Assembly: GCF_000003605.2 (NCBI RefSeq)
Contig: NW_003109081.1
Span: forward strand, 349,563-413,562
DNA length: 64,000 nt
Direction of reading: 5' to 3'
From: Saccoglossus kowalevskii
Taxonomy: Eukaryota > Hemichordata > Enteropneusta > Harrimaniidae
Shown here: in pieces, positions 1 through 64,000 of the stretch
How the letters are laid out: each line of letters starts with the position of its first letter
How positions within the stretch are numbered: position 1 is the first letter of the stretch
Made by a program: the position numbers and the translations under genes
The notes under the pieces: model-generated
Seen by the model: only the letters and a program-made list of their open reading frames with translations
Told to the model about the DNA's origin: nothing
Databases searched by the model: none

Positions 1-947
1 AACCCTCTTATCTAGGTAGATAGTTCCCTGTAAATATACACCATTGACCTTCCAACATAGTAATGTAGGAGGAAAGTATAATTCACATCATCGCTTGGTT
101 GATATAATGAAGGTAAACAACCAAGGCACTTGCTATGTTCACACGGCAGCATTCTATCGGAGCCGAACTACTGCTCCTCCCACGGATTAACGGGAGATTA
201 TCTCCAATGCGTTCATACGGTCCGGAACCGAACGAGAGCCGAGATCTGCCAGAGTTCGATTCAGTTCTATCAGAGCCGAACGGAACAGTGCCCTCGAATA
301 ATTAGTGACTGAAAACGATTTTAGTACCGTGCTTGTGTTTTTTTCTTTACATGGCTCAATGCTGTTGAGCTAGGAGAAAAAAGAAACAGTTGCGAGCCTG
401 AGCATGGAGGTAGAAAAGTCAATGACTGGTATTATGATTTAGGTACTACCTATTACCCCGGGCACGCGCCCCTCCCAAGGCAAGCGCCCACCCCCCTGTT
501 TTCACAAAAGTTACATGTTGGGGACATCCTCGGTTAAACGCCCAGGGTGATTTTTAGCCAAGAATGGGGTCAACAATAAAGTTTTATTTGTCAAAAACGA
601 ACGCGTTTGATTTATTTAAATAGTGTGTTTGTTACGGTAGTTCTCTTTTTGGAGTGTGTGGTGGCCATGAAAAGGGCCGTTTTGTTTGTGTTTTTACGTA
701 AAAACACATTGGAACTTAACGACGTAAGATGAACCACGCAGCATGTTGGCGCACACGTTCCGCTTTCTCTTCATTCGCGATGAATCCAATATTGCAATAA
801 TCCATACTTTGGTGAGTGGTTTGAAGCACTTAGCTTTGGTTTCAAAACGTAGCACTTCGCTGACTGAATCCATAACGAAAGAGCATCGCCAGGCGATGGA
901 CGCGGGGCTTTTTGGCAACGACCGCAAACGTATCCGTGTCCAGCCAT

Positions 948-1378
948 NNNNNNNNNNNNNNNNNNNNNNNNNNNNNNNNNNNNNNNNNNNNNNNNNNNNN
1001 NNNNNNNNNNNNNNNNNNNNNNNNNNNNNNNNNNNNNNNNNNNNNNNNNNNNNNNNNNNNNNNNNNNNNNNNNNNNNNNNNNNNNNNNNNNNNNNNNNNN
1101 NNNNNNNNNNNNNNNNNNNNNNNNNNNNNNNNNNNNNNNNNNNNNNNNNNNNNNNNNNNNNNNNNNNNNNNNNNNNNNNNNNNNNNNNNNNNNNNNNNNN
1201 NNNNNNNNNNNNNNNNNNNNNNNNNNNNNNNNNNNNNNNNNNNNNNNNNNNNNNNNNNNNNNNNNNNNNNNNNNNNNNNNNNNNNNNNNNNNNNNNNNNN
1301 NNNNNNNNNNNNNNNNNNNNNNNNNNNNNNNNNNNNNNNNNNNNNNNNNNNNNNNNNNNNNNNNNNNNNNNNNNNNNN
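948..1378. other. Assembly gap (run of N)
   Basis: 431 undetermined bases in a row. The gap lies inside the nested TIR element, the kind of repeat that commonly breaks draft assemblies. Frames drawn through it on either strand mean nothing. Confidence 0.99.
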
Positions 1379-1677
1379 TGACGGTGGGAACTTGTTGCAA
1401 TTGTGTGGGTGCATGAATAAATCATGTTAATGAGGTCGACCAGAGTTTATTTTCAGTCTGTTTTTTATGTATCGCCATTTGGATATGTTTATGTATTCAC
1501 AATAGTTTGTAAACATTTCACATCAGTAATAAAAGGTTTATTTGTTTCATAACACTGTCTGCTATTCTTCAGTAATTACGATGCGATGTATTAATACGTG
1601 CGTGAACAAAATTATGCTAATGAGGTCATCGCCATCTTGGATTACAAGTGGTAGTTTTTCCCGGCCGTTTCGACTTG

Positions 1678-1714
1678 CACTGATCACGGTTACTAAGAAA
1701 GTAACCGTGCAGTG
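1678..1714. repeat. Hairpin inside nested element
   Basis: Arms CACGGTTACT and AGTAACCGTG pair perfectly around a short AAGAA-type loop. Flanking CACTG and CAGTG extend the symmetry with a small bulge. The hairpin lies in the right half of the 444-1992 element and may be a subterminal structure of it. Confidence 0.6.
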
Positions 1715-2224
1715 ATTACAATACCTTGAATACTTTGTAGCCAATTTCAGTGAGTAATACAACTTCATTCGCTGACATAAAGCAAGTTTTATTCTTGAAA
1801 TTCGACCCTGTGTTTTAGTGTTCCCACAGTTCTCACGAGTGATCACGTTTATTGAAACCTCGCATAAATCAAGAAATAAGTACTTTTTAAAATCTTTTTT
1901 GGGGTGGTCCTCGGGTAAGCGCCCACCCCCAATTTTTCCCGATTTTGTATGTTCAGGCCCCTGGGTGCGTGCCCGGGGTAATACGGTAGTATCTCGAATA
2001 AACAGGAAACACGGCAGCTAAAATGCATTTAATACAGCCTATTCGCTCAAGTTATTGCCATGCAAAATTAGTGATATCTACACTACTAGTATCTATCATA
2101 GAGGGACTATGGGAGAATCTAAACCTACCAGGAACACGTCACCGTACCGCGATCGCTTCTACGATTTTTATCTTTAATGTCTTTAAAAAGTTTCCGTTCA
2201 GTCGTTCTTTCAAGTTTTTGTTGC

Positions 2225-2344
2225 CTAATTGTTTCCCGTTGAGCTATCAATATATCGCAATAATTCGTTACTATATATTAGGACGCGTAGCTCTTCGTCA
2301 AGCCGGAAATTGCGTGAAATTACGAAAGACGTTGTCTCCGTCAT
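2225..2344 (-). pseudogene. Degenerate transposon reading frame
   Basis: A 39-codon minus-strand frame opens with ATG at 2344-2342, contains the stretch DEELRVLIY, and stops at 2225-2227. The downstream bases stay readable in another frame as a basic stretch (LERTTERKLFKDIKDK), which suggests a frameshift. The homologous place in the short copy (about 37577-37760) encodes a similar NEEIRALMY, again broken by stops. The shared, broken frame suggests a formerly coding region of the element, possibly the N-terminal part of a transposase. No catalytic motif is visible. Confidence 0.4.
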
Positions 2345-2577
2345 AATTGAAATGAGAGGTTACTCTAAGAAGACGATTGAAAGTGTGATTTCGGCTCCGA
2401 TAGTTGGGCCCCAATACGTTTACACGATCGGAGCCATGTCGGGACTCAACCCTATCGGAGTTCAACCCCGAGGGTTTAGTGGAGCCGAACTTGGCTCGAG
2501 CCGAACGCGTTTACACGGCCATTTTTGCTGGCTCGAGCCATTGGGCTCCGATAAAATGCTGTCGTGTGAACGTAGCA

Positions 2578-4994
2578 AATGGTTGGTTATGAAATCGAAC
2601 ACGTAAGCAAAATTGTATTTCAATTATAGTTATAGATATAATTTATTGTAACATATGTGGTTTTCGTGCCTTTAAAAAAAATGCCAATATCGATAAGTGC
2701 TTCAGTCTAGATATCATTGTAAACCAGACAGCAGACCGGAGGAAATTACAACCTACGTTAATGACGTCAACGTCAATACCCATACTAATACTCTCACTTC
2801 AGACTTTATGGTTGCAAAGTTATGGCCAGAAACGTATTTTCCCCTGGAAACTCTATTGCGAATTATCTCATCCATATTTGTGACATTGATCTGGTATTAG
2901 CTACTTTTTCTTGTAGTTACATCGCAAAGCACACACACATATACTCGCACTTTCATGGTAGTTATATTGAGAGAAACCCTAAACACATGCTGTGGTATTT
3001 TTTTACCTTAAAAGTAACTCTTATGTGTTATATAACGTGTTATAACATATATGTCATGTTTTATTTTGTATATTGAACCTGTAAAACATTTACATCTTGC
3101 AAGGTAGCCTTGAAATTTGCCGCGAACACAAAGGCTTGTTTTGTCAGTTGCACAGTTGTATAAAGTTTGAAGGCACTAGCTAATTTTCTCCTATAGCAAT
3201 AATGTATTGCACAAACTATGACCATGATATTTGACCTCGTGAAGTTAATAACGATGGCCTTTATTTGCTCTAGATACCAGTATAAATAATTGATTGGACG
3301 ATTGTTTCAAATTGGGACGAGAAATAATTCTGCCATTTTTACAAAATTCCACCCACTTGTTAAAAACTTGCGGTAGCTGTTAATACACGGAATAAAGCAA
3401 GTAAATAAGAACGAATACACAGAAAAATAATACTATGTTAAATAAAAGTTGACATGTACTACGTGCGTGACTCGAGCATGTGCGCGCGTGCGGCAATAAA
3501 TCGCTTAGATACGCATCACGACGTGTCGTCTTGCTTTACTTCCTCTGTTAGCAGCCACTATGAGTTTATACTTATATCACTGTACTATTTTCTGTTACTA
3601 ATGCATCACCGTCACTTTCACAAGTTTTACCATCTGTACAGCAGATGTGAGAGCATACGCCCTAATGTATGGCTGCTCTGTGTGACGTGGATGACCGTGG
3701 ATGGTTACTATCACTGAGGTGGTGTTTTTACGCATTCTTGATGAATGATTTAATACAAGTACCAATATGTACATGTACATGCCTTTTGTTAGTATAATGT
3801 ACACATGTATGTACACATCAAAAACGACATTACAGGAATTGTGGATTTTTACTATAGCGCAGCACATCAGATTATTGAGTACAAAATACAATATTGAAAA
3901 GCAATGTTACCATCTTGTAAGCACTCATTGGCACTATCAAGAAAATGTCATTCTGTACAACTCATATATTTGTTCCAAATCATAGGAACAATAATACGTT
4001 TTTGTCACCAAAAAAAAACATGGATGACAATCCAGCATATATAACCCGACCAACCCATAACATGAGGTAACCGTAAAAAAAAAACGATACAATCCGTGAA
4101 CAATCTGAGAGGCGGACTGACTTTGAATGAAGGACTATTTATCTCTCAACCTATAGTGTTGATGTTTTGATGGTGCAATATATACACGTCCCAGATGAAA
4201 ATACATACTATTTTTTATTATTTTTGTGTTTGTACTTGTAATCAAGTAATCAATATCAAGTGGTATACCCAACTTCGGCGGGGGTTATTGCTATTATATT
4301 ATACCAGTATATTGATGGTGTTAATCTATTGATTTGATTGGTCCAAACACAATACCATCACTGCGATTAAGCTTGTTGATGCAAATATACAATGAAATAA
4401 TAATATACTACAAAATATGTGTGGCTATATAGTAAATAACGTTAGGTACAAATAAACCTGCAATTATATATGTATTTACGGCTAAAATATGTGCCATACC
4501 CACTTAACGTTCACAGGACATAATCCATAAAACTTAATAGCCAACGTCGTGCTGTGTCTAACATATAGGGCGCGGGTAATGTCTGAGAAAGGGTTCAATC
4601 AGATGTGACCACGATCCTGTGAGCTGGAGGATTAATGACCTGTTTAATTAATTATTCTAAGTTTACAAGTTTTGTTACAATATGTGCAAGATCGATACAA
4701 CCAGAAAATTTCATGCAATGTTTAAATGGAAATTGACAAAATTATAATCTTAGAAACAACTGCATTTTTGATAAATTAAAAATAAGTAATTTAATATTGT
4801 TCTAAAATAGAAAATCCAACTAAAAGTAATAATTTGGCAGATTACTCGACAATACAGTAAAACTAGATGGATACGTTTTTATCCCTTTTGCGGAATCAGC
4901 GTAATGTAATCCCTATAAAATAATAGTGACAATATGATATCAAGTAATATGATTTCTGACCTAAAATAATTACCTTATGTTTGTTTGTTTTTTA
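2578..4994. other. Gene-free AT-rich DNA upstream of the receptor gene
   Basis: I see no convincing coding sequence on either strand. Short frames here are rich in rare or biased residues and lack splice context. There are TGTACA-type alternations at about 3768-3813 and ordinary A/T runs. A pyrimidine tract ending in TTTTTTAG at about 4994 could be a splice acceptor for a 5' untranslated exon of the receptor gene, but no upstream exon can be identified. Confidence 0.6.
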
Positions 4995-5418
4995 GGTTTC
5001 GTCGCTGCAACTGAATATGTTCGAAGACGTCATACATGGGGTGTCGCTTCCGTCAACTGAAACAAATCTCGTTGACTTGTTTCCATGGAAACAACGCATG
5101 ATATAAGAATTGACGAGCAGTGAGTTCGTGTGTGTATTTGTAATCTAGTGGCTGGCGGACTGCAATGGCGTTACTTTGTCCTCTTTGATTCTGCAAGGTG
5201 TTGTTTGTGTTCAACGGTTGAGAGGTTGATCGCATTCGATGTAATACATCGTAGGCGTTCTAGTTCTATTATTTGATGTTATTGGTCAGGTAAATTAAAT
5301 TCGAATCGTCGGTTGAATCAATTTTTGAGGACGGTGTGCGCAACCTAATCGCTTCGTACGACTGTGTAGACACTCACACAACTGGAAATCATATTTTCCA
5401 TTTGGGATTGTCATTATC
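4995..5418 (+). promoter_or_regulatory. Putative promoter / 5' UTR of the receptor gene
   Basis: This 0.4-kb stretch before the receptor ATG is richer in CpG than the DNA upstream. It holds a GACGTCAT element (5026-5033, like a cAMP-response-element core), a perfect 18-bp palindrome (5077-5094) and a TATAAG box (5102-5107) that would place a start near 5130. The start ATG at 5419 has A at -3 and G at +4. An alternative reading is that the stretch is a 5' UTR exon entered through the acceptor at 4994. The sequence does not decide between them. Confidence 0.4.
5077..5094. promoter_or_regulatory. Perfect 18-bp palindrome, X-box-like
   Basis: TTGTTTCCATGGAAACAA equals its own reverse complement. 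Its core GTTTCCATGGAAAC resembles the imperfect palindromic X-box bound by RFX factors (half sites like GTTNCC and GGNAAC), although the fourth base of the half site departs from the usual purine. It lies about 325 bp before the receptor start codon. An RFX role is inferred from the motif only. Confidence 0.4.
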
Positions 5419-5928
5419 ATGGCTGGAATTTACGAGAAAATCTACGATCCGAAAACACTGGGACCAAGTCCAGGAATATCAGAATACAACTCAAGCACAA
5501 TTGAAGATATTGGAACGTGCCTGTGCAGCCTTGACTCCTGCGATTATACCAATATTTATGACATGCTTGGGGACGTGCCGTACGATGTCGCTTACAACAT
5601 TTTGGACAGTATCATTCGCGAATTCAATTTCACCTGCCCGGTTATATATCAGATACCATCGGCAATCGAGACACCAACAAAATACGGTCTTACCATACTC
5701 TTTTTTCTGACCGTTGCTCTCTCGATAGTGGGAAATGTTGTTGTTATATGTGTTCTAACTTTCGGAGCAAGAAAAAAACGAGACTTCAATATTTTTCTAT
5801 TAAATCTGGCCGTCGCTGATTGGACCCTGGCCATATTCTCGATGCCATTCTCATTTATCAACGCAATGCAAGGCGAGTGGATCTTCGGAGGATGTGTTAT
5901 GTGCTCGGTGACTGCTTTTATAAAGAAG
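5419..5928 (+). CDS. Peptide-type class A GPCR, exon 1 (N-terminus to start of TM3)
   Basis: Residues 1-170 of a seven-helix plasma-membrane receptor. The extracellular N-terminus (about 1-88) has N-glycosylation sequons at N24 (NSS) and N70 (NFT) and several cysteines (C34, C36, C41, C73). TM1 is about 89-114 with the GN motif (N106 = N1.50), TM2 about 123-149 with LAVAD (D134 = D2.50), then the extracellular-loop-1 W-I-F-G motif (W154-G157) and C162, which sits exactly 25 residues before the DRY arginine and so is C3.25. There is no cleaved signal peptide, as is usual in this class. ATG 5419 is the first in-frame ATG in good context. The exon ends in AAG before GTAAGA, phase 0, inside TM3. 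Family motifs across all exons point to the neuropeptide branch (NPY/PrRP/GPR83/tachykinin-like). The exact ligand class cannot be read. Confidence 0.93.
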
Positions 5929-7125
5929 GTAAGACTTTACGTGTGTGTTTTATGTGAACAGTGATTGAATCTAAGAATTGTATTCATGTTTTTCCCTTAA
6001 AATCAAGTTGTAAGATGTGACACTAGTATATTATAGTAGTTGTGTTAAATATGTATTATAAATATAAAATATATTATATTCTAAATCTATTTTGATTCCT
6101 AACAAAATAATATTCGTTCAACGGAAGAGTGAACAAATAAAATTAATAAATTGCACATACCGTTAATACATACGTGTTTTTGCGCAATGGAAAAACAGTA
6201 TTTCTAGTTACAACTATCCCATATATTAGTGCAACAATTAATAATGAACACAATTGCATAAAAAGACGGCTCTGTGCAAAATGAATGGCGTATAAGAAGT
6301 GTAAAATAAATGAGAAATATTTCAATCTACATACGCCTGAAAACTTCGTTAGTATTGTCAAATATGAGATGATATCGAAATCATGCTCATGTAACAATTT
6401 TATGTAGAAATTTATCAAATTTGTTTTCTTGAATTCAAATTGTGCGCTACTAAACACGTTACTGCCCTTATATGCAATATTATGTATACAGTGTAAAACA
6501 ATATACACTCTGGAAACTCTCTAAAATTAAATATGCATTGTTGACATATTTTTTTTTTTACAAAATAATGATTCATATCACTATTAATAATAATATTTTG
6601 TCATATGACAATTCCGAAGTTTGGAAGATTAATGGCAAAAGAAAAGACAGTGTCGATATGCACTATTTGATTATTTGTATTTCGGTTTACACATTCTTAA
6701 CGTTTTAAGTCAAAGTAAACAAACAAACAATACAAAACAGTTCAACAATGATGATGGACAATTCAACCTTCACAATCATTTGACTTACATATTTTATCTT
6801 GTAACAAACTATAATTACTCACTTAGGAAGTCATAAAAGTCTTAAATACGTGAATTCGCATCGGTGCATCGGACACTCTTGAGAAATTAAAATTTAAATC
6901 TAGATAGATACTGAACGCAGTTTGTCACTCGCATAATTAATTGATGCACGTCTAATTATAGTGGAATGGTGCATAGATGTCATCAAATAAGTCAACCTTT
7001 CATATTTTATTATGTATTATTTTAATGTATTTTATCAAAATGACCGCCTGAATCTCATTGAGATCGAGAAAGTCGCGAGACTATTGGAGATATAAATAGA
7101 GTCGTCTACCGTCACCGCGTGCACT

Positions 7126-7168
7126 GATCAGGGCATGGAGGTAATAAGAATTACCTCCATGATCAGGG
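7126..7168. repeat. Hairpin flanked by 8-9-bp direct repeats
   Basis: CATGGAGGTAA (from 7134) and TTACCTCCATG (ending 7161) are exact inverted copies separated by 6 nt. GATCAGGG (with a preceding T, so 9 bp) stands on both sides, at 7126-7133 and 7161-7168. The layout is that of a tiny fold-back insertion with a target-site duplication, or a template-switch product. It is too small to carry a gene. Confidence 0.7.
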
Positions 7169-7641
7169 TAACCACGTTATTTGACTAGACCTGTTTTCAA
7201 ATATCTTAATAACTCTAGCAAAAAAAAGTGTACTTGATTGTTCGTTGCATATAACGTACCATTCACTGCTAATTTTTGTTCATAAACAAGAAATGGACAA
7301 TTTGCTATGATATATTAGTTTCACTAATAATACAAGATAAATATGTTACTGTCGACTTACAAACTTAATATCATGTTTACCCCCATGTGATAATCTCGCA
7401 TATTCTAAATGCAAAAACTATAGCGATGATTTTGTAGTTTGTGAACGCGTATTCAGAAACCGTGAATTTTAAAATTACGTCTCAAATACTTTAAGATATT
7501 TTTGCTTTGTTTTAGTCTACATCTGAAAGTATCGTAATCATTCTAATTTATAACATTCTTAATAATAATAATTCAACCACAAAAGTCATAAGATATTGGC
7601 GTATTTTGCAATACCAATATTAATTATATGTAAAAATTGCA

Positions 7642-7690
7642 GTCTACTTGCACGAACCAATCAGATTGCCAGGATTGTTATTACATACTA
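7642..7690 (+). repeat. Dispersed repeat, copy 1 (partner 43107-43152)
   Basis: About 45 bp around GAACCAATCAGATT followed by a GGATTGTTAYTACAT stretch is shared with 43107-43152 in the same orientation with few differences. The core contains CCAAT. Its short length suggests an old, truncated repeat. Confidence 0.55.
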
Positions 7691-7929
7691 TATTATAGCA
7701 TTCTCAATATCAGTGGGTTATTCGCAATAATGTATCCCATTATTGACCATCAAGGCCCCGTGCCATGGATATGATTACAATGTTGCTTTCGAAAACTAAT
7801 GAAGAAAAAACTATATAAAAAAAGTTAATTGTTAGATAACAAGTATTTAATACTAAAATTGGCATCAAATAAAATGGTTCATCGCCAATAAAGCGGATTT
7901 CAATATCGAAATTAAACAATTTTATGAGG

Positions 7930-8540
7930 GCAACGTACGCTAAAGCGCGCTCGGTCGAAGCGTTCCATCTACTACGCGCGCTTCTAGATTCCGCGACTGA
8001 CGCCGCTGTCCAGGTGACCGTCCGACTAGATCGCCCTATTATGTCGATGAACTAAGGTTAACTGGGGGTGATTTATCCAAGAAAGTGCGTAAAACGAAGT
8101 AGAGATATGTTCACAGAGTGCGAGTACAGAGAGACAAATTTGTTCTGTTTTTGTAGTGAGTAGTATTACACTATTTGCGAAACGAGATCAACAAAAAACC
8201 GACGTGACTTGTATTTTCTCAGCGTCGACTTACTGGTAAATGTCACAGTCAGGAGCACAGTTTATATAAACAAATGAAACGATCCAGGCGGTACACAGCG
8301 GCTATCTAGCGTAGCGTAGTGCAAGGCCGCGGCGGACACCGAGTGGCGTACCAGTCACGGTATGCCGTTCTGTCGGGTGATCACACTGACTACAATGCTA
8401 CTTACTTCACACACAAAAATACCGTCCTGAAGTACGTACACTGTGTTCTCTGTCGCTTTCACACGTGTTGACGCTACTTCGCACGCTCGTCATCGTTCTC
8501 GTTGTCAGTTTTGTGATATTCGTGTTCAAGCAATTGTACA
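7930..8540. promoter_or_regulatory. CpG-rich patch in receptor intron 1
   Basis: CpG dinucleotides and GC content rise sharply here against the AT-rich intron, with blocks such as AAAGCGCGCTCGGTCG and GGCCGCGGCGGACACCG. A TATA-like TTTATATAAA sits at 8261-8270, with CpG-dense DNA starting about 30 bp later. This could be an alternative promoter, an unannotated noncoding first exon or an enhancer. No reading frame of note exists in it. Confidence 0.35.
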
Positions 8541-10823
8541 TATAATAAAAATGTCATCCGTGGCTAATGCCACTGATTGCATGAGGCATTGCTGAAGGCA
8601 GTAATGATCTCGAACTATGTGCACTGCACATACAAATTACTAGTAGCGAGTTTCGCTGCCGAATAATTCACGTCTTTCCTTAGATATACATTCTCTAACG
8701 ACAAACATATACATATATATGTAAGAGGTTCTGTATTCGCCAATAAGTTCGGATTTCGGCAATCTAGCCAGCCAGTAATGAAGCCTTATTCAAGTGCTCC
8801 ACGACAACATTTTCGCCACCCGACGGCGTCAGCTCAATTTATTTTTCTAACCTCGTATAATACATTACGTACGGCATCATGCGATTGAATTGCGTCTTAT
8901 GCGTGACTGCCGATATACAAATGTCACCAAATAACATAACGTTTGATAAAACTGCTTCACATACGTGCATGTATATTGAGTGTTGAAACAATTTGAGTGA
9001 TCAGGAATGCGTAAGTCTAATAAGATAGTAGAGAATAATTTAGCCTTGTTGTCAACAGATACAAACGATATCCAGCAGGCTACGATTCGTCCTTGGGTCT
9101 AAATGATGCTTTCGACACACATCATGTACCGTGGTTCGTTCAAGTGCTGCGTTGCCTTTCTCTCACCCCCGCCCAACTATAAACACACACTTCGTTAGCG
9201 ATTTATCAATCAGCAACTCTGAGCCACCTTTTTGTTATTGGCTCTGTGGATAAAAAGAATGCGCTGACTAATAATGTTATTAAAATGCGATTAGAGTTCG
9301 AATCCATTTAACTTTCCCAATTATTATAGACATGTGCGTCAAATGAAGATATTCATCCCTAGCAATGGGGAGATAAGACTATACTTCACAATCCACCTTT
9401 CATAGTGTGTTTCGCATATAACTACTATAACTTTATATGATATTGATAAAGTGTCAAATCATTCAAAATAACATTCCACTGTGCGCACAATGGATATCGT
9501 ATAGGTTCATTTCACTTTATTAATAAAATAAAGATTTATAACTACATTTTTACATGCTTGAGCGGTTAACAGTAAATTATTTCCACAGAAATAGAAGATA
9601 TGAACAAATTAATTTCTTGTCAATAACCCCCGTCCTGTTTAAGTACAAAGTTTCTGAAATGTTCAGCCAATGTAAATTATCATTTAAGAGATAACATGTG
9701 GTATTTATGATATTTGATATTATTAATAAATGAAATCAATAAAGTATACATTTTCTGGATGAACACTGTATCGATTTACCTGTTGAAAAAGTTAAATCCC
9801 AATACGGCGGCAATTTTGTTCTCAAAGCATACATATATAACATTTGTATACATAATACATAAACGGTACCTGGATGGTTCATGAGAAATTAAAAGCAATA
9901 TGGCTACTGCGATTTCAAAATCCGAATAAGGTGAAATAAAACGTGCATGACATATAATTACACAAACAATTTTAACAGTTTCGTCACAATGAATATGACA
10001 ATAATCTAACCACGGTAATTGAACACAAATTGGACTGAATTCAGAAAATCACAGGTCATAACCATATTCTTAAAATGGTGGCCAAAGAGTTAATTTAAAG
10101 CAAATTTGAGAATTGGTGTCAAGCGTTGGGAATATGCTTATGTGCGCTTTGTCTAAGGGATGATATCTAGGCTAGGATTCAATTACCACAAAGTTTACTA
10201 ACGATAGTAATAAAAAAAAACAATGGAAAACGTCAATTTTACCCTTCTATTTGAGGCTGTCACTTTTCTTTTCAATGCCATATAACTTATCTTCCATTGA
10301 TCAACGATTAATTTATTTTTGTCTGAAATATTAAAACTACACTGTGTATACGTCTACTTGTTGAGTGTAACATGTTGAAGTGAAACTTTCAAAGTTTATC
10401 ACCCTAATAATTTAGATAAAATAACAGTAGCCAAACCACACTGCTTCTAAGATTGTCATATCATATACACGTATTGTGTTATTTTAGCGTATTGTTTTGA
10501 TTACACTAAATCTGGTTTTCATTAAAAACACGTTGTACTTACTATGCATTTAATAATCTGTCGTGAAAAAACTAGTGACCTATCTGTGTAGTTAGGAAAT
10601 GAACAGAATTACTGCACCTCCATTGCCTATCGAAGACTGAAACATAATATCAGAATTGCAGACATTCAGGGAATAATTAATTGCAATTTATCAAAGAAAA
10701 AATCCCCCATCCTAAAAAATAAAACTTAGCAGGTTTCAAGATGGCGATGGTGTGTTGGATGTTGTCAGTGACGTACTTCTACAATATTATTTCCTCGTCT
10801 CGGTTATTATATATGTGGGCCGT

Positions 10824-11024
10824 TTCTAAAATTACTTAATACCAATTTCCTTGTAGTTTACCGTATATACAAATACTGACTAGTTGATTGTTCTAAAATT
10901 ACTCAATACCAATTTCCTTGTAGTTTACTTTATATACACATAATGACTAGTTGATTGTTCTAAAATTACTCAATACCAATTTCCATGTAGTTTACTTTAT
11001 ATACAAATACTGACTAGTTGATTG
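10824..11024 (+). repeat. Three-copy 67-bp tandem repeat
   Basis: Units start at 10824, 10891 and 10958, each beginning TTCTAAAATTACT and ending GACTAGTTGATTG, with a handful of substitutions between them. The constant unit length with no indels suggests a fairly recent local duplication. It ends about 480 bp before receptor exon 2. Confidence 0.92.
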
Positions 11025-11507
11025 TTAATAAATAAAATATTTCTTCCGGGTTTGAAAGTAAGAAAATAAACAATTATTAACTAAAACTGGGGGAGGGGGT
11101 AAATGAAAATTTGTTCCACCCGGTGTGAAAATTTGTTCCACCGAGGCCGAGGTAATTAATTGTCACATCAATTTGTTTATTTTTATAATTGTTTTGTCAT
11201 CTTGAATTCGCGTATTTACTTGTCAAGATCGTGAAATTCCGTAGTCTCAGCGACAAAAGCTGTAGTGTTTATTGACAAGAATGTTTTCGGATGTCCTATA
11301 GTTTTTTTACGGCTCTGCCGGACCGATTACGTGTTTGTCTACTTATTCATTTTGTGCGCTTCATTTTGTTGTGTTATCAGTCACGAGAATGGACTCGATC
11401 TTGTCAGCTGCTCGAAATTTCGTTTCGTTTCTAATTTTTAGTTTGAGAGATGACAATACAGTTTATTGGGGGATATATTTGAAATATATGAATGTTATTA
11501 CTTTTAG

Positions 11508-11918
11508 GTCTCTGAAGCTGTGAGTATCTTCACATTGACTGCCATTGGTATAGATCGATATTACGCTGTTATGTACCCGCTGAGAAACAGGATGTCGTCT
11601 TCGAGACCGAGAATAGTTATCGGAGGAATTTGGGCGATATCAACCTGCTTATCGGTGGTCAAACCAATTGTAAGCTATACAAAAACATACCCGCTAGACA
11701 TGTATAGTAACAACACTGTTACCATCTGCAAGGAGTGGTGGCCCAACGATACGCTCCAAATAGTATATGAGTTGACTCTATTCGTTGCTACGTACGTCGC
11801 ACCACTGACTGTCCTCTCATTTACATACACTAAAGTGGCTATGAAACTGTGGACGAGGAGCATTCCGGGCAATGCCGACCAAGGCCGAGACGCCAGTCAC
11901 AACAGATCAAAGAAAAAG
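11508..11918 (+). CDS. Peptide-type class A GPCR, exon 2 (TM3 to intracellular loop 3)
   Basis: Residues 171-307. TM3 continues with FTLTAIGIDRY (D186-R187-Y188, the DRY motif) and the AVMYPL second-loop signature. TM4 is about 206-225 with W212. Extracellular loop 2 has sequons N238 (NNT) and N250 (NDT) and C244, the expected disulphide partner of C162. TM5 is about 256-279 with P269 (P5.50). Loop 3 opens with VAMKLWTRSIPG, a K/R-LW-x(3)-(I/V)PG-like pattern seen in several neuropeptide receptors, and ends in a basic SKKK. The exon follows TTTTAG and ends AAG before GTATGT, phase 0 at both ends. Confidence 0.95.
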
Positions 11919-13115
11919 GTATGTAACAACAAATATTGAGGTTACGTTACGTTACGTTCCGTTACATTTACGATGAGTAATGTCGTTATTTACTTAAGTT
12001 TGTACTCACAGAACGCTGCAGGCTCTGCGCTGTTATTGCTGCTATTATTTTTTTAATATTTTCCAACAAAATAATTTATAAACTCCAATACCCGACGACC
12101 ATTGTATGTCGACATCACTTTTTAGTAAGGCTATGAAAAGCAGGATGTAAGTGACAATGCCATCACCATACCGCCAATAATTGAGCATAAACGCACGAAA
12201 TGAAATAGTTCATGTCTAAATTGGAACACATACTACCTTACTTCTGAAATCACTACGCAATCGACTTGTAACCGTCGGCAGCAGCAGACATATATTCTAG
12301 AGTGTCGTTCAGTAGTCTAGTGCATGCTGGTCATGAGCTTATGATAACTCAGGCGGTACATACACTACGTTTGTTTTATAATGTGATATACAGTGTACTC
12401 GTTTTATATTAGTGTTTTAATGGTTTGAAATGGTTTGCCTGTATGTGATTCAATATCTCGTTCTCGTTGACATCATAACACATTTCGTGGGGGTACACTA
12501 TTATAGCAACTACCTACATAGACCCATACACATGGCAACTCTGACATCTTCCATAATATATAACCTGATAAGTTCATATCTTATATCCCGAGTCATGAAT
12601 AATTCATGACGATAAACTCTTGGGATATATTTAAGTCGTAAACTGCGATTTCCCGGCTTCGAACTGCTTCAATGCGAAGTAACTCGATACCACAATGACA
12701 CCTGTCCATCGGGAATAATCACTATGCATTTTCTTTCATTTGTTTATTCATGCATCCTCGTAATCTGTTTGTACAAGGATGATGATTTTTTTCCGCATTA
12801 CGTTTTTCCCATCGGTGTGTTAAATAACACCGTGTTCTCGAAAAGAAATGTCAAACTACGGTTCGCCCACAACTCTTATACATAATAACCCCCATCATGT
12901 AATATTCATACACTTCTAGCTCGCTTCTGATGTAATATGAGCCGATATTGATGTACATCGTATACTAAATCCCTTAGGGCAGTTTTGTGAAAAAAACAAA
13001 GTTTGTAACTAAATTATTTCCTACTAACCCTTTGACTTACAGGATCAGCCAACATAAATTTATTCTAAAAAAAAAAATGTTTCGCTAAAAAAAATCTTTT
13101 TGTTGTTGCCTACAG
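11919..13115 (+). other. Receptor intron 2
   Basis: Donor GTATGT, acceptor GCCTACAG. Phase 0 joining of K307 to T308 restores KKKTIKML, the usual start of TM6. It contains a (GTTAC)n-like run near 11943-11966 and an imperfect palindrome at 12583-12628; otherwise nothing recognisable. Confidence 0.9.
12583..12628. repeat. Imperfect palindrome in intron 2
   Basis: An inner TCATGAAT-A-ATTCATGA palindrome (12593-12609) is framed by outer arms ATATCCC (12583) and GGGATAT (ending 12628) with unpaired bases between. It may extrude as a cruciform; no function is indicated. Confidence 0.5.
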
Positions 13116-13334
13116 ACTATCAAGATGCTGGTATCGATCGTAGTTCTGTTTGCCCTCTGCTGGATGCCATTGAATCTATTCTATCTAATAACTCTCTTCA
13201 ACGACAACACAGTCCATGAGTACAGTCAACAGAAGGCAACCACCACGGCATACTTGTGCGTTTTAATCTGGATAGCAGTGACAGACAGCTTCATCAATCC
13301 AATCATATACGTGTTTCTAAACGATGGCTTCAGG
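13116..13334 (+). CDS. Peptide-type class A GPCR, exon 3 (TM6-TM7)
   Basis: Residues 308-380. TM6 is about 308-334 with ALCWMPLN (C322, W323 = W6.48, P325 = P6.50), and the PLN variant recalls NPY- and GPR83-type receptors. TM7 is about 352-374 with NPIIY (N368-Y372, the NPxxY motif), then FLNDGFR at the start of helix 8. The exon follows TACAG and ends AGG before GTGGGT, a weaker donor than the others, in phase 0. All class A activation switches are present, so nothing suggests a dead receptor. Confidence 0.95.
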
Positions 13335-14297
13335 GTGGGTTATAATTTAACTATTAATAGTTTGGTTTCTTAGTTAATAATTTCAGTGCATTCGACATGC
13401 AACGGTTACGGTGTTCGCAAGATATCTGCAAACAGCCGAAAACTACAGAGGTTTAGTCTTTCATATTATACATCACCGTTCTCAGGTGAAAAAAAGTTTA
13501 GGTTCAAAATCGAATAAACTGCGGGTACGCATCCAAAAATAAATTTAGTTCTGTATACCCACGAAATGTGCTCACTAAAAGCATTTGGACGTGAATTTAG
13601 GTGCGTATAGTGGTGCTATGTGGATTTCAATAAATGTAAAATTTGATAGACAGGTGCCAAATCCGCCATTTGCTTCTTAGATGGTATCCTCGTACATTTG
13701 ATTGACAGTTGGATGTTATGTAGACGACAGCTCGTGTGCGAAATCGAATGCTTGAATAACGGGTCGTTCAGGTGTTTACTACTTCGTGCTAAGCATTTAC
13801 ATCGTTAACGTGAATATAAATAATACATACAATTTAAATATGACCAAAATAAGCCGACTGTGAACAAAGAAATTGACACCTGAGTATTGTTGCCAATATG
13901 AGATCATCGTGTGAATACCGCAAAGCCTGCATGTTGGCAGCACGACGACCGTATCGACAGCGCGTAGCGGAGGTCTCAGCGGGCGATTCTGTACAACCCG
14001 AGTGTATATTTGTTAGTATTTTCGCGGTAACCTTAGCTGCAAACACATTGCTGGATGCGTCAATTAAAGATTGGCAGAAAATGTCATTACATGAATGGAT
14101 ACTCAGAAAATCGTCAGATTTGGGGGAGATTATTTTTTTTTTCTCTGATTGGTGATTAATGTTGATGATATAGTTTATCCCATAAATAAGGTACCCCGAG
14201 CGTTGGAACGAATACAGAATAATCCGTATTAGAAAAGGCAAATTCTATTGTCTACAGTGACAGATGTTTAATAATAAATCTTGGTTAATTTTTTTAG
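13335..14297 (+). other. Receptor intron 3
   Basis: Donor GTGGGT, acceptor TTTTTTTAG. It separates helix 8 from the cytoplasmic tail. An open frame at 13898-14155 within it lacks homology that I recognise and is taken as chance. Confidence 0.85.
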
Positions 14298-14588
14298 GGT
14301 GATATGAAACGATTTTTTCGACGAGTCTGCAAATTTAGCCTTGGTACTGACAGAAAATGTGACCCTAGGACAGGCATGCAAAGTATGTCATCGCGGTCAA
14401 CGTTCAGTAGATCGACTCGGCAGAGAACTAACCAGGAATTATGCTCTCTGAAGACCCTCTCACCATCGTTAAATACCCTTCACAGTCTGAAGGTCAACGA
14501 AAACGGATTTTGTAACGGTATATATGATTACAGATCTGCATCGGCATCAAGAAGCACCTCCTGTACTTCTGAAACGCTAAAAATGTAA
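14298..14588 (+). CDS. Peptide-type class A GPCR, exon 4 (cytoplasmic tail)
   Basis: Residues 381-476. It starts GDMKRFFRRVCKF, completing helix 8; C391 is placed for palmitoylation. The remaining tail is rich in Ser, Thr and Arg (for example SSRSTFSRSTRQR), as expected for kinase and arrestin sites. The frame ends LKM-stop at 14586-14588. The stop overlaps a GTAAGT, so this terminus may be a read-through into an intron (see the entry at 14585). No AATAAA appears in the next 300 bp. Together with the other exons the model is 476 residues, a normal size for this family. Confidence 0.85.
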   Translation, partial: GDMKRFFRRVCKFSLGTDRKCDPRTGMQSMSSRSTFSRSTRQRTNQELCSLKTLSPSLNTLHSLKVNENGFCNGIYDYRSASASRSTSCTSETLKM

Positions 14589-14590
14589 GT
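14585..14590 (+). other. Consensus splice donor overlapping the receptor stop codon
   Basis: GTAAGT begins at 14585 and contains the TAA stop (14586-14588). If used, the coding exon would end at 14584 in phase 2 and a further exon would supply the C-terminus. No downstream exon could be recognised by eye. Confidence 0.4.
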
Positions 14591-14657
14591 TATAAATCCA
14601 ATCATCATGTTTATTGTGGATTCGCTAGAATTGTAATAATTTTAATTATTATACATT

Positions 14658-14736
14658 TGCCACCGTAACGCCATAAGTTACAGCGTGCCATATTTTGCGG
14701 TATTTTCATCATACCATATTAGGAAATGCGAATTCC
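14658..14736 (+). repeat. Dispersed repeat, plus copy (partner 53998-54105, minus)
   Basis: About 80 bp containing CACCGTAACGCCATA, TTACAGCGTGCC and ACCATATTAGGAAATGC matches the reverse complement of 53998-54087 with a short internal indel. It has no coding capacity and is probably an old MITE or SINE fragment. It lies just past the receptor stop codon and could be part of its 3' UTR. Confidence 0.75.
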
Positions 14737-14941
14737 AAATATTGAACGTTTACGCTGGTAACCGAGAATTCAAGAGTATTTAGTACTATTTATTTGTTCT
14801 CAAGGCTGACTATAACATACAAATCATATTTAACTGTGTGTTTGAATATATTCCAAAGTTCGCTGAAATTTGTCCCATCATCTGATGGACCGAAGTAAAA
14901 TTTATTTGATGGAAACATTGGTGTTTACAAAGACAGATTAA

Positions 14942-15085
14942 AGTGGGACTGTCGTCACCTGCGCACGTGCGGGAATTGAGTCCCAAGCGGTGATAACAAC
15001 ACACGGTAAAAACGCAAAGGCTCATGGGTAGACGTTTGTTTGAAAAGCAATTACAAGCGCATGCGCAGATGACGGCTCCCCCGCT
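14942..15085 (+). mobile_element. TTAA-flanked MITE, copy 1 (piggyBac-type target)
   Basis: A 144-bp element with about 24-bp imperfect terminal inverted repeats (AGTGGG...CACCTGCGCA at the left, reverse complement AGCGGGGGAG...CATCTGCGCA at the right) bounded on both sides by TTAA (14938-14941 and 15086-15089). TTAA is the target duplicated by piggyBac-like transposases. A second copy is at 36473-36628. There is no coding capacity, so movement would have depended on a transposase encoded elsewhere. Confidence 0.85.
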
Positions 15086-18000
15086 TTAAGCATATCAGAG
15101 AATTGTGTTAAATTCTGATGATTCTGAGGACATTTATCAGCCATCAGATATTTCTGTTTACGCAATAAGAGTATGTTAGATTAATTTGACGCACGAAAGT
15201 ATGTTCATTTTCGTCATTGTGTTTTGCGGTTTGTACGATAACTGAAAAGATTGACCTGACAATGTGAAATTTAAATATGCAGCGTGGGTAAGAACATGTA
15301 ATTAGTAATGTTTGTGTCAGTGTTACAAACGCTGTTCTTGCAGCGCACAACTAAGTTTTCACCGAAGGAGCACTAGCATTTTAATGCACACGTAATGATT
15401 CTCAGTACATATACTAACAATCACATTACAATCGAACGAATACTGTATAGTGTACTTCAAAAAACAAAGTTAGTTCCCCATGTCAAATTACAATGCACGT
15501 ATCTTATGAAATGGGCTCTAGTAAACAACATGTGGTTACATCATTTTCACTTACGTTTGGATATTATATTACAGATTGCATATAACGTTAAATGCGAAAG
15601 ACAAAAATAGCTCCAAGGCATGAAGTCTGTGGATAGTTCTATCACTGCAATGATAATCTATGAGAAGTCTAGAAACAAGAAGAAAGACGTATACCTTACA
15701 ATTAAAAGACAACACAGCATATTGACAGTAATCCCGTAAATCCACGTTGAAATTAATAACATGAAAGTATGGTTTAGGGTTAGAAATTTCCCGTGTTCTG
15801 TTGTATGTGTACTCCCGTCTGATGTATACATATATTATTATTGTCATTTGTATGTAGTAGAAAAGTTGATATTTTTATAATCAAATACTATTTTCAGATA
15901 CGATTGTATAGTATATACATTTGTAGAATGTTGCTGCTTTTAGTATTTTAAGTACATATTTCCGCGATAATAGTAATATTTTTGTAAGCGTATTGTTTAA
16001 TAGTAAATCAGTCAAATTCAGAGCAAATTGGGATATATTCTAGTATTCTATTTCTTTTTTAAAATAGTAATATGAAAATCTGACTTTAAATGTTTAAAAT
16101 CGTGATCGCCACATTTCTTACAAATGTGGACACTACACCGTCTTTCATTCAGAAAGAGCTCAGATTTGATTGAATCTAACCAGAGCTATGCGTTTATTTT
16201 ACCACAATCAATCGTACTTCGTAGAATGATTAATCAATGTTCCCAGTGTTTATATGGTGTATATAAACGTCTTTTCACTATTTTAGAATTAACTATTTTA
16301 AAAAATAAAATTATATATATCGAATTCTGTGAAACTATCAGAAGCTTAGCTTCATTTCTCTGAAAGTACAATGTTATAATCCACTGTCCCCGTCTCAATG
16401 TCAGTCACGCCTTGACAACAATTAAAACTTCTACTAATTCCGGTTAGTGTCCCCAATTCATGAAGTGCCTCTCAATAGTCAAAATAATAAAATGTGCCTC
16501 ATCCCTGAATATTTCCAATTACTATCACTCTTGGTTTGGTATGTGTATTATATGTATACCGTTTCGGTTATTTTATTCAAGCTGAGAATATAATACAGCA
16601 AATATGCAGTTGATAATTTATCATAAATGATGTTAATACAGTACGGTGTAATTCTCAAAGGTTGAGTGGATGTATTCATTTAATTATTCATGTATAATAT
16701 TTTGACTGTTTATTCTCTTTTAGTATATTTATATACACGTAGATCACATGATTTTCATATTCACGCTAACGTATAATATTACTATGAAAACGCCATGTGT
16801 TGCCTCTGAAATTTTGTGTTTTCACTAATGTTTCAGAAAGTATGAACCCGATTGACTGATACATATATATCAAAGTACATAAAGTGTAGACAAAAATCAT
16901 TATCGTAATGCTAATTTGTGCAGATTACTTGGATTGCCTTCACATTTATATTTTGTTAATAGATAAACGTTTTTTTTTTTGGCAATAATTTTTGAAATAA
17001 CATTCTCAGTCGCGTCTATGTACCACCCACTCACGTGCTGGAAATTCGATATGCAGATTTCATATAACTGAATACGTCACATAAGATGAATTATTTCTCA
17101 TCGGATAATGTTATTTTTTTCTTTTAAATTTCGTTATTTGTGGACGTGTAGTTGAATCTCATATTTAAACTTTTTAATATGAGGCATAATCTTTAGAATA
17201 AATAGAGTTGTATGAATTGCATTCACAAATCTTGAGTCAGGGTGATCTGTAAAATAGATTAATTAGTGTATTTGTATTTGTTCACTACCTAGTAACCTAG
17301 TAACTTTTCCTAGTTAAAATATGATGGTCAGTGTAGGCTATTTTAGATGATGATAATCAAGACATGTTATATAATCAAACAGCTGAATATCGCAGATTTT
17401 CAAAAGTGTGCTTTCGTTTTGTGAAATAAATTTGATTGGTGGCTAACAACCAGCATTTTTGATCAAAATCATTGAAAGTAAATTAACCTGTAAACTTGTT
17501 ATCCGATTTGCTGCAACTAGTGTCATTCGACACATTATTTTACGACGATAAAAAGAAGTTTGGATGACTTTATACTCGCTGTTCAACTTGAATTACTTGT
17601 TGAGTGAACATAGACAAACGAAGATATTCTCTTCCAGTCTCTTTTCAGTAATTTTTATTACAATTGCAATATACCATTTTCAAAAGACTAACAGCAATTG
17701 AAATAAAGTTTTCAAAGTCTAGTCAAAAGTTATGTACCTGTATAGGGATATTCTTCATAAAGAGAGAAATATGTTTGCCACCCATAATAATTAAGGCAAT
17801 TACATGAAGTTATATAAATAAAGTCTTTAATCAAAGAAAATTAGAGAGTTCACGTTTTCACGTCTAATATGTTGATGTAAACAAAGTAAGTGGGGTTTGA
17901 TAAAAAAAAGTACATGTTATGATCTTTGACGTCAACTATTGACACCATAAAATCTCACAAGCACAATATTTCAATTGAAATATTTGGAAGGATTATAAAC

Positions 18001-20559
18001 GCTGTTATGAACAAATGAGGGTGTCAGACTAGATTATATTTCCAATGATTTAAATATCTTTATTTTTTCTCTACTTATTATAACAATGAAGATAATGGGT
18101 GTTCAACCAGTGATTACAAAAACTTATTTCAGAATTATTACGTTAATGTTGTTCACAAGCTTCTTCCAATATGTTGATCAATGTATAACTACTGTTAAAT
18201 GTGCATTTGCCGAGAATTCCTTAATCTCTGACATTCGTTTTTGCTTGTCTTACTTTTCACTCATTTAAGTTTTATGTATACATTCTTTACGTTAAAATAA
18301 ATAGCCTGTTGAATTCATTTTTCTATTTGCATTTCAAACGTGTCATCTAATGACGACAAGAATTTGGACATTATGTAGGCCAAGCTGTTTTCTTCAATTC
18401 ATGTCATCTATATGACTTATACGATTATTTATACAATATATGATCGCATGAAAGTGATTGTCTAGGGTTCTCATTGTCAGTTTAATGTTGTATGACAAGT
18501 GACGTATTACATCCTGGTATACTCGTTATCCCATAAAAATGCATATTATTAATGACTATACGTAGTCTCATGAGTATATTATTATATCATCATATGGGAT
18601 TACCCTTAAATATATACACTGTTTTATTACCCTTTATATATTATATGAAAGGGTAGTGCACCTCATTTAGAAGGCAACTTGTATGAGAGAATGATGTAAT
18701 GTTGTTTAATACTGCATGTTGATGGGCACATATTATTGTGATTTTTCTGTAACGTTGTCTTTGTCAGCACATAAATAAACAGTTCTCGTTTGAGGAAACA
18801 ATTGAAAACTTTACTTGCGTACAGATTATTGTGTACGTATCAATAGGTGCACATGCGAATAAATAGGGAAAATATACACATTTGACAGACACATATTCAT
18901 GAGTGCGTTGTTTTGGGCTTCAACATCAAGAAACAGAGTGTACATTCATTAGTATTCTCATCTGAGTGAAGTTGTAATTGATCGATACGTACTTCTTACT
19001 CTAAAGACGACAAGGGAAATCTTTATAATTAAATGTTTATTAGGAAATCACAATCTGTCAAATACTGCACCTGTCGTCATGACAACATATATTAATATTC
19101 CGAAAGCGTGGATTTTTTAGAATACACATATCTGTAACACTGCTCACTTTAGCAGATTCGTTGACAGAAATCTATTTGACAGTGATGAAATAATACTAAT
19201 AATAATACTGCCAGTAATTTGTAACAGAGCGCACATGAGTTTCGCAATTGTTTAGAAGAATCTCCTTTGCATATTCTTTCGTGTTTCGACGACTGTAGCG
19301 TTTTAAATAAACATCGTATAAACAGTATATATTGTAAAAAAACAATGTCCACTAAAATGAGTTTTTAACTCCATTCATAATATAAAATTGGCATGGATGA
19401 AATGATGATATAATGGCATAACTCAATTGGCTAAGCTCGCCTTAGGCTCATTAATGATTACATTGCAATACATAAGACAAATCGGGCAACAAATGATTAA
19501 AAACCGTATTGCAATCAACGTTTTATAATATAAGGGTAATGTAAGTGATACGTGAATAAAATACAACTCCCGTCAATTAAACTGATATATAATTATCTCA
19601 TACAAATGGGCGAGGATACCGCCGCATTCAAATAGACAAAAAAACACGTACTACACGCTTTACAAGTACACTAAACAAAACAGTCTATTACGACCACTAA
19701 TCAGTTATTCTATAAACTGATTTGCATTAGTGTGATATTGTCTTTGTGTCCTTGTGAACTTCTCGGTATTTGCGGGACTTCTATTCGTAATCTAAATTGC
19801 ATATATCACTCTAGTTGCAACCCATAATTTTACATACCTTTGTTTCACTGTACGCTCAAATGAAAGAAATATCGGCAAGCAGAGCAGAATACAAAGAAAA
19901 TGTTTGGCAATGATTCTACTAAAAAACGAGACTTAGATATGTGTGTACGAATGTTGCGAATCAGATATTCCGAAGAGCTGAAAAAAAAACATATGGGAGC
20001 GACAATATTGCATCAATAGTTAGTACGCAATGGGCAACGGCGTGTAACGGCTATAGGGTATGATAATAATAGATTGTAAGTATGATTTTAGGAGTTAAGA
20101 ACAAATAAGAAGAAGGCGTATTCACTTTTTCTAAAAGCAGGAAATCGATTCAAGTCTGGCAAGTAGTATAGTTATTATTTGTTAAGAGGATAAAGCAAAT
20201 AACATATACTGTCATAAAAACATTATTATCTAAAAAATATCTTGTGTCGCATCCGTTCCACATTGAATTAATTTATTGAAAGTGCAATTAATCATACATA
20301 CACCAGGAAGCTATTTATATCCTTAACGCGAAAAAGTGGCGTCGGTTATTGGATTAAGCTATAATTATTCCCTGTCCCCCGATTTGATGCTACCAGTCCT
20401 TGCGATGTGTATGTGGGCGTTTTATTGCCTGCAACAACGTACAACGTCTTTCTATTATACAATACATGTGCAATTGATTAGAATCATTCTAGCCAAGAAT
20501 TCGATATATTTATATGTAGAAAGGAATACCTGACAAGCGAGCGCAGCAGGGCAGATCAT

Positions 20560-20960
20560 CGATTAACTAAAAATAGAACTAGGGGAATGAAAGCGTGGAA
20601 GGATCACATACGAGCGTCGTGATTCAGAGATTTTATGTGCTAAAATTCGAGTCGACGGATTGTTAGATCAATATAGCCTTGCATTGAAGCTAGTTTTCGA
20701 AGATGTTTTGGTACGAATGACTTTCCTCTCGTAATCGGTGAAACAACAATCAGACACTAATTATCTATTGAGCGTGCTATTGTAGTGTCTCATTTCCTCC
20801 TCAGCCAATCGGACTCACGTATTTGAAAATCAATATTACACACTCACTGAGGCCGAAGACGATCGAACGTTTTGTACTTCTAGTACTGCACAACCTCAAA
20901 CTCGTCCCCATACTCGAAAACAGCTTTTTTCAGGGTTTGAACGCTGGCTACAAGACGTAT
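20560..20960. other. GC- and CpG-richer patch in gene-free DNA
   Basis: CpG and GC rise here relative to the flanks (for example GAGCGCAGCAGGGCAG just before and ACATACGAGCGTCGTG inside). No frame or repeat relationship explains it. Candidate regulatory or unrecognised noncoding sequence. Confidence 0.2.
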
Positions 20961-21721
20961 GACGTTTCTTTGTTCTATACTGTTTTCACTTATTCAATAA
21001 TAACCTGTGTATGCAATGCAAATCAATTATCCGACAATATCTGAATGAGAGGATAGGCACAATCTTTATCAAGAAAAAAATTGTAACTCTAGACTGGTAG
21101 TCGTTACTGGGGTCTGTTGTTCTTTCGAGGAAGGAATTGAACTAAAATTGAACTAAGAATTCATTATTAAAAAACACGTCTTTGGCTGTATGTTATCTTT
21201 ATATATCTACCAGTAGTTTAAGCATATTTTCTTTTGGGTTATCAATTTGGATGTCGAAATGCATCTAGTTTCATTATATTGTTTGTATGTCTTCCAAGTA
21301 CTAGTTTAATATACTTGGCTTTGTGCATGTTTAGCTACTCCCGAGGGGTTTGATTATAAAGACGACATTCGAGCGTTCACTACTATAGATATTATTGTAT
21401 AGAAAGCCATATGGTATATATTGCAGCCCTATACAAATTAGTTGTTAATACATTTCACACAATGTCCTTGAATATGTGGATTGACACTATCTCCAAGAAC
21501 AGCGGTTAATTATGAACTCAGCTGCATGTATATCCGCGGGGGTGGTGTACATTTCAGCGCGTTTTTGACATTAAATGAAAGGGATTGAAAAATACTATAT
21601 GGTTCTGAAGACCACTTTCGAAAATGAGCATTTTATGAGCTAACGACGAAAGTGTAAAACCACGCATATTACCTAAATTATACGAATAAAATTTAATTGA
21701 AAATGCGATAACATCAATACA

Positions 21722-21751
21722 ATTATTAATACTAAGTTTAGTATTAATAAT
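21722..21751. repeat. Perfect 30-bp AT palindrome
   Basis: Arms ATTATTAATACTAA and TTAGTATTAATAAT are exact inverted copies around a 2-nt GT centre. Cruciform potential; the fold-back and base composition explain it without invoking a gene. Confidence 0.8.
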
Positions 21752-24700
21752 CTTTTACATACATTTTCATATTGATGCTTTTCTTTTATATAAAATATTT
21801 ATTAATTTACACAACATTTGTTTACAGAAATATGTTGAACAAAGTATATTTCTACATTATTCATCGTGTATCCTTGAATTTCGTATTATACGCTCAATTG
21901 GTTTCGTATGTACGGATTTTAAAATCTCGCGATTAATACATGACGTCAATCAATGTGTGTGCATTATAAAACAAGACAATCGCATAAATAATTATCGTTG
22001 TAAAGAGTGACGTATATACAGAGATGACAAGCATATAAGTAAAATTAGGGTTTATAGAATAGTAAATATATAGTTGTTAGTATTTTAAAAATAAACATTA
22101 AATCCCCACCATTCACATCTTTTCACATTGATGTCTCTATTTAATGTAATCCACCATTTCTATCACAATGAAAACAGGACCGAATACTATCATCAATACC
22201 GATTAGAAAAGCTCGTATATAAAACAAATTATAGTACAATCATCACATGCTTATATATTTTACTGATTTGTTTAACATCGAAATATTGAATATTGAATTA
22301 ATAAAACAGTAACTGTGTTTCACAAACTAATGTGTTAACCTGTGCAGTACTTGATTCTATTTGTTAACAGAACAAATTGTAATCATTGTGGAAAAAGGTA
22401 TACGTACAGAAAGTAAATTATTTTTTTATATTGAAATAGACGTGCTCACTTCAGTAATAACAATGTTCGAATACACGCGTTGACGGTGCATTCAGACAAA
22501 TATACAAATGTAGCGTGAAAGATTAAAAGGTCGCCCTTGATCGTCCTTGCATGATTGATTTCTAAGTGTTATGTGTAAATTGTAGTTGAGATTTGAAGAT
22601 TATTCAATTCTATTAATGGATGGGGTTACTCACTACAACACTTAATACTAGCGTTGTAATTATAATATCATTCGCCCAGGGTCGTAGTATTTTCATTCAA
22701 ACATATGAAAATTAGCTATTGTGATTGCACATCACTGTACAGGAAGCAATTAAAACACTTTTGAAGAAAGAAATTGTATTACTTAGTTGTTATAGTACTA
22801 CCATGAACACTTCTTCGCACTCTGGAGAAAGGCCTGTAATGATTGAAAATCGATTGAATATCAAGTTTAAGGTCACTTGAAAGAGAAACCTCGTGAATGG
22901 TAACGATATTTTATACAACATATCACTAAATTACAAGCACCCATCGTGCCGTATGTTTTTTTCAGCTTTTATCATTATGTGGACATATCACCTGCACGCC
23001 GTGGTAATTGAATTGAGTTGAGTGAGCAGCTGATGTATTATTAAATCTGTTGTCATTTTAGAAAATTCACTATTTGTTGTACGATGTCGTTTTATCCTAA
23101 TTACAGGAAGGTTAATGTGCGGTAGTGATCTTCCTGTCGATAATTACCCTACAGTCCGTAATAAGATCTTGTCTGTAGTTTCGATTCGGATGATTTGATG
23201 TTCTGTAATAAGGCATAGTATGTGACATTAACCCACAAAAAATGTCATAATTTCACGCAAAATGCTGGCCATTCAGTTAACAATGCATTATACTCCAAAC
23301 CTGTGATTATTACTACCTAAATTATTCAATTCGGAATCAGTATGGGATTATCCTTAACTGACAAGTGGATTTCGGATGAACTCGCTACAATAGTAAAACA
23401 CACAGTGTTCAGTGAGCATGCATGAAATGAAATCGGCAAAACATGTCTATTGTATGAGAACATTTCTGTAAGATGCACGTATTCATAAGTAACGTGCCGT
23501 CACCGTAAATATTATTTTGTGTTTTACCCTCAAAAGAGGTAAAGTGGAGTACTACACTCTCTTACTGTTGTATATAAGATTAGTGCGATGGATCAAATAT
23601 TTCTATATATCCCTCATTATTAGATTTCCTGGGATTAATTCATTACGATTTATCTGTGAAAACTTATTGGATTAACAATCTAAACCTTAATGCTTGTTCA
23701 AATCCTTGATTCGATGTAGGAGTTGAACTGTGTGCTCCTTCCATGCTGTTGGTGAAATTTGATGAACACTGTATTGAAAGTATGGTATCCTTTTCTTTCT
23801 CGTATGTTCTTCTTCCCACCTATATGCGTAATACAAATAATGCTTAAGGGTTACAGGCAGGTATCCGATTTCAGCCAAAAAAACATTATGTAGTTCCTGA
23901 TGCGATAATATCGACAAAACTTACTAGTTTCTTGCGAAAGAAAATATCAAAAGGTCAATGCTCAGAAAGAATAGGCCCTAGGTGGCGAATAAACAAAGGA
24001 AGCTCATAATATTTGACTGGTGTAGTCGTTATTATGGAAATATTGCACAATGAGATGCGTCGCTATAAATAGACGAACCTGCCGTCAACCCAGGGGTTAG
24101 CAGAGAACATTTATGGTACACAGAGTGTACGCGGTCCTTGATCTCGCACTACGCTACTCTGATTCATGTACGCCCCATAGTCACGCGTGAAGTAGTGCTT
24201 GTCGGTTATATGTTGATTTCAGAAATATACATCGTCGGTTTACTCAGTATTAATATTTCATTCCTTCGCTCAACGTGTGACATTCAAATAATTTACTGTA
24301 GACATACTTCCACTTTGCTTCTCACATTAACTTACAATAAACCTCTGGGTTAACCGTTGTTCATCAACCATAATAACACAATGACATTTGTAGCGGAAAC
24401 GAGAAGCGCGCGTACTACGGATTGAACGCGCTTTATCGTATAGAGCAGATTTCGATGTTCTTACATAATTGACTCACTCAATATTGCAATCCTTTGTTAT
24501 TGGCAATGAATCATTTTATTTGATGCTGATTTTAGTATTAAATACTCGTTATCTAATAGTTTCTCTTCTTTTTAAATACCCTCTACTTTACTCGCTTCCA
24601 CCCCCACATAACAATGTATTCATAATCCTGTTACAGTGCCCCGATATTTGGATACAATATTACAACAGAGTAATAACATTTACTGATATTGATAATGCTA

Positions 24701-25350
24701 TAATATAATGATTGATTATGATGTATGCCCTCCTTAAAGTCACACAGAATAATACTTTAAGGTGAATGAGATCCACCACTCATTACTCAAAAACAAGGTC
24801 GCTACAATTGTGCACAGAAACAGTAATTGAACACATGGCATAGTTAATGTATACCATTTTAGTTAATGTGAGCGTGCAGTTCAGGATGTGGATAATGGTT
24901 GACGTAGATCCCTGTTCTAAGGTCTGATTAGAATTATTTTATCCACAAGCTGAAACGAGTAAATGAAAAAGGTTCATTAAGTTATTATATATAAATCTAG
25001 CATTGGGTACGTAAGTGATGAATATACACGTATGTCAATGTTTTTGATTGTAATGGTCTAAAAATTCGCACGCAGGTTTCTGATATCTGGGTTACCATTA
25101 CAAACATTTAAATAACTACATTGTAGGTTTTACTTATTTTGTACCATCTCACAATCTCACCCAATTTCGTCTGCCGACTTATATCTGGACACGATATTTT
25201 TTTCAGGAACATATTTCCTTTTTAAAGTTATGTTAATATTGGTATCGATTTTTCAGCCTATTTACATAACTTTTTTTTATTGTTCTATCTCGAACTTTGT
25301 ATTTTATTATCTGGTTCATGTAGTGTTTTTCTTGCCACGACCGTATATCA

Positions 25351-25493
25351 AAATAAATAAATAAATAAATAAATAGATGGATGGATGGATGGATGGATGG
25401 ATGGATGGATGGATGGACGGACGGACGGACGGACGGACGGACGGACAGATCGATCGATCGATCGATCGATGGATGGATGGATGAATGAATGAA

Positions 25494-25556
<63 letters not shown>

Positions 25557-25569
25557 ACAAATAAACAAA

Positions 25570-25624
<55 letters not shown>

Positions 25625-25625
25625 A
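25351..25625. repeat. Compound tetranucleotide microsatellite
   Basis: Successive blocks of AAAT, ATGG, ACGG, ATCG, ATGG, AATG and a long AAAT/AAAC block, all in one 4-base register. The blocks differ by single substitutions spread by slippage. Long open frames across it on the minus strand translate to [12 protein letters not shown] repeats and are artefacts of the period-4 sequence. Confidence 0.98.
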
Positions 25626-27489
25626 TGATGTGTGTAATGATGTGTCGGTAATATTTTTATATTGATTTTTGTTGCATTTGCATCAAATATTTACCAAACA
25701 GTGAGACAGAAATCTATAGGATTGGATGTACTTCTTAGCTGGCTTCACATGCATAGTTCAAGCCTTTCTAACCGGTGCTTATACCACTGCTTATATCACT
25801 GCTTTCACCCGGGGGAGGGGTTGCATGACACGAATGGTTGAAATAAATAAATTAATATTCATGTGCAATGAAAGACTACGCTACGAGCTGAAAAATTAAA
25901 CGGAAAACTGATGTAAAAGTGTTTTTGAGACACAGTTTTGATCCAAATTGTTGAATGTAACCACAGGTCGTTTACCGTGATCATAGCAAATTACGAAATT
26001 CATCGGGAATGCAGAGGAACGTATATATTTCCCCCTGGTATTATTGCTCAAATTGTTTTCATTAACTTTTATCAGTGACAAGTTACCTAATTAGTATGCA
26101 TTTCGATAAACTACTGTGTGTATGCGAAGTTTGAAATGGAAATTTTTTAACGCATTAAAATCAAGCGTGGAACTGGTGTGGTTGATTTGTTTTACAATAG
26201 ACATGTTTCTAAGTTGTGTTGCAGACTATTCGTTAACAAAATCGCTGAAATTATTTTATCTCATTGTAAAAGGAACGTTGTTGCTTCAACGTTGTTGCCT
26301 ACGGACGACTGACTTTGAAACGTTTCACCGAGATCGGACGGCGCCCTATTGTGCCAATCCGCCTTCATCATTGCATTCAAACAAATCACGTGTGCGCTGT
26401 TTAAACCCGGAATTCTACCAATAGGGGTAGTAAAAAAACATTGCAAAGCATGCAAATTCAACATTTGCAAACCAGTATACTAAAACAGAAAAGCTTAGGG
26501 ATGCAAAAGAAGGATAGATATTAGTATAAATATCAGTATTTCAGTATGAGCATCTCTGTTGATACAATTCCTCACATATTCTATTCCCATTTATTCCTGC
26601 GTAAACTGGAATAGCCTCTTTCCTTGTCAACATTCTGAGTAAAATCACGTGATAGGCTATTGAAATTGGCTGTTACATACTTACCGCTGGCCTGGAAATT
26701 ATGTTCAATTAGCTCTCATTCAAGTAACAATGCAGATTTCCTAGTGGGATTAGGACTGGTTCGACCCCACCATTAAAAAATGTGGGTGTTTTCAGCAAAA
26801 AACGAATAACCCTGGAGTGCACACAATACACTAAATTTCGGAACAAATCTCGCATTAGTTATGGCAGCAGAATATCCGTAAAATATCAGACGAAACATGA
26901 AAACACTACATATTGTATTTCAGCCTGAACCCTTTATTGCAATTCCAGGAATTACCCCCATACGTACAACCATTTTCCGCCTTGTATAACCAACTCCTGA
27001 AAACAAACTCTTGATTCCACGCTGAAGCGTTTGGGAACAAAGACAGATTAATTTTTGAAAAAGTACTTCGTCTTGGCGTTGACGTTTTGAAATTCCAAAC
27101 TCACAAAGTTTAGAATTTGCTGTGGAAATAGCGTGAATTACTGTATGCACACGTGACTAATTTGCATAGCTTTTTTCATGGCTCTTAATACTCTTGTTTG
27201 TGCAATAACGTAGCTTTGGAAATCTTATTATTAAAAATACACTATAATAACATTAAACAATAATTATGGGAGAAATATACTATCGTTATATTACATATGC
27301 AATATTACGTGGTACATGTGTGCTGGCAGTCGCTATGAATTTACATAAATTAGAGATGTGTTTGGAAAAAATGTATTGATCAAACTAAAGCTGATATTTA
27401 AGTTAAACCTTATTTTGCTTAGAGCTGCGTAAATTGAAGGTTTTGTTGTTCTTATTCCACACCAAAAATGTTGATTATCAGATTAAAGG

Positions 27490-27565
27490 GCAGCAGTCGT
27501 CGCACTGCGTCCTATTCGATATGGGACTCATAGCGACGTATACAACGCGTGCAAAATACATTGTT
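27490..27565 (+). repeat. Dispersed repeat, copy 1 of 3
   Basis: The core TCGATATGGGACTCATAG followed by CGACGTATACAACGCGT matches 58000-58060 closely and 44634-44715 more loosely, all on the plus strand. A shared GTCGTCGCACTGCG-like stretch precedes the core. Unknown family. Confidence 0.65.
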
Positions 27566-29221
27566 TATTTCAATGAAATTCGAACACGCGCTGCGCGACG
27601 ACCACCGCTCTTTAAGTATGTGATGTTTATATCAAGTCCAACGCTCATAAATCATATCAAAAGTCATAGGGTTTTACATACAATTCAGGAACATATATTT
27701 TCTTATCCTTTTGCAAAATATTAAATTAATTATTAGATATTAGTGGGTGTTAGTCATTTGAGTGGGAACAAGCACAGTGCAGCATACATTTAATATAGGT
27801 TCGTCAAAAAACATTTTTTCAATTATAGATATAAATATTATCTGATGATCTATGTTGATTTGTATTTATAATTTCATTTTGTTTACTGAGATAAAACATA
27901 AACCACCATTCAGCTATTTCAACTAAATTCGATAACAACAACTATGTTAGCTTGTTAACTGGTGCATGGTAAAATAATTAATCTATTTTCTATTTTTAAT
28001 ATTTTGATTAATTTTATAAATAGTTAATGGTAAGCGGATCTATTTTTCTAGTACAAACAGTATCCCCTAGATTATATGTGAGCTTACGATGTGTTTCTTA
28101 AGCGGATCTTTGCAATGCATTGTGTCTCTGTCCTTGATCACAGTCCACGCAGATTTGTCTTTAGATGAGCGATGGCTCATTTGATATGATAACCTCCGGG
28201 AAAAATAATAATAATCTGCCTTGTGTATGTCCCATCGTCTGTCCTACATAATTTAGTTTGTACCTAAAAACACGTCGTATTCGAAGTTTATAGTTGATTA
28301 ATATTTAATCGATCATAGACACGGGAGAATGTGTGACGTCTTTTTTCATTTGTCGAGCTCTATTATGTTACGTGCGCGAAACAAGTGTCATACTGCCTCG
28401 TCGTACGTGCTTTTAGCAGTTTATGAAAAACGTGATGTGCCAATTACGCTCATACGAGACTAGTTGGGTACTAATGTTCATATACTATTTGATAGACATA
28501 TTTTAATCTGATGATCGACGAAAAAAAAACATCACAAACAATGACAATGAATCGAAAGATTTCCCTAGCAAGTATAACTTTCAAGCAGTTTCATGAAACG
28601 TTTTTGAAAATTTACAAGTTTGTATACATAGTGTATTCTATTGATGAGCATAATTAATATTTTGTTCGTAAATATTATTTTAACGTACTAGTATTTTCAC
28701 ATGTCGAACGTTCAAACTGTGAGCGAAATACCATAGTAAGATTAAGACGTGACCATTGTATTCTTGTTAAATTCCCTGTATAGGTTTTAAACATTGACGT
28801 GGACGTTCAAAACTATTCACTTCATTTATTCTTAATTAGAGTTTATAAACAATGTTGTCTAATTATATAAAATATTCCCGATATTTCAATGCATATATTG
28901 TATTGTAATATGTTAATTGTTGGGTTTTCAAAATATAGACACATCTACTGAACATGCGCATTTAAACTACCAAGGGAGATATAATAAAATAATACACTTG
29001 TATATTTCTCTAATAACACCAAGAGACTCACGAAATTAAATACAGTGACGTTCGATAGTAATGTATTAGGTTTGACTATTTTACTTGGAAAATGCGAAAT
29101 TCTAATCATAGTTGAAAACTATATTAAATGGGAACTAAATAGAGCCTAATTTGGTGTTTGTATTTATCAAGTTATGTATATTGATTATAAATTTGTCACC
29201 ATGAGGTTTTTCAGCACGATT

Positions 29222-29256
29222 TGACCTGAAACAACTTCCTTTGACCTAACAGGTCA
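29222..29256. promoter_or_regulatory. Three nuclear-receptor-like half sites
   Basis: TGACCT at 29222-29227, TGACCT at 29242-29247 and AGGTCA at 29251-29256. The last two form an everted repeat with a 3-bp spacer, which is also a 15-bp palindrome around AAC. AGGTCA is the general half site of many nuclear receptors. Occupancy is inference; no gene is nearby. Confidence 0.3.
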
Positions 29257-30379
29257 TGTCTTTCATTAACCAATCAAAATGATGTGTCGTAATGATGAAA
29301 TTTTCCGATTATTGACGATGATTTTTTAACGCAATGCGATAGTGAATTACCGCAATGTTAAAATGCGATCTGTAGCACTGATTGCAACGAAAAACGATGA
29401 TTTTTTCCCTAAAAACTGGTGATTCGCAGTTTCCGAAAAGTAAACGACGATTAATAGTAACCGTGGGTAAACTGAGCGTGTAGGGAGAATTTAAACACCT
29501 TTCACGGTCGCCAACATGTCACATCGTTCAAACCCTAGGCCTTTCATGATAGTCTCAAAGTAAACCATGCCCAATAACCAGGTACACGACTTAACGATCA
29601 CATTTTTGGCTTTTTGAAAGCTACTACTCAAAGAAATATTGATTAATTCAGTATTGCAACATCGGGGTCATCCTGGGAAAATGACAGAATAGAAAGGATG
29701 CGAACCACGTTGTGTACGTTCGCCATGCACTCTGAAATTAATGCGAGTTTTCTCATAAAAGCAGGAACCAAACTACCATGCCAATCACGATTATTATGAA
29801 ATGAAACACACTTTTTACAGACATATTTTAAAGAATATCGTCGACAACCAGTAAAACCACTCTGGGCTTATAATCGTGAATGCCCTCAACTCGATAAATA
29901 CCTAGTAAAAAAATAGAGGGATAGGCTTCATACTCGGGAGGAACTTACGATCGGAGAAGTACGGTACTTTAACGCAATTGGGCTTCCACTCTGAGAATAC
30001 TGTGGTTCAAACGCATAATGATCTAACCCAAGTTCTAAAAAGCACATTGGGCATATAAAAGTTTTTACTAGTAGTACACAATGCATGAACGGTTATGTAC
30101 AATGGCGTATACGAATGCGATCAGATACTAAACAGCTTTGAAAAGTACCTGGATGTTAAATATGTTCGTTCGTTATTTATTCTCTTCCATGAATGGCCTC
30201 CATGGTGTTTAATTGCTAGCACTTCAAATGCCTATCCAAGCTACAGTTATAATTAAAAAAAATAAACCACTGCAACATTATTTCGAATACAGTTTAGAAT
30301 ATACACGACTATAAATTAAGGCCGCATTTAGGTTCGCTTTAAGGCTGCCATCGGAGAGACTGATCTGACATACTGAAAA

Positions 30380-30404
30380 AAAAAACATCAAATTGATGTT
30401 TTTT
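30380..30404. repeat. 25-bp palindrome
   Basis: AAAAAACATCAA and TTGATGTTTTTT are perfect inverted copies around a single A. Although it looks like an intrinsic terminator, that reading does not apply to animal nuclear DNA. Confidence 0.7.
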
Positions 30405-32792
30405 CTTTAATAAACTTAATATCGAGTAGTGATAGTTGCGATGATCTGATTCGTTTATTTTATTGTATCTGTGAATACGCACGTTTGTGGGCACAATACA
30501 TCATTACACATAACATGTAAATGGCAATCTAAAATGTCATCACAAATACTAAGGACTGATACAAGAAGAGCTACCGTCCCGCGGCTATTTCCTACACAGC
30601 TACTGCGTGCATTCATGTTTGAAAGATCAGTCAGGGTTTAAGCCGTTAGTCGAGATCAGTGACGGAATTAGATTTTTACTTCAGTCTTCGAGGCTGATTA
30701 CGTGACTATTAGATATATATACATGAGAGCGAAGAAACTGTGTCCATGCAAGTACGTGCGTTTCCAATTATCAACTGGATATCGTTTACCCAGTACCCAT
30801 TTCAGTCGTACTGGGTGCCGCATTCCATAAAGACTCATTAAAATGATGATGGATTAAAGGTTTTGATAGAATTATTGATTATCGGTGGGCAGGCAAATAT
30901 TCTATAAATAACATTAAATTTCTTGGAGTGGAAAAAAATACTGGATCATAGATTATATCTTGACGGACCAAAAAGTCGAGAGTAATTACATTACTTTCCT
31001 GTATTCTTTGTATAAGTTATACCACTAGTAAACATTTTAAAAGATGTGTGTGTTCTTTTCTTTTTAAATACCTATCTGTGAGACGCTTTCTAGAATTGAA
31101 AGTATATATATGTTATTTCCACGAAATTCTTTTTAATACTGCTCAAAATTAAGTCACCCCCCTCCGTCGGTCAATTACAGCATGTTTAATTCCCAATAAT
31201 GATCCATGTTCCACTCATATGCAGGAATCTCGTGGCCCAACCCATAATTCATTGCGACGCACCCGGTAGTGAATTGTATTATGCATTGCGCAAGTTTCTT
31301 TCTAATGAAAGCGCTTACCGTTTTGGGGACAGTGATTGTCAAACCATTATAATTTATACGGGAAAATAAAAATACACGATACAATTGTCGACATTATGAG
31401 TCACAATAAAAATATACTGTAAAAGATTCACCTTTGACCTACAAAAACGAGTCTCAATAGTGTTAACGGTTCGGCCGCGAATGACTTTAAAACACCAATA
31501 AATGAAATTGTTCCTGTAATGTTATTGCTCGTTTTTGTAATTAATAGTACATTAAAAAAATTTACACAATAATGAAATTTCAGAATCGTTATATTCATTG
31601 CATACAGTGGTATTCATATTAAATTAAATTTAATTAAATTAATTTCACAACGCATTTAAGGACGTCATCTGTACTGCGTTAGTCTAATGTTAAGAAAAGT
31701 AATTATTCGCTTATTAAATTATTTCTATCACTGAACAATGAAATTGTATAAGAGTTGAGAGACTGATTGCATTTCATCAATGGATATACAATGTCATCCC
31801 ACATATAGGAGTTGTATCCAATGTGTAATCGTGAACGCAGTGAAATGTGTAGTATAATAAGCGATGTTTTTTTTCGCTCGTTATTTACACGCTGCGTGTT
31901 TTGTTTTTCATCAGACCGATACCATACGCATCTGTTTCAGATGTTAGAATCTACGTAACAATCATCACATTTATTAATACACTGATTATCCACGAGAAGA
32001 AATAGTATCAGACAGTAATCGTGCTCTATAGTGTGTGCCCATATGCACGTATCGTTATAAGTGTGTTTTAATTATATTCATTGAAATATTATTAAAGATG
32101 TAACATTAAATCTAGTACATTACTAATTTATAGAGCATATATTAAAAGTTATAATCCTTTTGTATTTTTGGGAGATGTTATATTTTGTAGGTTGTGAGGG
32201 GAAACAACTGTTATATAGATCAAAGCCTAAATTACTAATTATGCCGAAGCGAATTCTTTGAACAGACGTGGTTCGATTGTTGACAAGTCAAGTATTTTAC
32301 GTCGCAATTTTCTTTATGTCAAACACACATTCACATCGATTCAATTATATCGTAACCGATATACAACGCGTACAATTGACATTTGTTGGGAGATCAACAT
32401 CAGTTGTATCCCTCAAATCTATCTTAATTTGATCAGAGACGTCGGGGTAAAACTAGACTACGTGTTCAAAAGCCAGTGTAGCTGAAAAAAACGTGTGTTG
32501 TATTAAGAAGTAAGTCTGATAAGGTTTACTATGACTATAATATAAAACAGCTATTCGTAATTAACTTAATATGATTCGTCTATACTGCATGGACCTTTTT
32601 ATATATACCTTTCAGATCATATAAAACGTGTTCTAAAATGACATGTATTTTTTTTAAACCGCCAAGCAAGTCTGATTCTCAGAAAATCGATATTTGGCCG
32701 ACTTATATGTATTACGAAATGCAGAGCTGTATTTAGAATGTCTAGTAAAAAGCGGAAAGCTATTATTATTTAATGTGCGAAAATTGTAATAT

Positions 32793-32812
32793 TTTTGACA
32801 ACTTTGTCAAAA
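32793..32812. repeat. 20-bp inverted repeat
   Basis: TTTTGACAA and TTGTCAAAA are exact inverted copies around CT. A short hairpin of unknown significance. Confidence 0.6.
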
Positions 32813-34791
32813 CCCTAACAAGAAAATCAGAATTTTAGAAAAAGGTAGTTTTTCGCTAAGAAAATTTAAATATTAATAATTTCATATAGGTCATATGACG
32901 TGTTCCCGAGACTGTACTTAGTTTTGAATTAGTAAACGGATCATTACAAATGAATAGGATATGAAATTACGCCTCAGCTGGACCACGAGCAATATACTTG
33001 TTTTCCGAATTGTGGTTCCCAAGGTAACAGGCGGACATCAGATATACGTAGACCGGTGAGTTTTTCACGCCAAATTTTGGAACTGTGCCAGATTTTTGTT
33101 TTATTATCTGTCACGATAAATATTGCATGACAATTGTGCGATAAATTACAGAATGGCCAGGATTCATCGAAACCCATTGGGTAACTGGCAAACGCAAACT
33201 AGTTGAGAACAAGAATGATATAAGAATTATAAAACGGAAATCGTTTGTTAATTCCGGACAACGTCGCATGCCATCTACAAGCAACAAAAAATGTATAAAA
33301 CAAGTTGATCACTCTGTGATTAAGTCATAGTGATTGCATCATTGACTATTTCTGTTCATTCAATCCGGTGAAAACTGCTGGTGTATCATAGCTACGGCTT
33401 CTCTGTGACGTAATCCGTGACTGGTATTTAAAACGTGTACTATAAATTGCTTTATGGTGCATAAGATTATGAAAAACATTAGGACATTTTGAAATCGGAA
33501 AACTATAACCAAATAATGGCATCCAAAATTAAACAGCAAAATGGCCGCGAATGCATAAGAATTTAGAGCGCTATTCTGTGTATTCAAAATTATAATTAAA
33601 TACTCTTCAAGGGCATCTGTGATCACGTGATAAATGGTGAGACGTAGTAAGCTTAATAAAAATGTCCGTAGTAATTTGTAATTATGATATTCGACTCGAA
33701 ATTTCACAATTTATTCCTAATTGCAAAACCCCGTGTATGTAAATCCACCGGGAATGATCAAAATCACGTGGTATACTATCCTCTCCAACTGGTTCTTCCC
33801 CGAATTTTTGGAATCAATACATTTGTCAAATCTCTGTCATAGGCAGCCTTCAATCACCACCTACGAACATTTATTTGCAGTTGTTTCACATGAAATCAAA
33901 CTACAAAAAGTCGGAAAAAATTATGTGACAATCCAACTACATATTAATGTCTGACTTACATAGCTGAGAAAAAAAAAACATTAAACGCTAATTTCACTCA
34001 AAAATTCTCTGCATATAACAGTCATAGTACATAAAGGTTATAGAAAATTTAGAACGTCGGTATATATTATAGAATCTAATGTCTTCATAATTTTAAAAGG
34101 ACTGCACCTTCCTAGCGTAAATCGTGCATGTTTTAATTTAATTGACCAAACATTTTTTTTTTCAGATTTAAGGCGTAAAACGTTTTATTAAACCTGATTA
34201 AAGTAACCGGTTGCATTTGTTAACCGACAGGGACTTGTAGTTAGAGCATATTTGATTATGCAAATGAGTCATATGCAAAGCTGCTTTGTGTAGTGATAAG
34301 TAACGCGTATCTGGAGAGGAGCTACGTGAAAGAACATTCTATATATTGCTAAGACATTCAGCACTGTACTGTGTATTTCTATGGGGTATACGCGAGCTGC
34401 TATGGAATGCCGATCAAAGATAGAGCCGATGAATACAGCCAAAGTCGAGAACACAGAGCAAACTCAACTTTTAGACAATCATGAACAGCCAAATTTACAA
34501 TTTTTGCACATGTAGAGTTTACACCGTTGCGGAGTTTCTCAGCAACTCGCCCAAATGACATTTTTTAACGGTGGTTTTCAGCGGTTGTTGTAATCTAGCC
34601 ATGCAAAACCGAGCCCGGATGGTTGCTTCTGGGAATGATATTACCAAGACTACGAATTGCACAGAAGTATTCTGCCGTGTTAGGGTAAACTGTTAATCCT
34701 GTAGGGGAGGTTAGATTATAGGTTGCGGGCGAGATAATATTATTTGTTGAGCATCAGACAGCCTAGTGTAAATATTATTGTCACTGCTTCA

Positions 34792-34885
34792 TGTGATATC
34801 ACGGGGATTTTCGTATAATGAGCTCTCATTTGTCTTAGTCAACAAGACGTTCGGTTAAAGGGCAATTACTGTCGAAACGAACAAA
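34792..34885 (+). repeat. Dispersed repeat (partner 36178-36283)
   Basis: Starts GTGATATCACGGGGAT and ends with CAATTACTGTCGAAAC, matching 36178-36283 in the same orientation with a short insertion in the latter. The two copies are 1.4 kb apart. Family unknown. Confidence 0.65.
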
Positions 34886-35313
34886 TGTGTGTAATGGACA
34901 CGAATATAATGTGCACTCGATTGCATAATTTATAAAGTTAATACCGGTATGAGAGCTGGTGCCTTTTAGCCATCGACGAATATTAACAAAAGTATAATGC
35001 ATTCAACGCTGTCGATGTAACGATGTCATTTCGCGGCATTTTGTTGAAAGCATTAATATTAGAAAAAAAATGCATGAAATTGATGTCATAGACAAAAGGG
35101 TCATTTGTAAAATATAAAATGCCCCTGTTGAGATCAGCTGAAAATGGATTATGTTTATAAAGGGATCTTATATAATGATAAAACATTACAAATTTAAAAT
35201 TAATGTAATTTCAACTTTAAATACCTATCCGAATCCATTTTAAAATATGCAGCAATTTTTTCACATTTTGCATAATGATTGTAAAATTAAGATCCTAAAC
35301 ATTTTGTTTTTCA

Positions 35314-35518
35314 GTGTGGCGGTCTTTACAAAGAATGTGATTTTATTAAAATTATGGCAAGTTGCATAATACTTCCTCCATTTATACTAATCATCAAGCA
35401 TTATAGTGTAGTGAATTGATTGCCTATCAGATTTGTGTGCAAAATTATTGTGCTTAGAAATGCATAATAACCTGGTCAGCATAAGATTTCTAATTCTATT
35501 TTACTTTTCTATTTCTCT

Positions 35519-35585
<67 letters not shown>

Positions 35586-35960
35586 TAATAATAATAATAA
35601 TATCGCACGAAACTGTTATTAGATATGCATAAATCTGAATTTGCCGTGACCAAGGCATAATTTACTACATGAATATGAGCTGACAAATAAATAATACAAA
35701 AACGTGCAAATATCTCAGTATATTTTCATCCATGCGGTAATAGCGCCCTCAGTGTCACGTTTATATTTGTATTTCTATTATTCTGTTACCACAACATACA
35801 TGTACTATTTCGTATGACATAAGTGAATTTATTTATATTATCTCCCAACTAGCAAAAACTGTCACTGATGCATTGTAATTGATTGTTCGCTGTACTGTGG
35901 TGTGTGTAGTGTCGCGTTGAATAGTGCCACTATGTGGTGCGACAGCGAGAATCAAATTTA
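35314..35960 (+). repeat. Longer dispersed repeat, copy 1 (partner 39262-39785)
   Basis: Collinear matches to 39262-39785: a TGGCG-ACC/GTC block followed by AATGTGATT-CC/TT-ATTAAAATTA, a TAAATTGATTGCCTAT-like block, a GCGCCCTCA block, and a GATGCATTGT-ATTGATT block ending in a GTGCCAC/GCGCCAC and TGGTGYG motif. The order is conserved but the spacing differs, mainly through the (AAT)n run at 35521-35602. Probably an old non-autonomous element or an ancient local duplication. Confidence 0.7.
35521..35602. repeat. (AAT)n microsatellite
   Basis: About 27 AAT units with one AAC interruption. It lies inside the longer dispersed repeat, in a place where the partner copy has none. Confidence 0.98.
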
Positions 35961-36177
35961 CAGTACTCGTATGCTAGCATTACATACCAGCGTATTTTGT
36001 GTCTCGGTTTCAGCTGTGTCTTGTAGATATACTTCATGACAAAAAAAAGATTCGAAAAACGGTGCATGGAAGCCAATTATTGCCTATGTCGTGTCCAGCA
36101 GAATAAGTATTTTGAGCAAGGTCGCAGTTTAATATGGGTAAATGAATGGCCATACCAGTATAACTCGTATATACGAC

Positions 36178-36283
36178 GTGATATTAAGGGGATCATCGTC
36201 TAATGACCTCTAAATATTCGCGGATATTCCTCGTCAATCGGACGTTATTCAGATGAAGGTCAATTACTGTCGAAACAAGTAAC
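36178..36283 (+). repeat. Dispersed repeat, second copy (partner 34792-34885)
   Basis: Shares GTGATAT, GGGGAT, TCGT-TAATGA, GACGTT and CAATTACTGTCGAAAC in order with the first copy. It lies about 200 bp upstream of the second TTAA-flanked MITE. Confidence 0.65.
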
Positions 36284-36472
36284 ATATTTTGTGGCAATGC
36301 ATGCACTGTTGCTGCCGGTTCGCAACACGATTAGATTATGTAGCGCCGTCTAGCGGCCTTTTTTTTGTTTTGAAGTTGATTTTATACCGTTTTGAAAATG
36401 GCAAGTTTTCTCACCAACGCTGCATTCGATTCGACTTCATTCAATTCATGGTTTAAGCTATTTCATGGTTAA

Positions 36473-36628
36473 AGCGGGAGGGTAGCCACCTGCGCACGTG
36501 CGGGAATTGAGTCCCAAACGAAGATAACAACACACACAAAAACACAAAAGCTCATGGGTAGACCCTTGTTTGTAAAGAATGACACGCTATGGCCATCTGA
36601 CGCATGCGCAGGTGACGACTCCCCCGCC
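36473..36628 (+). mobile_element. TTAA-flanked MITE, copy 2
   Basis: Matches the element at 14942-15085 over its length, with the core CCACCTGCGCACGTGCGGG, then GAATTGAGTCCCAA, then GCTCATGGGTAGAC, and similar inverted termini. TTAA (36469-36472) stands at the left. The right flank has decayed to AACA, so the right duplication is lost. It is 12 bp longer than copy 1 through small indels. Confidence 0.82.
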
Positions 36629-37396
36629 AACATAAGTGCGATCTTATTTCCTGTTGCTGTAAAATAACGACTTTTGATTTGATTAGATTTCAAGTTAATT
36701 TTTGATGCCTGGGTTTCTACTGAAATGTGAAAAATTCCAAGAAACTTTCATGTATTTATCGATGATTGTTCAAGAAAAAAGCTATTTATTTATGAATAGT
36801 TGATCTGATTCATCGATTTATTGTTATGTCTCAATAAGAGCAACCTTTGTTCTGTTTCACTCGACGCGTATCACGTATTACAACCGCTATTGCAATGTGT
36901 GGTGTAAATTGACTTGTATCGCAACAACTACTTCTATATTGTTATTGTACGTGTACATCACTATTATTGGTCTATTAGCCACGAATATTACAGATGTGCA
37001 GCGAATCTCTGAATTATGTATTCACGTTATACTTATATATTATACATTATTTATAATCTACTCAAAAATAATTGTATAATTTCTTTATTTTTTACATTTG
37101 AAACCATTGTTACTGTCATTATTTTATTGTAAGTCAACCCAATATATCTATTGGATTGATCGATGCGTTGACAGTTGTGTTTGATCTAAGTGATTGTGTC
37201 AATATTCACCGTCACGCGAACAGCGGGAGCTGTTAGATGTACTTCAAACGCATAGATTATAGAGAAAATACTGGTAAAAAAAAGTATAATGCATCGGACC
37301 GTACCTATGTCGACATTTGTTCTTTTTTGTTTTGATGACCGTAGACAAATAGAAAAGTATGAAAAATGATTGTATCTGGTGAGACCAGTGAAATGT

Positions 37397-38085
37397 ATGA
37401 TGCATTTACACGACAGCATTTATCGTAGCACTACAGTTCGAGCCAGCAAAAATGTCTGAGTATACCTGTTCGAGTTAATTTTTGCTTCAATAAGCCCTCG
37501 GGGTTGTAATAGCAAACGCTATCGGGGTCGAAATCACGCCCTCAACCGCCTTCTCCAAGTAACCTCCCATTTCAATTATGGCGGGAACGAAGAGATTCGC
37601 GCCCTAATGTATATTTGCGCAACATGAAACAGAATAATCTACAATCTACAAAATTGTGCGATAAAAACTTGAGAGAACGACTGAAAAGTTCGAATAGAAA
37701 TCGAAGAAACTGTTTAAAGACACCGTAGATAAAACTAGTAGAAGCGGTCATGATACGACGCAGTGGCGGTAGCACCGGGGGGAACGGTCGCCCTCGAAAA
37801 AAATGTTGGGGGCGTCGCCCCTCCAAAATCTGGCTGAAACCCTTCGTGTCAGCAAAATTTGCCCCTCAAAATGCAGAAAATATCGTTTCAGAGGGTCTAG
37901 ATGTCAACATGTTAACGTGGAGCATGCCCGGACCCCTAGTAAGGTCGCGCCTTCGGCGCAAGGTTGGTGAGCAGATTTCGTCGCATTTCGGCCCGAAAGT
38001 GTAAACGTAGTTGAGATAATCTCTTGTGGGAGAAGCAGTAGTTAGGCTCCGATAGAATGTTGTCATGTAAACATGGCAATTTATT
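37397..38085 (+). mobile_element. Short, decayed copy of the 131-2577 transposon family
   Basis: The left end GCATTTACACGACAGCATTT and the reverse complement of the right end (TTTACATGACAACATTC, then TATCGGAGCC) are the same termini as in the 131-2577 element. The left 370 bp matches that element's other strand, including a broken reading frame near 37577. The middle (about 37762-37960) is unrelated G/C-tract sequence. The copy is non-autonomous. Confidence 0.72.
37762..37960. mobile_element. CAGTGGCG-type insert with G and C tracts
   Basis: Begins CAGTGGCGGTAGCACCGGGG, includes GGGGGCGTCGCCCCTCC and CATGCCCGGACCCC, and ends near GCGCCTTCGGCGCAAGG. This order of motifs resembles a widespread class of non-autonomous repeats I associate with invertebrate genomes. 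The name is not certain and no inverted terminus is preserved. It explains why the two copies of the host transposon lose similarity here. Confidence 0.35.
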
Positions 38086-38440
38086 ATGTTTATGGGTACA
38101 TACAAAATAATACAAATTTAAATGTCCTTTTGTACGACATATATGCGCCGAAAACATTATTAGTAGTAGTCGTCGTGCCACGCATGCGCGAGATTTATGG
38201 GTATCAGATGGCGAGTTTTGCAGTTGCGCAGATCAACGAATACTAGCTGAGAGGTTACCAAGCTTTAGTTGGGTATTTTAGATGATTGGGAGGTATCGAA
38301 AGAGTCACCGTCGGTAATTAGTGCAAGTCGCTTTCATTTCAAACCTCCTACTTGTGATTTTCATTAGAAGAGCGCATTGAGTTGTGGGAAAATCAATTCT
38401 CACAGACGGACCGGAACAGTAGAAGATAAAAGATTGTTTC

Positions 38441-38476
38441 GTTAGCTTGGGGGAAATGTGGTTAGCTTGGGGGAAA
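38441..38476 (+). repeat. Two-copy 20-bp tandem repeat
   Basis: GTTAGCTTGGGGGAAA starts at 38441 and again at 38461, a period of exactly 20. Minor slippage or duplication. Confidence 0.85.
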
Positions 38477-39261
38477 ACAGAGGTGTTAATCCGAAAATTC
38501 ATTGTCTTTTCCTGTTTGTGATTGGTTCTAGCAACGTTTGGGGGATCGTGACGTAGCTCCGACTGGGAGAATGTTTATCAACACAAATATCGCACATGCG
38601 CCTCAGTGCGCTGTGCATAAACTATAAAAATGTTGTTATTAAAAGTATAAAATCACAATGAGTATTTTTTGGTATAATATGTTTGTCTTTAAAATGCCAG
38701 TACTGCAAAGTACTTGTTTTACAACAGTGGCGCACATACAGAAAAGGCTCTTTTTTTCCTGAACGACTGGTTAAACGTGCTATTGATATTTGGTGATGTC
38801 GAATAACAATCTAACCGTGATGTAACGACTGCATGATTTAGTCTCTCAGTGGCGCTGCTGTCAAGTTATTTGTGAATTCTGCAATGAGAAGTAGCCGTTC
38901 CTACTTATTTTGTTGAATTGACCCGAGACAATACTAGTATAAGATCGATTTAATGATATTTAACGTTCTGAACAAATGAAAGTTATTATCTTACTTTAAT
39001 GAATATTTATAACCAGTTTTTTTATACCAACGGTTCACAGCCTATAAGGGACTGCTGTTTAAGCTTATGGAATATTTTACATTTCCCAGCTCATAGCAAC
39101 GTGAGTTGATCGCGGAACTGGCGGAAGGCTATTTTCAAAGATACAGCAATGCTGCATATAAATAAGTAAGCTGCCACAATATTAAAATATGCGTACATAT
39201 GCTGAAGAGTAATACAATGTGCATAGAGGCGTGATTGGTTTCCATGGAGATGACAACATTT

Positions 39262-39785
39262 TTTTTTCAATATGGCGACCTTTTACGAAAAATGTGATTC
39301 CATTAAAATTAAATGGGTATTTGCCCTATATTTCCTCACTTTATATACCAAGTATACTAATCATCTTTTCTTTATTCTGCGGTAAATTGATTGCCTATTA
39401 GGTTTGTGTACAGGATTCTTGTGATTAGACATTTTTTTTATTTTTGTTTGTAATCCATCGTAAATGTGATTGTGTTTTTTCAAAACGTTTGTGCAGAATC
39501 AGTGCGCCCTCATGTGATTGAAAAATATGCTTATATATTTTAGTCATTAACATTCACATTATTTCAATGGCAACTTTAGCAAAACTCCATCGGATCAGAC
39601 ACAGAATATTCTCCTATAGGTGTAGTGCAAAGATATCGTCACAAAACTCTGTCATGTTCTCTCAGATTGCAACAACGCAACGTCAATGCATTGTTATTGA
39701 TTCTTTACTGTAGTATATGTAGTCACGTGTTGGATGTCTGACTTATAATGGACAGCGCCACCACGCGGTGTGTCAGCAGGAATAG
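39262..39785 (+). repeat. Longer dispersed repeat, copy 2 (partner 35314-35960)
   Basis: Collinear with copy 1 as described there, without the (AAT)n run. The two are 3.9 kb apart in the same orientation, so unequal recombination between them would delete or duplicate the DNA between. Confidence 0.7.
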
Positions 39786-40308
39786 TATGTACTCATATCT
39801 TTTTATCTACATGTATAAGTCCATATCATATGTTATTTTCTCACGTTAGGAATTGTTACTTGCCAGAAAACAGCTGACAATCCATGTGCATGTTCAGAGA
39901 ACATCTACACCCATGATATGAGCTAGTTTTATACTGTTTCCAAATCTGGCGATTTGTGGATCAAATTAAAAATATATTGTTGTAATTTTATGTCATGATA
40001 AAGTCCAATGTATCAAACAACGTACAGTACCAAACAACACTATTAGCAATTACTTGTTTCACAAATTTATTGTCATGTACCATTATTTGTCAGTTTTGTG
40101 CAGAATGTACAAACATCAGTGACGCGATATCGTGATTTCATCACGTCTGCAGTATTTGCGTTGTGTAAGAACTTGAAACCCTGGATTAAATGCACAAATA
40201 TGTGCGCCACCAAAAGGTTAACCATGTGAAACTGTTTGCTTTTTTATTCAAAACACATCAACTTGAACAATATGTGAAACATTATTCAAATTCAGCCGAT
40301 AAAATCTA

Positions 40309-40314
40309 TTTATT
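40309..40314 (-). terminator. Polyadenylation signal of the peptide gene
   Basis: AATAAA on the minus strand is the first canonical signal after the peptide stop codon at 40502, giving a 3' UTR of roughly 200 nt. No AATAAA or ATTAAA lies between. Confidence 0.5.
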
Positions 40315-40501
40315 AAATTATTAATTAAGAATTACAGTGACATAATTAGTATATACATAAATCCGATAACATTGATACAATTAACGAAACAATTAACCAA
40401 AAACTCTTTAACAAAAACATCTAAGTAAATCAGTGGTTAGTAAACGAGTAGGTGGGCATCTGGTAAAAGGTATTGAATAATGCATCAAAATTGATAATTC
40501 A

Positions 40502-40831
40502 TTAACTCTTCGATCTTCTACAGAATTTCTTACAAAACATCATGCAGGAGGAAGACCTGCACTGTTCCATGCAGTGTGCGCATGGGCGAACACGGGCTGC
40601 GCGTCTGGATAGGACAGCAGTGTCGGTAGTTAATGCATTCTTATACAGAAACGCTGGAAGGAAGTCTGGGTCCTCGTCAATGTAGTTGTCGTCGTCTTCG
40701 TCCTCGGAATTTCTGGAAGCAAGTCTCGGTGGGAACAATGCATCCTGCTCATCGCTCATGTACAGACTGGCGAAGCACAAGTCTAATACGAACAGCGTCA
40801 GTAATAGGCGGAATGGGAGATACATGACCAT
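40502..40831 (-). CDS. Secreted six-cysteine peptide precursor, unknown family
   Basis: A 109-residue prepropeptide. Residues 1-21 are a clear signal peptide (RLLLTLFVLDLCFA core, likely cut after A21). Residues 22-75 are an acidic pro-region with 14 Asp/Glu, densest at 43-56. R76-R77 is a dibasic convertase site. The predicted mature domain (78-109) is strongly basic and has six cysteines, C84, C87, C91, C96, C100 and C104, with spacing C-x2-C-x3-C-x4-C-x3-C-x3-C. A second RR at 105-106 could trim a short C-terminal tail. The coding part is one exon: a pyrimidine-rich acceptor (ATAATTTCAG) ends 4 nt before the ATG, so the 5' UTR is probably split. The layout is that of neuropeptide, hormone or antimicrobial peptide precursors. 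The C-x2-C-x3-C start recalls trissin-type neuropeptides and part of the spacing recalls hepcidin, but neither pattern fits fully. No family is assigned. Confidence 0.82.
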   Translation of the reverse strand: MVMYLPFRLLLTLFVLDLCFASLYMSDEQDALFPPRLASRNSEDEDDDNYIDEDPDFLPAFLYKNALTTDTAVLSRRAARVRPCAHCMEQCRSSSCMMFCKKFCRRSKS

Positions 40832-40835
40832 ATTT

Positions 40836-40845
40836 CTGAAATTAT
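40836..40845 (-). other. Splice acceptor just before the peptide ATG
   Basis: On the minus strand ATAATTTCAG ends at 40836, and the exon would begin at 40835 with AAAT before ATG. It implies at least one upstream noncoding exon at higher plus-strand coordinates, which I could not locate. This supports the ORF being a real exon. Confidence 0.5.
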
Positions 40846-43106
40846 CAAACGAAATGCGTTAAATTCCTAATAAACTCACTGGAACAAGCCATGTTTGTCG
40901 TACGAAAATATGGCAAATATAAGAACTATCGGTGTTGTATGATTTGACGTATTTGTGACAGATAGCAAAAGTCAATTATTGCTTCGCACATTCACGACAT
41001 AATCGTTTCTCAAGTTTCTTGTAAACAAAATGTGGATTTAAAAGTATATGGCTTACTTTGGTCGCTGTGAATTTGTGTACACATAAACAAAAATCATTTA
41101 GCAATTAGGACTGCAAACTACACTGAAACATCATTTTTGCATTAAAATTAACTAAACTTGTGAATAATATATAATCGTCACTGACGGACGATATAGTATA
41201 TGAATTGTTTATGTGACATTAATATTTTCATTGCGTTGCGCCCTCTGTGACGTATATTGATGAATGAATGGCTATTAACGGCGTTCATATTCTTCTATAT
41301 GTAGACGACCGTCAGAATAAATAATGTTTTGTGAGAGGTTCTATATTTTAAAAGACGATCTACTACACACCCAATCGTTATGATCGCTCTGAACGCCATT
41401 GTTCATATCCATCTAAGGCATGCTTACGTCATGGAATCGCCGTGTTGTTTAAGGGCGCAAATAATATGTTGAATATTTTGACGTCATAATAAATCTACCT
41501 GAGGATTCACAGCCAACTAAGTTCAAATAACTATAAACTAAACTGAACGATGCACATTTCAGTACATAGTCGTACCATTTCTCCCACTTTACCTGACAGA
41601 AGTTGTTTGAATCGTGATATAAAAATAATATTCCGGCGAGCGGGAATGAATTCGAAGTTAATACAACCTAATGTTTTATGTGTTGCATCAAAATATCAAA
41701 CAATTTATGTTATAAGAAAACAAAATACAATCATAAATATTATTTTTATTCTCTTTTGGGGGGCAGCCGATGAGTCACGTAAGACAGTTCTTATGTTAAA
41801 CTATACATTTTATAAATCATGAACAATTCACGTGAAAATGAGAAAGAGATGAACAATATAAACTGGTTTAACTGCTACAACCTAGAGACTAATTACCCAA
41901 ATTATTGCGGATGATCAAGAATGATTACTTAGGCGCCGGAAAATAAATGAATGGAACCCTCGATGAATAATGAATCAAACTGTAATAAAAGTATTAGGAA
42001 TACCGGGAATTGTTTATATTACTACATTGTGATTAATTATTATTGTGTACCATTGTGGCGTCTGTCATCGTAATTGCAATAAAAAACAGAGCACGACGCT
42101 ATTGCTGGGAATTATAGAGCGTGTTTCTGACGAACTTTTCGAATGATGGTGGAAACCTCTAACTACGGGTTGTGTGTGGCGGAAGGGTGAGTCAATTTAC
42201 ACGGCGATAATGAAGTTAATATTAAATAAAAGACGGACAGGATTATCGTTAGGTTGGGTGATCAATCCATTATACACAGTGTTATGTACAGATTTGCCAA
42301 CCGTGGTTACAAGAAATTGAGGATATGTGCAATGGTGAATAAACAAAACTCTACGTGACGTACACTGTGGTGTGCAGTAAGCAAATAGTTTAAAAAACAT
42401 AAATGCGTTCATAAAAATTCTTGATTCTTTTTTTACAATCGTTGAAGCTTACTTACTTAGTTATTATTATTATTATTATTCAATTTCAACAGGTATGTAA
42501 AATACAATTGAAACCATATCTAATATTAATATATAATATACACATAATCATTGAATAACAGCTACAACAACACACAATGATGCACATATTTTCAAGTGAG
42601 ACGATTGTATGTGACTATAGAACACTGCGTACTAATATTTTATAAATGAATTATTGACTGGTGACCTAAGTACAATGAATATCTCACGAGTGGGAAACAC
42701 ATAACGATTACAAACACTAGTTTAATAGGTGTTATAAATGTTCTTGGATCACTCTTGAGATATCATGTTTGTAACGCACAAACTAACGCATAAATTGTGA
42801 GTGCATAATCAAGACTCTGTAGAGTGTGTGTCTATTTTGCACCGAACACTGCCACACTTACCCTTCATGCGATTAGGAAATATTTTGTTTTCAATAAGTG
42901 AATTTAATAAGTAGTCAATAAACACACACTCGTTGGGTGATATGTATATTCGTGCGCGGATAATTGATGTTGAGGTGTATAACGTATATGTGGCTTTAAT
43001 TTATACCCCGGCCCAAATATATATATATCCCACCATATCTAATACTTTAATGCGAAAATATAGTGTAAAACCACTAACATATTGAAATATAAAGTCAAAA
43101 TCTTAT

Positions 43107-43152
43107 TCTGCTTGCATGAACCAATCAGATTACAGGGATTGTTACTACATCA
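43107..43152 (+). repeat. Dispersed repeat, copy 2 (partner 7642-7690)
   Basis: CTTGCATGAACCAATCAGAT, then GGGATTGTTACTACAT, matches the copy in receptor intron 1 in the same orientation with a few substitutions. Confidence 0.55.
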
Positions 43153-44633
43153 TATGAAGGTATCGACAATTACTACACCGCTTTATTAAACTAGATTGCC
43201 ATAATATAAAACGATTCTAGTGTATTCAATATTTGATAATCTATGATGTCTGCATATTAGACCACAACGTAATGATAAAAATTATTTAACTACTTCGCAA
43301 TGTAACATTTTAACTCAATTGAAAACCCTTTCCCTATAAAATGTGCCCTCTACTGACGGAGCGGTTCTATGACATACAAGAGTGATACGAAATCCATTTT
43401 AAGAGTGAATACCGTTTTGACCTGGACTCCTCGTCTACCAATGAAGAGTATGTTTGTTTTTTACTATACTCTAGATGACGAAAGACTGCATTGAATGGTT
43501 GATATGAACGATCTTGCCTTCACCATATACGTCATTTTGACGTCATAGAAATGAGTTATAAAAAAAAAAATTGATTAAACTGATAACTAATCCAACTACC
43601 CCCGCTCACCAACAGCCCGTACCAAAAAACACCCCCAACATCATCATCTTATTCACAAACACATGCATACACAAAATACGCGCAGGCACATTCTTCGCAT
43701 GATACTGCCTTCAGGGAACACCCAAATTACTAACAAATTAAAACGTAAACAGATTCTTGATTTTAATTGAATTGTCTTCAAGCACGTTGACGGGCACGTG
43801 ATTTACATGCAAACATTTTCCTTGCCATGGCATTCTAGGCCCATCAACGAACATACCCACTATAGCAGTCTTTAGATGTTTTTATCACAGATAGAGAGAA
43901 AAAAATGTATCTGAATGAACGAAAATAAAATATCTGCTTAAAAGTTTTTCTAGTATGACTAATATGTAGCTGGAAACAAGAGTAATACCCGGTTCATTCC
44001 CTCAGTTCCCTTCCATCATATCATACACATATAGAAGAGGATAGTATGGGATTTGAATGTAATTAAGGTGAAAGAATGCTTTGATGAACGAGATTTGTAA
44101 ACGCATTAATATTTTTATATTACTTCATTATCCTATATATAACAAAATCTCGGTCTAGTATTATATATATGCAATATAATGTTTAAATCTCTTTTCATCC
44201 GTTCATGTATTGTGCATGACCGCTACATCATCTAGCTGTCCCTATGATATCATATAAATCACATCTTTCTTTCCCAGCTAACGTAATTACCAGAGTTAGC
44301 GATTTATATAATTACAAATATGTTACGAAACCCATCGAAATACAGTTAAAGTAAGCTTCTATGTGTATGTATATTATAATCATGAAAATAATAACAATAG
44401 TCAATATTGTTTTCAACGGGACATTTTATGATTAAGCACACTATTCTAAATTTGGAAATACAAGTCCGTAAAAAGTTTACAAAATCACGTGTTACAGTGT
44501 TACAGATTCAAATTCGACGACGCGTTAAAACTAGTCAAGAATTAGATGTTATGTAATTATAATAATTAATTGCAAGTAATTATAATTTAAGACAATTACC
44601 CTATACATCTAAGTCATAAGTTACGGTTTAACA

Positions 44634-44715
44634 TGCCACAGTCGCAGAGCGTCGTGCTCAACATGGCTTTCATATGACGTATACAGCGCGTGTCCAAATT
44701 ATTACTTGTTTACAC
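44634..44715 (+). repeat. Dispersed repeat, copy 2 of 3
   Basis: GTCGTGCTC, ATATGACGTATACAGCGCGT and the following AT-rich stretch align with 27490-27565 and 58000-58060, more diverged than those two are from each other. Confidence 0.5.
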
Positions 44716-46647
44716 AAATTGTGCTCGCTTGGTACCCTTTACAGGTGTTCCGATGGAAATTGCGAGTGGGGGTATTATTAAGATGACTGTATGTCGACTA
44801 AAATCAGTACATAATAAATAAAATTAACACAATGAGTTTGGAATCTACATCATCATCAGGGAAAACGTGTAGGTACATATAGCAATTGATATATAGAATA
44901 TTGAGAAAAACAATTATGCTCTTTCGTTTCTCCTATCTTTCTCTCCCTTACACTAGTTTTGATTGATACACACGTTCACTGTCGCTGATTGAGGTATCAA
45001 TCATCTTTCTCCATTGTGAATATTTTCGATGACAATTGATATTTAAAATAGAGCATAATAGAATATGATGCGTAGTCACGCTGATGATGAAATTACAGGG
45101 GGCGTATAAACGTGGGTCAATGCTTTTCCTGTCTTTACTAGGCGTGTTTTCCAATAATCGAAACTCAACACTTAGAACTCTGGGTAAGGTGGTACAATGT
45201 CGCATTGCCGAAAGGCCCCGCTAACAGGAAACTGAGCTTAGAAAATTAAATTGACACTATCCAATTCCCACGTGTATTGCAGATACGCGTCATTGGAATG
45301 AGAAACTGCAATGTTATTTATAATTCATGAAGGAATTCGTCTATTTTTCATAGGTTTTGAACACAATTCACAAGCTTAACCACGGGCTTCGTACTGCGAC
45401 GACAGCTAGCCAGTGTCTGTAATACGTACGATCCGTTGTTTTTATTTCAACACTATCAATGAGAAACTAGCGTGACTTGCTTAAATTTCCGCCTCGTCGT
45501 CCACTTTGTGGAACTAAAGACCCTACAATATTGCAAATAAATCTATATTGTAGTGTTCATTTAAAATAAAACACTGATATTTACTCAATGTCAACAAGAA
45601 AACTCAGTTCAAAAATAAATTTACAATTCCGGAAAAACAATAGGTACAAACACAGCACAGTACAACTCAGTCAATGTAGGCTGAGAAACCTGAATCTTCT
45701 GGAAAACAACTAATTGCATACGAAAAAGAGTGAACACATTCAACGACCATCGAATGTATGAAACACGTTAAATTTGCACGTAATTCCCGAGGATGTTACG
45801 TGTTGGAAGGTGTGAAGTATATTACATATAAAATATACATATCTTAATTTGATAGTGAATGGAGTTTTCTATATAAGAATACAGTCTCAACAAATAGAAT
45901 ATAATTATACCTTAAGGTGTTATAATTTTCCCGCCAACATTCTCAAACATTTGCCGTTTTTCCAGACCAAATCAACATAAATTATTTTTAGAAAAAAAAT
46001 ATAACAAAATAAAAACATATTATTAAAAGGTAAAATGGTCATTGATGAATTTGTTACTGAACACCTAACCTATATGCATTCTCTGATTGTATACACTTCT
46101 TTACTGTATAAACATGTTGTTTTAGACAATCGATTATGCTCGCGGTTGAATAGTTTTCTTCGTATGATACGCTCCGGTTTAGTTTGATCATCGATGTATA
46201 TAGGGATTCACTATTCTTTGGTGTAGCTAATTTTTACAGAAAATTAAATAACATAAACGTATATATATATAGTTTTTATAGAAGTTTGCATTCGTCCGAG
46301 AATCGACTCGTTGAGTTTGTGTTCATGTCGCATTCATGCATTTAATATGGAGACACCAGCGCAGAATAATTTTGACAATTTACTGTTGTTGTTGTAGTAT
46401 AATTGGTTAATTGAGACAATGTAGCCGTTACACTGTTGCTCAGTATTCATCGTACTCGCAATCCCTTGGAGATACAATCAGCAATTGGCACTTGACACGA
46501 ATGACACCGATCTATAATCATTAACAATGTGGGTGATGACAGCAAAGTGTTAATAGAAAGATACGTTGAATGTCCTCCAGCATTGAATTTTCAGTAATGA
46601 CAATCACTGAACAAACTCGAGAATTTATCCATGTGTACTTCAAATTG

Positions 46648-46685
46648 TTTTTTTTTTTGTTTTTTTTTTTTTGCTTTTTTATTTT
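46648..46685. repeat. T-rich homopolymer tract
   Basis: Nearly 40 bases of T broken only by two G and one C. Low complexity; it makes an overlapping open frame (46631-46813) meaningless. Confidence 0.95.
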
Positions 46686-46876
46686 CATTTATTTGCTTGA
46701 CTGTAAATTTAGATTTTCATAGTATTTACCACAATACCAAACGCTACTCAACTTGTACTATGACTATTATTAATGCCTTACAGATCCCATACGTATCCGC
46801 TAACAGGTTCTAAAGCAACTCGGTACTGCCAATTCGTAGTACCCCCATAACAAAGAATATTTTTTTTAAACCAAGT

Positions 46877-46900
46877 CGAATATTTGCGATCTTGAGTACT
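46877..46900 (+). repeat. Partial copy of the 48895 hairpin arm
   Basis: CGAATATTTGCGATCTTGAG resembles the left arm of the hairpin at 48895-48964 (GAAATATTTGCGACCTGAAG). This suggests that the hairpin derives from a dispersed inverted-repeat element. Confidence 0.35.
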
Positions 46901-48894
46901 ATGCGTAGTCACGTTTCGTCTTAGTGCCAACTATCAATGCACGTTTTCCTGGAATGCGAAATACCACGGATGCTCCTGTTAAAAACCATATACCATATAA
47001 AACGTGAATTTGGTTCAACTAATAAAATAACTAATAGTTAAAAAAAATTATTTCCCGTATTGAACTGAAATATGTGAAATCTGAATGGTAATGCAGTAAG
47101 GTAATGCAGTAAGTATATATTGTATCTAAATCAGGAATTACGCGAGTTTGCTCATCTTCAGTGTTGGAAAAAATGCATCTTGTTATTGTTTATGTGTTTC
47201 TTTATATACAACTCGTGCTTCATTTTACTTTGAACATTTTAAATACAAAGCATTTTATGAACCTGGTTGTCAGCCATAGCACTTAAATATTTGATTCAAG
47301 TTATCACTCATTTTACTAACGCTCCTGTTGTTAAAATCCTTCTGACGATTGTCAATTTCTTATCTCTTTGCTGCAAATTGCGTCCTTGTCGCTATCAACA
47401 GGGAGATATATCGAACTATACACGCATCTGAAATTACGGTCGTATCTTTCTTATTGATAACATATACTATATTAATAATCAAACATCCTTAGGATGAGGA
47501 ACTAATAATTGTCATTTACGATCAGTGTGAATTGTAAGTCCCAAGGAGCGATGACGTCATGCTCCGTCGAACGCAACCTCTTCAGATTAACCAAATATGG
47601 TTACGCGCTGCCATATCCAGAAACGCCTGTATGACTGTTTTACATATCAATATACCACGACTGAAATTAAAGGTTTTATATCGTGTAGGGCAAATGCCGA
47701 TCCACCTCATTTTACATGACTAAGGCGGGTGGAGATAGGTAATAATTAAAATCGCATAAATACAACGGTCAAACTAACTGAGATATTCATTTGTTTTACG
47801 AGACATATATGATTCGACGTGTAAACAATTGACATTGATATATACACCATCCTAGACATTGCAATGCAATATTTTTTGAGATATATGCATCGACGTGCAG
47901 CACCTGTGACAATTAAATGACCAACCTATGGATCTTGTGTTTCAAAAGCTGTAGTCCATTAAACGTGATTAATGTGTATGGATAATATTGCGATGTATGC
48001 CTTGAAGTCTATCTTTTTTACGCAAATTTGGTGCAATGGGCCATATATTGTCGTGTTTTCGACAGTTGTTGATTATTTCGTACTTATGTTTACCAGTCAG
48101 ATAGTACCTAAACTTTACATAAATTACCAAATAGGAAACTACATAATCAGCTTATTCCAATTCTTACCTAATATTTTAACTTTAACTTAACTTTTAAAAA
48201 TATAAATTTTAATTTCACTATCCGCAATAGTACCTAACTACGGGGTTTTGTTCATTGTTAAATTTACACACTTAAATCAGTACATGCCAAGTCATTTCAT
48301 CGCGTAACGAATTATATTATTCACTTGAATTCATAATGTAAATTGCGGAAAATGAATCTTATGTTGGATAATCCAGCTTGTCAGATGGATACTCAGGGCT
48401 TTGATTGAAATCGATGATGCTAGTTCTTGACAAGCGGCAATGTGCATACATAGAACAAGTGATATAATACGTAGGGCTCATGGTATTATACTAAGAGTAA
48501 TGGTGATCTAACCTGTCGGTGCATATAGCATTTATTTTATTGCTTTATTCCAGTATTATGTTTTGTTAAAAGGGTTCGGATTTGGGATTAACATATTGAT
48601 TTGTCATGTGTAAAGCCTTGTCTTTGGTTGGCTAAGTAGTTGATATATTCGCTGGTCAATATTTGGTTCACTTGCTTTAAATACCTCATTTACATTCTGT
48701 AAATCTAGTTAGTTTCATTTTCAGCATGAACAAAAAAAAAACGTTCTGATATACCAATACACAGAAATGCTGTTTATTTGCAATGGTGAATAGTCAATAT
48801 TCAAGATCAGTTACAGACGTCGAGCAACTGAAAACAATCAGTGGTATGGTGTATGGCCTCACTATTTGCACACCTAAGTACAACTGAATTACCG

Positions 48895-48964
48895 AAATAT
48901 TTGCGACCTGAAGAATACCTGATGCAAAAAAATATATGAGGTATTCTTTAAGTCGCAAGTATTT
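48895..48964 (+). ncRNA. Pre-miRNA-like hairpin (possibly MITE-derived)
   Basis: Two 26-nt arms (48895-48920 and 48939-48964) are inverted copies with three differences around an 18-nt loop. As plus-strand RNA two of the differences become G-U pairs, leaving one C-A mismatch in 26 pairs. Size and shape match an animal microRNA precursor, yet near-perfect symmetry and a related single arm at 46877 also fit a small inverted-repeat transposon. Expression is unknown. Confidence 0.35.
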
Positions 48965-49558
48965 TTTTCTGACGAATTATTTTTAAAAAATTTGATTGTA
49001 TAATGTAATGTGCATGACGGCTATTAAATGAATACAGTTCATAGTTCGCCAGAGTCGTTCTTCACATGTAACATTAATGAATTGTGATTCGTAAATTCCC
49101 ATGATGCAATTTATCTCCTATATTTTCCTATCTTTGGACGGTTCTCAACTTCCAACTAGTGCGACTGAAAGTGTCAAATGCGCTTTGTTTTTTCGTTTTG
49201 TTTTTGCCATCGCAGTATAACACGCATACATTACAACATAAAACCCGGGCTTCAAACCAACGACAAGAGCCTCTCCATAGTTGGCAGATGTGTTTCACAG
49301 CTTGATACAGACATTGTCCAAAAATTAACAGCTTAAAACTAAAATTATTAAAAAAAATATTTGTGTCATTCGCAAGTTACGTAAATAATAATCGTGATAT
49401 GCTGAGTAAACGTCATGGGGCGACGTATTAGGTCCTGGTTACATATAATGATTCCAACGTGTTGTGTTCACTGCCATATAATCCGTACATTTGATCACCA
49501 CTCCCACGCCACTCAGTCGCACCCACTGACAATGAGGAGATAATTGTATACTGAATAG

Positions 49559-49745
49559 GTATGAACGTAAAATATCGCGAACTTGTAATCTCAATCTATG
49601 TGCATTTTTATAGTACTGCATGATTTTAGGCTTAATATCAATAGGCGATTGTGAGTTCTTGGGAGTATGGTATGATTGGTATGAAAGTAAAATATCGCAA
49701 ACTTGTAATCTCAACCAATGTGCATTTTCATACTACTACATGATT
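49559..49745 (+). repeat. Direct repeat of about 67 bp, 120-bp period
   Basis: 49559-49625 and 49679-49745 share the AAAATATCGC, AACTTGTAATCTCAA and TGTGCATTTT blocks with few substitutions and no indels. About 53 bp of unrelated DNA separates the copies. Confidence 0.9.
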
Positions 49746-52700
49746 ACACGCGCTCGCGACAAAGGATGGAAGGGTTACAACTGGGTGTTTGTAAGCCTGT
49801 TTGCCTCAGTAGGATATAAAGGTCTGCATGTTGTCCCCTAAAATACTTTACAAAGGCACGTACGGAGGCATAAAGACATAAATGCCATTTTGCCATTATT
49901 CATTTTGAGTGTATGAATATAAACACGCTTTCTATATTTCATGAAAAGTATGTGAGCGTTCAAGGTAACGTCGGATTTCTATTTTGGCTGACCGGAAGTA
50001 AGTCCACGTCAGTTGAACCCCCGGGCATGGTAGCTGAGCCAGCAAGAACCTTCGGGAACTTCAAACAGGTTTATTAGGGGGAGTACCTAAAGAGTCAAGT
50101 ACCAGCTCAAAATAATACATCTGAATCAGAACATTGGTGCACGCATATTGAACGTGGATAGCTGTATATTTACTGGGGAAACTCGGTCAAAAAGCAATCA
50201 GTTTCCAACCATTGCTGTAGCTTTTTTTCTACAGAATAGAGTTTAAATATTGATTCCTTTGGGAGAACACAAATATAGTTCTCCATCTGCAAACACCCAT
50301 GTGCAAATCATAACATATTTCACGTATTTAAGATACCTAAACATTTTCCAAGTTCATATAATACTCTACCTAACATAACTAAATTATTCATTAAATTTAA
50401 ACTTTCGGTTAACAGCATATCTTATAATGGGTAGTACATATATACAACATACACTGTTAAAATTAGCATATTCTCGCTCCAGGCACAATCATGCGCGCCG
50501 ATGGTTATCTCAGTATCTCAGCCTTATCTTAGCATTTCTTTATAAAATAATTGAGTAGACAGTTTTCTTCTATCGGCACAGCGTCCATTTGTTTGCTCAT
50601 ATGTCTTGTTAAGTGGGATGCAGATTATCGGATAAGAGAAAGATCAATAGAAATCCTCGGCATGATAGATAGATAGGATACATTTACAAATCTGTGATAA
50701 GTTTTAATATGGTGTGTAGCAGAGCCTCTGGTTTTAGAACAGCTTGCGCTGTATGTTTTATTAGTAATGGTGTAAACTAATGAATTATTAAAGGACGATG
50801 CGTGTATTTTTCTTGCGTTGCAGACGTCGCTATTAGACTCATATCGATACGACGTGTCACGACGATTAGGTATTTACTCTGAAATGTGTCGTTCTGATCC
50901 GATAGCTACTTATCGATGTGTTTCTTATATTGGGTCCGAGTCCCATCATAAGATTTGGGCAGAATTACAACAACAAAAACCTGAACAGTAACATGTAATA
51001 TGCGAATTTCTCTAAATCAGGTATATTTGATGAAATCCGTTGGCGTATATTCCGTATTTTAATTTCAAAAAAAAAAATAGTAACTTAGTATTATGGCGAA
51101 ATTAAAATTGTAGTATTTTTTTGAAAATTTTCCAAACCGGGTTAAATGCGATGAATCCGTATGAGTTGCGTATTCATGTTGACATATTTACTGTGTTATG
51201 TGTTTAATCAATAATGGTTATACACAATTAAGTTCATTTAAAAACAGACGTTTCGAAACACATTCCTAAACTGAAGTTACACAGTTCTGCGATGGTTTAT
51301 AGGAAAGCAGTACTTCACCCATTTTTACCCCAGTCTGCTGGCACAGTTTAAATGTCATTTTTAGATAATGTCAGGCTTAACTGTAACGATTCATTTTATA
51401 AGACAATATATAGTTTTACATATTTGTGGCATGTATGTATGTATGTCCAGCAATAGTTTGGGTAAAAATGCTGGTTTTGTATCAAAGTGACAAAACGAAT
51501 CATTTTGTGGTAATGTTTGAGCAATCTATATTGGAGATTTCCGAGAATATTATTGAATTGAACACCAGTGATATAAATTATAATATATATATTCGTTATT
51601 GTAACAAAATCATATGTATCGATTTATGTTCCAAATCATCCGCCTCACTGAAAAAAACTGTAATTTTATGTATGACGTGTTTATAGAGCATTTAGGCTAA
51701 GCTGATGGAGATAGTGTTTGATCGAAGACAGTTTGAATGACTGGATTTAAAAAATATATGTTAGCAATCATGCATTTAGGTATTCAATCTATCATGATTA
51801 TTGAAGTACAGGTGCGTCAGAAGATGCAATTCAATTGCATTTAAAAATGCGAAATTTATCACAATTTCGCTGTACCTTTAGATGATTAATTGACAACACA
51901 TTTGAGTAGTTTTAAGTAACGTAAAAATCTACTTACCAAAAATGGAGTATGTTTTCAGCGAGGGATTTTTTATTCACAAACGTGAATAAAAACAGATATG
52001 GACGACCTGTCGGAATTCTTAATTATCAATAATGAAGGTACTTGGCGCCTAGTCAGTGAATGACTGAAATGAAAAAAATTACTTCAATATGAGTGACGAG
52101 TGAGGATGATATTACCCATTCATTAAGCGTAAATATAATAACAAGCCCTGGTGGAATATGGCAATATTTATAGAGAATCTACCAATTATTGATCACGTGA
52201 CTAAAACTGCAAATATAGACACTTTTTATCAAATACTCGAATCGTATCCTCAAGCATTTACTTCCGGGTAGATTGGTTACTTTGATCAATATAATATGTC
52301 TTTCGCCGCCAAAAAATCAAGATAAAAGCATGCATTAATTTGTCAGTAGAAGGGATATCTAAGAAATTACCATGACGTGACGTCGCCGTAGGGGTATATC
52401 ATCTTGATGGTGGGATTATTACGGATATTTGAATATTTATGCGATATTTTTGCAATATTACCACCTACAATAAGGCGATCATTCAAGGAAGTTATGAAGA
52501 ATGATAGTCATGTTTTGAAATTGTTTAAACTCCAATATAATAAAGGAAAGTAATGAGTGGAAAAAACTTAAATATCTGATATGGAATTTGAAATGTATAT
52601 CAGAATATTCTCTGGAAATAAGCAAGGTTATATTTATTGTGATGACATAATGGAATAATAATTGGTAATTCAATATGACGGCGATGTTATCCGTTTTCGG

Positions 52701-53997
52701 ATATTATTTGAGTTAATGTACTGTATTCAGGTAGCAATTATACACATTACAATTGCTCATATGACGTATATTCACACTGTTCCAATTAGAAATGTTTATT
52801 TAGATGTCAAATACAATTAGTTTTGGAAAAAAATCATTTATCATATTATAAATATAATTGAACAATTAACAAGCGTGGTTTAGTGTTGTTATTTGGTATA
52901 GTGACGTCACTATGAGCGCAACAACAGGGCGTTAAAGGTAAGACACAAAAGCCCTTCTAATCGCGAAATTGAAAGGAATATTGAAAACATTATAATTAGG
53001 CGCGACATTGCGCAGGCGCAGTCGCCTTATTCATGAACATTAAAACCTTCTTTAATTCATCACTTTAACTAAATACGATTATTTTCAGTGATGTAATTAT
53101 CACCTAATGTGCTATTTGTGGGTTTCTGATGGTTGCCACATCATTGATTACGTCATTGAAGACTTCAAGCTTCGGTGTAAATGAGTTCTCTACACCAACG
53201 ACTACCTGCTCATGTGGCATTGTGTGTAACACCATTTTTTCATATCGGTACACTAATTTTTATCTGCAAGTACGTTACGCACATATTTTAGATATTCTAT
53301 AAAGTTAAAATAATGCTTTTGTCAAATGTAGACATTTTAGTCTAACATGTGTTTGGTTAGAAACTGTGCATGTGGATGATTTGGTTCAGGATAGATTTCG
53401 ATGATACAGTCCGTATAGCATCCGTTTCACAAGCGTCGTCGGATGATTGCATCGTGATGACTATATATAAAACGTGCAATCAGTTATTAGCCCGTATAAT
53501 GTGGATAAATTATGATAGTACGTAATCTGTAAACTTTGCGTTTTACATTATATTTATTTCTTTGCGGCGAACAACTAAGTAAACCTGCGCCGTGGAAAGT
53601 CACAGGTGTCATTTTTCTTTGATTGAAATCCACCTATGTTTATTTCGTTCTTCGCTATTTCTGTATCTATTTGCTGTGCACTGAACCATTTGTTAAATAT
53701 CATATTACATAAATCAACAAATATCGACTATACAATGTACATATTTCTATATTCGAATAAATGTCACTGTGTTTACTTCTATAACTTTGGTCGATGTAGA
53801 CGTCATCAATAATTAGTATTCATGCACTACAACATGTGAAATTGCATTCAAGTTACAATTATTAGGACACGTTCAATTTTATTCAATATCACTTTCTTTG
53901 TACACTATTGTAGAACAGTTTATAACAGAATCAGCGAACTTTTTTTGTGTGGAGTCGAGTCAAACCCTGGTGGCAGCCATGTTTGTTTTTATTAGAG

Positions 53998-54105
53998 GAA
54001 TTTGCATTTCCTAATATGGTAGGATGGAAATACCCCGTAAAATAAAACAAAATTACGGCACGCTGTAATATATGGCGTTACGGTGTCAGGTGTGTAATAA
54101 TATTA
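53998..54105 (-). repeat. Dispersed repeat, minus copy (partner 14658-14736)
   Basis: The reverse complement contains CACCGTAACGCCATA, TTACAGCGTGCC, then ACCATATTAGGAAATGCAAA in the same order as the copy after the receptor gene. The extra bases in the middle are an A/T-rich insertion. Confidence 0.75.
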
Positions 54106-57100
54106 TTTTGTTGAACGTGGGTGTATATATACTATATTTCAGAACTGATCGTATGATATCATCTGTAATTACTTGAAAGTGCGCAACTCAACTCAAAACA
54201 TATTCAACACATTTTAAATATTTTGTTTTCGCGTACTAGTTAGAATGTTTTATGGTATTTCGAACAATAACAATGAGAATGTAACTTATATAGTGTTAAT
54301 GCGGTAAACAATCTGACGGATTTAAACAATTTGAAAAAATCATTCAGTCCTTCAATCTTTCTTTGTTCATTCCCGTCAGTCATTCATTAATCAAGAAGAC
54401 ATTTATGTATTCCCACTAAAACATATGAATATTCACCAATGGAGAGCTTTAGAAAAATTATGTTTCTTTGCATTTTGCACGTAATGAGGCGCATATCAGC
54501 TGGTTACATCCTCCGTAGGACTCTGATATGTTAACAATGCGAAGCCGCGACTGTTCAAATATGAAAAATCAAAACGAATTTTTGGTGCTGCGAGTGTTAC
54601 ATGCATTCCCCATTTTCAAAGCATGTACTAAAATATCATTACAGAGGGAGTCATACAGAAATGCATCAATATGCACAGCGTAGTCCCGTATGCACAGACG
54701 GCAAATTTGATTAAAACAGTATAATTCTCATTAGGTACACTAGACTCATGATGTCGTTGACAATATCAATACTTTGCAGTGTACTGATGAAAGTCATTAG
54801 ATTGCTTTGCTTGTGCGCAGATCAAACAACACACGTGACTTGGGTAATCAATTTAATTGGTTATTTCTCGAAATAGTTGATTCATCGAAATAATAAATAA
54901 AATATAAATAATACGCATGCGCCACTGCACCATTTAACAATATTCACGCATTTAATTATATAACTGAACATTATATCATTTTTTTAAAGTATCTCCCCGT
55001 ACATAGTCACATATAAGTATCACAAGCAGAACGCCAAAGTGTCCTGATTGTTCATTGTTTACCTTTAAACACATATGCAAGGTATACAAACACGTGTTGG
55101 TTCATTGAATGATTGTTCTCGTAACATATACCCGATGATTTTATACCGAACGCGTTGAAGAAATCGAAAGATCGCATTCAATTAATAGAAACGATGGCTC
55201 CTTATGTCTAACTGTGAATAAAACAATATTCCTCCTCTTATGCCAACTTGCCAAGATAATATCTCTGGTGTTAGATCGTCGACGCAGTAAAACTAACGCC
55301 AATAGCAGTTTTTATTGAGTAGCCGTGTGTCCAATCTCTGACAAAGAGTCGAGAGACTATGAGACGTGGTTTCCCTAGTTGATGATAAGTGATTTTCTTG
55401 CTAGCAGATATTTACTATTATGTTATCTGTCAGACTAAATCCATCCGAATTGAATCATCTGTCTATTGAGTATAAGGGTCGAAATGAGGTTATGTTTGTG
55501 TTTCCTTGTTACATAATTACTCTAATCCGTGTATAAAAAGTATAAAATCATATCTGCATCAGTATTGTACTATTTCAGAAATAAGAATACGATTTGATTG
55601 AAAAGAATTAGTTTTGTTATTTGTGCCTTAATCATCGACTTAATATTATATATTTCAAGATACTCAATAGTCGTTGCCGTTTTTTCATTCAATATTACAC
55701 ACCACAAGAGGCATACACACGTATTTCCTGTCTACTGTCTACCGTCAATGGTAGTACAGAGGAGTAGCTGGAAGCCTCTGTGTTTCATGTTCCAGGTTGC
55801 TAGGCAACGTCTAATTTAGGCCTTGTGGTGTACGTAACAAGAATCGGATCACGTACTTGTATAAGAGTCTGACTTGTTCTTTTCGATTTTTTTGGGATTA
55901 ATAATCGCTAAACGCAAATGGCCGGTGGTACCTCGTTGCGAGAGAGCCACTGATCTAAATACCGTTGCAACATATATCAGTAGAATAGAAGACGGGAGGA
56001 TAGAGGATAATGGAATATATGAGTGGCGCTATACATCTCCTGGAAGTAATTTAATATATATTTCACTTAATTAAAGGATTTTCAGTGACATAAGAACGCA
56101 ATATATATGTATATTGTGATACACAAAAGCATAATTTTACGTGAATGTAGTGAAGTATTTAATTCTAAACGAACCATGAGTACCACAAGTCTAAAACTGT
56201 GTTAGAAACAATCTCAACATTTGACAAAATACTGTCCAACTGTCCTGTGTTTCATATTTATATACATTGATTGAGACTGACTGTGAGGTGTGAAAGTTAC
56301 AAACTATAATGGTGTATTTAATTCAATAAAACTTAAATATTGAAAAAAATGCTTCTTTAATGTGACATTGTGAACTTTAATACTTGATTTACATATTTTG
56401 GAATATTTAATTAGCTTGTTTTGTTTGACGTCCTTTCTCCTTGCATCCTTTTCGATTTCAAATTCAAGACAAATAAAGAATTACTTTTATAAAGTCTAAT
56501 TACTATTGCGGGTAATGCTCTACAGGGACATGCTCTCTTTTACATTATTTTATCGAGCATTGTGTCAATCATTGGTGAATTAGAATGTGTAGATTGACAA
56601 AGTGTTGAAAAGTAGATAATAATAGATAGTACAACTGAGTAAATATATTATCAATAAAATCCAAGTAAAGAAAAATGTTGATCATACAACCTAAGAAGAA
56701 TTGTTTATTAATTGCGATTCTGTAAGATCATAACCCCATGCTTGCCAGGACAACTCAAACTACGTTCAGTTATCATGTATTATTGTATGATGATATTGTT
56801 ATAAAAGTGTCTTCTCTCTAACTTATTACAGTAAATATGATAATATATCAAGCTTAAAACAGCAATTCCAATAATCGATTATTTTTCGAAGATGATCCGC
56901 AATAATCTAAAATTTACATATACCTTAACGTGCTGTAGTTTGTTTTAAAGGTGTAAATGTGTATACATTATGTCCCATATTGACCTTTAAAGTGTTTGTA
57001 TATAAGATGATTTTAATTAAAATTCCTTAGCACTGGGAGTAGTTCTAGCGTGTTGTTTCAGCTCTCAGATCACAGAATAGCTTTATATTGAGTGGGGAGT

Positions 57101-57999
57101 ATCATAACTCTACTGATAACTTATAGTGGTAAACCCTCTGTTCTTATTGCACGTGTGAAGCACATATGTGTTGTCAGACGCTTGACCCATAACAAGTCGG
57201 AGAAACAAGGACACATACGACCAAGAACCAGTAAACTGCCATAGATAAAGGCGAGGGCATAATAAACAGTATGTTCAATATATGTGTTCACAAATGTGTT
57301 TAAATGTAAAATCATATTTAGTTATCTCTATTGTCTGTATGACTTATCTGTATATGCAAGAAGATGGCTCGTTTACTTCCATGATGCATCATGCTGAAAT
57401 TTCTGATTTGTAATACAAACAATCTACGACGTAATTTATTGATCACCAATGATGTTAAAATGTCTGCCACTATTCATGGATTATTAAAAATTATAAATCA
57501 TACAACGTAATGCTACATTCATGTATGTTGCTAGTATTAAATTCACACCGAGTCGTGTTGATTTCCGTTCGTGTGTTCATAGCTATGTGTTGAATGTGGC
57601 ACCGTTCCGTATCATTATCAGTCATAATCAAATGCTTTCTGTTTAAAACATGGGGTTTACATCGTAAAAGTGACACCTCAGAACAAGCTCTTTATATTAG
57701 CAATCAGAAGCGTATCAATGTTAATGTTTGTCGTTCTTTGCAAAATTATTGGTTTAATAGATGGAATAAAAGAACACAATGTGTCGGTTACAAGTTTAGG
57801 AAATCAATGTCCCGTATGGCGTAGCATGGCAAATGAGTTGGGAAACGTATACCCCATAGGAAGTCAAAACCATACGATTGCATAAAACTTCTATATGTAT
57901 TTGTGTGGTATAAATCAAATGTGGATAGTATAACTGTTTCGGTAAAATTTGTAATACTTTTAATTTACCACGAGATCAATAAGAGTTGCGCTTTAAAAA

Positions 58000-58060
58000 A
58001 CAGTTGCCGACACGCCTCGTCGTGTTCGATATGGGACTTATAGTGACGTATATGCGATAC
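58000..58060 (+). repeat. Dispersed repeat, copy 3 of 3
   Basis: CGTCGTGTTCGATATGGGAC, then TTATAGTGACGTATA, is the closest match to the copy at 27490-27565. Confidence 0.65.
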
Positions 58061-61000
58061 GAATACTACCACGCTTCCTAAATGAACAGTTCAAGGAATC
58101 GTTTAGATAAAGTATATTTCACCAGCATAAACACCCGAAGCTCAAGGTAATCCTTAGTTTGTAATCCACAAATCCATAATACTAATCCACAAATATATAA
58201 TACCACACATTTATGTATCTAGACTATACTCGTACCAGGCAATCGATATTTTAATGGCAGCTACTGTGTAAATAAAAAAGAATGCATTTAAAAAGAGAAT
58301 CCGTCTTAGAAGTAACAAAAATGTTGAGAGTGAAGAAAATTTAAAACCATTAGCGACGAGATTTAGGAAAAAACGTAAGCAGAGAGTTAAATTCAACATT
58401 TGAAGAGGGTGAAAGGAAAGTCTACAAAATGAACCGATGGGGTAAGGTTGCAGGTTATGTTTTGATTAGTCAACGCATCGGGATTATCGCAATTAATTTT
58501 TCTAGCAGCCAGGATTATGTCTTCTCCGTAAAGCTTATAAAGCGGGATTAATATAATTCTTTGTTGTTGCTCAGTGAAATGAAATTTTAATTGGAAGATG
58601 TCACTTCACTTGTTTAATTATTGGGGGGGGGACTTTAATATATGCTGAAGAGAACACTGCAATCTACAGTCATGTTCTGCTGTGTCGTCAACCCTTTAAC
58701 TCAATGGTTTTACAGCAAACATTACTAAACACACTAGGATATACGGCTGATTAACATATTATCGCTAGCGCTGTGGCTGTTACATCGGTCACATGATCGG
58801 GTCGACTCTCATCCCGAATGTGCTACAGATTAAATTGGAAGGCAGACTCTACTGGCCGAGATTCATTTGCGAATTTGGATGAGCCTTGGCTGCACATACA
58901 AAACATTCAGGGGAGACAACAGTGATATTTAATATTCGGAACTTCTTTCTGGCAGAAAGGTATTTTTTAAAATGTCACTGGAGTCCATGAAAGCTCATTA
59001 GAGTATTTAATTTCAATGTATTTTTGTTATGAAAAAATTATGTTTTGACAGAAGAATAAGCTTATGCATATACAATTATGAAACACACTCCCAGAATATT
59101 AAATTCCGATGGTTTGTTTTTAGTGTATTCTATTTCAGTGTTGATTTCAGTGTTTCCGTAGCTTCTTGCACTATTTCGTAGGAAGCGTACACGAATCCTA
59201 TCGTTGATACATATTTGCATAATTAACGATGCCTTCGGTAATTACAAAGGATTTTTTTGATAAATATACATGAATTGATATAAGGACTGGTGTTGAATGA
59301 ATAAATTATCACTAAGAGTTTTGCCGACGAATGAAAATAACGAGAGTTGTTTTATTAGTATCAATAATGGAGCCATTTACTCCAATTTTGTCATTATAAC
59401 TGATTCAGTGTGTAAAGAAATAAATATTTCATCGTTCAATTCCAACAACCAGAGTCTCTTGAGACCATGTCTTCCTCTAACCCTCAATAGTATCGTTTGA
59501 GTTCCTGTTTGTTTAGGAATCAATGGGCTATCCGTGTTAGGGCGTTCCGCGGGGAGGAGCGCAAATACAGTTCCTGTAAAAACGAAGTAGGCATATCAAG
59601 AGACATTAGCCGAGGATCTTTCAAATTTTGGCCTCTTTACGCTGATGCGGGCGGCGATAGGCTGCATTAATATGAATATACAAACTACTAGATTTATCAT
59701 GCAAATAACATAAAATATGCGTTGGCATTGTGTGTGTCGTGACTTGTAAATTATCAAGGGTTTTCTCGGTTGGCTTGCATACTATTATATTTCAAGGCAC
59801 CATCTTTTTGTTTAGTTGACATGAGATTAACTGATTAAAGTAGTTGCAATGCAACTCTCAATGCCAATGTTTCGATAATTAGCACTAATTGGAAACATTT
59901 TCTTTGACGGGTGGGTGTCGATAAGATATAAAAATTACATATATTAATAACGAAGATACGATGTGCCAGTGTTTACTTTGTACGGCGCTACGTCTACTAT
60001 GAGGAGTGTGTTATTGTAATTGCAACTAAGTTTAAGGTAAGGTTAAATGAGTGTGATTGTATTTATGGACTTAGTGTTTCATTCTTACAGACAATTGTAT
60101 TGATAATACGCACTCTTTCTAAACTGTGTAAAGTTTCCAGTGCCCAATTTAAATAATAATAATATGAGCTAGATTGTGGTGTATTGCAATTTGATTTATT
60201 ACAATTTTCAAGCAACGTTTTTTTCACATACGCATTACGCAAAATCACAAATGGAAATGATCTTTACGAAGTACCGTGGCTGTCGATCAGTGTAACAAAT
60301 CGGCGTGGTTGTTCAGAAAACGCAAAGTAGCCTTTTTTTAGTTCTTCGATCAGACACGCGAATAAAAATATATCTCTGAATTCGTGAGAAGTTTCTGCAC
60401 GTAGGAACAGGTCGGAAAAATCATCATATAGATATGTTACTATGTAGAATTATGATATGACGTAGTTAGCGATGATTACAACTTAGATTTGTCGCACGTG
60501 GTGAAACATCATCTGTCAACCGCTTAATCCGGGTGGGTGTGTTCTGATGGTGTCATGTCAACCACATATTCGATCAAAGACACATCGTGATTGAGGAATC
60601 TGTAATGCGAATTCACTGGCATAGGACATAGGACAATCTTTGTCTTGCCTACAGGTGTGACATCGGAAAGTCTCTGGGGCTACGTGTTCTCATTAATACC
60701 GAAGCGTCAACCTTTTCATACTGTAGGCTGGGTTAAAACGGACAGGGATTGCAAGCGTCGACACTTACACTTGCAAGATACCGAGACAATGCGATTGTTG
60801 GATTGTACTGCTGAGTAAATCACACAACCTGAAATCCAGTTGCACAAGAGCTGCGATAGAGAGGGAGTGGCAGGAAAAAACGCATCCGGCTTGCACCCCA
60901 GTCGTAAGACTATTAGTCAAACAAGGTAAAGTCACATAGCAATTACTACTGTCGTGTTTCCTTTTCTTATGTTGCATACTATCGATGACCGCGATAATGT

Positions 61001-61397
61001 GTTATTATCTTGATCCGTTGGCTCTGTTTTATAGATTTATCTGCTTTAGCGATCGTGTTGGCGTTGGATGTGAGATTTTCTTTCATTCCTATGTCGAGTT
61101 ACCAATTATGGCAAGCCTTATAGAAGGAGGCTTATCTATCTTACTTTACAGATATCTTATCTTAAAATTAAAGCATTCGTCCAACAGATATACAACATCC
61201 AGTCACGCTGTTTTCTTTTAACCTACTCAGGAATTCAATAGCTAATATGTGAAATATAAATGTATACCCTCTTTATCTATTATATTTTACATTAATTTTC
61301 TTAACTTTGCACAATGTTTCATGCTAACATTGCCATACAAGGTGGTTAAAACAGCTCAAGCACAAAGATAAAAAATATCGTCGCCCGTCCATTAGAT

Positions 61398-61441
61398 AAT
61401 GACTGAATGACTGAATGAATAAATGACTGAATGAATAAATG
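61398..61441. repeat. AATGACTG/AATGAATA tetranucleotide-based microsatellite
   Basis: Alternating AATG, ACTG and AATA units in a 4-base register over about 44 bp. Short slippage repeat. Confidence 0.9.
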
Positions 61442-64000
61442 TCACCAAATCTGTAGACAATTTAAGCACGCGCAACTCTAGATGGCAACATCAAAATGAA
61501 AAAAACACAGGATAAATAGCCCGGTTGTAGAATAAACTGTGTCTGTGTGACTCTTTCCATGCCAGACAAAATAATAAAATAATCATCCTATGCACATATT
61601 TGAATATAAATAAGTTTGAATATAATATAAATAAAAAGAATAAAGTATAAACTAAAAGTAAATAAATATTTAACTGACGAATCAGACAGTGGTATATGTA
61701 GTAAATTAGTTCATTAGCGGTTTGATAAACCAATAGTGAAATGCTAGCGTGAACAAACGAAAAAAAAAAACTATAAAGGCCATTAGCGTAGTATAAAAAG
61801 TATATAAATCCATAAATTATTTTTGTCGATTAACCGTCATGAAAAAACAATACCTTATTGATATTAAAACATAATAATGCATCGATGTAACTAAAAGTCT
61901 CCAATTTTCGTTCTACGTCGTGGAATGGAAATAAGGAATGTTATAATATAGATGTACTCGAGTACATGGCTAGTACATGCTGGTAACAAGAATAATAAAA
62001 CTAAGTTTATATGTGTCTGCAATGCAGTGCCTGTTGATGAATGCATTGATCACAGTTGCATAAACGAATAGAAAAAAAACACTATAAATATCATTCTGAA
62101 TATTGCTATTCAGTCAGCGCCGCGCTATCAATGGACACCAAGACAGCCGAATATAGTCCGTTTCTGTTCAATCATTGAACACAGTTGAAACGATCACAAA
62201 CGCACATTGATAATTTTCATGCAAAATATTTGCCGGTTATCCAACTCCTTGGAAGGACAAAAACTATAGAACGCAGTGCATTTTCTGAAAATCTTTACTG
62301 GATTGTATTTTTTTCCTTTCACTACATTTGTGCTTCAAATTTAGTTTTGCCGTTGAATTACTTGAAACATTTTATATATCATGTTTTGTAATAGACGATA
62401 CTCGTCTGTTGATGTATATGTCTGAGTATTTCGTGTCGACGAATTCAACTTCTAACGATTCATGCAAATGCGAATATGCTTAATATATATCGGCCTGATT
62501 GTTCAAACAGGTATAGGATGCGTGTGGAATTCTTAAAAAGTTTGACGAGCTAAATTTCCCAAATAGATTAATAATACTCTACTATCTTAATATCTACTGA
62601 TCCAGGAACGAGCAAATTTCTAATTCCCGGTGTTTTGTCAAATACCGTATAATTTCATGGTGATCAATATAAATTACTGTTGTTTGAGACGACTTAATAT
62701 CAGAATTTCACGGGCTTAAATTTTGAATAATAATCACTTCCTGTATTATTCACATGACTGAGAATCTATGACACTGTAAAAACATGCAGTGTTATCGCAT
62801 TATGTGCCTAAGCACACTATCTATGTGCCTGGAATAAATGCATACAAATTAATTGGACGAAATCCTTATCTAGTTCAAATAAAATAATAATATTTCATAT
62901 TGATGATACACGTTTGTGTGTAAATAGTATGTAAAAATCTACGACGTACGTTATGTTGTGAATTTCACAAACTATCGAAATCTTTCATATTATATGCGGT
63001 AATAAAAAGCCCCGTGTAACTTTCCCGATCATCACTGTAAAACAACTATCTAATCTATTTGTTATTTTAATTGGGTCGATGCATCCTGAATAATTGAATA
63101 CGCTTGGCGTGACTAAGACCAGGTTGTCAGAAAACTGTAATTAAAGGGAGATAGGTAATTTTGTTAATGTATCATATTAATATGATAAATAGTTTTCTTT
63201 TAAAGAAGTATACCTGAATTTTAAATAATATATACATAACATTATTCCAAATAAAGTACTGAAGGAATATCTGTCACATCTAGTCATTGTAACATAATTA
63301 CATAAAAGACTAGCGATTTGGTTTGTCATACTTTCAATAATGTGCGCGTATTTGTTAATTAATCTGTTTTGAAGTGCACGTAAGTAAATCTTCCGATTTT
63401 ACAGAGAGAAATTAAAGTCTGCATTTATTAAAACATCCGCTTTGCCACCACATCCAATTGTCAGTGGATTTACTTAACATACATTCATTCTTGCGATTCG
63501 CTTTGTGTTGACCAAGAACGGTAATCTTCTCCTCCGCCGGTTTTACGGTGTTAGAAATAAAGGATTGCATCAATTTGTTGAGAGGAAATTAAAGTGGCGT
63601 ATGCCAGCTTATCTCAATCACTCAATGAGTCAAACTGATTTGTCCCACGATGTACTAAATCCCGTTTCAGTCATCACTTGATTTAGCTGGGTCATGTATT
63701 AATGCCATGCTCATTTCAGGTGGTTTATTTGACAAATTTACGCAAAAAAGCGAATGCAAATGTTTTTACAAGCATCAATCGTACTACCTTGTGTGGCAAA
63801 TACGCAAACTAGATCTACAATTGTGTTTCTTTCAGAAGAAAAAAACTTCAAATTGTGTTACCAATACTTAATTTTACTTACTTAATGTTGTATGTAAAAG
63901 CCAACATATTCTTATAAATTATGTTTTGTTTTGTTTTCACGTAAGGGATACCAACCTTAAAGGTTTTACTGAAAACGTCATGAAGGGTGACTATCGACCC

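Follow-up and report, generated by a model that had tools for sequence, protein, structure and literature searches.

A putative six-cysteine cationic peptide precursor in the acorn worm Saccoglossus kowalevskii, tentatively assigned to host defense

The stretch of DNA analyzed here, which we call the window, comprises 64,000 nucleotides of the genome of the acorn worm Saccoglossus kowalevskii (RefSeq assembly GCF_000003605.2, contig NW_003109081.1, positions 349,563 to 413,562 of the forward strand; positions below count from its first letter). An earlier note on this DNA, made from the letters alone, had described a secreted precursor with a signal peptide, a pro-region with 14 acidic residues, an Arg-Arg site, and a tail carrying about seven net positive charges. 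All of these elements are present in a single 109-residue open reading frame (ORF) on the minus strand (Table 1), with the 14 aspartates and glutamates falling within residues 22 to 77. The precursor contains seven cysteines, of which C19 lies within the signal peptide and the other six (84, 87, 91, 96, 100, and 104) lie in the tail, confirming the spacing C-x2-C-x3-C-x4-C-x3-C-x3-C given in the note. The signal peptide was scored with a von Heijne weight matrix, and its score is unmatched by any other N-free ORF of at least 60 residues that begins with ATG in the window.

Table 1. Features of the peptide locus, in positions of the window
Feature	Positions	Strand	Basis
Complete precursor coding sequence including TAA, 109 residues	40502..40831	minus	ORF translation, coding composition
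Signal peptide, residues 1-21, predicted cut A21/S22	40769..40831	minus	von Heijne score 11.1
Acidic pro-region, residues 22-75, charge about -11 at pH 7	40607..40768	minus	Sequence; no confident fold
RR 76-77, likely prohormone-convertase site	40601..40606	minus	Sequence; site rules
Mature peptide candidate, residues 78-109, six cysteines, net +7	40505..40600	minus	Sequence, charge count, AlphaFold2 model
Predicted helix 1, residues 84-90	40562..40582	minus	AlphaFold2; 82-90 in longer model
Predicted helix 2, residues 94-103	40523..40552	minus	AlphaFold2; 94-108 in longer model
Putative 3' splice site	40835..40854	minus	AG 40836-40837, first exon base 40835, four bases ahead of ATG; inference
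AATAAA, possible polyadenylation signal	40309..40314	minus	188 nt past stop

The locus appears to be a single genuine gene encoding a small secreted peptide. The ORF has a GC content of 49%, compared with 31 to 32% in the 500-base flanks. We trained a positional coding score on the exons of a G protein-coupled receptor (GPCR) gene in the same window; it reaches 0.19 in the frame of the precursor, against 0.04 and 0.00 in the two remaining sense frames and 0.10, 0.13, and -0.03 in the antisense frames. The background for this score was drawn from up to 5000 random segments, leaving out those that contain N or start within 5300-14000; it averages -0.158 +/- 0.085, and no segment reaches the value of the precursor ORF. 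The splice acceptor that the earlier note had placed just before the ATG is plausible: the AG is there and, by rough weights, outscores 92.6% of the AGs on the minus strand, a rank that falls short of proof. For comparison, the inferred acceptor of the GPCR gene at 11508 ranks at 75.7% among plus-strand AGs by the same rough weights. The downstream AATAAA of the same note is also present and recurs 254 and 431 nt beyond the stop, but it is weak evidence of polyadenylation because the background density of this hexamer is 1.3 per kb.

The GPCR gene is of the rhodopsin type and lies on the plus strand, with exon-bearing frames at 5419-5961, 11508-11936, and 13089-13370, whose exon edges are provisional. 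All three frames carry the Pfam domain 7tm_1, and the best PDB matches are the tachykinin, NPFF, PrRP, CCK, and orexin receptors; the product is a receptor of the peptide type, and its N-terminus contains several cysteines. A 67-base unit stands in three tandem copies that are 94% matching (10824-11026), immediately upstream of the second exon. Tetranucleotide arrays (AAAT, GATG, and AATA) at 25351-25626 produce long low-complexity open frames, and a run of 431 N at 948-1378 marks a gap or masked stretch. Seven other open frames, selected from the 456 stop-to-stop frames of at least 45 residues in the window, matched no Pfam family.

Charge is strongly segregated along the precursor. The separation across residues 22 to 109 exceeds that of residue permutations (p ~0.002), and residues 78 to 109 hold eight lysines and arginines and one glutamate, for a net charge of +7 at pH 7. 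Further dibasic sites occur inside the tail (KK 101-102 and RR 105-106), and trimming at RR 105-106 would leave residues 78 to 104 with a net charge of +4. Because P4 of the main site, RR 76-77, is not basic, this site suits prohormone convertases, while R77-A-A-R80 offers a minimal furin-type alternative. The ends of the mature peptide are therefore uncertain, given the furin-type motif and the extra dibasics, and because one site suits convertases and the other furin, processing does not discriminate among functions. No C-terminal glycine for amidation is present in the mature tail sequence. The charge-balanced layout with dibasic release that the earlier note had emphasized is thus borne out, but it cannot separate a hormone from a host-defense peptide or a toxin.

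AlphaFold2 was run on single sequences, without an alignment. For residues 78 to 109, it predicts two helices with a mean pLDDT of 81.4 (70.9 to 81.4 across five models) and a pTM of 0.43. A model of the 88-residue pro-peptide retains both helices, each longer, at a pLDDT of 58 and a pTM of 0.29, and shows no confident structure in the pro-region. Single bridge symbols stand at residues 83 and 105 of the shorter model. Taken as bridge partners, they would bring the ends together and place C84 beside C104, which would suit the pairing put forward in the earlier note, a C84-C104 disulfide with C87-C100 and C91-C96 inside it. Helix amphipathicity is unexceptional, as the hydrophobic moments of residues 84-91, 94-104, and 94-109 are reached by 6%, 27%, and 16% of shuffles, respectively. 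A Foldseek search with the 78-109 model found no PDB chain. The two modeled helices (pLDDT 81, pTM 0.43) are compatible with the helical hairpin proposed in the earlier note, but the class of disulfide-stabilized helical hairpins is already known.

Two groups within that class come closest. The alpha-hairpinin motif, Xn-C1-X3-C2-Xn-C3-X3-C4-Xn with pairs 1-4 and 2-3, is described in the sections cited as common to scorpion kappa-hefutoxins and cone-snail peptides (PMC7191063). The inner cysteines of the acorn-worm peptide, C87-x3-C91-x4-C96-x3-C100, show this motif of the CS-alpha-alpha class (plant alpha-hairpinins, kappa-hefutoxins, and the cone-snail peptides flf14a-c and vil14a), and the peptide is likewise short, with two predicted helices. 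However, the alpha-hairpinin motif implies four cysteines and two disulfides, whereas the acorn-worm tail has six cysteines, with 84/104 as an extra outer pair, a four-residue loop, and an acidic pro-region with dibasic release; we thus do not place it in the four-cysteine family. The second group comprises helical hairpins that carry three or four disulfides and are related to acrorhagin-1, as outlined in part of PMC11896702, including the octocoral toxins U-GRTX-Esi20/21; nemertean B-IV is also described as a helical hairpin (PMC6410017, in the portion cited). Like the acrorhagin-1-type toxins, the acorn-worm peptide is short and cysteine-rich; it has six cysteines and two predicted helices, compared with their hairpin of three or four disulfides. 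In contrast to that group, which according to the same portion of the source forms a large paralogous superfamily, it has no second copy detectable by similarity, no PDB sequence match, and no Foldseek chain.

The gene is apparently single-copy, as judged by sequence similarity; diverged paralogs sharing little beyond the cysteines could escape such a search. We searched 4830 contigs (572,110,611 bases) of the worm's own genome. The precursor matched only itself at E<=0.001 (one of three candidates), as did the mature part at E<=10 (one candidate). At E<=10, the precursor had two additional weak matches (E of 3.55 and 7.72), neither of which we accept as a paralog: one (L007) has a frame without the six-cysteine tail, and the frame of the other (L008) resembles a potassium-channel protein by eye. 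The latter is a 412-residue open frame at 1015-2250 of L008 (contig C3178). Within the window, no second copy was found (the next tblastn match has an E of 2.0), and the segment 39500-42500 has no repeat at E<=1e-3. Database searches agree with the earlier note, which could not place the peptide in a named family. Pfam returned no family at E<=10 for the precursor, the pro-peptide, or the mature part; NCBIfam, a prokaryote library, returned none for the precursor and mature part; and no PDB sequence was similar to either at E<=10. In viral contigs, seven stretches fit a short pattern, and none was confirmed as a relative. A text search with peptide fragments returned only unrelated titles, and the peptide did not appear in the search listings and excerpts consulted.

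The same set of contigs includes one of 17,037 bases (C4830) that is a mitochondrial genome with COX1. Its genes, read by eye, show COX1 inverted relative to COX2, ND2 ahead of ND1, and ND5 adjoining COB; the usual vertebrate order is ND1 and then ND2. ATA stands at expected Ile at conserved positions and AAA at expected Lys, TGA reads as Trp, and ARAGORN assigns the tRNA-Lys the anticodon TTT. By sequence, these features point to an acorn-worm host and match the published description of the S. kowalevskii mitochondrion, which in the part cited gives AUA as Ile, AAA as Lys, a tRNA-Lys with UUU, a COX1 inversion, and a transposition of ND1 or ND2 (PMC3121625). The excerpted text of PMC2697986 presents ATA as Ile as an ambulacrarian feature and reports that ND5 adjoins COB in both hemichordates, an arrangement shared by Xenoturbella even though the latter is without ATA as Ile.

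What would such a peptide do? The likeliest single reading, a tentative one that stands slightly ahead of a regulatory role, is that the mature part is a cationic host-defense (antimicrobial) peptide. The signal peptide would direct the preproprotein into the secretory pathway, and the acidic pro-piece would keep the basic tail neutralized while the protein folds and is stored. A cut after RR77 (or R80) would then release a peptide of about 24 to 32 residues, which may adopt a fold of two short helices, antiparallel and linked by a cystine ladder of three rungs (C84-C104, C87-C100, and C91-C96), and act on microbial surfaces as an antimicrobial. The hairpin packing, cleavage, disulfide pairing, and function in this scheme are all inferred. 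We favor a defense role because of the charge of +4 to +7, the hydrophobic residues M97, M98, F99, and F103 adjoining lysines K101 and K102, and the absence of an amidation glycine. The split between a +7 tail and a -11 pro-piece, together with the two-helix model, supports this reading, and the precursor shows what is broadly expected of host-defense peptides, namely, a cationic cysteine-rich peptide (six cysteines, putatively in disulfides) behind an anionic pro-piece. By analogy, the fit of the inner cysteines to the alpha-hairpinin motif would also favor host defense, as that class includes defense peptides in the sections cited (PMC7191063). Counting against it are the absence of a paralog by similarity at E<=10, the unexceptional amphipathicity, the empty Foldseek search, the single-sequence nature of the models with their pTM of 0.43 and 0.29, and one match in 150 in the cruder of two chance tests.

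A regulatory peptide, that is, a neuropeptide or hormone processed by convertases in secretory granules whose stapled form activates a receptor, is a serious possibility. The precursor layout is common to host-defense peptides, hormones, and toxins, and dibasic release fits a hormone equally well: a signal peptide and a dibasic site ahead of the peptide are what is broadly expected of neuropeptide and hormone precursors, and the RR site here precedes a single C-terminal peptide. Defense and venom peptides often occur as gene families, and the lack of a second copy in the worm's genome by similarity leans toward a regulator. Six-cysteine regulatory peptides exist, such as trissin, and some 27 kb of the window separate the precursor gene from that of the peptide-type GPCR, a linkage that says little. 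Set against a regulatory role are the very high net charge of the tail, the missing amidation glycine, the lack of any matching family in Pfam or among PDB sequences, and the R77-A-A-R80 motif, a furin-type site, which would permit constitutive release as well.

It is unlikely that the peptide belongs to the disulfide-stabilized helical hairpin class as a toxin-like or mucus defense peptide that targets ion channels or repels predators. An acidic pro-piece followed by a dibasic site is a usual layout of toxin precursors and counts for such a role, whereas acorn worms are not known to be venomous, which counts against it, as do the lack of a second copy in the genome and of any PDB sequence match at E<=10. 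The fold class itself is known from sea-anemone, octocoral, scorpion, cone-snail, and nemertean toxins, as described in the portions cited (PMC11896702, PMC6410017, PMC7191063).

That the frame is open by chance and holds no gene is very unlikely. Its individual elements are not rare: signal-peptide-like ORFs of at least 109 residues arose in 48 of 300 windows simulated with an order-5 Markov model, so that ORF length plus signal peptide alone is weak evidence, and six cysteines within 30 residues without a stop occur in four other places across the six frames of the window, so that the cysteine cluster alone is weak evidence, too. A cruder hydrophobicity filter, which demanded an uncharged stretch, gave one match in 150 order-3 simulated windows; the same filter did not call the precursor ORF itself, as R8 and D17 interrupt the stretch. 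Against chance, the full combination of signal peptide, dibasic site, and six-cysteine tail appeared in none of the 300 order-5 windows, the coding score lies above all sampled segments and is highest in the correct frame, and GC content steps up at the ORF. The exact cysteine spacing is also unique to this locus within the six frames of the window.

A missing trissin, suggested by the shared six cysteines, the similar length, a C-x2-C-x3-C start as in crab trissin as printed in PMC8449533, and the lophotrochozoan trissin-type receptors listed without ligands in the excerpt of PMC8557429 (orphans outside arthropods), is hardly credible and was rejected on cysteine spacing, precursor layout, alignment, and phylum: the one crab sequence reads C-x2-C-x3-C-x3-C-x7-CC, with a vicinal pair and other spacing of cysteines 4 to 6, and sits directly after its signal peptide rather than at the C-terminus as residues 78-109 do (PMC8449533, in part), gives no BLASTP alignment with the acorn-worm peptide at E<=100, and belongs to a protostome system with no receptor known from deuterostomes in the text cited (PMC11087051), while the host here is a hemichordate.

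Beyond the choice of function, the peptide may represent a hemichordate-specific signaling or defense family encoded by one gene, a three-rung cystine-laddered hairpin with four residues between the ladder halves that is independent of toxin and plant hairpins, an idea that we regard as somewhat doubtful. Judged by titles, none of the matches listed in a full-text search for Saccoglossus and antimicrobial peptide was a study of hemichordate antimicrobial peptides. If real, the gene would provide a candidate bioactive peptide from hemichordates. It would also provide a very compact stapled-helix scaffold, small enough for direct synthesis and testing and arrived at apparently independently of the scorpion, anemone, and plant hairpins.
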